Shown: positions 1 to 64,000 of the stretch, piece by piece
Position numbering within the stretch: the first letter of the stretch is position 1
How the letters are laid out: each line of letters begins with the position of its first letter
Origin: Rubrivivax sp.
GTDB taxonomy: Bacteria > Pseudomonadota > Gammaproteobacteria > Burkholderiales > Burkholderiaceae_C
Direction of reading: 5' to 3'
Length of the DNA: 64,000 nt
NCBI GenBank assembly: GCA_026125665.1
Contig: JAHCKS010000014.1
Location: 16,008 to 80,007, forward strand
Position numbers and translations under genes: made by a program
Notes under the pieces: model-generated
What the model was told of the DNA's origin: nothing
Databases searched by the model: none
Seen by the model: the letters and a program-made list of their open reading frames with translations, nothing else

Positions 1-1104
1 AAGGCGATGGTCGACGCGCTGGCGGGCGTCACCGCCCGCCTCGACGCGCGCGCGGCGGCCGCGGCGGCCGCCGTGGACGCACGCGCGCTGGGGGCGCTGT
101 GGTGGCTGGCCGGCGGCATCGCGCTCGCGGCCATCATCGGCTTCGCGCTGGCCTTGCGCACGGCACGCTCGGTGGCGCGGCCGCTGCACGACGCCGCGGC
201 ACTGGCGCGGCGCATCGCCGAGGGCGACCTGGTGGGCGGCGCGGCGGGCGGCGCCGCCATTCGCCCGCGCAGCGACGAGATCGGCCAGCTGCAGCAGGCG
301 CTGGCGGCCATGCAGTCGTCGCTGGTGGGCCTGGTCGGCCGCATCCGCGAGACCGCCGGCCACCTGCGCGTGGCCAGCGGCGAGGTGGCCGCGGCCAACC
401 TCGACCTGAGCCAGCGCACCGAGCAGGCGGCCAGCTCGCTGCAGCAGACGGCCAGCGCCATCGAGCAGCTCTCGGGCAACGTCGGCCACACCGCCGAGGC
501 GGCGCGCAGCGCCAGCGCCCTCGCGAGCCAGGCCGCCGGCGCGGCGCAGCGCGGCGGCGAGGTGGTGGCGCGCGTGGTCTCGACGATGGACGAGATCAGC
601 GCCAGCTCGCGCAAGATCGGCGACATCATCGGCGTCATCGACGGCATCGCCTTCCAGACCAACATCCTCGCTCTCAATGCGGCGGTGGAAGCAGCGCGCG
701 CCGGCGAACAGGGCCGCGGCTTCGCCGTCGTGGCCGGCGAGGTGCGCAGCCTGGCGCAGCGCAGCGCCGAGGCGGCGCGCGAGATCAAGGCGCTGATCGG
801 TGCTTCGGTCGACCGGGTCGAGGCCGGCTCGCGCCTCGTCGGCGACGCCGGCCAGACGATGGCCGAGATCGTCGGCGGCGTGACGCGCGTGGCGCAGACG
901 ATCGGCGAGATCGACACCGCGGCGACGCAGCAGTCGCAGGGCATCGGCGAGGTCAACACCGCCGTCACCGATCTCGACGGCATGACGCAGCGCAACGCCG
1001 CGCTGGTGGAGCAGAGCGCCGCATCGGCCGAGGGCCTGCGCCGGCAGGCCGAGGAACTGGCGGCCGCGGTGGCGCGCTTCCGCGTCGAGGCGGCTGCGGC
1101 CTGA
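1..1104 (+). CDS. Methyl-accepting chemotaxis protein, C-terminal part
   Basis: This is a chemoreceptor that passes ligand state to CheA/CheW at the inner membrane. The frame is open from base 1, so the N-terminal sensor domain lies outside the window. Counting from the Met at base 7, a transmembrane helix spans about 31-50, a HAMP linker about 51-105, and the long coiled-coil signalling hairpin about 110-355. The highly conserved tip ([20 protein letters not shown], about 212-231, followed by [12 protein letters not shown]) is intact. There is no CheR/CheB-tethering C-terminal pentapeptide; the protein ends in Ala residues. The ligand cannot be inferred without the sensor domain. Confidence 0.93.
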
Positions 1105-1136
1105 GCCCGGGCGGGCGCGCCCGCCCGCGGGCGGCC

Positions 1137-1595
1137 TCAGCCGGCCTGCTCGCTGCCCTTCTCTTCCGGCCAGTCGCGGATGTAGGCCTTGAGCATGCGG
1201 TTCTCGAAGTCCTGCGCGTCGACCACCGTCTTGGCCACGTCGTAGAAGGAGATCACGCCCATCAGCGTGCGCTTGTCGAGCACCGGCATGTAGCGCGCGT
1301 GCCGGCCGAGCATCATGCGGCGCACCTCGTTGATGTCGGTCTCGGGCGTGCACGTGAGCGGCGCGTCGTCCATCACCGAACGCACGTGCTGCGTGCCGAC
1401 GCTGCCGCCGTTGGCGACGATGGCGGCGATGACCTCGCGGAAGGTGAGCATGCCGACGAGGTCGCCGAGCTCCATCACGACGAGGGAGCCGATGTCGTGC
1501 TGCGCCATGACCTTCACCGCGTCGGCCAGCAGGTCGTCGGGCGCCACCGTGAAGAGCGTGTTGCCCTTGACGCGCAGCATGTCGGAGACCTTCAT
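1137..1595 (-). CDS. CBS domain protein (tandem CBS pair)
   Basis: A small 152-residue cytosolic protein made of two CBS motifs (about 8-63 and 75-130), the type of module that binds adenosyl nucleotides (AMP/ATP/SAM). CBS1 carries DLLADAVKVMAQHDIGSLVV and CBS2 carries CTPETDINEVRRMMLGRHAR, both typical of stand-alone CBS proteins. The frame stays open to 1682, but the extra 29 residues are Arg/Ala-rich and unlike the family, so I start at the MKVSDML Met at 1595. It is divergent from the homocysteine-synthesis gene at 1739. The effector and target are unknown. Confidence 0.85.
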   Translation of the reverse strand: MKVSDMLRVKGNTLFTVAPDDLLADAVKVMAQHDIGSLVVMELGDLVGMLTFREVIAAIVANGGSVGTQHVRSVMDDAPLTCTPETDINEVRRMMLGRHARYMPVLDKRTLMGVISFYDVAKTVVDAQDFENRMLKAYIRDWPEEKGSEQAG

Positions 1596-1707
1596 CGTCG
1601 CTTCGCCTCGCCTTGCTTCGCCTCGACTCGTCGCGGCGCCGATGCGGGAGGGCCGCGGCGCCGCCGGGGCAATATAGCCCACAATGCCCGCGCCCTTCCC
1701 TGCTGCA

Positions 1708-1724
1708 GGCCCGCGGTGCGGGCC
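1708..1724 (+). promoter_or_regulatory. Leader hairpin just before the sulfhydrylase start
   Basis: A perfect 7-bp stem (GGCCCGC, loop GGT, GCGGGCC) ends 2 bases before the GGAG ribosome-binding site of the gene starting at 1739. It could slow translation initiation. I see no SAM or SAH riboswitch core around it, so it is recorded only as a structure. Confidence 0.4.
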
Positions 1725-1738
1725 ACGGAGCGAACCCC

Positions 1739-3052
1739 ATGGCCGGCGCGTCCGATCCCGGTTTCGACACGCTGGCGCTGCACGCCGGCGCCGCCCCCGA
1801 CCCCGCCACCGGCGCGCGTGCCGTGCCGATCCACCTCTCGACGAGCTTCGTGTTCGAGTCGAGCGAACACGCCGCGAGCCTGTTCAACATGGAGCGCTCG
1901 GGGCACGTCTACTCGCGCATCAGCAACCCGACCAATGCCGTGCTCGAGGAGCGCGTGGCGGCGCTCGAAGGCGCCGCCGGCGCCATCGCCACGGCCAGCG
2001 GCCAGGCGGCGCTGCACCTGGCCATCGCCACGATCGCCGGCGCCGGCCACCACGTCGTCGCCAGCACGGCGCTGTACGGCGGCAGCCACAACCTGCTCAG
2101 CTACACGCTGCCGCGCTTCGGCATCACCACCACCTTCGTCAAGCCGGGTGACATCGACGGCTGGCGCGCCGCCATCCGGCCCGAGACGCGGCTCGTGTTC
2201 GGCGAGACGCTCGGCAACCCGGGCCTCGACGTGCTCGACATCCCCACCGTGAGCGCCATCGCGCACGAGGCGGGCCTGCCGCTCCTGGTGGACAGCACCT
2301 TCACGACGCCGTGGCTGATGAAGCCCGTCGACCACGGCGCCGACCTGGTCTTCCACAGCGCCACGAAGTTCCTCTCCGGGCACGGCACGGTGATCGGCGG
2401 CGTGCTGGTGGACAGCGGTCTCTTCGACTGGGACGGCGCGCACGCGCGGCACGGCCGCTTCGCCGAGCTCGTCGAGCCGTACGCCGGCTTCCACGGCATG
2501 GTCTTCGCCGAGGAGAGCACGGTGGCCGCGTTCCTGCTGCGCGCGCGGCGCGAGGGCCTGCGCGACTTCGGCGCCTGCATGAGCCCGCACACGGCGTGGC
2601 TGGTGCTGCAGGGCGTCGAGACGCTGCCGCTGCGCATGGCGCGGCACGTGGAGAACACGCGCAAGGTCGTCGCCTTTCTCGCCGCGCACCCGATGGTGGC
2701 GCGCGTCGGCTACCCCGAGCTCGAAGGCCACCCGAGCCACGCGCTGGCGAAGCAGCTGCTGCCGCGCGGCTGCGGCAGCGTCTTCAGCTTCGACCTGAAG
2801 GGCAGCCGCGAGCAGGGCAAGGCCTTCATCGAGGCGCTGACGCTCTTCAGCCACCTGGCCAACGTCGGCGACTGCCGCTCGCTCGTCATCCACCCGGCGA
2901 GCACCACGCACTTTCGCATGGACGACGCGGCGCTCGCGGCGGCGGGCATCACGCCGGGCACGATCCGGCTGTCGATCGGCCTGGAAGACGCGGACGACCT
3001 GGTCGACGACCTGAAGCGGGCCTTCCGCGTCGCCGAGAAGGCCGCGGGCTGA
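1739..3052 (+). CDS. metY: O-acetylhomoserine aminocarboxypropyltransferase (sulfhydrylase)
   Basis: A PLP enzyme of the Cys/Met metabolism family that makes homocysteine from O-acetylhomoserine and sulfide (methionine synthesis, cytosol). The 437-residue length fits MetY-type rather than the shorter MetZ/MetB enzymes. Visible features: the LALHAGAAPDPATGARAVPI N-terminus, the substrate loop YSRISNPTNAVLEERVAALE (58-77), VDSTFTTP (184-191), and the PLP lysine K210 in HSATKFLSGHG. The ATG at 1739 follows GGAG at 1727-1730; the frame is open further upstream but without family-like sequence. An O-succinyl substrate cannot be excluded from sequence alone. Confidence 0.9.
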   Translation: MAGASDPGFDTLALHAGAAPDPATGARAVPIHLSTSFVFESSEHAASLFNMERSGHVYSRISNPTNAVLEERVAALEGAAGAIATASGQAALHLAIATIAGAGHHVVASTALYGGSHNLLSYTLPRFGITTTFVKPGDIDGWRAAIRPETRLVFGETLGNPGLDVLDIPTVSAIAHEAGLPLLVDSTFTTPWLMKPVDHGADLVFHSATKFLSGHGTVIGGVLVDSGLFDWDGAHARHGRFAELVEPYAGFHGMVFAEESTVAAFLLRARREGLRDFGACMSPHTAWLVLQGVETLPLRMARHVENTRKVVAFLAAHPMVARVGYPELEGHPSHALAKQLLPRGCGSVFSFDLKGSREQGKAFIEALTLFSHLANVGDCRSLVIHPASTTHFRMDDAALAAAGITPGTIRLSIGLEDADDLVDDLKRAFRVAEKAAG

Positions 3053-3078
3053 AGCGGCGGGCCGGACAGGAGGCCACG

Positions 3079-3891
3079 ATGAAGCTCACCGTCGACGGCC
3101 GCGAGGCCTATGCGTACACGGGCGGCAAGGCGTTCGACGCCACGCTGCCGTGCATCGTCTTCATCCACGGCGCCGGCAACGACCACAGCGGCTTCACGCT
3201 GCTGGCGCGCTGGTTCGCGCACCACGGCCACGCCGTGCTGGCCGTGGACCTGCCCGGGCACATGCGCAGCGCCGGGCCGCTGCTGCCCGACGTCGCCGCC
3301 TACGCGCGCTGGGTGCTGGCGCTGCTGGACGCCGCCGGCGTCCGCGAGGCCGCGCTCGTCGGCCACAGCCTGGGCTCGCTGATCGCGCTGGAGGCGGCCG
3401 GCCTGGCGCCCGAGCGCGCGCGCCGCCTCGTGCTGATCGGCACCGCGTTCCCGATGAAGGTCAGCGACACGCTGCTCGACACCGCGCGCGAGCGGCCGGC
3501 GGCGGCGATGGCGATGGTCACCGCGTGGGGCATTCCGACGCTGGCCCCCAAGCCCGGGTACCCGGGACCCGGCGCCTGGCTGCACGGCGGCGCGCTGGCC
3601 CTGGACCGGCGCGTGCAGGCCGCGGGCGAGGCCGCGGAGCCCGGCCGCAACGTCTTCCTGCACGGCTTCGAGGTCTGCAACGCGTACCGCGGCGGGCTCG
3701 CGGCGGCGGCGCGGGTCACCTGCCCGGCCACGCTGGTGCTGGGCGAGAAGGACATCATGACGCCGCCGCGTGCCACGAAGGAGCTCGCCGCCGCACTGAA
3801 GGCGCGCGTGCGCATGGTGCCGAGCGGCCACCACCAGCTGACGCAGACGCCGGACGCGACGCTGGCGGCGCTGCGCGACGCGCTGGCCTGA
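3079..3891 (+). CDS. Alpha/beta fold hydrolase
   Basis: A 270-residue serine hydrolase of unknown substrate. The oxyanion-hole HGAGNDHSG motif (about 30-38), the nucleophile elbow GHSLG with Ser97, the acid in LVLGEKDIMTPP (about Asp225) and the C-terminal His in SGHHQLTQTP (about 251) form a complete catalytic triad. There is no signal peptide, so it is cytosolic. It starts 26 bases after metY with an AGGAGG ribosome site and is probably co-transcribed with it. Nothing visible links it to methionine metabolism. Confidence 0.85.
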   Translation: MKLTVDGREAYAYTGGKAFDATLPCIVFIHGAGNDHSGFTLLARWFAHHGHAVLAVDLPGHMRSAGPLLPDVAAYARWVLALLDAAGVREAALVGHSLGSLIALEAAGLAPERARRLVLIGTAFPMKVSDTLLDTARERPAAAMAMVTAWGIPTLAPKPGYPGPGAWLHGGALALDRRVQAAGEAAEPGRNVFLHGFEVCNAYRGGLAAAARVTCPATLVLGEKDIMTPPRATKELAAALKARVRMVPSGHHQLTQTPDATLAALRDALA

Positions 3892-4056
3892 CGCGGACCG
3901 GCCCGATGCCGGCGGCTGCGGCCAGCCCGCGCCGCGTGGCGTTCACCAGGGCGCCGGCCGCGCACCGCCGCGCCGCCCGCAAGCTGAAAGCCCGGCCCGG
4001 CGCCGCGCGACCAATCGGCCCGGCGCCGCAAGCGCCGCGCGTCCGGAGGACTCGGC

Positions 4057-5589
4057 ATGCAGACCACGCCCTCGACACCCGCAGGCAGGCCCGCGGCCCG
4101 CCGCCCGCGGCCCCGCATGCCGCGCCCCTGGCGGCATGTAGGCGTCGCATTCGTCGCTTTCGTCGCTTTCGTCGCGTCCGTCGCCTCCGTCGCGTCCGTC
4201 GCGTCGGCAGCCGTGCCGGCCGGCGGCGAAGCGCGCCCGGCGGCGCCAGCGGCACCCGCGGCTTCGCGCACCCCGTTGCTCGACAAGCACCGCCAGCCGT
4301 TCCCGCCGGCGCCGGCGCACCCCACGGGCCCGCTCGCGCCCGAGCTGCGCGAAGCGGTCGCCCGGCTGGCGCCCGAGCTGCGCGCCGGCCGCTTCCCGAG
4401 CGACGCGGTGCGCGCGATCGGCGCCTCGCGCGATGCGCGCATGGCCTGGCTGCTGCACGACCTCCTGCGCTTCGTCGCCCACGACTCGCTGGCCGGGCTG
4501 CTCGCGGCGTTCGAGAGGCTCACCGGCATTGCACTGCCGCCGGGCGTGTTCAGCGCGATGGGCGACCACGTGCTCGCGTGGAACCTGCCGGCGCCGCCGG
4601 GCTACCGCGAGATGAAGCGCGACCTGTACCTGCTGATCGAGCCGCGCTGGGCGCCGTTCTTTGCCGACGCCGAGTCACTGATCGACTGGCGCCTCGTCGG
4701 CTGGGGCGGCGTGTTCATCGACGACCGCCCGGACGCCACGCGCGGCGAGCCCTGCCTGCGCGGCTGCATCCCCGCGCTCGACGACCCGAGGGTCACCGAC
4801 GCCGCCGGCGGTGCGTGGTACCCGGACGACGCGATCGTGTTCGGCGTGGTCGTCGGCGGCGAGGCGCGCGCCTACCCGAAGCACATCATGGAGGTGCACG
4901 AGATGGTCAACGACACGCTCGGAGGGCGGCGCATCGCGGTGCCCTACTGCACGCTGTGCCTGTCGGCCCAGGCGTACTTCACCGACGAGGTGCCCGGCCG
5001 GCGGCCGGTGCTGCGCACGTCGGGCCTGCTGTCGCGCTCGAACAAGTTCATGTACGACCGCACCACGTGGTCGGCGGTGGACACCTTCACGGGCCGCGCG
5101 ATCTCGGGGCCGCTGCGCAAGGCGAACGTGACGCTGCCGCAGGCCACGGTGGTGACGGCCAGCTGGGGCGCCTGGCGCAAGGCGCATCCGCACACCACCA
5201 TCGTCGCGCACGACGGCGGCATCGGCCGGCACTACCCGCGCGACCCGCTGGGCGGCCGCGACGCGGCGGGGCCCATCTTCCCGGTGGGCGACGTCGACCC
5301 GCGCCTCGGCGTACACGAGGTCGTGCTCGGCGTGAAAGCGCCCGACGGCACGCCGCTCGCGTTCCCGCGCGCCGCCGCGCGCCTGGCGCTCGCGTCAGGC
5401 GAGGCGGTGGCGCTGGCCGGCGTCACGGTGCGTGCGGATGCCGACGGCCTGCGCGCTTTCGTCGGCGCCGCCGAGACGCCGAGCCACGAGGCCTTCTGGT
5501 TCGCGTGGAGCCAGTTCCATCCGGGCACGCGGCTGTGGGTGCGCACGGGTCGTGCATCCGCCGGCTCGCCGCCGGGCGGGCCGCGCTGA
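4057..5589 (+). CDS. Secreted DUF3179 domain protein
   Basis: A 510-residue protein of unknown function with the DUF3179 core at about 190-470 (GGRRIAVPYCTLCLSAQAYF, then SGLLSRSNKFMYDRTTWS and a WSQFHPGTRLW C-terminus). The Arg-rich N-terminus (1-27) followed by a hydrophobic run (28-50) and an AXA-like site suggests export. The hydrophobic segment is an in-frame tandem repeat Val-Ala-Phe/Ser (see the repeat at 4144-4206). The Cys pair in YCTLC is the conserved family signature. It stands alone, 50 bases before a TetR gene. Confidence 0.82.
   Translation: MQTTPSTPAGRPAARRPRPRMPRPWRHVGVAFVAFVAFVASVASVASVASAAVPAGGEARPAAPAAPAASRTPLLDKHRQPFPPAPAHPTGPLAPELREAVARLAPELRAGRFPSDAVRAIGASRDARMAWLLHDLLRFVAHDSLAGLLAAFERLTGIALPPGVFSAMGDHVLAWNLPAPPGYREMKRDLYLLIEPRWAPFFADAESLIDWRLVGWGGVFIDDRPDATRGEPCLRGCIPALDDPRVTDAAGGAWYPDDAIVFGVVVGGEARAYPKHIMEVHEMVNDTLGGRRIAVPYCTLCLSAQAYFTDEVPGRRPVLRTSGLLSRSNKFMYDRTTWSAVDTFTGRAISGPLRKANVTLPQATVVTASWGAWRKAHPHTTIVAHDGGIGRHYPRDPLGGRDAAGPIFPVGDVDPRLGVHEVVLGVKAPDGTPLAFPRAAARLALASGEAVALAGVTVRADADGLRAFVGAAETPSHEAFWFAWSQFHPGTRLWVRTGRASAGSPPGGPR
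4144..4206 (+). repeat. Seven 9-bp tandem repeats encoding the signal-peptide core
   Basis: Seven consecutive 9-bp units of the form GTCGCNTYC (the last ends in G) lie in frame at codons 30-50 and encode (Val-Ala-Phe)3(Val-Ala-Ser)4. The copies are nearly identical at the DNA level and change stepwise from F to S, as expected of a slippage-prone minisatellite. Confidence 0.9.
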
Positions 5590-5627
5590 AGGCGCGGTGC
5601 CCTCGCGGCGTGCGGGGCCGGACCGCC

Positions 5628-5633
5628 TACACT
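5628..5633 (+). promoter_or_regulatory. Possible -10 element of the TetR gene
   Basis: TACACT lies 7 bases before the ATG at 5640. No convincing -35 is visible, and with this -10 the mRNA would be nearly leaderless. Confidence 0.25.
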
Positions 5634-5639
5634 GAGCCG

Positions 5640-6389
5640 ATGAACCAATCGGTACATTCGGCCCGCCGCCGCGCGGCGGCGGCCGACACCCACGCCGAAC
5701 CCGTCGGCGCGGCTGCCGTGAAGGGGCGCGCGGCCAAGACGCGCGCGCGGGGCCGGGCGGCACCGGCGGCGCCGCGCACCAACGACCCCGAGCGCACGAT
5801 GGCCGACATCCTCGAGGTGGCCACACGCGAGTTCGCCGAGAACGGGCTGGCCGGCGCGCGTGTCGACGTCATCGCCGAGGCGATGCGCACGAGCAAGCGC
5901 ATGATCTACTACTACTTCGGCAGCAAGGAGGGCCTGTACCTCGCGGCGCTCGAGGAGGCCTACCGCCGCATCCGCGCCATCGAGGCCGACCTGCACCTGG
6001 AGGACCTGGCGCCCGAGCCGGCGCTGCGCCGCCTCGTCGCCTTCACGATGGAGTACCAGGCCGCCAACCCCGACTTCGTGCGCCTGGTGATGACCGAGAA
6101 CATCCACCGCGGCCAGTACCTGAAGAAGAGCCGCGGGATCCAGCGCCTGAACGTGCCCGCCATCGAGGGGCTGCGCCGCGTCTACGAGCGCGGCGTGCAG
6201 GCCGGCGTCTTCCGCGCCGGGCTCGACCCCGTCGAGCTGCACTGGGCGATCTCGGCCTTCGCCATCTTCAACGTCGCCAACAAGCACACCTTCTCGATCA
6301 TCTTCCAGCGCGACATGGACGAGCCGCGCGGCGCCGCGGCGCGGCGCGAGCTCGCCGCGGAGATGCTGGTGCGCTACGTGCGGCGCTGA
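5640..6389 (+). CDS. TetR/AcrR family regulator, likely of the quinate/shikimate operon
   Basis: A 249-residue one-component repressor. After a basic, Ala-rich extension (1-50) comes the TetR helix-turn-helix at about 55-98, with recognition region RTSKRMIYYYFGSKEGLYLA. The long all-alpha C-terminal domain would bind a small ligand. The first codons (AACCAATCGGTACATT, 5643-5658) match, at 13 of 16 positions, an element in the leader of the TRAP/quinate operon at 7025-7040. This suggests autoregulation and control of that operon, about 0.7 kb downstream beyond an inverted GNAT gene. Ligand and targets are inferred only. Confidence 0.88.
   Translation: MNQSVHSARRRAAAADTHAEPVGAAAVKGRAAKTRARGRAAPAAPRTNDPERTMADILEVATREFAENGLAGARVDVIAEAMRTSKRMIYYYFGSKEGLYLAALEEAYRRIRAIEADLHLEDLAPEPALRRLVAFTMEYQAANPDFVRLVMTENIHRGQYLKKSRGIQRLNVPAIEGLRRVYERGVQAGVFRAGLDPVELHWAISAFAIFNVANKHTFSIIFQRDMDEPRGAAARRELAAEMLVRYVRR
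5643..5658 (+). promoter_or_regulatory. Putative TetR operator over the tetR start codon region
   Basis: AACCAATCGGTACATT contains the inverted halves ACC/GGT (ACCAATCGGT) and directly follows the ATG. It is repeated with three changes at 7025-7040. Binding is inferred from this repetition. Confidence 0.4.
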
Positions 6390-6483
6390 GCGCCGTTTCG
6401 CCGGACCGCGGGCCGACGACCCTGCGGCGCGACGGCCCCACGACCACGACGAGGACGTCCGGCCTGCCGCGGCACCACGGCAG

Positions 6484-6939
6484 CTACGGGGTGCGCTCGC
6501 GCTCCCACACGTACTTGATGGCTTCCATCCTGTACATGTTCCCGGACTCGCGCTCGACTTCGCGAAACCCGTGCCGCTGGTAGAAGCGGCAGGCGTTCTC
6601 GTTGCGGCTGAAGGCATGCAGCCACAAGCTGCCGCACGAGCCTTCCTTGGCGAGGCCGAGCAGCCGCGAGCCGATGCCCCGGCCGAGGCAGCCGACGTGC
6701 ACGTACAGGTGCGCGATCGTCTCGGGCGTGCTCGCCATGAAACCGACGATGGCGCCTTGCTGCCGGGCCACGTGCAGCGTGTACCCGGGGACCACCTCGC
6801 GCAGCAGGTAGGCGCGGCGACCCTCGATGGGGTTCGGGTCGGCGATCCGCACGCCATGCTCGAAGCTGGCGTGCCACATGCGCACCAGCTCGTCCGCATC
6901 CGCGGGCGCGTAGGCGGTGATCCGGGGCTCGGTCTGCAT
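6484..6939 (-). CDS. GNAT family N-acetyltransferase
   Basis: A 151-residue acyltransferase of the GNAT fold. The acetyl-CoA pyrophosphate loop is LGRGIGSRLLGLA, preceded by the beta4 strand HLYVHVGC; the C-terminal NENACRFYQRHGFREV is the usual alpha4-beta6 signature. The substrate is unknown. The Met at 6939 (MQTEPRIT) is preferred over the upstream Met at 6996, because the extra 19 residues are Pro-rich and not family-like. It is oriented opposite to its neighbours and interrupts the TetR-TRAP arrangement. Confidence 0.85.
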   Translation of the reverse strand: MQTEPRITAYAPADADELVRMWHASFEHGVRIADPNPIEGRRAYLLREVVPGYTLHVARQQGAIVGFMASTPETIAHLYVHVGCLGRGIGSRLLGLAKEGSCGSLWLHAFSRNENACRFYQRHGFREVERESGNMYRMEAIKYVWERERTP

Positions 6940-7024
6940 GGCGGGCGTGCCCGGCGTGCGCAGTGTCTCAGCTGCGGGGGGCGGGTCCCGTGGCATCCGG
7001 GTTTCTCCTCATCGCGCGAAAACT

Positions 7025-7040
7025 AACCAGTTCGTACATT
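7025..7040 (+). promoter_or_regulatory. Putative TetR operator in the leader of the quinate/TRAP operon
   Basis: AACCAGTTCGTACATT lies about 90 bases before the TTG start of dctQ. It sits in a short A/T-richer stretch of an otherwise GC-rich leader and overlaps the inverted repeat AACT-AACC-AGTT (7021-7032). It shares 13 of 16 bases with 5643-5658 at the TetR start. Confidence 0.42.
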
Positions 7041-7127
7041 TCGATCCGCGTCGAGGCCCACGGGCTTGGCCAGCGCCGCAGGTTCCCCTGTGCAAGAAGA
7101 CACCAGGGGCCCGCAAGGAGACAAGAC

Positions 7128-7733
7128 TTGACCCGCCTCGTCGACGGCTACTGCCGTCTGCTGGAGCTGCTGATCGCCCTCGCGCTGGCCGCGATGGTGG
7201 TGATGGTCTTCGGCAACGTCGTGCTGCGCTACGCCTTCAACTCCGGCATCACGGTGTCGGAGGAGCTGTCGCGCTGGCTCTTCGTCTGGATGACCTTCAT
7301 CGGCGCGATCGTCGGCCTGAAGGAGCATGGCCACCTGGGCACCGACCTGCTCGTCGGCCGCCTCGGGCCCGCAGGCAGGAGGGCCTGCCTGGTGGTGGCG
7401 CAGGTGCTGATGCTCGCCGTGACGCTGGTGTTCCTGAAGGGCAGCTGGGAGCAGACGCGCATCAACCTCGGCACCGAAGCGCCGGTCACCGGCGCGCCGA
7501 TGGCCGTCGTCTACGCCGCCGGCATCGTCTTCGCCATGTCGGCGGCGCTGCTCCTGGCGCGCGAACTGTGGCGCGCCACCACCGGCCAGGCCACGGCGGC
7601 CGACCTCGTGATGGTGCAGGAGTCCGAGGACCTCGCGCACCTCGGGCAAGAGCAGGCGGCGATCGCCGCCGTGCAGGCGGCGCATCGGCGCGAAGCCGAC
7701 GAGACCGCGGGCGACAAGGGGAAGCCGCGATGA
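7128..7733 (+). CDS. dctQ: TRAP transporter small permease (DctQ type)
   Basis: The small membrane subunit of a tripartite ATP-independent periplasmic importer, 201 residues with four predicted membrane helices. The conserved segment RYAFNSGITVSEELSRWLFV (the N-x-x-x-x-W/SEE..R signature) and a HGHLGTDLL loop are visible. I start at TTG 7128, because AAGGAG lies 7 bases upstream and the preceding sequence is not family-like. The stop overlaps the dctM start (ATGA), so the two permeases are translationally coupled. First gene of the quinate/shikimate operon. Confidence 0.88.
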   Translation: MTRLVDGYCRLLELLIALALAAMVVMVFGNVVLRYAFNSGITVSEELSRWLFVWMTFIGAIVGLKEHGHLGTDLLVGRLGPAGRRACLVVAQVLMLAVTLVFLKGSWEQTRINLGTEAPVTGAPMAVVYAAGIVFAMSAALLLARELWRATTGQATAADLVMVQESEDLAHLGQEQAAIAAVQAAHRREADETAGDKGKPR

Positions 7734-9007
7734 CGGTCGCCGTCTTCCTGCTGTCGCTGCTGGCGGCGATGGCGCTCGGCATCCCGATCGCCTACGCGCT
7801 GCTGATCTCCGGCGCGGCGCTGATGCTGCACCTGGACATGTTCGACGCGCAGATCCTGGCGCAGAACACGATCAACGGCGCCGACAGCTTCCCGCTGCTC
7901 GCCGTGCCCTTCTTCATGCTCGCCGGCGAGATCATGAACGCCGGCGGGCTGTCGCGGCGCATCGTGCACCTCGCGCTCACGCTGGTGGGGCACGTGCGCG
8001 GCGGCCTCGGCTACGTGGCCGTGATGGCGGCGGTGCTGATGGCGGCGCTGTCGGGCTCGGCGGTGGCCGACACCGCGGCGCTGGCGGCGCTGCTGCTGCC
8101 GATGATGGTCCGCGCCGGCCACGACCCGGCGAAGTCCGGCGGCCTCATCGCCACGGCCGGCATCATCGCGCCGGTGATCCCGCCGTCGATCGGCTTCGTC
8201 ATCTTCGGCGTCGCCGCGAACGTCTCGATCACCAAGCTCTTCCTCGCGGGCATCGTGCCCGGCATCCTGATGGGCGCGGCCATCGCCGCCACGTGGTACC
8301 TCGTGGCGAAGAAGGAGAACGTCACCCCGCCGGCGAAGGCGAGCGCCGCCGAGCGCTGGCGCGCGCTGCGCCAGTCGACGTGGGCGCTGTTCCTGCCGGT
8401 CATCGTGCTCGTCGGCCTGAAGATGGGCGTCTTCACCCCCACCGAGGCGGCGGTCGTGGCGGCGGTCTACGCACTCTTCGTCGCCACGGTCGTCTACAGG
8501 GAGCTGAAGCTCTCGCAGCTCTACGCGCTCTTCGTCTCGGCCGCCAAGACGACGGCCGTGGTGATGTTCCTCGTCGCCGCGGCGATGGTCAGCGCCTGGC
8601 TCATCACGGTGGCCAACCTGCCGGCCGAGCTCGTGAGCCTGCTGCAGCCGCTGCTGGACCACCCCACGCTGCTGCTGCTGGCCATCATGCTGCTCGTCAT
8701 CGCCGTCGGCACGGCGATGGACATGACGCCGACGATCCTGATCCTCACGCCGGTGCTGATGCCGGTGGTGAAGGCGGCCGGCATCGACCCGGTGTACTTC
8801 GGCGTGCTGTTCATCATCAACAACGCCATCGGCCTCGTCACGCCGCCGGTGGGCACCGTGCTCAACGTCGTCGCCGGCGTCGGCAAGCTGAGGATGGACG
8901 CCGTGACGCTCGGTGTCGTGCCGTTCATGCTCGCCCAGTTCGGCGTGCTGCTGCTGCTCGTGCTGTTCCCGCAGATCGTGCTCGGGCCGCTCAAGCTCTT
9001 CTACTGA
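7730..9007 (+). CDS. dctM: TRAP transporter large permease (DctM type)
   Basis: The 425-residue, roughly 12-helix transport subunit that moves substrate with Na+ across the inner membrane. Family hallmarks are the N-terminal ALGIPIAYALLISGAALM, the ALSGSAVADTAAL segment, IIAPVIPPSIGFVIFG, and the C-terminal half-repeat with NNAIGLVTPPVGTVLNV. Start ATG 7730 overlaps the dctQ stop. The substrate is assigned only from the operon: downstream genes degrade quinate/shikimate. Confidence 0.93.
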   Translation: MTVAVFLLSLLAAMALGIPIAYALLISGAALMLHLDMFDAQILAQNTINGADSFPLLAVPFFMLAGEIMNAGGLSRRIVHLALTLVGHVRGGLGYVAVMAAVLMAALSGSAVADTAALAALLLPMMVRAGHDPAKSGGLIATAGIIAPVIPPSIGFVIFGVAANVSITKLFLAGIVPGILMGAAIAATWYLVAKKENVTPPAKASAAERWRALRQSTWALFLPVIVLVGLKMGVFTPTEAAVVAAVYALFVATVVYRELKLSQLYALFVSAAKTTAVVMFLVAAAMVSAWLITVANLPAELVSLLQPLLDHPTLLLLAIMLLVIAVGTAMDMTPTILILTPVLMPVVKAAGIDPVYFGVLFIINNAIGLVTPPVGTVLNVVAGVGKLRMDAVTLGVVPFMLAQFGVLLLLVLFPQIVLGPLKLFY

Positions 9008-9044
9008 CCCCTTCCCCCACCCCCCAACAACCCGGAGACAACGC

Positions 9045-10046
9045 ATGAAGCGCCTCTTCCTCCAGTCCGCCATCGCCGCCATCGCCCTCGCCGCCTTCGG
9101 CGCCGCCCACGCCCAGGTGCAGGAGCGCACCTTCAAGCTCGGCCTGCAGAACCCCAAGGGCCACCCGCTCGAGCAGGGCGCGGCGAAGTTCGCCGAGCTC
9201 GTCGGCACCAAGAGCGGCGGCAAGATCAAGGTCAACGTCTTCCCCGGCGGCACGCTCGGCGGCGACCAGCAGACGGTCTCGGCGCTGCAGGGCGGCACGG
9301 TCGAGATCACCGTGCTCAACAGCGGCATCCTCGCCTCGCAGGTGAAGGACTTCGCCGTCTACGACTTCCCCTTCATGTTCGCCAACGCGAAGGAAGCCGA
9401 CGCGGTGGTCGACGGCCCGTTCGGGCAGAGGATGCACGACAAGCTCGCCGAGAAGGGCATCGTCGGCCTCGCCTACTGGGAGCTCGGCTTCCGCAACCTC
9501 ACCAACGGGCGCAAGGCGATCCACACGGTGGACGACATCGCCGGCCTCAAGCTGCGTGTCATCCCCAACGCCATCAACGTCGACTGGGTCAAGGCGCTCG
9601 GCGCCAACCCCACGCCGATGGCCTTCCCCGAGGTCTACGCGGGCCTGGAGAGCAAGGCCATCGACGGGCAGGAGAACCCGCTGTCGGTGATCCTCGCCAA
9701 CAAGTTCGCCGAGGTGCAGAAGCACCTGGCGATCACCAACCACCAGTACAACCCGCAGAGCTTCATCTTCAGCAAGAAGGTGTGGGACACGCTCTCGGCC
9801 GACGAGAAGAAGATCGTCGCCGACGCCGCGGTGGAAGCCGGCCGCTTCCAGCGCCAGGTGAACCGCGACGCCGCCGCGAGCCAGCTCGACCAGCTGAAGA
9901 AGGCCGGCATGCAGGTCACCGAGTTCAGCCCCGCCGAGCAGGCCAGGCTGCGCACGAAGCTGGCGCCGGTGATCGACAAGCACGGCGCGGCCATCGGCGC
10001 CACCGTGGCCGAGCTGCAGGCCGAACTGGCCAAGGTCCGGAAGTAG
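9045..10046 (+). CDS. dctP: TRAP transporter substrate-binding protein (DctP type)
   Basis: A periplasmic extracytoplasmic solute receptor of 333 residues. Residues 1-23 are a classic signal peptide ending AAHA, with cleavage before Gln24. The mature protein shows the DctP pattern: GGKIKVNVFPGGTLGGD, then GLKLRVIPN, whose Arg normally salt-bridges the substrate carboxylate, and FPEVYAGLESKAIDGQENP. A carboxylate ligand such as quinate or shikimate is therefore plausible, as the operon suggests. GGAG lies 7 bases upstream of the ATG. It follows dctM by 37 bases. Confidence 0.92.
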   Translation: MKRLFLQSAIAAIALAAFGAAHAQVQERTFKLGLQNPKGHPLEQGAAKFAELVGTKSGGKIKVNVFPGGTLGGDQQTVSALQGGTVEITVLNSGILASQVKDFAVYDFPFMFANAKEADAVVDGPFGQRMHDKLAEKGIVGLAYWELGFRNLTNGRKAIHTVDDIAGLKLRVIPNAINVDWVKALGANPTPMAFPEVYAGLESKAIDGQENPLSVILANKFAEVQKHLAITNHQYNPQSFIFSKKVWDTLSADEKKIVADAAVEAGRFQRQVNRDAAASQLDQLKKAGMQVTEFSPAEQARLRTKLAPVIDKHGAAIGATVAELQAELAKVRK

Positions 10047-10094
10047 ACCCGGGAGCCGCCACGGCGCACTCGATGGCGGAAGCGGTCACACGAC

Positions 10095-10997
10095 ATGGAC
10101 TCCGACCCCAAGCTCCTCGTCGGCCTCGTCGGCGCCGGCATCCAGCGTTCGCTGACGCCGGCGATGCACGAGGCCGAGGCCGCCGCGCAGGGGCTGCGCC
10201 TGCACTACCAGCTGATCGACCTGGACACCACCGGCCAGGGCGTCGAGGCACTGCCGATGCTCATCGGCGCAGCGCGCACGATGGGCTTCGCCGGCCTGAA
10301 CATCACCTACCCGTGCAAGCAGGCGGTGATGCCGCTGCTGGACGAGCTGTCCGACGAGGCGCGCGCGATGGGCGCGGTGAACACCGTCGTCTTCGCCGGC
10401 GGCAGGGCCACCGGCCACAACACCGACGGCTCGGGCTGGCGCTGGGGCTTCGAGCGTGCGCTGCCCGGCGCCGACCTGGCGCGCGTCGTGCTGCTCGGCG
10501 CCGGCGGCGCCGGCTCGGCCATCGCGCACGCGGTGCTGCGCATGGGCGCGAAGTCGCTGGTGCTGGTCGATGCCGACCCGGCCCGCGCCGCCGAGGCGGC
10601 CGAGCGGCTGAACGCGGCCTATCCGGGGCGGCGCGCGGGCTTCGCCGCCGACGCGGCGGTGGCGCTCGGTGCAGACGGAACGCGCGGCGCGCACGGCGGC
10701 AGGGCCCGAGCCAGCGGCCTCATCCACGCCACGCCCACCGGCATGGACAAGCTGCCCGGCCTGCCGCTGGACGCCGCGCTGCTGCGGCCCGATCTCTGGG
10801 TCTCGGAGATCGTCTACTTCCCGCTCGAGACGGCGCTCCTGAAGGCCGCGCGCGCTGCCGGCTGCGCGGTGGCCGACGGCGGCACGATGGCCGTGGGCCA
10901 GGCGGTCGGCGCCTTCCGCCTCTTCACCGGGCGCGAGCCGGACGTGGCGCGAATGGATGCACACTTCCGCGCGATGGTGGCGCAGCGTTTGCACTGA
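10095..10997 (+). CDS. Quinate/shikimate dehydrogenase (AroE/QsuD family)
   Basis: An NAD(P)-dependent dehydrogenase of 300 residues. Catalytic Lys75 (GLNITYPCKQAV) and Asp111 (GHNTDGSGW) are present, with a Rossmann loop GAGGAGSAIA. The substrate end reads LTPAMHEAEA where biosynthetic AroE has SLSP-x-x-HN, and the overall pattern (TPAMHEAE, FRLFTG-EPDV C-terminus) resembles the catabolic actinobacterial QsuD enzyme as I remember it. I infer oxidation of quinate to 3-dehydroquinate and/or shikimate to 3-dehydroshikimate. It sits between the TRAP importer and the dehydratase genes, which supports a catabolic role over aromatic amino acid synthesis. Confidence 0.87.
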   Translation: MDSDPKLLVGLVGAGIQRSLTPAMHEAEAAAQGLRLHYQLIDLDTTGQGVEALPMLIGAARTMGFAGLNITYPCKQAVMPLLDELSDEARAMGAVNTVVFAGGRATGHNTDGSGWRWGFERALPGADLARVVLLGAGGAGSAIAHAVLRMGAKSLVLVDADPARAAEAAERLNAAYPGRRAGFAADAAVALGADGTRGAHGGRARASGLIHATPTGMDKLPGLPLDAALLRPDLWVSEIVYFPLETALLKAARAAGCAVADGGTMAVGQAVGAFRLFTGREPDVARMDAHFRAMVAQRLH

Positions 10998-11014
10998 GCA
11001 GGAGAATGTCAGCG

Positions 11015-11890
11015 ATGACCCACGGCCTCGCCCGCGAAGCGGTGCTCGACGTGCCCAACCCGCTGGGGCTGGAAGGCATCGAGTTCATCGAGTACACGAC
11101 GCCGCGCCCGCAGGCGCTCGGCCAGCTGCTCGAGCAGGTGGGCTTCCGCCCCGTCGGCCGGCACCGCTCGCGCGAGGTGCTGCTGTACCGGCAGGGCGGC
11201 ATGAACATCGTCATCAACGCACACGGCGTGTCGCCGGGCAGCGGCGAGACGCCGCAGATCGCCGCCCTCGCGCTGCGCGTGCGCGACGCCGCCGCGGCGC
11301 ACCGGCGTGTCGTCGAGCTGGGCGCCTGGCCGGTGCCGGTGAAGGTGCAGCCGATGGAGCTGCACATCCCCGGCGTGCACGGCGTGGGCACCAGCCGCGT
11401 CTACTTCGTCGACCGCTGGCGCGAGTTCTCGATCTACGACGTGGACTTCGTGCCCATCCCCACCGTCGAGCGCGACGTGCCGGCGCTGGCGGGCCTGCAC
11501 TGGTTCGGCGTCGTGCAGTACGTGGGCCTGGAGCGCGCGGCCGACTGGTGCGCGTTCTATGGCTCGCTGTTCGGCTTCACCGTGCTCGGCCCCGAGCAGA
11601 CCTTCGGCATCCTGCCGGCCGGCAACATCCTGCGTTCGCCGTGCGGCACGTTCTACCTGCAGCTCATCGAGCCGGCCAGCGACAGCGAGGACCTGACGAC
11701 CGCCGAGCACCTGCACCGCGTGGCCTTCGGCACCCCCGACGTGCCGAAGGCGGTGCGGGCGCTGCGCGAGCGCGGCGTCGACTTCGTCGAGGCGAGCGCC
11801 CTGCACAGCACGGCGCGCGGCGCGCTCACGCGCGAGGCGCTGGGCGGCGTGATGTTCGAGCTCGTGCACCACCTGCCGGCGCAGGACTGA
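11015..11890 (+). CDS. HPPD-like (VOC fold) protein of the quinate operon
   Basis: A 291-residue two-domain vicinal-oxygen-chelate protein resembling 4-hydroxyphenylpyruvate dioxygenase. The three metal ligands of the C-terminal half appear conserved: His162 (GLHWFGVVQYV), His234 (HLHRVAFGTPDV) and Glu282 (GGVMFELVHH). In pseudomonads such a domain is fused behind the 3-dehydroshikimate dehydratase barrel (QuiC1); here it is a separate gene placed before the barrel gene. ATG 11015 has AGGAG 10 bases upstream; an ATG at 11006 is too close to it. Its role could be structural support of the dehydratase or a dioxygenase reaction. Confidence 0.82.
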   Translation: MTHGLAREAVLDVPNPLGLEGIEFIEYTTPRPQALGQLLEQVGFRPVGRHRSREVLLYRQGGMNIVINAHGVSPGSGETPQIAALALRVRDAAAAHRRVVELGAWPVPVKVQPMELHIPGVHGVGTSRVYFVDRWREFSIYDVDFVPIPTVERDVPALAGLHWFGVVQYVGLERAADWCAFYGSLFGFTVLGPEQTFGILPAGNILRSPCGTFYLQLIEPASDSEDLTTAEHLHRVAFGTPDVPKAVRALRERGVDFVEASALHSTARGALTREALGGVMFELVHHLPAQD

Positions 11891-11920
11891 GCGAGCGCAG
11901 GCAGGCAGGAGAACCAGCCC

Positions 11921-12868
11921 ATGTTCCGCGACTTCGGCATGGACACCATCTCGCTGGCCGGGCCGCTGGAGGCCAAGCTGGCGGCAATGCGCGAGGCCGG
12001 CTTCACGCAGGTGATGCTGATGGCGCGCGACCTCGTCGGCCACCCGGGCGGCTGGCAGGCGGCGGTGCGCGAGGTGCACGCCAGCGGCCTGCGCGTCACC
12101 GGCTTCCAGGTGCTGCGCGACTTCGAAGGCCTGGTCGGCCGCCTGCACGACTACAAGGTCGACATCGCGCGCTCGATGATCGAGATGGCCGCCGCGCTCG
12201 GCAGCCCGGTGCTGCTGGCCTGCAGCAGCACCAGCGTGCACGCCACCGGCGACCGCGACGCCATCGCGCGCGACCTGCGCAAGCTGGCGATGATGGCGCT
12301 GCCGTTCCGCATCAAGGTGGCCTACGAGGGCCTCTCGTGGGGCCGGCACATCAACGACTGCCTCGGTGCCTTCGACGTGGTGAGCCGCGCCGACTGCCCC
12401 AACCTCGGCATCGGCATCGACAGCTTCCACAGCTTCGCCACGCGCACGCCGGCCGCGGCGCTGGAGGAAATCGACCCGGCGAAGATCTTCCTCGTGCAGC
12501 TGTCGGACTTCATGTGGAGCGAGATCCACACCGTGGCCGAGCGCATCGAGACGGCACGCCACTTCCGCGTCTTCCCCGGCGAAGGCGTGCACAGCGACGA
12601 GGTGGCGCGCCTCGTGCACACGCTCGACCGCCTGGGCTACGAAGGCGACTTCAGCTTCGAGGTCTTCAACGACGACTACCAGCAGCTGCCGCTGGCCACG
12701 GTGGCCGAACGCGCCCGCCAGAGCGCGCTGTGGCTCGCCGACGACGTGCTCAAGCGCGCCGTGCCGCTGCCCGGGACGGCGGCCGGCCGCGGCGACCTCG
12801 CCGCCGCCGGCGGGCCCGCCGGCCCGCCGTTGCGCCCGCCGCACCTGAACCTGCCCGTGCAGCCCTGA
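11921..12868 (+). CDS. 3-dehydroshikimate dehydratase, TIM-barrel (sugar phosphate isomerase-like)
   Basis: A 315-residue AP-endonuclease-2 type barrel that would dehydrate 3-dehydroshikimate to protocatechuate. Likely metal ligands are Glu136 (VAYEGLSWG), Asp167 and His170 (GIGIDSFHS), Gln193 (FLVQLSDF) and Glu247 (FSFEVFND). This is the AsbF/QuiC arrangement. The last 45 residues are a Gly/Pro/Ala-rich tail. An AGGAG-type site precedes the ATG. The assignment combines family and context; a sugar isomerase role is the alternative but fits the neighbours less well. Confidence 0.82.
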
Positions 12869-12878
12869 AGCACCCCCC

Positions 12879-13322
12879 ATGAAGATCCTGCTCGTCAACG
12901 GCCCCAACCTCAACCTGCTCGGCACGCGCGAGCCCGCGAAGTACGGCCGCACCACGCTGCCCGAGGTGGAGGCGATGTTCCGCGAGGCCGCGCGCGAGCT
13001 CGGCGTCGAGGCCGAGTGCTTCCAGAGCAACCACGAGGGCGCCATCGTCGATCGCATCCACGCCGCGCGCACCGACGGCGTGGCCGGCGTCGTCATCAAC
13101 GCCGGCGCCCACACGCACACGAGTGTGGCCATCCGCGATGCCTTGGCCGGCACCGCCATCCCGTTCGCCGAGATCCACGTCACCAACGTGCACGCGCGCG
13201 AGCCGTTCCGGCACCACTCGTACCTGTCGGACATCGCCGCCGGCATCGTCGTCGGCTTCGGCGTCGAAGGCTACGTGCTGGCGCTGCGCGGGCTGGTGAA
13301 GAAGCTGCAGGCCACCGGCTGA
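12879..13322 (+). CDS. aroQ: Type II 3-dehydroquinate dehydratase
   Basis: A dodecameric cytosolic enzyme that interconverts 3-dehydroquinate and 3-dehydroshikimate. At 147 residues it is full length. Signature residues: [17 protein letters not shown] with catalytic Tyr22, [24 protein letters not shown], and [18 protein letters not shown] with the catalytic His. Ending the TRAP/dehydrogenase/dehydratase operon, 10 bases after the barrel gene, it likely serves quinate breakdown rather than only chorismate synthesis. Completes the route quinate to 3-dehydroquinate to 3-dehydroshikimate to protocatechuate. Confidence 0.95.
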
Positions 13323-13335
13323 ACGCGGCCGTGCC

Positions 13336-13379
13336 GCCGACGGGCCGCCAGCCGACAACGCGCCAGGTGCCCCGTCGGC
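13336..13379. terminator. Inverted repeat between convergent operon ends
   Basis: GCCGACGGG (13336-13344) and its exact complement CCCGTCGGC (13371-13379) lie between the convergent aroQ and crp/fnr genes, with a 26-base loop and no T tract. Possible bidirectional terminator or spacer hairpin. Confidence 0.35.
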
Positions 13380-13404
13380 TGCGCGCGGCGGCTTCCGGCA
13401 CGCC

Positions 13405-14259
13405 CTAGCTGGACAGCCGGCGCGCCGGGCTGCACGTGCCGCGGCGCGAGTCGGCGGCACGTTCACCGCGCGCCGGCGCCGTGGTGGCCGCCTGCAGCGC
13501 TTCGGTGTCGTGCAGCACGATGGCCTTGCGCTCGACGCCGAGCAGGCCCGCGGCCACGAACTGCGAGAACATGCGGCTCACGGTCTCGAGCTTCATGCCG
13601 AGGTAGCTGCCGATCTCGGCCCGCGTCATGCGCAGCGTGAACATGGTGCGCGAGTGCCCCAGGCGCCCGAAGCGCTCCGACAGGTCGAGCAGGAACGACG
13701 CCAGCCGCGCTTCGGCACCGAGGCTGGCGCACAGGCGCGCGCGGCGGCGCTGGCGCACGAGCTCGCGGCTGAAGACCGCGAACAGCAGCCTCTCGATCGC
13801 CGGGTGCTCGCGGCCGAGCCGCGTCAGCTGCGCGAACGGGATCACCGCCACGCTGCACATGTCGCGGGCGATGACGTCGGCGCCGTAGTGGCCTTCGTCG
13901 ACGCCGTCCAGGCCGAGCACGTCGCCTGCCATCGGGAAACCCTGCACGAGCTCGTCGCCGATCTCGTCGACGACCACCGCCTTGCAGAAGCCCGAGCGCA
14001 GCACGTAGACCGCGTCGAAGCGGTCGCCCGCGCGGTAGAGCACGTCGTCCGGGTGCAGCCGGCGCACCGGGAAGCGCATGGCCGCGACGCGCTCGTCCAC
14101 CGGCTCGCTCAGGCCCAGCAGCGGCAGCAGCTCGCCGAGGCTGGCGCTGGCCCAGCGTGTGTCGTTCCCGGCGGCGGTGCCGGTCTCGGCGAAGGCCGTG
14201 GTGCCGCCGCGCGGCGCGAGCATCGTCGCGTGTTCCATCCGGGTCGGGCTCGCGTACAT
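13405..14259 (-). CDS. Crp/Fnr family transcriptional regulator, FNR-type DNA reader without FeS cysteines
   Basis: A 284-residue regulator with a cyclic-nucleotide-type beta-barrel (about 35-150) and winged helix (about 190-265). The recognition helix LGMKLETVSRMFSQF keeps the Glu and Ser-Arg that read TTGAT half-sites in FNR, but the N-terminal Cys cluster of FNR is missing; Cys occurs only in GFCKAV, DMCSVA and RLCASL. It may respond to another redox or NO signal. I use the Met at 14259 (AGGAAA 7-8 bases upstream); a Met at 14274 overlaps the upstream stop as ATGA and is the alternative. Co-transcribed with the response regulator. Confidence 0.86.
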   Translation of the reverse strand: MYASPTRMEHATMLAPRGGTTAFAETGTAAGNDTRWASASLGELLPLLGLSEPVDERVAAMRFPVRRLHPDDVLYRAGDRFDAVYVLRSGFCKAVVVDEIGDELVQGFPMAGDVLGLDGVDEGHYGADVIARDMCSVAVIPFAQLTRLGREHPAIERLLFAVFSRELVRQRRRARLCASLGAEARLASFLLDLSERFGRLGHSRTMFTLRMTRAEIGSYLGMKLETVSRMFSQFVAAGLLGVERKAIVLHDTEALQAATTAPARGERAADSRRGTCSPARRLSS

Positions 14260-14270
14260 GGCATGTTTCC

Positions 14271-14675
14271 TCATCGGGACTGGTGGGATTGCCAGGCGGG
14301 CACGCCGCCGCGCCGTGGCGGCAGCCAGCCTTGCAGGATCGACGGCAGCCGCGCGAAGTCGTGCGACTTGTCGAGGAACACCTCGGCACCGGCGGCCAGG
14401 CTGGCATCGCGGTACTGCGGCGTCGCGAAGTTGCTGAGCACGACGACGTGCATGTCGGGCCGTTGCGGCTTGACGGCGGCCAGCACGTCGAGGCCGTTGC
14501 CGTCGAGCAGCTGCAGGTCGAGCAGCACGGCGTCCGGCGACGTGTCGAGGATGCCGGCCACGGCCGAACGCACCGTGTCGGCCTCGCCGACGACCTGCAC
14601 GCCGGCGACGGCCTGCAGCAGGGCCACGAGGCGGCTCCTCACCTGCGGTGCATCCTCGACGACGAACACGTTCAC
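14271..14675 (-). CDS. Single-domain response regulator
   Basis: A 134-residue CheY-like receiver with no output domain. The acidic pocket (Glu7, Asp8), phospho-acceptor Asp53 (AVLLDLQLLDGNG) and Lys103 (FLDKSHDF) are all present. The start is GTG 14675 with AAGGAAGG just upstream. Its stop overlaps the alternative crp/fnr start at 14274 (ATGA), so both genes are probably one unit. It may be phosphorylated by the nearby kinase at 15666-17300, but no kinase is adjacent in the same operon. Confidence 0.88.
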   Translation of the reverse strand: MNVFVVEDAPQVRSRLVALLQAVAGVQVVGEADTVRSAVAGILDTSPDAVLLDLQLLDGNGLDVLAAVKPQRPDMHVVVLSNFATPQYRDASLAAGAEVFLDKSHDFARLPSILQGWLPPRRGGVPAWQSHQSR

Positions 14676-15021
14676 GATCGGCCTTCCTTGACGACGTTCA
14701 CTGCGGGGTGGCAGCCTCGAGTCGGCGCAAGGGCAGTGTCGGCGGCGGGGAGGTCGCCGGCCATCGGCGGCGGCCGAACGTGCGCTCGGAGCGCGCCGGG
14801 ACCGGCTAGGACGATTCCTAGGCGCGGCGGCGGGCCGCGGCGCCGACCTTGGTGCAGCCCCGGGTGCGCTGCCGCGAACGGCGCAGCAGGTCCGGCCGCG
14901 CGAAGGTGGCGCGAAGGTGGCGCGAAGTTGGCGTGAAGGTGGCGCGAGGTGGCGCGAGGTGGCGCGAGGTGGCGGGAAGGGCCCCGGAGGCCCCGCCGCC
15001 GGCGACGTGCCGCCGGGCGGC
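14676..15021. other. 346-bp intergenic region without a gene
   Basis: This stretch must hold the promoter of the leftward response-regulator/crp-fnr pair near its left end, and downstream sequence of the NarL-type gene at its right end. I found no clear -35/-10 pair and no FNR palindrome. Its one distinct content is the tandem repeat at 14898-14971. Confidence 0.6.
14898..14971. repeat. Minisatellite of 11-bp then 10-bp units
   Basis: Four 11-bp units of the type GCGCGAAGGTG (14898-14941) are followed directly by three identical 10-bp units GCGCGAGGTG (14942-14971), then a decayed copy. The change of period shows the array expanded in two steps. No coding role: it lies between genes. Confidence 0.92.
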
Positions 15022-15669
15022 CTACTCCGGCTTCTCGACCAGCTTGTGCACGAGCGCGTAGCGCACGAGGTCGGCCAGCGACGCGGCGCCCATCTTCTCC
15101 AGGATGTTCGTCTTGTGCGTGCTGACCGTCTTCACGCTCAGGTGCAGCGCCTCGGCGATGGCGCTCACCGACTCGCCGCCGGCCAGGCGCAGCAGCACGT
15201 CGAACTCGCGGTCGCTCAGGCGCTTGTGCGGCAGGTCCGCCGCCGCGGGCGCCTGCAGGTCGAGCGCCAGCGCCTCGGCGACGCCGGGCGTGATGAACAG
15301 GCCACCCCCGGCAATGCGGCGGATGGCCGAGACGAGCTGCGCCGGCGCCGTGTCCTTCGCCAGGTAGCCCGAGGCGCCGGCGCGGATGGCGCGCACCGCG
15401 TACTGCTGCTCGTCGTGCATCGACAGCACCAGCACGCGCAGCTCGGGGCGTTCGCCCTTCACCTGGCGCACCAGCTCGACGCCGCCGCGCCCGGGCATCG
15501 AGAGGTCGAGCAGCAGCACGTCGAAGCCGCCGGCGCGCACGGCAGCGAGCGCGCCGTGCCCGTCGCCCGCCTCGCCGGTGACCTCGAAGCCTTCGGCCCC
15601 GGCGAGCACGCGGCGCAGGCCCTCGCGCACGATGGCGTGGTCGTCGGCGATGAAGACGCGGGTCGTCAT
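15022..15669 (-). CDS. NarL/FixJ-type response regulator
   Basis: A 215-residue two-domain regulator. The receiver (about 3-120) has Asp9/Asp10, phospho-acceptor Asp55 (VLLLDLSMPGRGG) and the Lys in YLAKDTAP. The LuxR-type helix-turn-helix (about 150-210) reads LSDREFDVLLRLAGGESVSA then VKTVSTHKTNILEKMG. The start ATG overlaps the kinase stop as ATGA (15666-15669), so it is translationally coupled to its cognate histidine kinase. Target genes are unknown. Confidence 0.93.
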   Translation of the reverse strand: MTTRVFIADDHAIVREGLRRVLAGAEGFEVTGEAGDGHGALAAVRAGGFDVLLLDLSMPGRGGVELVRQVKGERPELRVLVLSMHDEQQYAVRAIRAGASGYLAKDTAPAQLVSAIRRIAGGGLFITPGVAEALALDLQAPAAADLPHKRLSDREFDVLLRLAGGESVSAIAEALHLSVKTVSTHKTNILEKMGAASLADLVRYALVHKLVEKPE

Positions 15670-17300
15670 GCGGCGGCGTCCCGCCCGCGCGGCGTGCCGC
15701 GCGGGCCGAGCGGCAGGCGCACGGTGAGCGTCGTGCCGGCGCCGGCGCCGCTTTGCATCTCCATGCGCCCGCCCAGGAGGAGTACCCGCTCGCGCATGCC
15801 GCGCAGCCCGAACGAACGCGGCTTCGCGCGCGCCTGCGGGTCGAAGCCGACGCCGTCGTCGCTCACGACGAGGCGGGCTTCGCCGTCGGCCCGCTCGAGC
15901 CGCACGTCCACGCGGCGCGCCTGCGCGTGCCGCGCGACGTTGGTCAGCGACTCCTGCATGATGCGGAACAGCGCCGAGGCGTGCGGCTCGCCGAGGCGCG
16001 CCAGCTCGCCGTCCACGTGCAGCCTGCAGGCGAGCCCGGCGCGCTGCACGCCGCTTTGCACCAGCCACTCGGCGGCGGCGCCGATCCCGAGGTCGTCGAG
16101 CACGAGCGGGCGCAGGTCGGCCGAGATGCGGCGTGTCGTCGCCACCGTCGTCTCGAGCAGCCCGCGCATCTGCGCCGTGCACTTGGCGAGGTCGGTGCGT
16201 TCGGGCGGCACCGCGCCCTGCAGGAACTCGACGTCCATGCGCAGCGCCGTCAGCGCCTGCCCGAGCTCGTCGTGCAGCTCGCGCGCGATGCGCGTGCGCT
16301 CGGCTTCGCGCACCTCGAGCATCGCCACCGAGAGCTCGCGCAGCTCGTCGTGCGCGCGGTGGATCTGCCGCTCGGCCTCGAGCCGGCCGCTGATGTCGCG
16401 CAGGATCACGGTGAGCAGCAGGTGGCCGCCGACCGAGGCCTGCGAGATCGACGCCTCGATCGGGAACTCGCTGCCGTCGGCCTTCAGCCCCCACAGCGCG
16501 GTCGGCGCCGCCTGCCCGCCCATGCGGCGCGACGTGGCGCCGGTGCGCGTGAAGCGCTCGATGTGCACGCGGTGGGCGGCGCGGAAGCGCTCCGGGATGA
16601 AGCGGTCGAGCGAGCCGCCCACGGCGTCGGCGGCACTGCAGCCGAACATCTGCTCGGCCGCGGCGTTGAACAGCACGATGCGCTGCTCGGTGTCGACGGT
16701 GATGATGGCGTCCATCGCCGAGCGCATGATCGCGGCGAGCCGGCGCTCGCCCTCCGTCAGCGCCTCCTGTGCCTGGCGCACGCGCCGCTCGGCGAGCAAA
16801 CGCTCGCTGATGTCGCGCAGGATCACCGTCAGCAGCAGCTGGCCGCCGACGGTGGCCTGCGAGATCGACGCCTCGATCGGGAACTCGCTGCCGTCGGCGC
16901 GCAGCGCCGTCAGCGACGTCTGCAGCCCCATGCGCCGCGACGTGGCGCCGGTGCGCACGAAGTTCTCGACGTGCGCATGGTGCGCGCCACGCAGCCGCTC
17001 GGGGATGAACCGCTCCAGCGGGCTGCCGATCGCCTCGGCAGTGGCGCACTCGAGCATGCGCTCGGCGGCGGCGTTGAACAGCACGATGCGCTGCTCGCGG
17101 TCGACGGTGATGATGGCGTCCATCGCCGAGCCGACGATGGCGTCCAGGCGCGCCGCCGCTTCGGCGGCCGAGCCCATGGCCACCGGCGAAGACGACGACG
17201 ACGCCCCGGTGGCACCTGCAGGTGCAGGCGACCCCGGCGACTCCCGCGGTGCGGGCGACGAAGGCAGTGAATGCGGCGATGACGGCGGCTCGTGCGGCAT
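15666..17300 (-). CDS. Two-PAS histidine kinase (NarX/DegS type, HisKA_3)
   Basis: A 544-residue soluble sensor kinase with no membrane helix. After a Ser/Pro-rich leader come two very similar PAS domains (about 52-166 and 191-305), then the HisKA_3 dimerisation helix with phospho-His343 (IARELHDELGQAL), and an HATPase domain with NVARHAQARRV (N box) and SDDGVGFD (G1). The two PAS units are a tandem duplication, visible also in the DNA. The signal is unknown; PAS domains of this class may bind heme or small ligands, but I see no diagnostic residues. Couples to the response regulator downstream. Confidence 0.92.
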   Translation of the reverse strand: MPHEPPSSPHSLPSSPAPRESPGSPAPAGATGASSSSSPVAMGSAAEAAARLDAIVGSAMDAIITVDREQRIVLFNAAAERMLECATAEAIGSPLERFIPERLRGAHHAHVENFVRTGATSRRMGLQTSLTALRADGSEFPIEASISQATVGGQLLLTVILRDISERLLAERRVRQAQEALTEGERRLAAIMRSAMDAIITVDTEQRIVLFNAAAEQMFGCSAADAVGGSLDRFIPERFRAAHRVHIERFTRTGATSRRMGGQAAPTALWGLKADGSEFPIEASISQASVGGHLLLTVILRDISGRLEAERQIHRAHDELRELSVAMLEVREAERTRIARELHDELGQALTALRMDVEFLQGAVPPERTDLAKCTAQMRGLLETTVATTRRISADLRPLVLDDLGIGAAAEWLVQSGVQRAGLACRLHVDGELARLGEPHASALFRIMQESLTNVARHAQARRVDVRLERADGEARLVVSDDGVGFDPQARAKPRSFGLRGMRERVLLLGGRMEMQSGAGAGTTLTVRLPLGPRGTPRGRDAAA

Positions 17301-17468
17301 CCCGGGTGGCGCACAGGACGATGACGCGGGCCATTCTCCGGCAACACGCCGTCACCCGGAAGTCACCTGCCGCAGCGCAGGTACGTCATTTCTGCTAGAG
17401 CCGCCGTCGGCGAGGCGCTGCGAAAGGCGTTCAAGTGCGGCGTTAGTCGCCGCCGGGATCGGCCGCCG

Positions 17469-17882
17469 TCAGGCGCAGTTCACCGTCACCGTGTGCGCGT
17501 GCCCGCCGTCGGTGGACGACGACAGCATCACCGCCCCCTTGGCCTTGATCGCCTGCAGCTGCGAAGGTGCCAGCGTGACCGTGTGGTTGTGGTTGCCGGT
17601 GCCCTGGATGTTGTAGGTCTTGCTGAGCGGCGAGTCGAGGTCGGCCTGCGGGATGGTGAGCAGGTGGCCGTGGTTGGCGCTGATGGTCACTGCGCCGCAC
17701 GACAGCGGCGCAGGGGCAGGGGCCGGCGTGGGCGCCGGCGCGGGACCGGGTGACGGCCCGGGGGCCGGTGCCGGCGCGGGCGCCAGCATCTCGTCATTCT
17801 CGCCACCGCCACATCCCTGCAGCCACACGAGGAATGCGGCGCTGGCTGCTGCGCTGCTGCAAAACGATCGCCTGGTCGTCAT
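17469..17882 (-). CDS. Small His-rich lipoprotein with Tat-like signal
   Basis: A 137-residue exported protein of unknown function. The N-terminus TTRRSF is a twin-arginine-like motif and WLQGC gives a lipobox with Cys24. A Pro/Ala linker (about 33-60) leads to a small domain containing NHGHLL, GNHNHTVTL and GGHAHTVTVNC: three H-x-H motifs in regularly spaced strands, which suggests metal binding. The frame is open to 18050, but the signal sequence fixes the start at MTTRR (17882). Similar uncharacterised proteins are, to my knowledge, common in Burkholderiales. Confidence 0.75.
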   Translation of the reverse strand: MTTRRSFCSSAAASAAFLVWLQGCGGGENDEMLAPAPAPAPGPSPGPAPAPTPAPAPAPLSCGAVTISANHGHLLTIPQADLDSPLSKTYNIQGTGNHNHTVTLAPSQLQAIKAKGAVMLSSSTDGGHAHTVTVNCA

Positions 17883-18194
17883 CTCCGCGCCTTTCGCTCT
17901 TCGGGGCCCTGGACCGCTGCACGTGGCGACGGTGTACGCCCTGGCGCGCTCGCGGCCCTTCGCCAACCGGTCAGCGACGAAAGCGCGTGTATCCGGGCGC
18001 GGCGAGTGCGCCGCGACCAGCGGCCGGCGGGTCGCGGGGCTCAGCGTCACGCGCCCGCCGCGAACACCGCCGCGGATGCCTGTCCGCGCGGGTAGCAGCC
18101 GGTAGGAGCGCTTGCCAACTCCGCAGGGATGGTTACCAGCGGCGACAACCGGCTCGCCGACCGCACCGCCGCGGCGCGCCCGCGCCGAGGCGCT
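17883..18194. other. 312-bp intergenic region without a gene
   Basis: The region separates two leftward genes for small exported proteins and must contain the promoter of the lipoprotein gene. I see no repeat, structured RNA or clear promoter in it, and the open frames crossing it lack family-like sequence. Confidence 0.5.
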
Positions 18195-18710
18195 TCAGCC
18201 GAGCGCGGCGCAGATGTCGAGCTGCGTGCCGCTCACCTGCCTGAATGTGAACATGAAGCTGCCGTCGGCGCTGATCGTGAACAGCACGCGCCCGATGTAC
18301 TGCACCGTCGTCGGCCCCGGCGGGTTGTCGGACGGGAACATGACGATCACGTTGTGCCCGGTCGCCGCGACGGTCTGCGTCCCGTCGGCGTTGAACTGGG
18401 TGTGCGTGCCCGAGCCGTTGGGCTGCAGCGAGAGCGAACTGCCGCTGAAGAGGTTCACGAAGGTCAGCGCCGAGCCTCTTCCCGCCGAGATGAAGCAAAC
18501 CGGATTGCCGTTGCGGTCGGTGAACAGGCGGTTCTGCTGCGGCGCCCCTCGAACCTCGATGCGCAGGTCGAAGCCGGGGCAGGCCAGGCCTGCCGGCAGG
18601 TCCACCACCACGTCGGGCGGTGTCTGGGCGAGTGCATCGGCCGCGGACTGGAAGGCCAGGATCGATGCGACGAGGAGGCGGGTCGACCAGGTCCGATTCA
18701 TGGCAATCAT
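18195..18710 (-). CDS. Exported protein of unknown function
   Basis: A 171-residue protein with a Sec signal peptide (hydrophobic about 11-24, cleavage after ADALA-Q). The mature part has a FDLRIEVRGAPQQNRLF segment, two Cys (GLACPGF, NPVCFIS) that could form a disulfide, and a Gly/Ser/Thr-rich beta-like C-half. I do not recognise a characterised family. Start ATG 18710 has GAGAG 5 bases upstream; the Met at 18701 is possible. It stands alone between intergenic regions. Confidence 0.7.
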   Translation of the reverse strand: MIAMNRTWSTRLLVASILAFQSAADALAQTPPDVVVDLPAGLACPGFDLRIEVRGAPQQNRLFTDRNGNPVCFISAGRGSALTFVNLFSGSSLSLQPNGSGTHTQFNADGTQTVAATGHNVIVMFPSDNPPGPTTVQYIGRVLFTISADGSFMFTFRQVSGTQLDICAALG

Positions 18711-18760
18711 TCGATCTCTCCCGACCCGCAGAGGACTGCCGGGTCAGATGGTCTGTTCTC

Positions 18761-18778
18761 CCGGGCAGACGTGCCCGG
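18761..18778 (-). terminator. Terminator-like hairpin after the methyltransferase gene
   Basis: A perfect 7-bp stem CCGGGCA/TGCCCGG with a GACG loop lies 18 bases beyond the methyltransferase stop. A second hairpin (18723-18745, GACCCGCAG/CTGCCGGGTC, one bulge) follows. There is no T tract, so the call is tentative. Confidence 0.45.
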
Positions 18779-18796
18779 CGCGGCGAGTCGGCGGGG

Positions 18797-19843
18797 TTAC
18801 TTCCTCGCCTCGAGAATGAGGTTGAACGGCGTCTCGGTCGCGCGGCGGAACAGGTCGAACCCGGCCTCGAGGAACACCTTGCGCAGTCGCGCCTCGCCGG
18901 CCTGCGCGCCGAGTGCCAAACCCACCTCCTGCGACAGCGAGTTGGGCGTGCACACGCAGGTGGAGGCGGCATAGAAGAGCCGCCCCACGGGGTTGACGTT
19001 GTCGTCGAGCCGGTCGCCGGCGAACGGCTCGACGAGCATCACCGCGCCGCCCGGCTTGAGCGCCTGCAGCGCATGGCGTGCCGCGCCCACGGGGTCACCC
19101 ATGTCGTGCAGGCAGTCGAAGAAGCAGACGAGATCGTAGTCACGGCCGGCGTAGTTCTTCGCCGTGGCCTGCGAGAACGACGTGCGCTCGGCGACGCCTC
19201 CTTCGCGCGCACGGTCGCGTGCCGCGTCGATCGACGGGCCGTGGTAGTCGAAGCCGTGGAAACGCGACTTCGGGAACGCCTGCGCCATGATCACCGTCGA
19301 GGCGCCGTGCCCGCAGCCGACATCGGCCACCTTGGCACCCGCGTGCAGCTTGTCCACCACCCCCTCGAGCGCCGGCAGCCACTCGGCGACGAGGTGCGTC
19401 TTGTAGCCCGGCCGGAAGAAGCGCTCGGTGCCGCGGAACAGGCACGGGTGGTGGTCGCCCCACGCGAGAGCGCCGTTGCCGCGCATCGCCGCGACGATCT
19501 TGTCCTTGTCGATGAAGAACGACGCGAGCGCGTGCGCGCCGCCGGCCATGAACACCGGCGAGTCCTCCACCGCGAGCGCCAGTGCCTGCTCGGGCGGCAG
19601 GCGGAACCTGCCGTCGTCGTGCTCGATGTATCCGGCGGCAGCCTGGGCGCTCAGCCACTCGCGCACGAGGCGCGCATTGCATTTCGTCTTTGCTGACAGC
19701 TGCTCGGGCGTAACCGGCTCGTTGTCGGCCATCGCGCGATACAGCCCCAGCTCGTCGCCGAGGATGACGTTGGCGGCCAGCGCCGCCCCGCCGAAGTCGG
19801 TGACGAGCTTGCCCATGAACTCCTGGAGCTTGGCCTGATCCAT
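18797..19843 (-). CDS. Class I SAM-dependent methyltransferase with N-terminal winged helix
   Basis: A 348-residue enzyme. Residues about 20-85 form a winged-helix/dimerisation region (TPEQLSAKTKCNARLVREWL), as in small-molecule methyltransferases. The SAM-binding motif I is VADVGCGHGAS (172-182), with the acidic loop FHGFDYHGPSI and motif GRDYDLVCFFDCLHDM. The acceptor substrate is unknown. GGAGG lies just before ATG 19843. It is the last gene of the leftward cluster that starts with the TetR gene at 25429, though a 163-base gap precedes it. Confidence 0.86.
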   Translation of the reverse strand: MDQAKLQEFMGKLVTDFGGAALAANVILGDELGLYRAMADNEPVTPEQLSAKTKCNARLVREWLSAQAAAGYIEHDDGRFRLPPEQALALAVEDSPVFMAGGAHALASFFIDKDKIVAAMRGNGALAWGDHHPCLFRGTERFFRPGYKTHLVAEWLPALEGVVDKLHAGAKVADVGCGHGASTVIMAQAFPKSRFHGFDYHGPSIDAARDRAREGGVAERTSFSQATAKNYAGRDYDLVCFFDCLHDMGDPVGAARHALQALKPGGAVMLVEPFAGDRLDDNVNPVGRLFYAASTCVCTPNSLSQEVGLALGAQAGEARLRKVFLEAGFDLFRRATETPFNLILEARK

Positions 19844-20006
19844 GGCGGGTGCCTCCGTTGCGTGCGCGCGTGCTGCGAGGCTGCATGCTGCGAGCCGGAC
19901 CCATCGCTGTCCCGAAGCGGCGCCGAAACTTGGACGAAATCGGCTCGCCGGCGGGCACGTGCTCCACCACGCCCGCCCGGAAGCAGGCGGCAATGCACGC
20001 GAACGG

Positions 20007-20771
20007 TCAGCGCCCGCCCGCTGGCGCGTTGCCTGCGGCGTCGCCACGAGGCGCGATCCACGCCTCGTGCGGCACTTCGATCCACACCGCGCGCGCCACC
20101 GCGACGGGCTGCCCGTGCTCGGTGTGGATCGCGCTGGCCGCCATGCGCCGACGGCCTTCCTGGCCAATCGGCCAGGCTGTCACGACGGCGCGTTGCCCCA
20201 CCGCAAGCTCGCCGACAAGCGTGGCGCACAGCTCGCCGAGGACGATGGCGCTGCCCTCGGGCACCGGCAGCACGGCGAAGCCGCTCGGGCAGTCGAGCGC
20301 GGCCCACACGAACTCGCTGGCGACTGCGCCGGTCGCGTCGGCGAGCGACTCATCGGGCACCCACGGCGCCGCGAGCAAGCCTGGCTCGGGCAGCGCACCG
20401 GGGAAGATGCGCAGGCCGTCGCCCGCCGCGCGCTCGGGGCCGCAGACGAAGCAGCGCGGAAAGAGGTGCCTTCGAAACCCCAGGTAGGTGTCGACCGCGC
20501 GCTCGCACGTCGCGAAGTCCGGGCGGGGCGGCGCTTCGAGATGCAGCTCGGCCTTCTTCGCCTCGCCGATGAGCGTCGAGCCGTGCAGCAGGCGCGCGTG
20601 GTCGTCGCTCCACTCGCGGCGCAACGGCGTGTGCAGCGGCGGCGGGGCCTTCAGGCGCACCGACACCGTCCCACGCAGCTGCCTCGCGATGCGTCCGCAC
20701 ACGTAACCCCCGTTGCCGGAGTTCGGCGGGCCGCAGAAGCGCGCGTCGATCTCGAGCGACTCGACGTTCAT
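20007..20771 (-). CDS. Hotdog-fold thioesterase-like protein
   Basis: A 254-residue protein with the pattern FCGPPNSGNGGYVCG (12-26) and CFVCGPERAAGDGLRIF (about 124-140), as in PaaI-like hotdog proteins annotated as acyl-CoA thioesterases. No signal peptide. Its ATG overlaps the stop of the upstream ATPase/regulator gene (ATGA, 20768-20771), so it is translated with it. Acyl-CoA or acyl-carrier chemistry is likely; the substrate is unknown. Confidence 0.7.
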   Translation of the reverse strand: MNVESLEIDARFCGPPNSGNGGYVCGRIARQLRGTVSVRLKAPPPLHTPLRREWSDDHARLLHGSTLIGEAKKAELHLEAPPRPDFATCERAVDTYLGFRRHLFPRCFVCGPERAAGDGLRIFPGALPEPGLLAAPWVPDESLADATGAVASEFVWAALDCPSGFAVLPVPEGSAIVLGELCATLVGELAVGQRAVVTAWPIGQEGRRRMAASAIHTEHGQPVAVARAVWIEVPHEAWIAPRGDAAGNAPAGGR

Positions 20772-22420
20772 GTCGCGCCCCCCGTGCCGCCGGCGCTCCC
20801 GATGCACGCGGCGCGGCGAAGCAGCGCCTGGCGTCGCGCCGAGCACAACGCGACGCGCACGGCCTCGCGCAGCCCGTTGTGCGTGAAGACGAGCACGTCG
20901 CCCCGGTGGACGAGCCACCCCTCGGCCAGCAGCTCGTCCAGTGCGTCCAGCGCGGGCCCGCGGGCCTGCCCGGCCAAGCGGCGCAGCCACTCGAAGTCGG
21001 TGCCCGGCCCGGCCACCGCGGCGGCCTCCAGCAGCCGCCTGCCGGGCAGGCTCAGGTGGTCGAGGTGCCGGCACACCGCCTCGACGAGCGTGACCGGCAG
21101 CGCGGGCGACGCCTCGGGTTGCCGCGCTGCGCCGGCCCTCGAAGCCCCCTGAGCACCGCCGTCGAGCCGGCACGTGCTGGCGCGGATGAGCTCGTGCACG
21201 AACATCGGGTTGCCCTCGCTTTCGCGCGCCAGGGTGGCGGCCAGCTCGGTGGCGTCGGCGGCATCGCCGAAGACCTGGCGCGCGAGCTGCCCGATCTCTG
21301 CCGCCGCCAGCCGTGGCAGGACCACTCGCGCCACGTGCGCGTGACCGAGCAGCGCCTCGTACAGCGCCGCTGCACGCGCGTGGCGCGGCGGCCCGGGCAG
21401 CGTGGCCCACAGTAGCAGGGGTGCGCGCGCCGCGCTTTCGGCCAGCGCGTGCAGCACCAGGGCGCTTGCCGCATCGACCCACTGCGCGTCGTCGATGCCG
21501 ATCACGAGGCCGGGGCCGGCGGCGAGTGCATGCGCCAGTGCCACCAGGGCGGCCACCCGCCGGGCCAGCCTGATCTCGGCGCTCTCGCCCCCGAGCCCGG
21601 CCAGCGGCGCCAGCCGCGCCGCCGCGGCCGGCACGAGCGCAGCCAGTTCGGCGCGCGACACCGCATCCAGCTTGCGCAGCAGCGGCGCATCGGCCCGCTC
21701 GACCAGCTGGCCGACGAGGCGCGCCAGCATGACGTTCGCGACGCGGGCCTCGATCTCGAAGCATCGCAGCGCCACCGTGGCACGGCCGTGTGCAGCGGCC
21801 AGCCGCAGGCCCTCGGCGAGCAGCCGGCTCCTGCCGATGCCCGGCTCGCCCTCGATGAGCAGCACACGCTCGGCCGTCTCGGCCGGCGCTCGAGCCATCG
21901 CCGCAAGCCGGAAGAGCTCGCCGTGCCGGCCAACGAAGGCCAGCTCAGGGGGCGGCGGCTCGCGCCGGGCCGGAGCGGCCTCACACAGCTCCAGCCCCGC
22001 CACGCCGGCCACGGGCACGTGCCCGGGCACGTGCTCGGGTGCCGGCGGGCCTTGGTCCGGCCAGGTCGACTCGAGCACGTAGCCGCGCCGCGGCAGCGTG
22101 CGCAGCAGCGCCGCGCCGCTCGGCCCGAGCGTGCGCCGAATCTCGAGCACGCACTGCACGAGGCTGTCGTCGGTGACGACCCGGCCGCGCCACACGGCGT
22201 CGAACAGGGCTTGTTTGCTCACGACCTCGCCCGGCCGGCGGGCCAACTCCAGCAGCACGGCCATCGTCTGGCGACGCAGTTCGACGCGGCGCCCCTGGCT
22301 GTCGAGCAGCTGGCCGCGTCGGCGATCCAGCGTCAGGCCGGCCAGCGGCAATGGTTCGGCTTCATCGATGGCATCGGCGGCGGCGGCAGCCGCCGTGGCG
22401 ACGGTCAGGGTGGCTGGCAT
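20768..22420 (-). CDS. OmpR-type winged-helix / AAA ATPase regulator
   Basis: A 550-residue cytosolic protein. The winged helix (about 25-118; GEVVSKQALFDAVW, LVQCVLEIRRTLG, RTLPRRGYVL) is the CadC/OmpR DNA-binding type. A signalling ATPase follows (about 160-500), with P-loop GEPGIGRS (191-198) and Walker B GLVIGIDDAQW (Asp310-311). The invariant P-loop Lys is Arg197 here, so ATP hydrolysis is doubtful. The long C-terminal TPR array usual in such regulators is missing. The start MPATL (22420) has GAGGAA upstream; the frame is open beyond it into the preceding gene. Probably controls the surrounding cluster. Confidence 0.83.
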   Translation of the reverse strand: MPATLTVATAAAAAADAIDEAEPLPLAGLTLDRRRGQLLDSQGRRVELRRQTMAVLLELARRPGEVVSKQALFDAVWRGRVVTDDSLVQCVLEIRRTLGPSGAALLRTLPRRGYVLESTWPDQGPPAPEHVPGHVPVAGVAGLELCEAAPARREPPPPELAFVGRHGELFRLAAMARAPAETAERVLLIEGEPGIGRSRLLAEGLRLAAAHGRATVALRCFEIEARVANVMLARLVGQLVERADAPLLRKLDAVSRAELAALVPAAAARLAPLAGLGGESAEIRLARRVAALVALAHALAAGPGLVIGIDDAQWVDAASALVLHALAESAARAPLLLWATLPGPPRHARAAALYEALLGHAHVARVVLPRLAAAEIGQLARQVFGDAADATELAATLARESEGNPMFVHELIRASTCRLDGGAQGASRAGAARQPEASPALPVTLVEAVCRHLDHLSLPGRRLLEAAAVAGPGTDFEWLRRLAGQARGPALDALDELLAEGWLVHRGDVLVFTHNGLREAVRVALCSARRQALLRRAACIGSAGGTGGAT

Positions 22421-22458
22421 CGTGGTTTCCTCGATGTCGTCGGCGCGGGCCCCGAGCC

Positions 22459-24633
22459 TCAGCGCGCCCACCAGCGGTTCTCCAGCACCTGTGCGATCGT
22501 GGCCGCTGCGCGCGCGGCGCCGTCGGTCTCCACGGGCCGATAGCGCACCGGCCGGTGCATGACCTCGAGCGCGCGCTCGGCCAGCTCGTCGGGCGAGGTC
22601 TCGTGGTAGTTCACCGCGTTGTCGGCGCCGTAGTTGAAGAGCCTGCGTCGCACGTGCACGCATTGCTCGAAGTGGTTGCGCAGCGGAAAGCTCAGGAACG
22701 GCCGCTTCGTCGCCACGAGCTCCATGCAAGTGGACAAGCCGCCCTGCACCAGAGCAAGGTCGCAGCAGGCCAGGTGCTCGTACAGGTTGTGGACGTAGGG
22801 GCGCACTTCGAGGCCTTCGCGCTCCGCGAAGGCGTCGGCAGGCAGCCGCGGGCCAGTGACGAGGACGAGACGCAGCTCGGGCACGGCGGCCTTCATGCGC
22901 GGGAAGGCCTCGGCGATGCGCTGCAGCAGCCCCCGGCCGACCGCCGTGCCGCCCACCGAGGCGATGGCGATCTTCTCGTGCGGCCGGTAGCCGTGCCTGT
23001 CACGCAGGCGCTCGGTATCGGCCAGTGCCGCGGGGTCGAACGGCAGGCAGTAGCCGCAGTAGCAGAAGTTGCGGTCGGTCCACTCGCGGATGCCGGGCAG
23101 GCCGGGGCCGAACGGGTCCTCGACGACGTCGTCGCGGTTGCCGACGAAGATCGCGCGGTCGCGCAGGTACGGGTAGCGCCCGACGTGCTCAATCATCTCG
23201 GCGTTGCGGTCGGCGCACAGGTACGCCTCGCGCTCGTCGTCGCGGTTCATCGGCACACAGCCGACGAAGTCGGTGAGGAAGACAAAAGGCTGGCGCTTCA
23301 GCTCGGGGTTCTCGTGGTAGTGGTAGTCCACGTCCCAGGCTTCGTCGCCGATCACGAGGTCGTAGTGCTCGGCCTCCACCAGGTCGGCGAAGGTCATGAA
23401 GTTGGCCGTCATCACCTCGTCCATCGTGCGCGTCGCGAAGAAGGCGTTGAGGTCGTGCTCGCCGGCGACGCTTTCGAAGTGCCGGCTCTCGTTGGCCAGG
23501 CGCTGCGTGGCCGGGTGCAGGCGCTCGCCCTCCTGCTGCAGGTAGCGCGCCGCCGGGTCGGCGGTGAACCAGTCGATCTCGACGTCGCCATGCTTCTTGC
23601 GCAGCTCGCGCGCGATGGCCAGGTCGCGCTGCACGTGCCCCAGGCCGATGGGGCTGGAGACGAAGAGGGCGCGCTTCTTGCGGTTCATGCCACGCACCCA
23701 GGTGCGCTCGCCCAGCGGGCCGAGGACGAAGTCGCGCACCGCGCGGGCGAAGAACGCCGGGTCGCGCGCCGAGGGCACGTGGCCGCCGCCCCCGACCGTG
23801 AGCAGCTTGGCGCCGGGCACGAGCTCGTGCACGGCCCGGCCCTTCGCGTACGGGACGCGACGATCCTTGTCGCCGTGGATCACGAGCGTCGGGCAGCGCA
23901 CGCGGCGCGCGCAGTCGGTCACGTCGGTGCCGAGCCAGCCGTTGCGGCACCACTCCAGCGTCTGCGCATCCGTGGCCCACGCGTGGCGCACGCCGTCCTC
24001 GATACCCTTGGTGGAGTGCGGCTCGGTGAAGAGCGTCTTCATGAAGGTATCGACATAGCCCGGCCAGTCGGTGCGCATCTTCTCGATGTCGGCGCGGATC
24101 ATCTGCGCGATCTTCTCGTCGTCGACGCGCATCTCGGCCATCCCGCCCACGACGACGAGGTGCGAGACCCGCTCGGGATGCTCGGCGGCGAAGCGCAGGA
24201 TCGTCAGTGCGGCTGCGGAGATGCTCACCAGCGCGACGCGGTCCGCGCCCGCCGCGTCGAGCACGGCGACGAAGTCGGCGTAGAACTCGTCGAAGCTGTA
24301 GGCCGCCTGGCCCGGCGGCCGGTCCGAGCGGCCGTTGCCGCGGCCGTCGCAGGTGATGACGCGGAAGTGGCGCGAGAGGTACGGCACCACCGCACGCCCC
24401 ATGCGCATGTGCCCGATCTGGTACGGCTGCGGGAACGCGAGCCATGGGCCGCTCGTGCCCCACACCGCCCAGGCGAGCCTCACGCCATCGCGCTCGGCGA
24501 AGCCCTCTCGGGCCGGCTCGATGGTCTCGAAGGGCCTGAGGTGCTCATCGGGCACGCGCCCGGGCTCGGGCAGCGGGCCGACGATCTTTCGGAAGCTCTC
24601 CGGGTCGTTTCCCAGGAGTTGCGGCTGGTTCAT
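22459..24633 (-). CDS. Alpha/beta hydrolase-glycosyltransferase (GT-B) fusion
   Basis: A 724-residue two-domain protein. Residues about 40-308 are an alpha/beta hydrolase: CDGRGNGRSDRP, nucleophile elbow VSISAAA with Ser139 (the flanking Gly residues of G-x-S-x-G are Ser and Ala), acid Asp255 (VIHGDKDRRVP) and His285 (GGGGHVP). From about 316 it is a GT-B transferase: VSSPIGLGHVQRDLAIA, and near the C-terminus VQGGLSTCMELVATKRPF then HFEQCVHVRRRL, the UDP-sugar site of UGT/MurG-like enzymes. No signal or membrane helix. GGGAG lies 7 bases before ATG 24633. An internal Met316 (23688) lacks a ribosome site, so I treat it as one protein. Confidence 0.85.
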   Translation of the reverse strand: MNQPQLLGNDPESFRKIVGPLPEPGRVPDEHLRPFETIEPAREGFAERDGVRLAWAVWGTSGPWLAFPQPYQIGHMRMGRAVVPYLSRHFRVITCDGRGNGRSDRPPGQAAYSFDEFYADFVAVLDAAGADRVALVSISAAALTILRFAAEHPERVSHLVVVGGMAEMRVDDEKIAQMIRADIEKMRTDWPGYVDTFMKTLFTEPHSTKGIEDGVRHAWATDAQTLEWCRNGWLGTDVTDCARRVRCPTLVIHGDKDRRVPYAKGRAVHELVPGAKLLTVGGGGHVPSARDPAFFARAVRDFVLGPLGERTWVRGMNRKKRALFVSSPIGLGHVQRDLAIARELRKKHGDVEIDWFTADPAARYLQQEGERLHPATQRLANESRHFESVAGEHDLNAFFATRTMDEVMTANFMTFADLVEAEHYDLVIGDEAWDVDYHYHENPELKRQPFVFLTDFVGCVPMNRDDEREAYLCADRNAEMIEHVGRYPYLRDRAIFVGNRDDVVEDPFGPGLPGIREWTDRNFCYCGYCLPFDPAALADTERLRDRHGYRPHEKIAIASVGGTAVGRGLLQRIAEAFPRMKAAVPELRLVLVTGPRLPADAFAEREGLEVRPYVHNLYEHLACCDLALVQGGLSTCMELVATKRPFLSFPLRNHFEQCVHVRRRLFNYGADNAVNYHETSPDELAERALEVMHRPVRYRPVETDGAARAAATIAQVLENRWWAR

Positions 24634-25429
24634 CACATGTCTCCCTGCCGACCGCGTTCTTCTCGGCGCGCCGGCCGGCGCGCGCGTCGAGCGATTCGAT
24701 CAACTGCTGCATCGCCTGCAGCGCCTGGCGGCCGCGGACGCGTTCGCCGGGGCTGTCGATCAGGTCGATGAGCTCCAGTCCGACCCAGAAGTGCCCGATC
24801 CACGTGCCCAGCACCTCGGCGGTGATGTAGGGTGGCACGCGGCCGCCGGCGGCTTCGTAGGCGTCGAAGGCCTCGCGCACCGCCTTTTCGATCAGCCGGC
24901 GCCACGCCACCAGGCGCGGCGTCAGCTTGGCGCGCAGCCCCGGGTGCGACAGGCTTGCCGCGAGCAGCTCGATCTGCATGCGCACGAAGCCCGAAGCCAG
25001 GTCGTCGTCGTAGAAGCGCACGGCCTGGGCCCACTTCTGGCCGCTCGTCAGCGGCGCCCCGTACATCGCCGACTGGCGTGCGAGCAGGCGGCGGTTCGCG
25101 CTGTCGAGCACCTCGATGACGAGCTGGTCCTTGCTGCCGAAGTGGTAGTTGATCAGCGCGTGGTTGACGCCGGCATCGCGGGCGATCTCGCGCAGGCTGA
25201 GCGCGCCGTAGCCCTCGGTGGCGAGGCGGCGGAAGGCGGCATCGAGGATGCGGGCGCGCGTCGCGCCGAGATCACCGTCGTCGGGCGGCGCCGGCACGGC
25301 CTCCCGCCGTCGCGGGCGCGTGGCGCGACCGGAGCCCGCCGCTCTTGCATCGGCGGCCGGCCGGGTGCGCTTTTGAACAACTGGTTTAACCACTTGTTCA
25401 ACTCTGCGCCGATCGACGCTTCCTGTCAA
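24545..25429 (-). CDS. TetR/AcrR family regulator of the hydrolase-GT cluster
   Basis: A regulator with a TetR helix-turn-helix at about 55-105 of the longest frame (SLREIARDAGVNHALINYHF, GSKDQLVIEVLD) and an alpha-helical ligand domain of the RutR/CerR-like kind. No ATG exists near the N-terminus: the longest frame starts at TTG 25429 and a GTG at 25393 is the main alternative, inside the 29-bp palindrome. The C-terminal 30 or so residues overlap the next gene by 89 bases and look like overlap filler. Likely represses itself and the downstream cluster. Confidence 0.83.
   Translation of the reverse strand: MTGSVDRRRVEQVVKPVVQKRTRPAADARAAGSGRATRPRRREAVPAPPDDGDLGATRARILDAAFRRLATEGYGALSLREIARDAGVNHALINYHFGSKDQLVIEVLDSANRRLLARQSAMYGAPLTSGQKWAQAVRFYDDDLASGFVRMQIELLAASLSHPGLRAKLTPRLVAWRRLIEKAVREAFDAYEAAGGRVPPYITAEVLGTWIGHFWVGLELIDLIDSPGERVRGRQALQAMQQLIESLDARAGRRAEKNAVGRETCDEPAATPGKRPGELPKDRRPAARARARAR
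25373..25401. promoter_or_regulatory. 29-bp palindrome, probable TetR operator
   Basis: Left arm TTGAACAACTGGTT (25373-25386), centre T, right arm AACCACTTGTTCAA (25388-25401). Thirteen of the 14 arm positions pair. It falls over the ambiguous start of the TetR gene and in an A/T-rich island within very GC-rich DNA, which fits an autoregulatory operator. Confidence 0.7.
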
Positions 25430-25538
25430 GCCGAAGTCGACCGCTGCGGCCGCGGGCGTGACCGGTTCAGGGGATGCCGGCGGCGCGACCGGCGACCGGC
25501 GACCGCGACGCGTGCGCCGACCGTGCGGCGCGCGGTGT

Positions 25539-26543
25539 TCAGTGCCCTGCCAGCAGCTCGTACGAGCGCTTGCGCAGCGCGTGCTCGTGCACGCCGGTGG
25601 CGACGATCAGCTCGTCGGCGCGCGTGCGCTCCACGAGCGTGCGCAACTGCGCGCGCACGGTGGCCGGCGAGCCGGCGGCGGCGCAGGCCAGCATGCGCAT
25701 CACGCCCGCCTTCTCGGCCGGCGACCACATCGCCTCGAGCTCGGCCGGCGCGATCGGCCGCGGCAGCGGCCCGCGCCGGCCGCGCTGCATGCCGAGGAAG
25801 CGCTGCTGCACCGACGTGAAGAGGAAGGCCGCCTCGTCGTCGCTCGGCGCGACGACGACATTGACGCCGACCATCGCGTGCGGCCGCGGCCAGCGTGCGC
25901 TCGGCCGGTACGTGGCGCGGTAGACCTCGAGCGCCTGATCGAGCAGGTCGGGCGCGAAGTGCGAGGCGAAGGCGAACGGCGCGCCGAGGTAGGCCGCGAG
26001 CTGCGCGCTGAACAGGCTCGAGCCGAGCAGCCAGATCGGCACCTTCGTGCCCACGCCGGGGATGGCGCGCACGGCCTGGTCGGGCTCGGCATCGTCGAGA
26101 TAGGCCTGCAGCTCGACGACGTTGCGCGGAAACTCGTCCTCCTCGGCCGCGACGCCGAGGTGCCGGCGCAGCGCGCGCATCGTCAGGCGGTCGGTGCCCG
26201 GCGCGCGGCCGAGGCCGAGGTCGATGCGGTCGGGGTACAGCGTGGCCAGCGTGCCGAACTGTTCGGCGATGACGAGCGGCGCGTGGTTGGGCAGCATCAC
26301 GCCGCCCGAGCCGACGCGCATCGTGCGCGTGACGGCGGCGATCTGCCCCACCAGCACGGCCGTGGCGCTGCTGGCCACGCCGTCCATGTTGTGGTGCTCG
26401 GCCACCCAGTAGCGGCGGTAGCCGAGCGCCTCGCAGTGGCGCGCCAGGTCGAGCGTGTTGCGCAGCGCGTCGGCCGCGCTGCCGCCTTCGACGATGAGCG
26501 ACAGGTCGAGCACGGAAAGGGGTGGCAGCGGGGTCGTGGTCAT
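25539..26543 (-). CDS. LLM-class flavin-dependent oxidoreductase
   Basis: A luciferase-like monooxygenase or F420/FMN oxidoreductase of 334 residues. The N-terminal [31 protein letters not shown] and [20 protein letters not shown] are the hallmarks of the 'MsnO8-type' LLM group, followed by [16 protein letters not shown]. The start overlaps the stop of the BrkB gene (ATGA, 26540-26543), so it is translated with it. The substrate is unknown. Confidence 0.9.
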
Positions 26544-28015
26544 CGGGGTCGTTCAGGCATGCGCCGCGAGGTCCGTTGGGCAACCCGTTCGGGTGCGGCA
26601 GGCGGCAGCAGCTGGGCCAGCGTCATCGCCTCGACGCGCGCCGCCTCGCGGAAGGCCGCGCTCGCCGCGCCCGGCGCGAGCAGCAGCGTGTCGACGAGCG
26701 GCGCCGCCGACACTGCGGCGGGGTCGCACAGCAGCGCCACGCGCGGCTCGTCGCCGGCGCGCGCGCCGCTCTCCTGCAGCCTCGCCACCCAGTCCAGGCC
26801 GCGCAGGCGGTGCAGCACGGGCTCGAGCTGCAGCGGGTCGGCGCGCAGGCGCACCGCGAGCTGCGACACCGTCAGGCCGCCGGCACCCGCACGCCGCGCG
26901 GCGTCGAGCTCGGCCAGCATCGCCATCGCCAGCTCGAAGCGCTGCCCGGGCGTGTCGGGGCGGCGCACGACGCGCATCGAGAGGCTCGGCGCGTACGCCG
27001 CCACCACCGCACCGAGCAGCACCACCACCCACAGCAGGTAGATCCACAGCAGCAGGATCGGCACCGTCGCGAAGGCGCCGTAGATGGCCGAGAAGCTGGG
27101 CATCGCCTTCAGGTACCAGGCGAGGCCGCTCTTGGCCACCTCGATCGCCACGGCGACGAAGACGGCCCCGGCCCAGGCGTGCGCCCAGCGCACCGGCACG
27201 TTCGGCACGTAGTGGAACAGGCCCGCCATCGTCGCGGCCAGCAGCACGAACTCCAGCGCGTCGAGCCCGAAGCCCAGGCCGCCGGGCAGCCTGGCCGCCC
27301 AGCCCTGCGAGGCCGAGATCGCGTAGCTGCCGAGCGTGAGGCTGACGCCCAGCACCAGCGGGCCGAGCGTGATGCCCGCCCAGTACACGAGGATGCGCTG
27401 GCCGATCGGCCGCGGCTGGCGCACGCGCCAGATGCGGTTGAGCGTGCGGTCGATCGTCAGCACCAGCGCCAGCGCGCTGGCCACGAGCACGACGAGACCG
27501 GCGGTGCCGATGGTGCGTGCGTTGCCAGCGAACTGCGTGAGGCTGCGCATCACCGGCCGCGCGATGCCTTCGGGCACCAGCGCCTGCAGGAAGTACTTGT
27601 CCAGCGCCACCTGGAAGGCGGCGAACATCGGAAAGGCGGAGAAGATCGCCAGCATCACGGTGATCAGCGGCACCAGCGCGATCAGCGTCGTGAAGGTCAG
27701 GCTGCTCGCCGTGAGGCCGAGGTTGTCCTCGCCGAAGCGTTTGCGCAGCGTGCGCAGGGTCTCGAACCAGGGCCACTCGTGCAGCGTCCCGAGCAGCTGC
27801 GCGACATGGTCCTGCAGCGCCACGCGCCGGGGAGCGGCCTGCGCCGGCCGCTCGCCGGTGTCGTCGGCGTGGGCGGGAACGTCAGGCTCGACGGCCGCGG
27901 CGTCGCGCGCAGTGGCTTGGGCGTGCGCCGTGCGCGTGGCAGCGATGGAAGTGGATTCGGCGGGGGCGGGATCGCCTGAAGCGACAGACCCGGCAGCGCC
28001 GGCCGTGGCTGACAT
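26540..28015 (-). CDS. YihY/BrkB family membrane protein
   Basis: An inner-membrane protein of up to 491 residues with about six helices in the YihY/virulence factor BrkB domain (about 90-360; [26 protein letters not shown]-type and [18 protein letters not shown] motifs). The old name ribonuclease BN is not supported for this family. A cytoplasmic winged-helix-like C-terminus (about 375-460) follows. The first 64 residues are Ala-rich and poorly supported; a GTG at 27823 is an alternative start. Its start is only 18 bases from the divergent DUF2069 gene. Confidence 0.87.
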
Positions 28016-28033
28016 GCCGACTATGATGCCAGC

Positions 28034-28465
28034 ATGACCGTGCGGCCCTCGACCCTCGGCGCATCACCGGCGCAGGCCATGGGGGCGCCAGCGCGGCCGA
28101 GCGCCGCCGTGGCGCTCGCCGGACGGGCGGTGCTGGCGCTGCTGTGCATGCTCGCCGGGCTCGGCCTGGCCTGGGAGCTGTGGCTCGCCCCGATCGGGCG
28201 CGGCACGCTCGCGCTGAAGGTGCTGCCGCTGCTGCTGGCGCTGCCGGGGCTGCTGCGCCACCGCCTGTACACCTACCGCTGGCTGAGCCTGCTCGTGTGG
28301 CTGTACGTGCTCGAGGGGCTCGTGCGCGCGACGAGCGAAAGCGGGCGCGGCGCGCTGCTCGCGGCCGTCGAGGCCACGCTGGCGGTCGCGCTGTTCATCG
28401 CCGCCACGTTCTACATCCGGCGCCGCCTGGCCGATGGCGCCGCGCGGCGGGAGCCCGCTGCATGA
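28034..28465 (+). CDS. DUF2069 membrane protein
   Basis: A 143-residue protein with four predicted membrane helices (about 27-49, 55-75, 82-96, 108-126) matching the DUF2069 family (LYTYRWLSLLVWLYVLEGLVRA, with TSESGRG). Function unknown. Its stop overlaps the start of the FAD oxidoreductase (ATGA, 28462-28465), so the two are co-translated, a pairing I also associate with other beta-proteobacteria. Confidence 0.85.
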   Translation: MTVRPSTLGASPAQAMGAPARPSAAVALAGRAVLALLCMLAGLGLAWELWLAPIGRGTLALKVLPLLLALPGLLRHRLYTYRWLSLLVWLYVLEGLVRATSESGRGALLAAVEATLAVALFIAATFYIRRRLADGAARREPAA

Positions 28466-29892
28466 TCGGCCCGGCCGCGGCGCTGCCCGACGTGCTGCGC
28501 CGCATCGTCGGCGCGGGCCACGTGCTCACCGTCGAAGGCGGCGACGACCGCGCGCTCGAGGCCTACCTGCTCGACTGGCGGCGGCGCTGGCGCGGCCGGG
28601 CGCTGGCCGTCGTGCGCCCGGGCAGCACGGCCGAGGTGGCCGCCGTCGTGCGTGCCTGTGCCGCCGCCGGCACGGCCCTCGTGCCGCAGGGCGGCAACAC
28701 CGGCCTGGTCGGCGGCGGCGTGCCCGACGCCAGCGGCACGCAGGTGCTGCTGAGCCTGCAGCGCCTGAACCGCGTGCGCGCCCTCGATGCCGCGAACCTC
28801 ACGATCACCGCCGAGGCCGGCTGCGTGCTGCACCACGTGCAGCAGGCCGCCGCCGACGCGGGGCTGCTGTTCCCGCTCAGCCTGGCCGCCGAGGGCAGCT
28901 GCACGCTCGGCGGCAACCTCGCCACCAACGCCGGCGGCACGCAGGTGCTGCGCTTCGGCAACGCGCGCGAGCTGTGCCTCGGCCTGGAGGTCGTCACCGC
29001 CGAAGGCGAGGTGTGGGAAGGCCTCAGCGGCCTGCGCAAGGACAACACCGGCTACGACCTGCGCGACCTCTTCGTCGGCAGCGAAGGCACGCTGGGCGTC
29101 ATCACCGCGGCGACGATGAAGCTCTCGCCGCAACCGGCGGCGACGATGACGGCGCTGGCCGCCTGCGACACGCTCGCGGCGTGTGTCGAGCTGCTGAAGC
29201 TGGCGCGCACGCGCCTGGCGTCGGGCCTCACCGGCTTCGAGGTGATGGGCCGTTTCGCGCTCGATCTCGTGGCCAGGCACTTCCCGCAACTGCCGCGGCC
29301 GTTGCCGTCCGCTCCGTGGACCGTGCTGCTCGAACACGGCGACACCGAAGGCGTGGCCGCGGCGCGCACGCGCTTCGAGGCGCTGCTCGGTGCCGCCATC
29401 GAGGCCGGCCATGTCGCCGACGCCGTGGTCGCCGAGAGCCTGGCGCAGTCGCGCTCGCTGTGGCACCTGCGCGAGTCGATCCCGCTCGCGCAGAGCGAGG
29501 AGGGGCTCAACATCAAGCACGACATCTCGCTGCCGGTGTCGGCCATCCCCGCCTTCGTCGAGCGCACCGACGCATTGCTGCTGGCGCGTTTCCCGGGCGC
29601 GCGGCTGGTCAACTTCGGGCACCTGGGCGACGGCAACCTGCACTACAACCTGCAGTGCCCCGAGGGCGACGACGCCAGGCGCTTCCTCGAGCAGCACGAG
29701 CACGAGGTCAACCGCATCGTCTTCGACGCGCTGGTGCCGTTCGGCGGCTCGTTCTCGGCCGAGCACGGCATCGGTGCGCTCAAGCGCGACGAGCTGGCGG
29801 CGCGCAAGTCGCCGGTGGCGCTGGCGCTGATGCGGCGCGTGAAGGCGGCGCTCGACCCGGCAGGAATCCTCAATCCGGGCCGGGTGCTCTGA
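28462..29892 (+). CDS. FAD-linked oxidoreductase, GlcD/D-2-hydroxyacid dehydrogenase family
   Basis: A 476-residue flavoenzyme of the PCMH/VAO family, oxidising a 2-hydroxyacid such as D-2-hydroxyglutarate, D-lactate or glycolate. FAD-binding motifs are VVRPGSTAEVAAVV, PQGGNTGLVGGGVPD and GNLATNAGGTQVLRFGNARE; the C-terminal cap has NFGHLGDGNLHYN (metal-binding His) and FSAEHGIGALKRDEL. The exact substrate is not decidable from sequence. Single polypeptide without the GlcE/GlcF partners nearby, which favours D-2-hydroxyglutarate or D-lactate dehydrogenase. Confidence 0.88.
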   Translation: MIGPAAALPDVLRRIVGAGHVLTVEGGDDRALEAYLLDWRRRWRGRALAVVRPGSTAEVAAVVRACAAAGTALVPQGGNTGLVGGGVPDASGTQVLLSLQRLNRVRALDAANLTITAEAGCVLHHVQQAAADAGLLFPLSLAAEGSCTLGGNLATNAGGTQVLRFGNARELCLGLEVVTAEGEVWEGLSGLRKDNTGYDLRDLFVGSEGTLGVITAATMKLSPQPAATMTALAACDTLAACVELLKLARTRLASGLTGFEVMGRFALDLVARHFPQLPRPLPSAPWTVLLEHGDTEGVAAARTRFEALLGAAIEAGHVADAVVAESLAQSRSLWHLRESIPLAQSEEGLNIKHDISLPVSAIPAFVERTDALLLARFPGARLVNFGHLGDGNLHYNLQCPEGDDARRFLEQHEHEVNRIVFDALVPFGGSFSAEHGIGALKRDELAARKSPVALALMRRVKAALDPAGILNPGRVL

Positions 29893-29909
29893 GCCGGATC
29901 GCGGCCCTT

Positions 29910-29925
29910 GATCCTGCTCAGGATC
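29910..29925. promoter_or_regulatory. Perfect dyad before the DUF6064 gene
   Basis: GATCCTG-CT-CAGGATC, 7-bp arms with a 2-base centre, lies about 62 bases before the DUF6064 ATG. It could be an operator or part of a terminator for the oxidoreductase gene ending at 29892; no T tract follows. Confidence 0.35.
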
Positions 29926-29987
29926 GCCGCCACGGAACGGTGCACAGTGCCTCTTGTCCGGGCCTTTGCCCGGCGAAAGGGTGGCCC

Positions 29988-30638
29988 ATGCTGCCGTTCA
30001 CTCGCGAGCAGTTCGTCGAGGTATTCGCTCGCTACAACGAGGCCGTCTGGCCTGTGCAGGTGCTGGCGTACCTGCTGGGGCTGGCCGCGGTTGTTCTGCT
30101 GCTGAGTCGGCGCGCTGGTTTCGATCGCGTCGTGGGCGGTGTGCTCGCGCTGATGTGGCTGTGGACCGGCGTCGCCTATCACGGCGTCTTCTTCTCGGCC
30201 ATCAACAAGGCGGCTGCGGCCTTCGCGGCGCTGTTCGTCGTCCAGGGCCTGCTCTTCGCCCGCGCGGCCGTCGTGCGCGGCACGTTGCGCTTCGCACCCG
30301 GGTCCGGCCCTGCGGCCTGGCTGGGCTGGGCGCTGGTGGTGTACGCCGCCGTGCTGTACCCGCTGGTCGGCATGGCCGCCGGACACGCCTACCCGCAAAT
30401 ACCGATGTTCGGCATCACGCCCTGCCCGGTGACGCTGCTCACCTTCGGGCTGCTGCTGCTCGCCGCGCCGCCGGTGCCGCGCAGCCTGCTGGTCATCCCC
30501 TTCCTGTGGTCGCTGGTCGGCGGCAGCGCGGCGTTCCTGCTCGGCGTGCCGCAGGACTGGCCGCTGCTGGCCAGCGGCCTGATCGCGCTGTTCCTGTTCT
30601 TCGCGCACCGCGCACCGCACCGCACGGCGCACGCGTGA
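29988..30638 (+). CDS. DUF6064 membrane protein
   Basis: A 216-residue polytopic protein with about six helices. The N-terminus MLPFTREQFVEVFARYN and the AYPQIPMFGITPCPVTLLTF segment are the DUF6064 signature. Function is unknown. An AGGG site precedes ATG 29988. A probable stand-alone transcript; convergent with the DMT transporter gene. Confidence 0.85.
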   Translation: MLPFTREQFVEVFARYNEAVWPVQVLAYLLGLAAVVLLLSRRAGFDRVVGGVLALMWLWTGVAYHGVFFSAINKAAAAFAALFVVQGLLFARAAVVRGTLRFAPGSGPAAWLGWALVVYAAVLYPLVGMAAGHAYPQIPMFGITPCPVTLLTFGLLLLAAPPVPRSLLVIPFLWSLVGGSAAFLLGVPQDWPLLASGLIALFLFFAHRAPHRTAHA

Positions 30639-30642
30639 GAGC

Positions 30643-30675
30643 GGACCGGCGCGCCGCGCCGCGCGGCCGCGCGGT
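30643..30675. terminator. GC-rich hairpin between convergent genes
   Basis: GGACCG.CGCG and CGCG.CGGTCC arms flank a GC-rich loop between the stops at 30638 and 30699. It may end transcription from both sides; there is no T tract. Confidence 0.4.
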
Positions 30676-30698
30676 CCCGCCGCCGCCGTCGGGGTGGT

Positions 30699-31766
30699 TC
30701 AGTGCCGATGCGCGTGATGCGCATCCGGCACGTGCTCGTGCGCGTGGCGCAGCGGCTCGTGCCGGTGCCGGTGGCTGTGCTCGCCCGCGGGCATCGGCTC
30801 GTGCAGGTGCATGTGGTGGCCGTCGTCGTGGCGATGCGCATGCTCGTGCTCGAGCGCCTCGTGCTCGTGCTCGTGGCCGTGCGACTCGGCCAGATGCAGC
30901 GCCACGCCGGCGAGCATCAGCACGCAGGCCGTGGCCATCAACACACCGGCCGCACGCTCGCCCAGCGCCACGGCAAGCGCCGCGCCGATGAAGGGCGCGA
31001 AGGCGAACACCGAGCCGGTGCGCGCGGCGCCGAAGGCGCGCTGCGCCAGCAGGTACAGGCGCAGGCTCAGGCCGTAGCCCGTGGCACCGATGGCCAGCAG
31101 CGCCAGCGCCGCCGCGAGCGAGGGCCGGGGCTCGCCGAAGCCCACGGCGAGCAGCGCCGTCGCCGCGGCGCCGAGCGCCGCCTTGCCCAGCACCACCTGT
31201 CCGGGGTCGCGCTCGGCGAGTGCGCGCGACAGCGTGTTGTCCACGCCCCAGGCCGCCGTGGCCAGCATCACCGCCAGCAGGCCGGCCAGCTCCATGGCAC
31301 CGAAGCCGGACACCCTGCCCTGATCGACGACGAGCAGCATGCCGCCGAGGAGCAGCATCGTCATGGCCGTCCACACGCGCCGGTCCATCGTCTCGTGGTA
31401 CAGGCGCCAGGCGAGCACGGCCGTGAAGAGGGCTTCCAGCGTCAGCATCAGCGAGGCGCTGGTGCCGCTGGTGCGTTGCAGGCCCCAGGCCAGCGCCACC
31501 GGCCCGATCACCGCACCGAAGGCGGCCATCGCCATCAGGCGCGGCAGGTCGGTGCGCAGCAGCCTCGCCTCGCGCTCGACGGCGCGCCGCGACAACAGAC
31601 CCACCGCCGCGGCGCCGGCGTAGAGCAACGCCGCGGTGCTGAACGCGCCGAGGCCCTGGCCGGCGCGCTGCACCAGCGGCGTGCTGATGCCGAACAGCGT
31701 CGCCGCCAGCAGGGCCAGCAGGCCGCCGCGCAGGGCGGGCCAGGTTGCGGGGTGCGGTGCGGTCAT
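30699..31766 (-). CDS. EamA/DMT family transporter with His-rich C-terminal tail
   Basis: A 355-residue exporter-type protein with ten membrane helices in two EamA repeats (about 10-150 and 160-290; LLALLAATLFGISTPLVQRA, LAWGLQRTSGTSASLMLTLE, FAPFIGAALAVALGE). The last 60 residues contain 23 histidines in H-x-H and HH runs, an exceptional tail that implies binding of Ni, Co, Zn or Cu. The Met at 31766 (MTAPHPATWP) is chosen, as upstream sequence is not family-like. It may be a metal or metal-complex efflux pump; the tail could also be a metal sensor. Confidence 0.88.
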   Translation of the reverse strand: MTAPHPATWPALRGGLLALLAATLFGISTPLVQRAGQGLGAFSTAALLYAGAAAVGLLSRRAVEREARLLRTDLPRLMAMAAFGAVIGPVALAWGLQRTSGTSASLMLTLEALFTAVLAWRLYHETMDRRVWTAMTMLLLGGMLLVVDQGRVSGFGAMELAGLLAVMLATAAWGVDNTLSRALAERDPGQVVLGKAALGAAATALLAVGFGEPRPSLAAALALLAIGATGYGLSLRLYLLAQRAFGAARTGSVFAFAPFIGAALAVALGERAAGVLMATACVLMLAGVALHLAESHGHEHEHEALEHEHAHRHDDGHHMHLHEPMPAGEHSHRHRHEPLRHAHEHVPDAHHAHRH

Positions 31767-31905
31767 CGGCTGGAACCCCTCGGTGCAGCGCGCGCGGGCG
31801 CGGCGCTCGCCCGCTCGGCGTGTTGCCTGTCTTCGACGAAGCGCTGATCGGCGCCCGCGCCGAGGCCGGGGCACAGGCCCGCGCGCTGCCGCGAGCGCCG
31901 GCTCG

Positions 31906-32361
31906 CTACTGCAGCGGCCCTTCCAGCCCCGGCGGAATCGGCAGCGCGAAGGTCTCGATGCCCTCCTCGCGCAGGGCCTCGCGCTCCTCGGGGCTGGCCT
32001 TGCCGCGGATGCCGCGCTCGGGCGCCTCGCCGTAGTGGATGCGGCGCGCTTCCTCGGCGAAGCGCGGGCCGACGTCCTCGGTGCGCTGGATCATCTCGCG
32101 CACGGCCTTCATGAAGGCCGCCTGCAGGTCGGCCGGCTGCGGCGGCGGCTGCGGCGCCGCGTGCGCAGGCGTCGGCCCGGCCTCGGCGCGTGCACCCGAG
32201 AGGTTCAGGCGTGGCGCGCTCGGCATGCGCATGATCACCTTGTCGGCACACAGCGGGCACTCGACGAGGCCGCGGCCGTTCTGGTCCATGAAGTCGTCGT
32301 CGGAGGCGAACCAGCCTTCGAAGCCGTGGCCGTTCGCGCAGCGCAGGTTCAGCACCTTCAT
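31906..32361 (-). CDS. DUF1178 protein
   Basis: A 151-residue protein of unknown function with the DUF1178 pattern: N-terminal MKVLNLRCANGHGFEGWFAS and VECPLCADKVIMRMPSAPRL, whose Cys and His could bind zinc. A Pro/Ala linker leads to the conserved C-terminus GPRFAEEARRIHYGEAPERG. Its ATG overlaps the Nudix stop (ATGA, 32358-32361), so it is the last gene of the nuo-linked transcript. Confidence 0.88.
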   Translation of the reverse strand: MKVLNLRCANGHGFEGWFASDDDFMDQNGRGLVECPLCADKVIMRMPSAPRLNLSGARAEAGPTPAHAAPQPPPQPADLQAAFMKAVREMIQRTEDVGPRFAEEARRIHYGEAPERGIRGKASPEEREALREEGIETFALPIPPGLEGPLQ

Positions 32362-33014
32362 CGGCTGCCGATGATAGGCGGGGTGGCTTCTTCGTGCTCG
32401 TGGGCCGCGGTGAAGGACATCTCGCGCTGTCCGGCCTTCCAGGCAGCCAGCCAGTGCAGCCCGATGACCGTCTTCACGTCGGGCAGCTGGCCCGCACGGT
32501 CGAGCTCCAGCAACTCGGCCACCGTGCACACCACCGTCTCGACGAACTCGCCGGCGTCGAGCTTCGGCGTCCCGGCGACGAGGCCACGCGCGAACCAGAT
32601 CCAAAGGCTTTCGGTGGAGTAGGCGGCGGCGTTGACGATCTCGCCGCCGAAGGCCCACTCGGCCGCCTGGTAGCCGGTCTCCTCGGCCAGCTCACGCATC
32701 GCGCAGGCGAGCGTCGATTCGCCGGCGTCGCGCTTGCCGGCGGGCAGCTCGAGCAGCACGCGGTTCACCGGGTAGCGGTGCTGGCGCACGAGCACGACGC
32801 GCTCGTCGTCGAGCAGCGGCACCACGGCCACGGCGCCCGGGTGCGCGATGTACTCGCGCGTCGCGCGCGTGCCGTCGGGCAGCGCCACGAGGTCGCGGCG
32901 CACGGTGAGGAAGCTGCCCTCGAGCACGGTGTGCGGCTCGATCAGCCGCTCGCGCAGGTGGTCGTCGCCCTCGAGAGGCGTGAACGGCGGGTCTGCGGAG
33001 TCGCCCGTCGCCAT
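32358..33014 (-). CDS. Nudix hydrolase, ADP-ribose pyrophosphatase type
   Basis: A 218-residue hydrolase of nucleoside diphosphate-linked compounds. The Nudix box GKRDAGESTLACAMRELAEETGY matches G-x5-E-x7-REUxEExGU, followed by the FYxSPG-like region WAFGGEIVNAAAYSTESL. ADP-ribose is the likely substrate by family. ATG 33014 shares one base with the nuoN stop (TGATG), so it is translated right after nuoN. Its gene order nuoN-nudix-DUF1178 is regular in beta-proteobacteria. Confidence 0.88.
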   Translation of the reverse strand: MATGDSADPPFTPLEGDDHLRERLIEPHTVLEGSFLTVRRDLVALPDGTRATREYIAHPGAVAVVPLLDDERVVLVRQHRYPVNRVLLELPAGKRDAGESTLACAMRELAEETGYQAAEWAFGGEIVNAAAYSTESLWIWFARGLVAGTPKLDAGEFVETVVCTVAELLELDRAGQLPDVKTVIGLHWLAAWKAGQREMSFTAAHEHEEATPPIIGSR

Positions 33015-34495
33015 CAGGTGGTGAAGGTGCGCTGGATGGCGTCGCGGCACAGCGCCATCAGCCCGCCGCTGAACAGGCCGAACAGCAGCACCGCGGCGCC
33101 GTTGGCGGCGAGCAGCGCCGTGACGCCCTGGCCTTGCTGCACCGGCGAGGTCTGGCCCGGTTCGTCGAACCACATCACCTTGACGATGCGCAGGTAGTAG
33201 TAGGCGCCGACGAGCGAGAACAGCACCGCCGCCACCGCGAGCCAGACGTACAGCGCCTGGTTCGTCGTCACCAGCGCCTGGATGACCGACAGCTTGGCGA
33301 AGAAGCCGATCATCGGCGGAACGCCGGCCAGCGAGAACATGAACACCGTCATCACGCCGGCCACCCACGGCGCGCGGCGCGCCAGCCCGGCGAGGTCGGC
33401 GATCTCCTCGCTCTCGAAGCCCTGGCGCGAGAGGAACATGACGAGGCCGAAGGTGCCCAGCGTCGTCAGCACGTAGGCGACGAGGTAGAACATCGACGAG
33501 CTGTAGGCGTTGGCCGCCGACAGCGTGTTGCCGCTGACGACGCCGGCCGTGAGCCCGAGCACGACGAAGCCCATCTGCGCGATCGTCGAATACGCGAGCA
33601 TGCGCTTGAGGTTCGTCTGCGCGATGGCGGCGACGTTGCCGACGACGAGCGAGCCGACCGCCATGACGATGAACATCTGCTGCCAGTCGATGGCCAGGCC
33701 CAGCATGCCTTCCACGAGCAGCCGGATGGTGATGGCGAAGGCGGCGAACTTCGGCGCGCCGCCGATCAGCAGCGTCACCGCGGTGGGCGCACCCTGGTAG
33801 ACGTCGGGCACCCACATGTGGAACGGCACCGCGCCGAGCTTGAAGCCGAGGCCGGCGACGACGAACACGACGCCGAAGACCAGCACTTCCTTGTTGATGC
33901 TGCCGGCCGCGATCTGCTCGAAGGTCTTCGGGATCTCGAGCGTGCCGGTGGCGCCGTACATCATCGACAGCCCGTACAGCAGGAAGCCGCTGGCCAGCGC
34001 GCCGAGCACGAAGTACTTCATCGCCGCCTCGGTGGCCACGGCGTGGTCGCGGCGCAGCGCCGTCAGCGCGTACAGGCTCAGGCTCATCAGCTCCAGGCCC
34101 AGGTAGACGACCAGGAAGTTGTTGGCCGAGCACATCACCGAGATGCCGAGCAGCATCAGCATCGTCAGCAGGTAGAACTCGCCCTTGGCCATGTCGCGGC
34201 TGGCCAGCGTCGGCCGCGCGTAGGCGACGGTCGCCATCACGGCCAGCGCGGCGAACGCGGCGAGCAGGTGGCCCATCGGGTCGACCACCACCATGCCCTG
34301 CATGCCGTAGGCGGTCAGGCCGCCGTTGTGGCCCTGCACGTGCAGCCAGGCGAAGACGGCGATCGAGAGCTGCGTCAGCCAGAAGGTCGGCCCGCGCTGC
34401 GCGTCCTTGACGAAGAGATCGACCAGCAACACGACGCAGGCCGCCACCAGCAGCCAGATCTCGGGAGTCAGCACGGCCCAGTTCATCGAGGACAT
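33014..34495 (-). CDS. nuoN: NADH-quinone oxidoreductase subunit N
   Basis: A 493-residue antiporter-like membrane subunit of Complex I with about 14 helices. Conserved pieces include ELMSLSLYALTALRR, LYGLSMMYGATGTLEI, VPFHMWVPDVYQGAPTAVTL (the broken-helix region) and NLKRMLAYSTIAQMGFV. It is the last nuo gene, 22 bases after nuoM. Starts at 34495 (GAAGG upstream) or at the Met at 34486. Confidence 0.97.
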   Translation of the reverse strand: MSSMNWAVLTPEIWLLVAACVVLLVDLFVKDAQRGPTFWLTQLSIAVFAWLHVQGHNGGLTAYGMQGMVVVDPMGHLLAAFAALAVMATVAYARPTLASRDMAKGEFYLLTMLMLLGISVMCSANNFLVVYLGLELMSLSLYALTALRRDHAVATEAAMKYFVLGALASGFLLYGLSMMYGATGTLEIPKTFEQIAAGSINKEVLVFGVVFVVAGLGFKLGAVPFHMWVPDVYQGAPTAVTLLIGGAPKFAAFAITIRLLVEGMLGLAIDWQQMFIVMAVGSLVVGNVAAIAQTNLKRMLAYSTIAQMGFVVLGLTAGVVSGNTLSAANAYSSSMFYLVAYVLTTLGTFGLVMFLSRQGFESEEIADLAGLARRAPWVAGVMTVFMFSLAGVPPMIGFFAKLSVIQALVTTNQALYVWLAVAAVLFSLVGAYYYLRIVKVMWFDEPGQTSPVQQGQGVTALLAANGAAVLLFGLFSGGLMALCRDAIQRTFTT

Positions 34496-34517
34496 CGTCT
34501 TGGCGCCTTCTCGCCGG

Positions 34518-35993
34518 TCAGGGCAGCTTGGACAGCGCCACGTGGCGCAGCAGCTCGGCCACCGACGCGTTCATCGCGTCGGTGAAGGGCTTCGGGTGCA
34601 GGCCCATGTAGAGCGTGGCCGCCGCCAGCAGCCCCAGCGCCAGCATCTCGCGCGCGTTGATGTCCGCCAGCGTGCGCACGTCGTCGTTGGCGACGTCGCC
34701 GAAGTACACGCGCTTGACCATCCACAGCGTGTAGGCGGCGCCGAAGACGAGGGTCGTCGCGGCGAGCGCGGCGATCCAGAAGTTCACCTTCACCGTGCCG
34801 AGGATGACCATCCACTCGCCGACGAAGCCGGCGGTGCCGGGCAGGCCGCAGTTGGCCATCGCGAAGAACACCGCCAGCGTGGCGAACTTCGGCATCGTGT
34901 TGACGACACCGCCGTACGCGGCGATGTCGCGGCTGTGCACGCGGTCGTAGAGCACGCCGATGCACAGGAACATGGCGCCGGAGACGAAGCCGTGGCTGAT
35001 CATCTGCACGATGCCGCCGGCCACGCCGAGCTCGTTGAAGATGAAGAAGCCCAGCGTCACGAAGCCCATGTGCGCCACCGAGCTGTAGGCGACGAGCTTC
35101 TTCATGTCCAGCTGCACGAGCGCGACGAGGCCGATGTAGACGACGGCGACGATCGACAGCGTGATGATCACCCAGTCGTAGGCGCGTGCCGCGTCGGGGG
35201 CGATCGGCATCGAGAAGCGCAGGAAGCCGTAGGCACCGAGCTTCAGCATGATGGCGGCCAGCACCACCGAGCCGCCGGTGGGTGCCTCGACGTGCGCGTC
35301 GGGCAGCCAGGTGTGCACCGGCCACATCGGCACCTTCACGCTGAAGGCGGCGAAGAAGGCGAAGAAGAGCAGGGCCTGCGTCGGCAGGGCCAGCGGCAGC
35401 TTGTGCCAGGCGAGGATGTCGAAGCTGCCGCCGCTCTTGAAGTAGAGGAAGACGAGCGCCACCAGCATCAGCAGCGAGCCGAGCAGCGTGTAGAGGAAGA
35501 ACTTGAACGCCGCGTAAACGCGCCGCGGCCCGCCCCACACGCCGATGATGATGTACATCGGGATCAGCGTCGCCTCGAAGAAGACGTAGAAGAGCAGGCC
35601 GTCGAGCGCCGCGAAGACACCGATCATCAGCCCGGAGAGGATGAGGAAGGCGCCGTGGTACTGCGCCACGCGCTCGGTGATGACCTCCCAGCCGGCGATG
35701 ACGACGATGACGGTGATGAACGCGGTGAGCGGGATGAACCACATCGACAGCCCGTCGATGCCGAGGTGGTAGTGCACGTTGAAGCGCTCGATCCACGGCA
35801 TCTTCTCGACGAACTGCATCGCCGCGGTGCCGTTGTCGAAGCCGGCGACGAGAGGCAGCGTCACCGCGAGCGACGCGACGGCCCCCACCAGCGACAGCGC
35901 ACGCACCGTGCCGGCGCGCTCGTCGCGGCCGAGAGCGAGCAGCACCGTGCCGAAGGCGATCGGCAGCCAGATCGCGATGCTGAGCAATCCCAT
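34518..35993 (-). CDS. nuoM: NADH-quinone oxidoreductase subunit M
   Basis: A 491-residue proton-pumping, antiporter-like subunit of Complex I. The channel Lys helix is in FSVKVPMWPVHTWLPDAHVE, with KLVAYSSVAHMGFVTLGFF and the start region ITERVAQYHGAFLILSGLM characteristic of NuoM. ATG 35993 is followed by hydrophobic sequence without other good starts. Between nuoL and nuoN, as in all complete nuo operons. Confidence 0.97.
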   Translation of the reverse strand: MGLLSIAIWLPIAFGTVLLALGRDERAGTVRALSLVGAVASLAVTLPLVAGFDNGTAAMQFVEKMPWIERFNVHYHLGIDGLSMWFIPLTAFITVIVVIAGWEVITERVAQYHGAFLILSGLMIGVFAALDGLLFYVFFEATLIPMYIIIGVWGGPRRVYAAFKFFLYTLLGSLLMLVALVFLYFKSGGSFDILAWHKLPLALPTQALLFFAFFAAFSVKVPMWPVHTWLPDAHVEAPTGGSVVLAAIMLKLGAYGFLRFSMPIAPDAARAYDWVIITLSIVAVVYIGLVALVQLDMKKLVAYSSVAHMGFVTLGFFIFNELGVAGGIVQMISHGFVSGAMFLCIGVLYDRVHSRDIAAYGGVVNTMPKFATLAVFFAMANCGLPGTAGFVGEWMVILGTVKVNFWIAALAATTLVFGAAYTLWMVKRVYFGDVANDDVRTLADINAREMLALGLLAAATLYMGLHPKPFTDAMNASVAELLRHVALSKLP

Positions 35994-36052
35994 TCCTCTT
36001 CGCTCTCTTCTCGTTGTTCTCTCGTCGCCGTGTCGTCGCTGCCCGGGGCCGG

Positions 36053-38119
<2,067 letters not shown>

Positions 38120-38127
38120 CTGGACCC

Positions 38128-38445
38128 TCACCCCCTCAGGACGTCGAGCTCTTCGACGTTGATCGACGCCCGGTTGCGGAACAGCACGACGAGGATCGCC
38201 AGCCCGATCGCCGACTCCGCCGCCGCCACCGTGAGGATGAAGAAGACGAACACCTGGCCGGCCATGTCGCCGAGGTAGTGCGAGAAGGCGATGAAGTTCA
38301 GGTTCACCGCCAGCAGCATCAGCTCGATGGCCATCAGCAGCACGATCAGGTTGCGCCGGTTCAGGAAGATGCCGACGACCGACAGCGCGAACAGGATGCC
38401 GCCGAGCGAGAGGTAGTGGCCGAGCGTCACGGGCCCGAGGGTCAT
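38128..38445 (-). CDS. nuoK: NADH-quinone oxidoreductase subunit K
   Basis: A 105-residue, three-helix Complex I subunit. The conserved membrane Glu pair is in [17 protein letters not shown] and [17 protein letters not shown]. The start overlaps the nuoJ stop (ATGA, 38442-38445). Full length for the family. Confidence 0.97.
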
Positions 38446-39092
38446 GCCGCGCCTCCTTCCTTCGCGGCGCCCGGCGCAGCCTGGGCCGACGGTGCCTCGA
38501 TCGTCGGCGGCAGCTTGACGAGGCGCACCCGGTCGGCCTTCTTCGCGCGCACCTGCACCGAGGGGTCGAGGTGGCGGCTGTCCTTGCGCGCCCGCAGCGT
38601 CAGCGCGATGGCGGCGATGATGGCCACCAGCAGCAGCACCGCGGCGATCTGCAGCGGGTAGAGGTAGTCGGTGTAGATCTCGATGCCGAGCAGCTTCGTG
38701 TTGCCCAGCTCCACGTCCTTGGCGCTCGGCACCGGCGCGGCCTGCACGCGGAAGCCGCGCATCAGCACGAGCGCCATCTCCAGCGCGATGAGCGCGCCGA
38801 CGAACCCGGCGATCGGCAGGTGCCGCCAGAAGCCCTCGCGCAGCCCGTCGGTGTTGAGGTCGAGCATCATCACGACGAAGAGGAACAGCACCATCACCGC
38901 GCCGACGTAGACGAGGACGAGCGCGATGGCCAGGAACTCGGCCTTCAGCAACATCCACAGGCAGGCGGCACTGAAGAAGGAGAGCACCAGGAACAGCGCC
39001 GCGTGCACCATGCTGCGGGCCGTGATGACACGGAACGCGGCCAGCAGCAGCACGGCGCTGAAGACGTAGAACAGGGCGGCGGTGGTGTCCAT
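38442..39092 (-). CDS. nuoJ: NADH-quinone oxidoreductase subunit J
   Basis: A 216-residue Complex I subunit with five helices; [19 protein letters not shown] is the conserved helix with the pi-bulge that links electron transfer to pumping. The C-terminal 45 residues are a charged/Ala-rich cytoplasmic extension beyond the core. Starts at ATG 39092, 34 bases after nuoI. Confidence 0.96.
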
Positions 39093-39126
39093 CGGGGAAG
39101 GTCGGGGCCGAGGCGCGGGCCGGTCG

Positions 39127-39624
39127 TCAGCGGTACTTCGCGTCGGCCTTGCGCCGCTCGGCGATCTCGGCCTCGTAGCGGTCTCCCACGGCGAGCAGCA
39201 TGTCCTTGGTGAAGTACAGGTCGCCGCGCTTCTCGCCGTGGTACTCGAAGTGATGCGTCTCGACGATGCTGTCCACCGGGCAGCTCTCCTCGCAGAAGCC
39301 GCAGAAGATGCACTTCGCCAGGTCGATGTCGTAGCGCGTCGTGCGCCGCGTGCCGTCGGCACGCAGGTCGCTCTCGATCGTGATGGCCATCGCCGGGCAC
39401 ACCGCCTCGCACAGCTTGCAGGCGATGCATCGCTCCTCGCCGTTCTCGTAACGGCGCAGCGCGTGCAGGCCGCGGAAGCGCGGCGACAGCGGCGTCTTCT
39501 CCTCCGGGAACTGGATCGTGATGTTCTTCGCGAGGAAGTGGCGGCCGGTCAGCGCCATGCCCTTCCACAGCTCCAGCAGCATGAAGCTCGACAGCACGTC
39601 CTTGAGGGCACTCATCGTGGCCAT
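39127..39624 (-). CDS. nuoI: NADH-quinone oxidoreductase subunit I
   Basis: A 165-residue ferredoxin-like subunit carrying two [4Fe-4S] clusters (N6a, N6b): [12 protein letters not shown] (about 66-77) and [12 protein letters not shown] (about 105-116). The amphipathic N-terminus ([14 protein letters not shown]) lies on the membrane arm. The Met at 39624 or that at 39615 may be the true start. Confidence 0.97.
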
Positions 39625-39643
39625 GGCGTGTGGCTTTCCCTGA

Positions 39644-40705
39644 TCACTTCCAGATGTTCCACGGCGACTGGATCCACAGCCCCACGACGACCAGCCACAC
39701 CAGCGTCACCGGGATGAAGATCTTCCATCCCAGGCGCATGATCTGGTCGTAGCGGAAACGCGGGAAGGTGGCGCGCACCCACAGGAACATCGTGACGACG
39801 ACGAAGACCTTGATGGCGAGCCAGATCCAGCCGGGGATGAAGTCGAGGAAGGCGACCGGAGGCAACCAGCCGCCGAGGAACATCAGCACGCACAACGTGC
39901 TGACGAGGATCATGTTCGCGTACTCGGCGAGGAAGAACATCGCGAAGGCCATGCCCGAGTACTCGATCATGTGCCCGGCGACGATCTCGCTTTCGCCCTC
40001 GACCACGTCGAACGGGTGGCGGTTCGTCTCGGCGAGGCCGGCGATGAAGTAGACGAGGAAGATCGGCAGCAGCGGCAGCCAGTTCCACGACAGGAACGAC
40101 ACGCCCATGTCGGCGAACAGCCCCTTGCCCTGGTTGGCGACGATGGCCGACATGTTCATGCTGCCCGACACCATCAGCACGACGACGAGCGCGAAGCCCA
40201 TCGCGATCTCGTAGCTCACCATCTGGGCGCTGGCGCGCAGCGCGCCGAGGAAGGCGTACTTCGAGTTGCTCGCCCAGCCGGCGATGATGACGCCGTACAC
40301 CTCGAGCGACGTGATGGCCATCAGGAACAACAGGCCGGCGTTGACGTTGGCCAGCGCCACCTCGGGCCCGAACGGAATGACCGCCCAGGCCGCCAGGGCC
40401 GGCATGATGGTCATCACCGGGCCGAGGAAGAACAGGCCCTTCTGCGCCGCCGTGGGCCGGATGATCTCCTTGAAGATCAGCTTCACCGCGTCGGCGATCG
40501 GCTGCAGCAGCCCGAACGGCCCGACACGGTTGGGGCCGAGGCGGATCTGCGTGAAGCCGATGCCCTTGCGCTCCCACAGCGTGAGGTAGGCGACGCAGAT
40601 CATCAGCGGCAGCACGACGGCGACGATCTTCACGAGGCTCCACACGACGAGCCACAGCGTCGGCCCGAGATAGCTGTTGCCGAGTTGGTGCAGCGGATCG
40701 AACAT
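39644..40705 (-). CDS. nuoH: NADH-quinone oxidoreductase subunit H
   Basis: A 353-residue membrane subunit that forms the quinone chamber with NuoB/NuoD. The conserved [25 protein letters not shown] loop region (quoted here in part: [16 protein letters not shown]) and [20 protein letters not shown], whose Glu residues start the proton axis, are present. Eight helices. Follows nuoG by 16 bases. Confidence 0.97.
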
Positions 40706-40721
40706 GGTCGTCTCGCCCGGC

Positions 40722-43097
40722 CTACAGCGCGTCCGCGGCCTCGATGCGCACGGGGCCGAACATCGGCCCCATCGCGGCCATCGCCGGGTGGCCCGCGGGC
40801 ATGCGCACCACGCCGTCGGCGAGCGTGCGGTCCTCGCGCGCCTCCATCAGCGCCGTCGTCGCGCCGGCGCTGACGAGCACCTTGTCCTTCAGCCGCAGCG
40901 CGCCCCACAGCGCAGAGCACACGCCGACCACCGGCGGCGCCGCGTCGGCCGTGCGCTGCAGCGCCGGCGCGCGGCGGACGATGGCATCGGTGGCATAGAT
41001 CGGCACGTCGGCGATGCGCTCGCAGTCCATCACCGAGGCCGCCGCCGGCACCGGTGGCAGCACGAGCGCGGCAGCGCAGTGGTTGTCCAGCCGCGACGCG
41101 AGCGAGGCCGTGTCGCCCAGCGCCTCGGCGCGCACGTCCTCCACCGTCTCGTGGTTGAAGCCCTCGAGCCCGAGCAGGTTGGCCAGCACGCGCAGCACCT
41201 TCCACCCGGGGCGCGTCTCGCCCAGCGGCTTGACGACGCCGTGGAACGACTGCACGCGCCCCTCGGCATTGACATAGCACCCACCGGTCTCGGTGAAGGG
41301 CGCGATGGGCAGCATCACGTCGGCGACGTCGGCGTTGCCATCGTCGAACGGCGACAGCGAGACGACCAGGCCGCCGGCCTGCAGAGCCTTGCGCGCCGCG
41401 GCCGCGTCGGCGGCATCGAGCTCGCCTTCGACGTTGAACAGCAGCAGGGCCTTCATCGGCTGGGTCAGCATCTGCCCGGCGTGCAGGCCGCCCGGCCCGG
41501 GCAGAGCGTGCACGAGCTGTGCCCCCACCGAGTTGCCGCTTTCGCCCAGGTAGCCGCAGGTCGCGCCGGTGCGCTCGGCGATCCACCGCGCCAGCGCAAG
41601 CAGCAGGGAGGCCTGCGGATGCTGCGCGGCGGTGTTGCCCAGCAGGACCGCCTTGCGCCGGCCACCCTGAAGCAGCTGCGCCACGCCTTTGGCCTCGTCA
41701 CCCGGCTCGACGGGCACCGGCGCGGGCACGCCCTGCGCCGTGGCGATGGCCGCGGCCACCTCGGCCAGGCGCCGCGCCCACGACGACGGCGCGGCCAGCA
41801 GGCGTGCCGCCATCGCGCCAGCGGGCATCGCCCAGTCGTCGGCCACCGCGTGCAACGTGGCCAGCTTCGCGCCATGCCGCGCCGCCTGGCGCAGCCGCTG
41901 CGCCAGCAGGGGCTGGTCCTTGCGCAGGAAGCTGCCGACGACAAAGGCGCGGTCGAGCGACGACAGCGACGCGATCGACGTGCCCAGCCAGCGCGCGTGT
42001 CCGGCGGGCGCGACGTTCGTGAAGTCGGCATGGCGCAGCCGATGGTCGATGCTCTCGCTGCCGAAGCCGCGCACGAGCCGCGCCAGCAGGTGCATCTCCT
42101 CGACCGTGGAGGTGGGGTGCACGAGCGCGCCGATGGCGCCGGTACCGAACTCCGCCTTCACGCGCTTCAGGCCGTCGGCCACGTGCTCGAGCGCGGTCTT
42201 CCAGTCCACCGTGCGCCACACCGGGCCGTTCGGGCCGGCTTGCTTGATGCGCGGCGCGGCGAGGCGCCGCTCGCCGTTCAGCGCCTCGTACGAGAAGCGG
42301 TCGCGGTCGGCGATCCAGCACTCGTTGACCTCCTCGTTCTCCAGCGGCACGACACGCAGCACCTGGCCGCCCTTGACCTGCGCGACGAGGTTGGCGCCGA
42401 CGCTGTCGTGCGGGCTCACCGTCTTGCGGCGGCTCAGCTCCCAGGTGCGCGCGCTGTAGCGGAAGGGCTTGCTCGTCAGCGCGCCGACCGGGCAGATGTC
42501 GATCATGTTGCCCGACAGCTCGCTGTCCACCGTGCCGCCGTTGACGGTGGTGATCTCGCTCAGCTCGCCGCGGTGGATCATGCCGAGCTCCATGACCCCG
42601 GCCACCTCCTGGCCGAAGCGCACGCAGCGCGTGCAGTGGATGCAGCGGCTCATCTCCTCCATCGAGATCAGCGGCCCGACGTCCTTGGCCAGGACGACGC
42701 GCTTCTCCTCCGCGTAGCGCGAGCTGCTGCCGCCGTAGCCGACGGCCAGGTCCTGCAGCTGGCACTCGCCGCCCTGGTCGCAGATCGGGCAGTCCAGCGG
42801 ATGGTTGATCAGCAGGAACTCCATCACCGACTGCTGCGCCTTCACCGCCTTGTCGCTCTTGGTGCGAACGACCATGCCGTTGGTGACCGGGGTGGCGCAG
42901 GCCGGCATGGGCTTGGGCATCTTCTCGACGTCCACCAGGCACATGCGGCAGTTGGCCGCGATGCTGAGCTTCTTGTGGTAGCAGAAGTGCGGGATGTAGG
43001 TGCCCGCCGCGTCGGCGGCGTGCATGATCATGCTGCCCGCGGGCACGGCCACCTTCCGGCCGTCGAGATCGATCTCGACCTGGGGTGCGGTGGTCAT
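40722..43097 (-). CDS. nuoG: NADH-quinone oxidoreductase subunit G
   Basis: The largest peripheral subunit, 791 residues, of the molybdopterin oxidoreductase fold. FeS ligands: 2Fe-2S N1b in [16 protein letters not shown] and CATP; N5 His-Cys3 in [19 protein letters not shown]4 in [16 protein letters not shown] and CPVGAL. The C-terminal half (about 220-790) is the non-catalytic molybdopterin-like domain. The start overlaps the nuoF stop (ATGA, 43094-43097). Confidence 0.96.
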
Positions 43098-44488
43098 GCG
43101 GGGGTCGCCTCGGCGGCGCGCGCGGCATCGGCGGCAGGGGCCCCGACGGCGCAGCGCTTGTGCTCGATGTGATGCACGAACTCGTCGCGGAAGTGCTTCA
43201 GCATGCCTTCCACGGGCATCGCCGCCGCGTCGCCGAGCGCGCAGATCGTGCGGCCCTTGATGTTGAAGGCCACCGACTCGAGCAGGTCGAGGTCCTCCTT
43301 GCGGCCCTTGCCGTGCTCGATGCGGTCGATGAGCCTCCACAGCCAGCCCGTGCCTTCGCGGCACGGCGTGCACTGGCCGCAGCTCTCGTGCATGTAGAAG
43401 TAGTTCAGGCGCAGCAGGCTCCTGACCATGCAGCGCGTGTCGTTCATGACGATGACGGCACCCGAGCCCAGCATCGAGCCGGCCTTGGCGATGGCGTCGT
43501 AGTCCATCGTCAGGTCCATCATCACCCTGGCCGGCAGCACGGGTGCCGAGCTGCCGCCGGGGATCACGGCCTTCAGCGCCCCGCCCTTCACGCCGCCGGC
43601 CAGCTCGAGCAGCTTCGCGAACGGCGTGCCCAGCGGCACCTCGAAGTTGCCCGGCGCGTTGACGTCGCCGACGACGCTGAAGATCTTCGTGCCGCCGTTG
43701 TTCGGCTTGCCGCACTCCAGGTACGCCTGGCCGCCGTGGTTGATGATCCACGGCACCGCGGCGAAGGTCTCGGTGTTGTTGATCGTCGTCGGCTTGCCGT
43801 AGAGGCCGAAGCTCGCCGGGAACGGCGGCTTGAAGCGCGGCTGGCCCTTCTTGCCCTCCAGGCTCTCGAGCAGGCCCGTCTCCTCGCCGCAGATGTAGGC
43901 GCCGAAACCGTGGTGCGCGTGCAGCTGGAAGCTGAAGCTGCTGCCGAGGATGCCGTCGCCCAGGTAGCCGGCTTCGCGCGCCTCGCGCAGCGCCTCCTCG
44001 AAGCGCTGGTAGATCTCGAAGATCTCGCCGTGGATGTAGTTGTAGCCGAGCTTCACGCCCATCGCGTAGGCGGCGATGGCCATGCCTTCGATGACCATGT
44101 GCGGATTGAACGCGAGCAGGTCGCGGTCCTTGCAGGTGCCCGGTTCGCCCTCGTCGCTGTTGCAGACGAGGTACTTGGCGCCCGGGAACTGCCGCGGCAT
44201 GAAGCTCCACTTGAGCCCGGTCGGGAAGCCGGCGCCGCCGCGGCCGCGCAGCGCGCTGAGCTTGAGCTCCGAGACGACCTGGTCGGGCGTCATCGCCTCG
44301 CCGCCGCCCTTGCCGAGGACCTTCTTCAGTGCCGCGTAGCCGCCACGCTTCTCGTAGTCGGCCAGGCGCCAGTTCGTGCCGTCCAGCCCGGCGTAGATCT
44401 GCGCGTTGACGTGGCGGCCGTGGAAGCAGGTCTCCTGCCCGGTGGCCTTGAACCTCGCGAGCAGGTGGTCGAGGTCGGGAAGCATCAT
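43094..44488 (-). CDS. nuoF: NADH-quinone oxidoreductase subunit F
   Basis: A 464-residue subunit that binds NADH and FMN. The glycine-rich loop [16 protein letters not shown] (about 81-96), [16 protein letters not shown] and [17 protein letters not shown] are the flavin/nucleotide sites; [15 protein letters not shown] plus a later Cys bind [4Fe-4S] N3. The start overlaps the nuoE stop (TGATGATG; two tandem Met codons at 44488 and 44485). Confidence 0.97.
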
Positions 44489-44994
44489 CACTTCGTCGCC
44501 TCGCGCAGTGTCCGCACCAGATCGTCGAGCCGTTCGTTGTTCATGAAGCTCAGCATGTGCCGGTCGTTCACCAGCATCACCGGCGCGTCGGCACAGGCAC
44601 CCAGGCACTCGCTCGGCTGCACGGTGAAGGTGCCGTCCGCGGTGGTGCCATAGGGCTCGACACCGAGCTTCGAGCACAGGTGGTCGAGCGCCTGGTCGCC
44701 GGCGCGCAATGCGCAAGGCAGGTTGGTGCAGACGTTGAGCTTGAAGCGCCCCACCGGCTGCTGGTTGTACATGTTGTAGAAGGTGGTGACCTCGTGCACG
44801 GCGATCGCCGGCATGCCGAGGTACTCGCCGACCGCCTCCTCGGCCTCGGGGCTGACCCAGCCCAGCATGTCCTGCACGATGGCGAGGCACGCCATCACCG
44901 CCGAGGCCTTGTGCTCCGGAGGGTACTTCGCCACTTCGCGGTCGAAGCGGCCGCGCATCAGCGGGGTGAGCTGGAAGGCCGTGGGTGCGTTCAT
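44488..44994 (-). CDS. nuoE: NADH-quinone oxidoreductase subunit E
   Basis: A 168-residue thioredoxin-like subunit with the [2Fe-2S] cluster N1a: CTNLPCAL (first two Cys) and CLGACADAP (second two Cys). The N-terminal helical part ([20 protein letters not shown]) packs on NuoF. The start overlaps the nuoD stop (ATGA). Confidence 0.97.
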
Positions 44995-46244
44995 CGGTCG
45001 ATCTCGCCGAACACGATGTCCATCGTGCCGATGATGGCCACGGCATCGGCGATCATGTGGCCGCGCGACATCTCGTCCAGCGCCGCCAGGTGCGGGAAGC
45101 CGGGCGGGCGGATCTTCATGCGGTAGGGCTTGTTCGCGCCGTCGCTGATCAGGTAGATGCCGAACTCGCCCTTCGGGTGCTCCACGGCCGCGTAGGCCTC
45201 GCCCTCGGGCACGTGCATGCCCTCGGTGAAGAGCTTGAAGTGGTGGATCAGCTCCTCCATGTTCGCCTTCATCTCCACGCGCGGCGGCGGGGCCACCTTG
45301 TGGTTGTCGACGATGACGGGGCCGGGGTGGGCGCGCAGCCAGTCGACACACTGCCGGATGATGCGGTTGGCCTGCCGCATCTCCTCGATGCGCACGAGGT
45401 AGCGGTCGTAGGTGTCGCCGTTGACGCCCACCGGCACGTCGAAGTCCATGCTCGCGTACACGTCGTAGGGCTGGTGCTTGCGCAGGTCCCAGGCGATGCC
45501 GCTGCCGCGCAGCATCGGGCCGGTGAAGCCGAGGTTCAGCGCCCGCTCGGGCGTCACGACGCCGATGCCCACCGTGCGCTGCTTCCAGATGCGGTTGTCG
45601 GTGAGCAGCGTCTCGTATTCGTCGACGTACCTCGGGAAGCGCCGGCAGAAGTCGTCGATGAAGTCCAGCAGCGTGCCCTGGCGGTTCTCGTTCAGCGCCT
45701 TGATCGCGCGCTCGTTGCGGATGCGGCTCGCCTGGTACTGCGGCATGCGGTCGGGCAGGTCGCGGTACACGCCACCGGGGCGGAAGTAGGCGGCGTGCAT
45801 GCGCGCGCCGCTCACCGCCTCGTACATGTCGAAGATGTCCTCGCGCTCGCGGAAGCAGTAGATGAAGATGTTCATCGCCCCGCAGTCGAGGCCGTGGGCG
45901 CCGAGCCACAGCAGGTGGTTCAAGAGGCGCGTGAGCTCCGCGAACATCACGCGGATGTACTGCGCGCGCTCGGGCACCTCGATGCCGAGCAGCTTCTCGA
46001 TGGCCAGGCAGTAGGCGTGCTCGTTGCACATCATCGAGACGTAGTCCAGCCGGTCCATGTAGGGCAGGCTCTGGATGTACGTTCGCGTCTCGGCAAGCTT
46101 CTCGGTGGCGCGGTGCAGCAGGCCGATGTGCGGGTCGGCCCGCTGGATGACCTCGCCGTCGAGCTCGAGCACGAGCCGAAGCACGCCGTGCGCCGCCGGG
46201 TGCTGCGGCCCGAAGTTCAGCGTGTAGTTCTTGATCTCGGCCAT
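44991..46244 (-). CDS. nuoD: NADH-quinone oxidoreductase subunit D
   Basis: A 417-residue 49-kDa-type subunit that lines the quinone site. The N-terminal [21 protein letters not shown] loop ([14 protein letters not shown]) carries the quinone-binding His, and [34 protein letters not shown] and the C-terminal DIVFGEIDR are typical. Separate from nuoC, as in beta-proteobacteria (unlike the fused nuoCD of enterobacteria). Confidence 0.97.
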
Positions 46245-46245
46245 C

Positions 46246-46845
46246 TCAGTGCAGGCCGCCGTAGTGGTCCTCGCGCACGACGCGCGGCACGATCTCGCGC
46301 GGCTCGATCGTCACCGGCTGGTAGATCACGCGCTTCCTCTGCTCGTCGTAGCGCATCTCGACGTGCCCGCTGACGGGGAAGTCCTTGCGCATCGGGTGGC
46401 CGATGAAGCCGTAGTCGGTGAGGATGCGGCGCAGGTCGACGTGCCCCTCGAAGACGATGCCGTACAGGTCGAAGGCCTCGCGCTCGAACCAGTTGGCCGC
46501 GCTCCACACCTCGGTCAGCGAGGCCACCTGCGGCAGCTCGTCGTCGGGCGCGAACACCTTCAGGCGCACGCGCCAGTTGTGCGTGACGGAGAGCAGGTGC
46601 GAGACGACGCAGTACCGTTGCCCTTCCCACGGCTCGTTGCGGTAGTCGGAGTAGTCGACGCCACACAGGTCGACCAGCTGCTCGAACCGCAGGCCGCCGT
46701 CTTCGTGCAGCAGCTTCGCCGTCTCGAGGTAGCGCGCGGCGGCGACGGTGACGGTGATCTCGCCGCGCGCCCGCACGAGAGAGAGGATGCGGTCGCCGAG
46801 CGCGCCCTGGAGCGCCGCCTGGAGGGAGTCGAGCTTCTGCGTCAT
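46246..46845 (-). CDS. nuoC: NADH-quinone oxidoreductase subunit C
   Basis: A 199-residue 30-kDa-type Complex I subunit. The signature is [20 protein letters not shown] and [22 protein letters not shown]; the C-terminus [11 protein letters not shown] is typical of beta-proteobacterial NuoC. The start overlaps the nuoB stop (ATGA). Confidence 0.97.
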
Positions 46846-47318
46846 CGGGCGATCGTGTTCTCGCGGCGGATCTTCGCCTGCAGCTGCAGGATGCCGTACA
46901 GAAGCGCCTCGGCCGTGGGCGGGCAGCCGGGCACGTAGACGTCGACCGGCACGATGCGGTCGCAGCCGCGCACGACGCTGTAGCTGTAGTGGTAGTAGCC
47001 GCCGCCGTTGGCGCAGCTGCCCATCGAGAGCACCCAGCGTGGCTCGGCCATCTGGTCGTACACCTTGCGCAGTGCCGGCGCCATCTTGTTGCACAGCGTG
47101 CCGGCGACGATCATCAGGTCGCTCTGGCGCGGGCTCGGGCGGAACAACATGCCGAAGCGGTCGATGTCGTAGCGCGCGGCGCCGGCGTGCATCATCTCCA
47201 CGGCGCAGCACGCCAGGCCGAAGGTCATCGGCCACAACGAGCCGGTCTTCGACCAGTTGATCAGCTTGTCCACCGAGGTGGTGACGAAGCCTTCCTTCAG
47301 GACGCCTTCGATGCCCAT
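46842..47318 (-). CDS. nuoB: NADH-quinone oxidoreductase subunit B
   Basis: The 158-residue PSST-type subunit that holds terminal [4Fe-4S] cluster N2: tandem Cys in [12 protein letters not shown], Cys in [17 protein letters not shown], and Cys in [13 protein letters not shown]. The full catalytic set is intact. It follows nuoA by 18 bases. Confidence 0.98.
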
Positions 47319-47336
47319 GGTTCGCTCCCGTCGGGA

Positions 47337-47696
47337 CTATTCCCAGTCCAGGGCCCCCTTCTTCCATTCGTAGACGAAGCCGACCACGAGGATCAGCAGG
47401 AAGACCATCATGGCCCAGAAGCCTGACGCGCCGATGTCATGCAGCGCCACCGCCCACGGAAAGAGGAAGGCGATCTCGAGGTCGAACAGGATGAACAGGA
47501 TGGCCACGAGGTAGTAGCGCACGTCGAACTTCATGCGCGCGTCCTCGAAGGCCTCGAAGCCGCACTCGTAGGGGCTGTTCTTCGCCTGGTCGGGCCGGTT
47601 GGGGCCGAGAATGAAGCCCAGCACCTGCGGCGCCACCCCGACCGCGACGCCCACCAGGATGAACAGGATCACCGGCAGGTACGGTTGCAGGTCCAT
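47337..47696 (-). CDS. nuoA: NADH-quinone oxidoreductase subunit A
   Basis: A 119-residue, three-helix subunit; the first gene of the 14-gene nuo operon. The [26 protein letters not shown] stretch includes the conserved Cys loop ([14 protein letters not shown]) that lies by the quinone channel. ATG 47696 with AGGAAG upstream. The operon promoter should lie between 47697 and the terminator at 47758. Confidence 0.97.
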
Positions 47697-47757
47697 CGGG
47701 CTCTTCCTGGGCTGTTCTTGGTGTCGCCGCGCCCCGCGCGTCTCCGGCACGGGCCGC

Positions 47758-47799
47758 AAAAAAGCGCGCGGTGACGACTCATCGCCGCACGGGCGCGCC
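47758..47799 (-). terminator. Rho-independent terminator after tRNA-Leu
   Basis: On the minus strand the hairpin with GCGCG/CGCGC outer arms and GCGG-C-GA/TC-A-CCGC inner arms (47764-47799) is followed by six T residues (47763-47758). It ends secG/tRNA-Leu transcription before the nuoA promoter. Confidence 0.75.
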
Positions 47800-47830
47800 T
47801 TCAGTGTTCTTCTCGTGCTGCTCGAAACCC

Positions 47831-47915
47831 TGGTGCCGACGGCGAGACTCGAACTCGCACAGCTTTCGCCACTACCCCCTCAAGATAGCGTGTCTACCAA
47901 TTTCACCACGTCGGC
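47831..47915 (-). tRNA. tRNA-Leu (anticodon GAG)
   Basis: A class II tRNA of 85 bases with encoded CCA. The acceptor stem GCCGACG pairs with CGTCGGC; the D-arm (GTGGTGAAATTGGTAGACAC), anticodon stem CTATC/GGTAG with loop TTGAGGG, a long variable arm and T-arm GAGTTCGAGTCTC are all present. Anticodon GAG reads CUC/CUU. It lies in the gap between secG and nuoA, a conserved beta-proteobacterial position. Confidence 0.96.
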
Positions 47916-47984
47916 ACGATCTCGCTTGCGCTCTCGTTCGGGCCTGTCTTCGCATGAGGGCTTGGCTCGACAGGACCGACGGAA

Positions 47985-47990
47985 ATTCTA
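47985..47990 (-). promoter_or_regulatory. Possible -10 box for tRNA-Leu
   Basis: TAGAAT on the minus strand lies 70 bases upstream of the tRNA 5' end, in the only A/T-rich patch between secG and the tRNA. No clear -35 is visible; read-through from secG is the alternative. Confidence 0.3.
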
Positions 47991-47997
47991 GCCCGAT

Positions 47998-48465
47998 TCA
48001 CTTCGTCGGAATGGCCGGCGCGGCCGACGACGCAGGCGCGGTGGCGGCCGCGGCAGAGGGGCTCGCAGCGGGCGCCGGAACGCCGGGGGCGGCCGCAGGT
48101 GCGGCGCCGCCGGAAGGCCCGCCTGACGTTGTGCCCGTGGGGATCGCGCCCGTTGCCGGCGCGCTGGCCGGCCCGCTGGCCGCGACGGCCGGGCGATCGA
48201 GCACGCTGCCGCCTTCGACCTGGCGGCCGCCGGCGCCGATGTAGGCCAGCACGAGCGTGCAGGCGAAAAAGACCGTCGCGCACACCGCCGTCGAGCGGGA
48301 CAGGAAGTTGGCGCTGCCGGTGGCACCGAACAGGCTGCCGGAGGCGCCGCTGCCGAACGAGGCGCCCATGTCCGCGCCCTTGCCGTGCTGCACGAGCACC
48401 AGGCCGATCATCGCCAGCGCAGACAGCAGCTGGACGGCGAGGACCAGCGTCAACCAGATTTGCAT
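47998..48465 (-). CDS. secG: Preprotein translocase subunit SecG
   Basis: A 155-residue Sec translocon accessory subunit. Two membrane helices (about 2-22 and 57-77) surround the conserved LVQHGKGADMGASFGSGASG loop. After about residue 80 it has a long Ala/Pro/Gly-rich periplasmic or cytoplasmic tail, longer than in E. coli SecG (110). It follows tpiA, the usual gene order. Confidence 0.95.
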   Translation of the reverse strand: MQIWLTLVLAVQLLSALAMIGLVLVQHGKGADMGASFGSGASGSLFGATGSANFLSRSTAVCATVFFACTLVLAYIGAGGRQVEGGSVLDRPAVAASGPASAPATGAIPTGTTSGGPSGGAAPAAAPGVPAPAASPSAAAATAPASSAAPAIPTK

Positions 48466-48515
48466 GATCGGGAAGCTCCGGGGAAGTCTTGTTCTGTTCG
48501 TCGCGCTCGTCAGGC

Positions 48516-49256
48516 TCAGCCCGCGGCGCGGCAGATGGCGATGAAGTCGGCCGCCTTCAGCGACGCGCCGCCGATGAGGCCGCCGTCGATGTCGGGCATG
48601 GCGAAGAGCGCCGCGGCGTTGTCGGCCTTGACGCTGCCGCCGTAGAGGATGCGCATGCGCTCGGCGTGGCCGGTGGCCGCCTGCAGCTGCGCGCGCAGCA
48701 CGGCGTGCACCGCCTGTGCCTGCTCGGGCGTGGCGGTGCGGCCGGTGCCGATCGCCCACACAGGCTCGTAGGCCACCACCATCTCGGCGGCGCAGTGCGC
48801 CAGCGTGTGGATGACGGCCGACAGCTGCCGCTTCACGACCGCCTCGGTCTGGCCGGCATCACGCTCGGCGAGCGTCTCGCCGACGCAGACGACGGGCGTG
48901 ACGCCGCGGCCGAGCGCGGCCTGCGCCTTCGCCGCGACGAGCTCGTCGCTCTCGCCGTGGTAGGCACGGCGCTCGCTGTGGCCCACGATGGCGTAGCGGC
49001 AGCCGCACTCCTGCAGCATCGCCGCCGAGATCTCGCCGGTGTAGGCACCCTGAGCGTGCGGCGAGACGTCCTGCGCGCCCCAGCGCAGGTCGCTGCCGGC
49101 CAGCTGCGCTGCCGTTTCACCGAGGAAGACGAAGGGCACGCAGACGGCCACGTCGGCGGCGAACGGCCGGGCCGCGAGCAGCGCCGCCAGCAGCTCGGCG
49201 TTGGCCGGCCGGCTGCCGTGCATCTTCCAGTTGCCCACCACCAGCTTGCGTCGCAT
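48516..49256 (-). CDS. tpiA: Triosephosphate isomerase
   Basis: A 246-residue glycolytic enzyme interconverting dihydroxyacetone phosphate and glyceraldehyde 3-phosphate. Catalytic Lys in VVGNWKMHG, His in [15 protein letters not shown], Glu in [13 protein letters not shown] (with the flexible lid) and the phosphate site [14 protein letters not shown] are all present. Start 49256. Confidence 0.98.
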
Positions 49257-49279
49257 CGCCACCCCTTCCGCCTCGCCGC

Positions 49280-50293
49280 TCACCACGCGAGCACGATCTT
49301 GCCCACGTGCGCGCTGCTCTCCATCAGCGCGTGCGCTGCGGCCGCCTGCGCGGCCGGGAAGACGCGGTGGATCACCGGCTTGATGCGCCCCTGGCCCGAG
49401 CTGCCGAGCAGCGGCCACACCCGCTCGCGCAGGTCCTGCGCCAGCGCGGTCTTGTAGGCCACCGAGCGCGGCCGCAGCGTCGAACCGGTGATGGCCAGGC
49501 GCTTGCGCAGCAGCAAGCCGGCGTCGAGCCGGCTCGAGGTGCCGCCCTGCACGGCGATGAGCGCCAGGCGCCCATCCTCGGCCATGCACTGCAGCTCGCG
49601 TTCGATGTAGTCGCCGCCGACCATGTCGAGCACGACGTCGGCGCCCTGGCCCGCAGCGTCGGACGTCAGGCGCTTCACCTCGGCGACGAAGTCCTGCGTC
49701 TTGTAGTTGATGCCGTGGTCGGCACCGAGGGCCACGCAGGCGGCGCACTTCTCGTCGGTGCCAGCGGTGACGATGACCTTCGTGCGGCCCTCGGACAGGG
49801 CCTTGGCGAGCTGGATCGCGGTGACGCCGATGCCGCTGGAGCCGCCCTGCACGAGCAGCGTCTCGCCCGGCTGAAGCTTGGCGATCGTGAACACGTTCTG
49901 CCAGACGGTGAAGAAGGTCTCCGGCAGGCTCGCCGCCTCGACCATCGTGAGCCCCGAGGGAACCGGCAGGCACTGCCCGGCCGGCGCCACGCAGCGCTCG
50001 GCGTAGCCGCCGCCGGCCACCAGCGCGCACACCGGGTCGCCGAGCTTCAGCCCCGCGCTGGCCAGGTCCGCGGGCGCGCCCCCGGCCACGGTGCCCGCGA
50101 CCTCCAGGCCCGGCAGGTCGGAGACACCCGGTGGCATCGGGTACAGGCCCTTGCGTTGCAGCACGTCGGGCCGGTTGATGCCCGAAGCCTGCACGGCGAT
50201 CAGCAACTCGCCAGGAGCCGGCACGGGCTCGGGCCGCTCGGTCGGCTGCAGCACTTCGGGCGGGCCGAAGCGCGTGATCTGAACCGCGCGCAT
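49280..50293 (-). CDS. NAD(P)H quinone oxidoreductase (PIG3/Qor family)
   Basis: A 337-residue zinc-independent medium-chain dehydrogenase. The N-terminus [15 protein letters not shown] and [20 protein letters not shown] fix the PIG3-like subfamily; the nucleotide loop is [20 protein letters not shown]. It reduces quinones with NADPH by family. It sits between pnp and tpiA, with 15 bases to the pnp stop, and is probably part of the leftward rpsO-pnp-tpiA-secG transcript. Confidence 0.92.
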
Positions 50294-50308
50294 CGCGCTC
50301 CCTCCGGC

Positions 50309-52663
50309 TCAGTACGGATTGCCGCTGCCCTGCGGCGTGCTGCCGCCCTCCGACGGACCACCGCCTTCGGACGCAGCGGCCGGGGCCGGCGAGGCGGAAG
50401 CCTCGGCCGTCGCCGTGTCGGCGGCGTAGCCTTCGCGGGGCTCGCGCGGCTCACGCGCTTCGCGCGGCTCGCGGTCGCGGCGCGGCCGGTCGCCGCGGTC
50501 GCCCCTGTCGCCACGCGGCCCGCGGTCGCCGTACTCACGCCGCGGCCGCTCTTCCTCGACAAACCCCTCGGGTCGCTCGAGTAGCGCCTTCATGCTGAGC
50601 TTGATGCGGCCCTTGTCGTCGGTCTCGAGCACCTTGACCTTCACCACCTGGCCTTCGGCCAGGAAGTCGGTGACCTTCTCGACGCGCTGGTGCGCGATCT
50701 GGCTGATGTGCAGCAGGCCGTCCTTCCCGGGCAGGATCTGCACCAGCGCGCCGAAGTCGAGGATCTTCGTGATCGGGCCCTCGTAGACCTTGCCGATCTC
50801 GGCCTCGGCGGTGATGTCCTCGATGCGCTTGCGCGCGAATGCGGCCTTGTCGGCGTCGGTGCTGGCGATGGTGATCGTGCCGTCCTCGGCGATGTCGATC
50901 GTCGTGCCGGTCTCCTCGGTCAGCGCGCGGATGGTCGAGCCGCCCTTGCCGATGACGTCGCGGATCTTCTCCGGGTTGATCTTCATCGTGTACAGGCGCG
51001 GCGCGAACTGGCTCACCTCGGCCTTGGCACCGCCGATCGCCTCGACCATCCTGGAGAGGATGTGCAGGCGCGCCTCCTTCGCCTGCGCCAGGGCCACCTG
51101 CATGATCTCCTTGGTGATGCCCTGGATCTTGATGTCCATCTGCAGCGCCGTGATACCGCTGCCGGTACCGGCGACCTTGAAGTCCATGTCGCCGAGGTGG
51201 TCCTCGTCGCCGAGGATGTCGGTCAGCACGGCGAAGCGGTTGCCTTCCTTGATGAGGCCCATGGCGATGCCGGCCACGTGCGCCTTCAGCGGCACGCCGG
51301 CGTCCATCAGGCTCAGGCAGCCGCCGCAGACGCTGGCCATCGAGGACGAGCCGTTGCTCTCGGTGATCTCGCTCACGACCCGCAGCGTGTAGGGAAACTC
51401 CTCGCGCGTGGGCAGCACCGCGACGAGCGCCCGCTTGGCCAGGCGCCCGTGGCCGATCTCGCGCCGCTTCGGGCTGCCGACCCGGCCTGTCTCGCCGGTG
51501 GCGAAGGGCGGCATGTTGTAGTGGAGCATGAAGCGGTCTTCGAACTCGCCGGCCAGCGCGTCGATGCGCTGCGCGTCGCGCTCGGTGCCGAGCGTGGCCG
51601 CCACCAGGGCCTGCGTCTCGCCGCGCGTGAAGAGGGCCGAGCCGTGCGTGCGCGGCAGCACGCCGGTGCGGATCTCGATCGGGCGCACGGTGCGCGTGTC
51701 GCGGCCGTCGATGCGCGGCTCGCCGGCGAGGATCTGGCTGCGCACGATGCGCGCCTCGGTGTCAAACAGCAGGTTGTCGACCTTGACCTCGTCGAACTCG
51801 GCACCCTCGGCGGCGAGTGCCGCCTTCACGCCGGCGTAGGCCTCGCGGCAGGCCTGAGTGCGCGCCTGCTTGCTGCGGATCTGGTAGGCGGCGCGCAGCT
51901 TCTCCTCGGCCAGCGCGTTGACCTTGGCGATGAAGGCCTCGTCCTTGGCCGGCGCCTGCCAGGGCCACTCGGGCTTGCCGGCGTCGCGCACGAGCTCATT
52001 GATGGCCGCGATGGCGATCTTGCCCTGGTCATGGCCGAAGACGACGGCGCCCAGCATCACCTCCTCGGTGAGTTGCAGCGCCTCGCTCTCGACCATGAGC
52101 ACCGCCGCCTCGGTGCCGGCGACGACGAGGTCCATCTGGCTCTCGGCGAGCTGCGTCTTGCTCGGGTTGAGCACGTACTCGCCGTTGAGGTAGCCGACAC
52201 GCGCCGCGCCGATCGGGCCGTTGAACGGCACGCCGCTGACGGCCAGCGCGGCGCTCGCGCCGATCATCGCCGGGATGTCGGCGGCGATCTCGGGGTTCAG
52301 GCTCAGCACGTGGATGACGACCTGCACCTCGTTGAAGAAGCCGTCCGGGAACAGCGGGCGGATCGGCCGGTCGATGAGACGGCTGGTGAGCGTCTCGAGC
52401 TCGCTCGGGCGACCTTCACGCTTGAAGAAGCTGCCCGGGATCTTGCCTGCCGCGTAGGTCTTCTCGATGTAGTCGACGGTGAGCGGGAAGAAGTCCTGCC
52501 CCGGCTTGGCCTCGCTGCGGGCCACGACCGTGGCCAGGACCACCGTGTCGTCCATGTTCACGAGCACGGCGCCGCCGGCCTGGCGGGCGATCTCGCCCGT
52601 CTCGAGAGTGACGGTGTTGGCGCCCCACTGGAAGGTCTTCGTGACCTTGTTGAACATGCTCAT
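50309..52663 (-). CDS. pnp: Polyribonucleotide nucleotidyltransferase (PNPase)
   Basis: A 784-residue 3'-5' exoribonuclease. Two RNase PH domains (about 10-230 and 310-540; active-site [10 protein letters not shown]-like [20 protein letters not shown] and [19 protein letters not shown]), a KH domain with [12 protein letters not shown] and an S1 domain ([20 protein letters not shown]) are present. The C-terminus is an Arg/Asp/Gly-rich tail with repeated RGDRGDR/REPREP units of likely RNA or RNase-E interaction. Downstream of rpsO. Confidence 0.97.
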
Positions 52664-52800
52664 GCGTGCGTCTCCTTGGTGCGGATCAGTGCGGATGGTT
52701 CAGGAGCGGGTGCGCGCGATGCCATTCCAGCGAGGCTCGCCGTTCGGCGAGGCGTCCTTGGAATGACACGGCAGCGTGCAACCCGGGTGGGGTGGAGGGA

Positions 52801-52851
52801 GGCGGCCCGGAGCCCGCGCCGCGGGCTCCTTGTGCTGGCTCTTGGGCCGCC
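52801..52851 (-). promoter_or_regulatory. Nested hairpins between rpsO and pnp
   Basis: Starting at the last base of the rpsO stop, the RNA can fold an outer stem GGCGGCCC/GGGCCGCC (52844-52851 with 52801-52808) around an inner perfect 10-bp stem GGAGCCCGCG/CGCGGGCTCC (52809-52829). No T tract follows. It sits where the E. coli rpsO-pnp operon has its terminator and RNase III cleavage site. Confidence 0.6.
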
Positions 52852-53120
52852 TACTTGCGAAGGCCGAGCTTGGCGATGAGCGCCGTGTAGCGCTCGGCGT
52901 CCTTGCCCTTCAGGTAGGTCAGCAGGCGCTTGCGCTGGTTCACGAGCTTCAGCAGGCCCCGGCGACCATGATGGTCCTTCAGGTGCTGCTTGAAGTGCGG
53001 CGTGAGCTCGTTGATGCGTGCGGTGAGCAGCGCGACCTGCACTTCGGGGCTGCCGGTGTCGGCAGTGCCGCGGGCGTTTTCCTTGACGATGTCGGCCTTG
53101 GCGGCGGCGGTGAGCGGCAT
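52851..53120 (-). CDS. rpsO: 30S ribosomal protein S15
   Basis: An 89-residue primary 16S rRNA-binding protein. The [14 protein letters not shown]-like [39 protein letters not shown] and [16 protein letters not shown] pieces are typical. Start MPLTAAAK at 53120 with GAAACGCTCCCC upstream, lacking a strong Shine-Dalgarno. Confidence 0.98.
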
Positions 53121-53287
53121 GGGGAGCGTTTCCTGTGTGAGCGGAAGCCCCGCCGCGTCTTCTGGCCGGCAAGAGACGCCGGCGCTCGCGCGTGCGGTTT
53201 CCGGTTGGACTTGCGGACGCCAGTGAAACCGACCGGCGCCGTGCTGTGCCTTCACCAGGGAACACCCCCGGCGGAAGGAAGCGGCAG

Positions 53288-53293
53288 ATTATA
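53288..53293 (-). promoter_or_regulatory. Perfect -10 box of the rpsO promoter
   Basis: TATAAT on the minus strand lies about 170 bases upstream of the rpsO ATG, the only A/T-rich hexamer in a GC-rich leader. A -35 at the usual distance is weak. The long leader would allow S15-type autoregulation. Confidence 0.5.
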
Positions 53294-53322
53294 CGCAGGG
53301 TGCCGGCAACGCCGCGCCGGCC

Positions 53323-54366
53323 TCATGGCACCGCGGCCAGGTCCTCGAGCGGCCAGCGCGGGCGCACGTCGAATGCGCCGGCATGCGTGCCGCTGTCGAG
53401 CCCTTCGCAGGCACGCATCGCCGCGGCGAGCGCGATCATCGCGCCGTTGTCGGTGCACAGCGCCAGCGGCGGGAAGTGAACCTCGGCGCGCAGCTTCGCC
53501 GCGCCCTTTGCCAGCGCGGCGCGCAGGCGCCGGTTGGCGCCGACGCCACCGGCCACGACGAGCCGACTCAGGCCGCTCGCGCGCAGCGCGCGCAGCGACT
53601 TGGCCACGAGCACGTCGACGATGGCCGCCTGCGTGCCTGCGGCGAGGTCGGCGCGCGCCGCCGGCGTGGGCTCGGGCCCGAGCTTGCGCAACTGCGTCGC
53701 GACCGCCGTCTTGAGGCCGGCGAACGAGAAGTCGAGGTCGCCGCTGTGCAGCAGCGGCCGCGGCAGCGCGATGGCGCGCTCGTCCCCCTGCTCGGCCAGT
53801 CGCGCCAGCGCCGGCCCGCCGGGGTAGCCGAGGCCGAGCAGCTTGGCACTCTTGTCGAACGCCTCGCCGGCGGCGTCGTCGACCGTCTCGCCCAGCAGCG
53901 TGTAGCGGCCGACGCCTTCGACGCGCATCAGTTGCGTGTGCCCACCCGAGACGAGCAGCGCGACGAACGGGAACGCCGGCGGCTCGTCGGCAAGGAAGGG
54001 CGACAGCAGGTGGCCTTCGAGATGGTGCACGCCGAGCGTCGGCCGGCCGAGCGCCGCGCCGAGCGCCACGGCCACCCCAGCGCCGACGAGCAACGCTCCG
54101 GCCAGTCCCGGGCCGCGCGTGTAGGCGACGAGGTCGACCGCCTCCAGGCCGACGCCGGCCGAGTGCAGCACCTGCCGCGCCAGCGGCAGCACGCGCCGGA
54201 TGTGGTCGCGCGACGCGAGCTCGGGCACGACGCCGCCGTAGGCCTCGTGCATCGCCGCCTGGCTGTGCAGCGCGTCGGCAAGCAGGCGCGGCCTGGCGCC
54301 CGGCTCGTGACGCACGAGCGCGACGCCGGTCTCGTCGCACGAGGACTCGAAGCCGAGGACGATCAT
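53323..54366 (-). CDS. tsaD: tRNA N6-adenosine threonylcarbamoyltransferase
   Basis: A 347-residue enzyme that adds the t6A modification at A37 of ANN-decoding tRNAs. [13 protein letters not shown] is the N-terminal nucleotide site; [22 protein letters not shown] contains the metal-binding His pair, and [11 protein letters not shown] the ATP site. Starts 54366, 31 bases downstream of fdx; its usual neighbour rpsU is absent. Confidence 0.97.
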
Positions 54367-54397
54367 CGTGCGCTCGCGGCAACGTGCGAACGGCCGT

Positions 54398-54739
54398 TCA
54401 GCCGTGCTTCTCCTTGGCGTGGTTGATCGAGTACTTCGGGATCTCGATCGTCACGTCCTGGTCGCTGAGGATGGCCTGGCACGACAGGCGCGAGGTCGGC
54501 GTCAGGCCCCAGGCGCGGTCGAGCAGGTCCTCCTCGGCCTCGTCCATCTCGCCGAGCGACGCGAAGCCTTCCTTCACGACGACATGGCAGGTCGTGCAGG
54601 CGCAGCTCATCTCGCAGGCGTGTTCGATGGCGATGCCGTTCTCGAGCAGGGCCTCGCAGATCGACGTGCCGCGCTCGGCCGTGATCGTGTCGCCCTCGGG
54701 GCAGTACTCGGCATGCGGAAGGACGTGGATGACGGGCAT
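54398..54739 (-). CDS. fdx: ISC-type [2Fe-2S] ferredoxin
   Basis: A 113-residue adrenodoxin-like ferredoxin that donates electrons to IscS/IscU cluster assembly. The Cys ligands are in [15 protein letters not shown] (C-x5-C-x2-C pattern) and in [28 protein letters not shown] is the conserved acidic partner surface. Last gene of the isc operon; no iscX follows. Confidence 0.95.
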
Positions 54740-54763
54740 GGCAGGCAGCGGCGCGAGGCCGCG

Positions 54764-56620
54764 CTAGACCTCTTCCAGGCGCTTGCCCGCGAGCGCGTGG
54801 CGGATGCTCTCGTTCATGCGCGCCGCCGCGAAGGATTCGGTGCCCGCTGCCAGCGCCTTCACCGCCGCCTCGATGGCGCCGGCATCGTCGCCGGCGGCCA
54901 CGCGCTCGGCATGCACCAGCAGGCGCTCGATCTCGGCGCGCTCCGCGGCCTCGAGCAGCGCGGCGTCGGCGGCCAGCGCCGAGCGCGTGGCGAGCACGAG
55001 CCGCTCGGCCTCGACGCGCGCCTCGCGCAGGCTGCGCACGGACATGTCGGCCTCGGCGTGCGTGAAGCCCTCGCGCAGCATGCGCGCGATGTCCTCGTCG
55101 GCCAGGCCGTAGCTCGGCTTGACCGTCACGGAGGCCTGCACGCCGGACGTCAGCTCGCGCGCCGAGACACCGAGCAGCCCGTCGGCATCGACCTGGAACG
55201 TGACCCGGATGCGCGCCGCGCCGGCGGCCATCGGCGGAATGCCGCGCAGCTCGAAGCGCGCCAGCGAGCGGCAGTCCTCGACGCGCTCGCGCTCGCCTTG
55301 CACGACGTGGATGGCCATCGCCGTCTGGCCGTCCTTGAAGGTGGTGAAGTCCTGCGCCTTGGCCACCGGGATGGTGGTGTTGCGCTCGACGATGCGCTCG
55401 ACGAGCCCGCCCATCGTCTCCAGGCCGAGCGACAGCGCGATCACGTCCAGCAGCAGCAGTTCGCCTTCCTTGGCGTGGCCGGCCAGCGCGTGCGCCTGCA
55501 CCGCAGCGCCGATGGCCACGACCTCGTCGGGGTTCACGTTGGTCAGCGGCTCGCGGCCGAAGAGCTCGCCGACGGCCTGCCGCACGAGCGGCATGCGGGT
55601 GCTGCCGCCGACCATCACGACGCCCTGCACCTCCTCGGGCGACACGCGGGCGTCGCGCAGCACACGCTTCACCTCGCGCACCGTGCGCTCGACGAAGGGC
55701 CGGGCGATGGCATCAAGCTGCGCGTGCCTCACCTCCACCTCGACCGTGCGGCCGCCGATCGCGGCACGCCAGGGCGCCGCCGCGGCGCTGCTCAGCGCCT
55801 CCTTCGTCGCGCGCGCGGCCACCAGCGCCGCGCGGCGGTCCGGCGGCGACGTGGCGACCACGCCGGCCGCGTCGAGCGCCCAGTCGGCCAGCGCGTGGTC
55901 GATGTCGTCGCCGCCGAGCGCCGCGTCGCCGCCGGTGGCGACGACCTCGAACACGCCCTTGGCCAGGCGCAGCAGCGAGATGTCGAACGTGCCCCCGCCG
56001 AGGTCGTAGACGGCGTAGAGGCCCTCGCTGCCGTGGTCCAGGCCATAGGCGACGGCGGCGGCCGTCGGCTCGCTGATGAGGCGCAGCACGTTCAGGCCGG
56101 CCAGCTGCGCCGCGTCCTTCGTCGCCTGGCGCTGCGCCTCGTCGAAGTAGGCCGGCACGGTGATGACGGCGCCGAAGAGGTCGTCGTCGAAGGTCTGTTC
56201 GGCGCGCTGCCGCAGCGTGGCCAGGATCTCGGCCGCCACTTCCACCGGCGTCTTCTCGCCGGCAACGGTGGCGACCGCCACCATGCCCGGCCGATCGACG
56301 AAGCGGTACGGGAGCTTGCCGTGTCCGGCGATGTCCGCGAGCCGCCGGCCCATGAAGCGCTTGGCCGAGACGACGGTGTTCTCCGGATCCTCGGCCTGCG
56401 CCGCCAGCGCGGCGTGGCCGACGACACGCGCCCCGCCTTCGAGGTAGCGCACGGCCGAGGGCAGCAGCACGCGGCCGGCACCGTCGGGCAGGCACTCGGG
56501 CAGGCCGTGCCGCACCGCGGCCACGAGCGAGTTCGTCGTGCCGAGGTCGATGCCCACGGCGATGCGCCGCTGGTGCGGGTCGGGGCTCGCGCCGGGTTCG
56601 GAGATCTGCAGCAGGGCCAT
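54764..56620 (-). CDS. hscA: Fe-S cluster biogenesis chaperone HscA
   Basis: A 618-residue DnaK-like ATPase specialised for IscU. The ATPase motifs [30 protein letters not shown] and [16 protein letters not shown] are present, and the substrate domain begins around 390. It is 27 bases after hscB and 24 bases before fdx, in the operon order hscB-hscA-fdx. Confidence 0.96.
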
Positions 56621-56647
56621 GGGCTTCGTCGTCGGGCCGGGCGCGGT

Positions 56648-57190
56648 TCAGTGTGCGTCCATCGCTTCGAGGCGGCGCGCGATGTCTTCGCGGAAGCGCG
56701 CCACGAACATCAGCGCGCGCACCTCGGCTGCGGCGGCCGCGGCGTCGCCGGCCTCGTCCAGCAGGTGTTCGAGGCGCGCCAGCCCCGCGCGTTCGTCGCG
56801 CGCCACCTCGTCGTCCAGCGCCGCCACGGCCACCGCGTCGGCCGCCTCTTCCAGCGCCTCGCGCCAGGCCATCTGCCGCGCCAGGAAGGCGGCCGGCATC
56901 GAGGTGTTGCTTTCCGCCTGCACCGGCGCGCCGCGCAGCTCGCACAGGTAGGCGGCGCGCTTCAGCGGGTCCTTCAGCCGCGCGTGCGCCTCGTTGACGC
57001 GCACCGCCCACTGCATCGCCACGCGCTGCGCGGCGGGGCCGGCGGCAGCGAAGCGGTCGGGGTGCACCTCGGCCTGCAGCATGCGCCGGCGCTCGTCGAG
57101 TTGCGCACGGCCGAGCGCCTGGCGCTCGGGCAGACCGAACAGCACGAAGTCGTTGTCGGTGAGTTGCGGCAGCGTGCTCATGGCGTTCAT
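56648..57190 (-). CDS. hscB: Fe-S co-chaperone HscB (J-domain)
   Basis: A 180-residue J-protein that delivers IscU to HscA. The J-domain has QAEVHPDRFA with the HPD triad at about 42-44, and the C-terminal three-helix part contains the conserved MAWREALEEAAD segment. Start 57190 overlaps the GNAT stop (ATGA); the Met at 57181 is an alternative with a native-looking N-terminus (MSTLPQL). Confidence 0.95.
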   Translation of the reverse strand: MNAMSTLPQLTDNDFVLFGLPERQALGRAQLDERRRMLQAEVHPDRFAAAGPAAQRVAMQWAVRVNEAHARLKDPLKRAAYLCELRGAPVQAESNTSMPAAFLARQMAWREALEEAADAVAVAALDDEVARDERAGLARLEHLLDEAGDAAAAAAEVRALMFVARFREDIARRLEAMDAH

Positions 57191-57708
57191 CGGGCAGCGA
57201 CGAGCCTCTTGCCCATGAAGACCGACAGGCCGTTGTCGGGGTAGCCGTTGAAGGGCCCGCGCTCGCCGTAGCCGGCACGGGTGTACAGGCGCAACGCCTC
57301 GGCCTGCTCGCGGCCGGTCTCCAGCAGCGCCAGCGTGATGCCCTCGTCGTGCAGCGCCGCCTCGATGCGGGCGATGAGCGCGGCGCCCAGGCGCCGCCCG
57401 CGCAGCGCCGGGTCGACGTACATGCGCTTCACTTCGCCGTAGCGTTCGCCCGCGGTCGCCGGCTCGCCGGCCATCAGGCGCACGGCGCCCGTGCCGACGA
57501 TGCGGCCGCCCGCCGCTTCGTTCGCCGCGCCGCCTTCGCGCGCCACGAAGAAGCGCACGTCGGGCCCGGCGAGCGAAGCCACGTCGAGGATGTGGTTCGC
57601 CTCGGGCGGATAGAGCGACGCGAGGTACGCGTCGAGCGCACCGAGCATCGCCATCACGTCCGGCTGGTCGGGGCGTTCGCGGCGAATCTGGATCTCAGGC
57701 GACGGCAT
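57187..57708 (-). CDS. GNAT family N-acetyltransferase inside the isc operon
   Basis: A 173-residue acetyltransferase. The CoA loop is VDPALRGRRLGAALIARIE, and LALLETGREQAEALRLYTRAGY the alpha4-beta6 part; C-terminal FMGKRL is common in GNATs of the YkwB kind. It lies between iscA and hscB, and its stop overlaps the hscB start, so it is translationally coupled. MPSPEIQIR (57708) is preferred as start over 57735. The substrate is unknown. Confidence 0.87.
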   Translation of the reverse strand: MPSPEIQIRRERPDQPDVMAMLGALDAYLASLYPPEANHILDVASLAGPDVRFFVAREGGAANEAAGGRIVGTGAVRLMAGEPATAGERYGEVKRMYVDPALRGRRLGAALIARIEAALHDEGITLALLETGREQAEALRLYTRAGYGERGPFNGYPDNGLSVFMGKRLVAAR

Positions 57709-57767
57709 GGTGTGCAAAAAACGGGCGCGGCTCACGGCCGCGCCCCGGCGTGGGAAGGCGGAGCGGG

Positions 57768-58091
57768 TCAGACCCGAAAGGACTCCCCGCAGCCGCAGCG
57801 GTCCTTCTCGCGCGGGTTGTGGAACTTGAAGCCTTCGTTCAACCCCTCTCGCACGAAGTCGAGCTCGGTGCCGTCGAGGTAGGGCAGGCTCTTCGGGTCC
57901 ACCAGCACCTTCACGCCGTGGCCCTCGAAGACGATGTCCTCCGGCGCCACGTCGTCGGCGTACTCGAGCTTGTAGGCGAGGCCGGAGCAGCCGGTGGTCT
58001 TCACGCCCAGGCGCACGCCCACGCCCTTGCCGCGGCGGGCAAGGTAGCGCGAGACGTGGCGCGCTGCGGCCTCGGTCAGGGTGACGGCCAT
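57768..58091 (-). CDS. iscA: Iron-sulfur cluster assembly protein IscA
   Basis: A 107-residue A-type carrier. The three cluster Cys are in [10 protein letters not shown] (Cys35) and DRCGCGESF (Cys99, Cys101). Transfers Fe-S clusters made on IscU to apo-proteins. Follows iscU by 22 bases. Confidence 0.96.
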
Positions 58092-58113
58092 GCTGGAGCG
58101 AGCTCGAGAAAGG

Positions 58114-58527
58114 TCAGCGTGCCTGCTCTTCGGCGGCGGCCGCCTCGCCGTGCTTCTGCTTGTAGTCCTGCACGGCCGCCTTGATCGCGTCCTCGGCCAG
58201 GATCGAGCAGTGGATCTTCACCGGCGGCAGCGCCAGCTCCTGGGCGATCTGCGTGTTCTTGATCGTCATCGCCTCGTCCAGGCTCTTGCCCTTCACCCAC
58301 TCGGTGACGAGCGAGCTCGAGGCGATGGCGCTGCCGCAGCCGTAGGTCTTGAAGCGCGCGTCCTCGATGAGGCCGGTGGCGGGGTCGACCTTGATCTGCA
58401 GCTTCATGACGTCGCCGCAGGCCGGTGCCCCGACCATGCCCGTGCCCACCGTCGTGTCGCCCTTGTCGAAGCTGCCGACGTTGCGCGGGTTCTCGTAGTG
58501 GTCGACGACCTTGGTGCTGTAGGCCAT
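58114..58527 (-). CDS. iscU: Fe-S cluster scaffold IscU
   Basis: A 137-residue scaffold. Cluster Cys are in [26 protein letters not shown] and [12 protein letters not shown], with the stabilising Asp of the first motif. The HscA-binding motif LPPVK precedes the third Cys. Ends in an Ala/Glu-rich tail. Follows iscS by 43 bases. Confidence 0.97.
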
Positions 58528-58570
58528 GTGCGTGTCCTCCGGGTCTCTGTGGTGCTTGTGCGGTCCGTCG

Positions 58571-59785
58571 TCAGTGCGCGGTCCACTGGATGCTGTTCAG
58601 GTCCACGCCGTCCTTGTACATCTCCCACAGCGGCGACAGGTCGCGCAGCTTGGCGACGCGGTCGCGCAGCAGCGCCGCCGCGGTGTCGATGTCCTTCTCG
58701 GTCGTGAAGCGGCCGATCGTCATGCGCAGGCTCGAGTGCGCCAGCTCGTCGCTGCGCCCGAGCGCGCGCAGCACGTAGCTCGGCTCGAGGCTGGCGCTGG
58801 TGCAGGCGCTGCCCGAGCTGACGGCGATGCCCTTGACGCCCATGATCAGGCTCTCGCCCTCGACGAAGTTGAAGCTGGCGTTGACGTTGTGCGGCACGCG
58901 CCGCTCGAGGTCGCCGTTGATGAAGACCTGCTCGATGTCGGCGATGCCGTCGAGCAGCCGCTTCTGCAGCATGCGGATGCGCTCGATCTCGGTGCCCATC
59001 TCGGCGCGCGCGATGTCGAACGCCACGCCCATGCCGACGCACTGGTGCGTGGGCAGCGTGCCGCTGCGCATGCCGCGCTCGTGGCCACCGCCGTGCATCT
59101 GCGCCTCCAGCCGCACGCGCGGCTTGCGCCGCACGTACAGCGCGCCGATGCCCTTCGGCCCGTAGGTCTTGTGCGACGCCAGGCTCATCAGGTCCACCGG
59201 CAGCGTTGCGAGGTCGATCGCCACCTTGCCGGTGGCCTGCGCGGCGTCGACGTGGAAGACGATGCCGCGCTTGCGGCACATGGCACCGATGGCCGGAATG
59301 TCCTGGATCACGCCGATCTCGTTGTTGACGAACATCACCGAGACGAGGATCGTGTCCTTGCGCAGCGCGGCCTCGAGCTGGCCCAGGTCGACGAGGCCGT
59401 TCTCCATGACGTCGAGGTAGGTGACCTCGAAGCCCTGGCGCTCGAGCTCGCGCATCGTGTCGAGCACGGCCTTGTGCTCCGTCTTCACGGTGACGAGGTG
59501 CTTGCCGCGCGAGCCGTAGAAGTGCGCCGCACCCTTCAACGCCAGGTTGTTGCTCTCCGTCGCACCGCTCGTCCAGACGATCTCGCGCGGGTCGGCGGCG
59601 ATGAGCTGCGCCACCTGCGCGCGCGCCTTCTCCACCGCCTCCTCGGCCTCCCAGCCCCAGGCGTGGCTGCGGCTGGCGGGGTTGCCGAAGTGCTCGCGCA
59701 GCCACGGGATCATGGCGTCGACCACGCGCGGGTCGCACGGCGTCGTGGCGCCGTAGTCCATGTAGATGGGCAGGTGCGGGGTCAT
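58571..59785 (-). CDS. iscS: Cysteine desulfurase IscS
   Basis: A 404-residue PLP enzyme that provides sulfur for Fe-S clusters, thiolated tRNA and cofactors. [17 protein letters not shown], the PLP lysine in [12 protein letters not shown], the persulfide Cys in [14 protein letters not shown] and the [16 protein letters not shown]-terminus are intact. Follows iscR by 46 bases. Confidence 0.98.
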
Positions 59786-59831
59786 GCGGGTACTGCGAGG
59801 TGAATGGACACGGGGGCCGAGCTCTCGGCGG

Positions 59832-60365
59832 CTACTTGCTGAGGGCGCTGCCGAGCGCGAAGACGGAGTTCGGAGCCGTCACCTTGATCGGCTTGACGAC
59901 CGGGGTGGCGGAGATCGCCCGCTTGACCGGGGCGCCGTCCACCGACACGCCCTTGGCCAGCTGCTCGTCGACCAGCGATCTCAGCGAGATCGAGTCGAGG
60001 TACTCGATCATTCGCGTGTTCAGGCTCGCCCACAGGTCGTGCGTCATGCACTTGCCGGCGTCGGCGCCCATGCAGTCTTCCTTGCCGCCGCAGCCCGTGG
60101 CGTCGATCGGCTCGTCGACGGCGACGATGATGTCGGCGACGCTGATCTCGTCGGCCGCCCGGCCGAGCGAGTAGCCGCCGCCGGGGCCGCGCGTGCTCTC
60201 GACGAGCTCGTGCCGGCGCAGCTTGCCGAACAGCTGCTCGAGGTAGGAGAGCGAGATCTGCTGCCGCTGGCTGATCGCCGCCAGCGCCACCGGCCCGGAA
60301 TGCGAGCGCAGCGCGAGATCGATCATCGCGGTGACGGCAAATCGGCCTTTGGTCGTGAGTCGCAT
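59832..60365 (-). CDS. iscR: Fe-S-responsive transcription regulator IscR
   Basis: A 177-residue Rrf2-family repressor that senses cluster supply. The helix-turn-helix (about 28-50) reads [22 protein letters not shown]; the [2Fe-2S] ligands Cys92, Cys98, Cys104 and His107 are in [20 protein letters not shown]. Two consensus-like type 1 boxes lie upstream, so autorepression as in E. coli is expected. First gene of isc after the phosphatase. Confidence 0.96.
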
Positions 60366-60409
60366 GCGCTTGGCTCCCTTCGGCACGAACCCGGGCAGGG
60401 CCCGGGCAC

Positions 60410-60434
60410 GTTCCCGACTAAAGGACTCAAGTAT
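60410..60434 (-). promoter_or_regulatory. IscR type 1 box, promoter-proximal
   Basis: On the minus strand the 25 bases match the E. coli type 1 IscR consensus (ATA...GACT...AGTCGG.TAT) at 20 of 25 positions by my count, including AGTCGGG in full. It overlaps TATACT (60435-60430), a probable -10 of the iscR promoter, so binding would repress. Confidence 0.75.
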
Positions 60435-60439
60435 ATCCG

Positions 60440-60464
60440 GTACCCGACGGAATCGCTCGACCAT
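60440..60464 (-). promoter_or_regulatory. IscR type 1 box, distal
   Basis: A second 25-base match, again 20 of 25 positions, ending GTCGGGTA. The two boxes are 30 bases apart, that is, on one face of the helix, as in the two-site E. coli iscR promoter. Confidence 0.65.
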
Positions 60465-60592
60465 TCCCTGTCGGGATCGGGCTCGCAGACGACCCCGTCT
60501 GCCCGGAGCGCGCAGGGCCTTTGCACCCCGGCCCGGGGCCGCCGTCGTGGCTGCCCGATGGGATACCGCCCGCCGGCTGCCTGGCGCGTGCC

Positions 60593-61198
60593 CTAGCGGG
60601 GCCCGGCCAGGGCCTCTCCGGCCGACGCCCCCACGATGCCCTCTCGCACGAGGCGTTGCACGAAGCCTTCGCAGGCACGTTCCACCAGATCGAGCACGAG
60701 CTCGAAGCCGGCCTCCGGCCCGTAGTACGGGTCGGGCACCTCCGGCTCGGCCAGTCCCGCCGCAGCCGTGAGCAACTCGATCCGCAGCGCACCGGGCGCC
60801 GGCGCCTTGCGCTGGAGCCAGGCCATGTTGGCTTCGTCCATGGCCAGCATCCAGTGGAAGCGGGCGAAGTCCTGCGCCGACACGGGGCGGGCCCGCAGGC
60901 GGGCGATGTCGTAGCCCCGCGCCGCAGCGGCCCGGATGGCCCGCGGGTCCGGCGGCTCGGCCGTGTGGTAGCCGTGGGTGCCGGCCGAGTCCACCCGCAC
61001 CGCGCGCTGCAACCCCTCGCGGCGCAGGCATGAGCGCAGCACGCCCTCGGCCGTGGGCGAGCGGCAGATGTTGCCGGTGCACACCATCAGCACGTTCAAC
61101 GCGCCGGGTTGAGGACTTTCGTCGGCGATGTCGACGGGCGCGCGCTTCCAGAAGGCCAGGGAGGGCAAGCGGTCCTTCAGGGTCATGCGGGCCAGCAT
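60593..61198 (-). CDS. Low-molecular-weight protein tyrosine phosphatase
   Basis: A 201-residue cytosolic phosphatase with an N-terminal extension of about 35 residues. The P-loop VCTGNICRSPTAEG has catalytic Cys and Arg, and the general acid Asp is in VPDPYYGPEAGF. Length and position upstream of iscR are typical of beta-proteobacteria. Start at 61198 or the Met at 61186 (MTLKDRLP); neither has a good Shine-Dalgarno. Arsenate reductase-like use is a less likely alternative. Confidence 0.93.
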   Translation of the reverse strand: MLARMTLKDRLPSLAFWKRAPVDIADESPQPGALNVLMVCTGNICRSPTAEGVLRSCLRREGLQRAVRVDSAGTHGYHTAEPPDPRAIRAAAARGYDIARLRARPVSAQDFARFHWMLAMDEANMAWLQRKAPAPGALRIELLTAAAGLAEPEVPDPYYGPEAGFELVLDLVERACEGFVQRLVREGIVGASAGEALAGPR

Positions 61199-61357
61199 AG
61201 CAAAGCGGGCGACCCAAGCGAGTGAACACTCCGCTCGCGGAGGTACTTCAGGCTGGCCGGCAGCGGCCGATATGGAGGTTCATCCGGGCATCGGGTCGGC
61301 TCTCGCTCTCGCCACATCCGCGATCCGGCGCGACCCCGCTGCAATCCAGAGTGCCCC

Positions 61358-62691
61358 ATGTCGGAGGCATCCGAAGCCCCCCTCTTGGCGACCGAGGCCC
61401 ACGCCGTGCGGCAGCGCCTGGCCTGCCCGCGCTGCGCACGTCCGGTGCACCGGCGTCGCCGCACCGCCTGGCAGCGCTGGCTGACACGCCACACCGCGCT
61501 GGCCCGCTTCCGCTGCAGCGACTCGGCCTGCGGCTGGTCGGGGCTGCTGACGCGCCGCCTCGACCCCGAGGCCGCCCCTTCGGCGCCGCCGCGCACGGCC
61601 GCTGCGAGGCGCTGGCGGCAGCGCGCCATGCGCGGCGTCGTGCCCCTGCTGCTGGCGGGGATGGCGCTGCTTGCCGCCTGGTGGGGCGTGCAGCAGCAGG
61701 CGCCGGCGGCCGACGTGCGCGTCGGCGCGCGCTTCTTCGCGCCGGGAGAGTCCTACGGCGGTGACCCGCTCGGGGCGGATCACCCGCTCGCCCGCCTGGC
61801 GGGCCGGGCCGGAACGGTCGCGCCGGAGCATGCGCGCGGCCTGGCGGCCGTGCCGCAGACCTCGCCGCTGGCCCTGCGCCGGTTCTGCGCCTGGGGCGGC
61901 GCCGGTCACAAGCCGTACCGTGGCACGCTCGACGAGGTCCTGCGCCTGGCACGTCTGCCGGCCGCCGTGCGCGAACAGATCAACGTGGCGCACGCCGCCG
62001 CCCGCCCGCACGACCGGGTGGTCGTGTCGCGCGACGCCGTCCGTTCGGGCAGCGGTCCGCGCGTCTTCGACCCCGAACTCGTCGCGCTCGCCGAAGGCCG
62101 CCAGCTGTGCCTCGGCGCCCGGGTGAACTTCGCGGACGGCGAAGCCGACGAGGCGAACCTCTTCGAAGCGTTCGACGACCACGGCCGGCGGCACAGCGTC
62201 ATGGTGCCGGACGACACCAGCTACGTTGCGCTGCTGCGCGAGACGGGCGAGCGGCGGCGGCCGGTCGGCAGCAGCGCCGGCACCCGCAGCGGGGCGGCGC
62301 ACCAGGCCGCGCGTGGTGGCGGGCTCGACGGCAACGTGCCGCACCGTACGGAGGGCGCCGGCACGGTGCTCGTGCAGGCCGCACGACCTTCGGCACACAC
62401 GAAGGCGGCAAGGAACGCCGACACGGACGGCTCGGATGGCGCCGCCCGCGCGACGACCCTTCGCCTGGCAACCCGGGACGCGCTCGACCCGTTCGTTGTG
62501 CTGGATCCCGGCCCGCCCGGCATGCCCGGGGCACGCGCGGAGCACCTGGCGCTGGCGGCCCATGCCGACGGCGCGGGCAACGGGGTGCATGAGGTCCCGG
62601 CCCCGGGCACGCTGGCGCTCGTGTTGCCGGCCCTGGCGGCGATGTGGGCCGTCACTCGCCGCCGCCGACGGGCGCCACCCGCCGGGAAGGC

Positions 62692-62695
<4 letters not shown>
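61358..62695 (+). CDS. Membrane protein with zinc ribbon and PEP-CTERM-like C-terminus
   Basis: A 445-residue protein without a characterised homologue that I recognise. A basic N-terminal region contains CPRC (Cys23/26) and CSDSAC (Cys53/58), a four-Cys zinc ribbon; one membrane helix follows at about 93-110. The periplasmic part (about 111-410) has no known domain. The C-terminus [20 protein letters not shown] plus five Arg (from 413) is a PEP-CTERM-type sorting signal (VPEP-like, helix, Arg cluster). So one end faces the cytosol, and the other looks like an exosortase target. Its stop overlaps the convergent uvrB stop (CTAG). Confidence 0.72.

Positions 62696-64000
<1,305 letters not shown>

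What the first reader, a model, noticed from the sequence alone, without database searches (positions are those of the whole stretch)
18797..25429. Unassigned cluster: TetR, hydrolase-glycosyltransferase fusion, winged-helix ATPase, hotdog, methyltransferase
Five leftward genes combine sugar transfer, ester or thioester hydrolysis, acyl handling and methylation with two dedicated regulators. This looks like modification or detoxification of a small molecule or lipid, but I know no described system with this composition. It is my main candidate for an undescribed pathway.
Basis: inference. Interest (0 to 1): 0.75.

Follow-up and report, generated by a model that had tools for sequence, protein, structure and literature searches.

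The report
Inducible hydrolase-glycosyltransferase methyltransferase module

Summary
The five leftward genes are real, but the five-gene set is not a conserved pathway. Comparison with 25 other loci (20 Burkholderiales, 4 from another class of the phylum, 1 Deinococcus plasmid) shows a two-gene core, the TetR regulator and the alpha/beta-hydrolase-glycosyltransferase fusion, adjacent in 25 of 25. Beside the fusion the winged-helix ATPase and the so-called hotdog gene occur in 0 of 20 Burkholderiales loci, the methyltransferase in 2 of 20. In 18 of 25 loci the neighbour is instead MddA, a methanethiol S-methyltransferase, in two gene orders and acquired at least twice by its tree. The window's genome lacks MddA; an unrelated SAM methyltransferase may stand in. 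A 29-bp palindrome overlapping the promoter precedes TetR in 21 of 21 Burkholderiales loci and occurs once in the window's genome, so TetR probably represses this operon alone. The hydrolase triad is invariant; the sugar-transfer half folds like GT1 enzymes. Best reading: an inducible detoxification module that hydrolyses a small molecule and glycosylates a product, while a methyltransferase caps a released thiol. Chemistry and substrate are inferred. Open-access full-text searches found no description of the combination.

The parts
25401..25429 (-). promoter-like boxes: TTGACA (25424-25429), 17-nt spacer, CAGAGT (25401-25406)
   Evidence: Best-score boxes per locus: TTGACA exact in 19 of 21 Burkholderiales loci, TTGACG in L073, no good match in L045; in these 20 the second box begins 4-7 nt before the operator. 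The generic scan listed no promoter here: CAGAGT matches TATAAT at only 3 of 6 positions, its rule asks 4.
25373..25401 (-). 29-bp palindromic operator candidate TTGAACAAGTGGTTAAACCAGTTGTTCAA
   Evidence: one place in the 6.28-Mb genome at up to 3 mismatches, backward control 0; matrix finds it upstream of TetR in 20 of 20 fusion-bearing Burkholderiales sequences of at least 6 kb, 6 of them not used for the matrix; L036 seen; matrix trained without the window scores it 51, next window site 3.6, ten shuffles at most 15.4. Binding not tested.
24545..25297 (-). TetR-family regulator (start GTG 25297 inferred); its end overlaps the fusion start by 89 nt
   Evidence: PF00440 2.3e-15; adjacent to the fusion in 25 of 25 other loci
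22459..24633 (-). alpha/beta-hydrolase-glycosyltransferase fusion, 724 aa from ATG 24633
23719..24501 (-). hydrolase half (about residues 45-305); Ser139, Asp257, His285 invariant
   Evidence: alignment (19 of 19; 25 of 25 full-length, window included); model matches esterase and lactonase chains 3om8, 1va4, 2xua with TM by target 0.83-0.87
22480..23676 (-). GT-B, GT1-like half (about residues 320-718)
   Evidence: Glyco_tran_28_C 6.8e-8; AF2 model of the half pLDDT 88.6, pTM 0.90; best 50 Foldseek matches are GT1-type enzymes such as 6j32, CalG1, CalG3, macrolide GTs 2iya and OleD, mite UGTs, YojK, E 2e-14 to 9e-12
20768..22420 (-). winged-helix (Trans_reg_C) + AAA_16 protein; local neighbour, probably not part of the module
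   Evidence: beside the fusion in 0 of 20 loci; one partial winged-helix match 9 kb away in L028
20007..20771 (-).
   Evidence: 0 of 20 loci; relatives in 1 of 60 other relatives' genomes (39%) and 9 plasmid records
18797..19843 (-). HTH_65 + class I SAM methyltransferase (Rv2258c/TnmJ type), possible stand-in for MddA
   Evidence: near the fusion in the window, L028 and L029 only; relatives in genomes without the fusion
18195..18710 (-). 171-aa secreted-looking protein next to the methyltransferase; in L029 it lies between fusion and methyltransferase; membership doubtful
   Evidence: no Pfam or NCBIfam match

Best explanation
A TetR-controlled detoxification module for a small organic molecule. 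Inferred mechanism: TetR dimers sit on the 29-bp operator that overlaps the promoter and block transcription. The toxin, or a product of it, binds TetR and releases it. The fusion protein then hydrolyses an ester, thioester or lactone bond with its Ser-Asp-His triad and, in the same polypeptide, transfers a sugar from an NDP-sugar to the freed (or another) acceptor group. In most relatives a neighbouring MddA-type membrane enzyme S-methylates a thiol (the released leaving group, H2S or methanethiol); in the window, L028 and L029 a soluble SAM methyltransferase may do the capping. Shown: gene linkage, conserved palindrome at the promoter, invariant triad, GT1-like fold of the model, MddA identity by family model. 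Inferred: repression, chemistry, coupling of the two domains, substrate.
For: TetR + fusion adjacent in 25 of 25 other loci: 20 Burkholderiales, 4 of another class, 1 Deinococcus plasmid. Operator at the promoter in 21 of 21 Burkholderiales loci and once in the window's genome. Triad invariant in 25 of 25 full-length proteins. GT half resembles GT1 enzymes acting on macrolides, enediynes and plant compounds. MddA next door in 14 of 20 Burkholderiales loci and 4 of 4 of the other class, in the orders TetR-fusion-MddA and MddA-TetR-fusion; 18 of 18 match the MddA model at E <= 1e-80, although in that other-class family only 39 of 198 genomes have MddA and 4 of 198 the fusion. The MddA tree forces at least 2 changes of the label 'linked'. 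Mdd enzymes are reported to detoxify H2S and methanethiol (PMC12904073, sections read). Patchy occurrence: 2 of 37 genomes of the genus, window's included; 4 of 398 of the phylum sample, window's included.
Against: No substrate, product or inducer is known. G167, scored 100% complete, has the pair and no MddA match at all, so S-methylation by MddA is not essential; L040 and the Deinococcus plasmid also show no methyltransferase next door. Relatives of the window's methyltransferase occur in genomes without the fusion, and in the window two genes stand between it and the fusion. No transporter belongs to the core. Foldseek matches of the GT half have TM 0.49-0.68, rmsd 6-10.5 A and 12-18% identity, so donor and acceptor cannot be read off. 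The strict operator pattern was not found in G012 and G167, whose sites diverge, L045 lacks the promoter boxes, and the operator was not shown in the other-class loci. Biosynthesis of a small glycoside cannot be excluded.
Confidence: 0.45

Rival explanations
1. Biosynthetic tailoring: the fusion and methyltransferase make an S-methylated or glycosylated small metabolite or signal of the cell's own, with TetR as a metabolite-responsive repressor.
For: Many of the GT half's closest folds are natural-product GTs; the window's methyltransferase is nearest in the PDB to TnmJ, a tiancimycin-cluster protein, and Rv2258c; the TetR's best NCBIfam hit is the ScbR autoregulator-binding type, 49.8 bits against a cut-off of 150.
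Against: Clustering of neighbours in 19 loci plus the window showed, apart from TetR, fusion, MddA and shadow frames, nothing next to the core that is shared across genera (not every ORF was annotated); one or two enzymes under one operator are few for a pathway.
Confidence: 0.2
2. Sulfur-volatile handling only: the module is a methanethiol/H2S stress operon, and the fusion releases or traps sulfur compounds (for example thioesters or thioglucosides) so that MddA can make dimethylsulfide.
For: MddA is the only neighbour besides TetR seen in both groups of Pseudomonadota loci; acquired more than once; Mdd genes are induced by H2S and methanethiol in other organisms (PMC12904073 section 2.5).
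Against: G167 and the window's genome have the pair without MddA; of 52 MddA copies in the other-class family only 4 are linked to a fusion.
Confidence: 0.15
3. One reading: all five genes act together in the window's organism.
For: Co-directional; TetR overlaps the fusion, then gaps of 38 bp, -4 bp and 163 bp; no minus-strand terminator-like site between 17300 and 26700, though the scan finds few by chance anyway.
Against: ATPase and 'hotdog' genes beside the fusion in 0 of 20 related loci, also not in L028 and L029, which share upstream genes with the window; hotdog fold not supported.
Confidence: 0.1
4. The hydrolase half is a ligand sensor or scaffold rather than an enzyme, as in RsbQ/KAI2-type receptors, and tunes the GT.
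For: RsbQ and KAI2-like chains are among the fold matches; the hydrolase half is less conserved than the GT half (42 of 260 against 128 of 401 invariant positions).
Against: Esterase and lactonase chains rank higher. The invariant triad does not decide, since RsbQ and KAI2 keep one too (recalled).
Confidence: 0.08

Closest known systems
Mdd pathway (MddA methanethiol S-methyltransferase; also MddH, MddM1, MddM2)
   Same: 18 of 25 relatives of this locus carry an MddA homologue beside the core
   Different: The window's genome has none. The main text of PMC12904073 holds the words glycosyltransferase, hydrolase and TetR 0 times; one paper held mddA + glycosyltransferase + TetR, unrelated in the passages seen
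GT1 natural-product and xenobiotic glycosyltransferases (CalG1, CalG3, OleD, mite UGT202A2, YojK)
   Same: GT-B fold of the model; conserved QGG..(T)..E..P..HFEQ donor-end pattern (motif meaning recalled)
   Different: 12-18% identity; here fused behind a hydrolase; no convincing PDB relative of the GT half by sequence
alpha/beta hydrolases: PA hydrolase 3om8, P. fluorescens arylesterase, 3-oxoadipate enol-lactonase, AHL lactonase Est816; macrolide esterases
   Same: fold, triad; 22-27% identity for the four structures named
   Different: family scores far under the curated cut-offs (PcaD 104 vs 256; macrolide esterase 58 vs 420); fused to a GT
Rv2258c / TnmJ type HTH_65 methyltransferases
   Same: window methyltransferase matches 8g5s over residues 1-347 (2.7e-52) and 5f8c over 6-330 (9.3e-38) and has a VADVGCGHG stretch typical of SAM binding (recalled motif)
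   Different: TnmJ belongs to an enediyne cluster and is recalled, not read here, as a cofactorless oxygenase; function of the window protein unknown

Membership tests
TetR repressor operon | TetR_N DNA-binding domain | tested here: met
   PF00440 56.5 bits, cut-off 24
TetR repressor operon | palindromic site overlapping the promoter of the regulated operon | tested here: met
   as sequence only
TetR repressor operon | TetR binds the site and represses | not testable with these tools
   needs gel shift and reporter
alpha/beta hydrolase | fold and Ser-Asp-His triad | tested here: met
3-oxoadipate enol-lactonase (PcaD) | NCBIfam curated cut-off | tested here: not met
   104 bits against 255.85
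macrolide esterase (Est) | NCBIfam curated cut-off | tested here: not met
   58 bits against 420
GT1-like GT-B glycosyltransferase | GT-B fold | tested here: met
   on a predicted model; Glyco_tran_28_C over cut-off
GT1-like GT-B glycosyltransferase | NDP-sugar-dependent transfer | not testable with these tools
   needs purified protein
MddA (Mdd pathway), window's genome | MddA homologue over the 270-bit cut-off | tested here: not met
   best 20.5 bits; genome 88.6% complete
MddA (Mdd pathway), related loci | MddA homologue beside the core | tested here: met
   18 of 25 loci; 18 of 18 linked genes at E <= 1e-80; activity not testable
Rv2258c-type HTH_65 methyltransferase (18797-19843) | HTH_65 plus class I methyltransferase domain | tested here: met
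   41.3 bits, cut-off 24.1; 58.3, cut-off 27
hotdog thioesterase (20007-20771) | match to a hotdog-fold profile or structure | tested here: not met
   no Pfam hotdog, NCBIfam or PDB sequence match; fold not predicted, so a distant hotdog is not excluded
RhlA/RhlB rhamnolipid enzymes | RhlA and RhlB family models | not tested
   not among the 25 of 31 NCBIfam families shown for the fusion; no direct comparison made

The most novel reading that the evidence does not exclude
A mobile 'cut, sugar-coat and methylate' defence against a thiol-releasing compound (for example a thiolactone, thioester or other sulfur-bearing antibiotic or plant chemical): one polypeptide performs phase I hydrolysis and phase II glycosylation, and a thiol S-methyltransferase, recruited again and again from different families (MddA at least twice, HTH_65 type, perhaps the UbiE-like pair of L039), disarms the liberated thiol.
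Probability: 0.18. Interest if true: 0.75.

Novelty: new variant of a known kind. Interest (0 to 1): 0.5.

Why it matters
If right, it links MddA, known as a source of dimethylsulfide in soils, to an inducible small-molecule defence, which would give part of soil dimethylsulfide formation a different purpose. It also offers a natural bifunctional hydrolase-glycosyltransferase for biocatalysis and a clean sensor (one TetR, one 29-bp operator) that can be used to find the inducing compound.

Tried and rejected
Five-gene pathway: rejected as a conserved unit (0, 0 and 2 of 20 loci for ATPase, 'hotdog', methyltransferase). Luciferase-like monooxygenase upstream (25542-26543) as a member: among the 20 loci only L028 and L029 share it and the only operator lies downstream of it. 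Hotdog assignment: no support. Macrolide esterase, PcaD, LipJ membership: scores far under cut-offs. Viral carriers: 2 pattern hits, neither a relative. Full-length structure: GT half poor, solved by folding that half with 22 sequences. One clade of linked MddAs: rejected (0% of bootstrap trees). Palindromes before mddA in L094/L095 (TCGGTCGWTCGACCGA) have only 10 of 14 pairs, a score also reached by chance sites, so not claimed. Deinococcus locus: only a weak 17.6-bit operator-like site. Literature: 8 of 10 searches used; no listed paper describes the combination; (5 of 6 terms) returned 0, one search returned 1. PMC12904073: outline, passages and sections 4, 7, 8, 10 seen; PMC8719888: passages; other papers only as search listings.

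Full report
What is there. The window is G000:C46:16008-80007 of a 6.28-Mb, 268-contig genome scored 88.6% complete; G+C is 70-76% across 18001-26000. A genome of its genus is a contig titled Burkholderiales, and the two closest relatives of the fusion are titled Rubrivivax. Five minus-strand genes lie between 18797 and 25429. Family scans confirm TetR, the alpha/beta-hydrolase-glycosyltransferase fusion, the winged-helix AAA_16 protein and an HTH_65-type SAM methyltransferase; they do not confirm a hotdog fold for 20007-20771. The first-stage start of TetR falls in a TTGACA box; a GTG at 25297 behind GGAGG is more likely (inference).

Comparative test. A peptide-pattern scan of 84,980 species genomes with the fusion, which reaches close relatives only, gave 19 loci, L028-L046, 67-82% identical, all titled as Burkholderiales or genera that I place there. 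L009 is the same contig as L037 and is not counted again. L073 (G167, same family as the window) came. In these 20 loci TetR adjoins the fusion in 20. The winged-helix ATPase and the 'hotdog' gene are beside it in 0 of 20; the methyltransferase in 2 of 20, L028 and L029, which also share the upstream luciferase-like gene. L028 reads TetR-fusion-methyltransferase where the window has two extra genes in between, so these look like a later local insertion (inference).

The usual neighbour. After the fusion, 14 of 20 loci carry a membrane methyltransferase, at most 261 bp away. Two of them score 352 and 353 bits against the 270-bit cut-off of the MddA methanethiol S-methyltransferase model. The six other loci: L028 and L029 (HTH_65 methyltransferase; in L029 with a 171-aa gene in between), L039 (two UbiE-like class I methyltransferases starting 482 bp downstream), L036 (contig ends 273 bp after the fusion; cannot tell), L040 and L073 (no methyltransferase next door). 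A profile search of 398 genomes of the phylum at E <= 1e-60 found the fusion in four: G000, G167 and two genomes of one family outside the window's class. In that family 4 of 198 genomes have it. In all four MddA is adjacent: MddA-TetR-fusion in L094, L095, L098 and TetR-fusion-MddA in L099. MddA is in 39 of those 198 genomes, in 52 copies, so adjacency in 4 of 4 is far above what random placement would give (inference). All 18 linked MddAs match the model at E <= 1e-80, which lies near its cut-off. A tree of 47 MddAs (18 linked; 29 not known to be linked, 27 of them from the 30 loci returned for the 52 copies, after leaving out three duplicates) needs four changes of the label, at least two forced by well-supported branches; L099 sits inside a 27-row clade of otherwise unlinked copies. 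So MddA was recruited, or the pair moved to it, at least twice. A Deinococcus plasmid, the one match among 72,556 plasmid records, has the fusion at 49% with TetR upstream, but with an in-frame stop between the two halves and an acyl-CoA-dehydrogenase-like gene, not a methyltransferase, downstream. Totals for the 25 other loci: TetR 25, MddA 18, another methyltransferase 3, none next door 3, unknown 1.

Against a fixed three-gene system: G167, 100% complete by its score, has no MddA match, and the window's genome has none over 20.5 bits. Relatives of the window's methyltransferase (75, 59, 51, 47%) occur in four genomes in which one search listed no full-length fusion.

Regulation. Upstream of TetR each Burkholderiales locus has a 29-bp palindrome, consensus TTGAACAATTGGTTAAACCAATTGTTCAA. 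A matrix built from 15 sites found it in all 20 fusion-bearing sequences of at least 6 kb, six of them not used in training; L036 is shorter and was seen. Weaker second sites above 15 bits appeared in L032 (26.5, overlapping), L033 (20.6) and L073 (17.1, overlapping), and one of 17.6 in the Deinococcus locus. A matrix built without the window scores the window site 51, next best 3.6, ten shuffles at most 15.4. At up to three mismatches it occurs once in the window's genome and the backward control never; that strict pattern was not found in G012 and G167, whose sites diverge. Best-score promoter boxes put the second hexamer 4-7 nt before the site in 20 of 21 loci, with TTGACA exact in 19; L045 has no good match. 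The generic scan listed no promoter here. This is the layout of a repressor that blocks its own operon (inference). No minus-strand terminator-like site was found between 17300 and 26700; one was found on the other strand and 2.7 are expected in shuffles, so the scan says little.

The enzyme. Ser139, Asp257 and His285 (numbering from ATG 24633) are invariant in 25 of 25 full-length proteins, and the Deinococcus piece keeps them. The GT half is the more conserved: 128 of 401 positions invariant against 42 of 260. A first model of the whole protein was poor in the GT half (mean pLDDT 69). Folded alone with 22 sequences it reaches pLDDT 88.6, pTM 0.90 in the best of five models, the other four 68-87. 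The 50 matches shown are GT1-type enzymes for kitacinnamycin, calicheamicin, macrolides, landomycin and others, mite UGTs and B. subtilis YojK, E 2e-14 to 9e-12, TM 0.49-0.68, 12-18% identity. The hydrolase half matches esterases, an enol-lactonase and an AHL lactonase. By sequence the GT half has no convincing PDB relative.

How it most likely works. TetR senses a small molecule and frees the promoter; the fusion hydrolyses it and glycosylates a product; a methyltransferase caps a thiol or other group. Linkage, palindrome, triad and predicted fold are shown; everything chemical is inferred. I give the general detoxification reading 0.45. Known Mdd enzymes are reported to protect against H2S and methanethiol (PMC12904073, section 2.5), which is why a released thiol is the most economical common substrate, but the two genomes without MddA show that the pair is kept without it.

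Compared with what is known. The parts belong to known superfamilies; the combination is not described in the papers listed by the searches, a library of open-access papers only. I file it as a new variant of a known kind, an inducible small-molecule modification operon, with an unusual fused enzyme and a repeatedly acquired S-methyltransferase partner.

Noticed in passing
window 25542-26543: MsnO8-family luciferase-like monooxygenase (TIGR03558, 441 bits, cut-off 167) directly upstream; among the 20 loci shared with L028 and L029 only.
   Followed up: partly
window 18195-18710; L029:4060-4575: Secreted-looking 171-aa protein without family match that lies on opposite sides of the methyltransferase in the window and L029 (76% identical over 23-170).
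   Followed up: no
window 17469-17888: Small secreted-looking protein with histidines in its C-terminal half and no Pfam match.
   Followed up: no
L070:8221-8610: 129-aa open frame 48% identical to residues 589-718 of the fusion, in G059 where no full-length fusion was listed: looks like a remnant.
   Followed up: partly
L074:9034-11085: Deinococcus plasmid copy has one in-frame stop between hydrolase and GT parts, annotated as two genes.
   Followed up: partly
L073:9496-10449: TIR-domain protein (PF13676, 85.7 bits) follows the fusion in G167 where other loci have MddA.
   Followed up: no
L069:6671-9622: In G016 an MddA gene (58% to that of L032) stands near a gene that reads like a VOC protein and a winged-helix-like regulator, without the fusion in the 16.6 kb seen (the two names are my reading of the translations).
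   Followed up: no
L111: MddA of G830 falls among the fusion-linked MddAs in the tree although that genome showed no fusion at E <= 1e-60: possible loss.
   Followed up: no
window 22480-24501: Within one polypeptide the hydrolase half keeps half the share of invariant positions of the GT half (16% against 32%), as if the substrate end were changing.
   Followed up: partly
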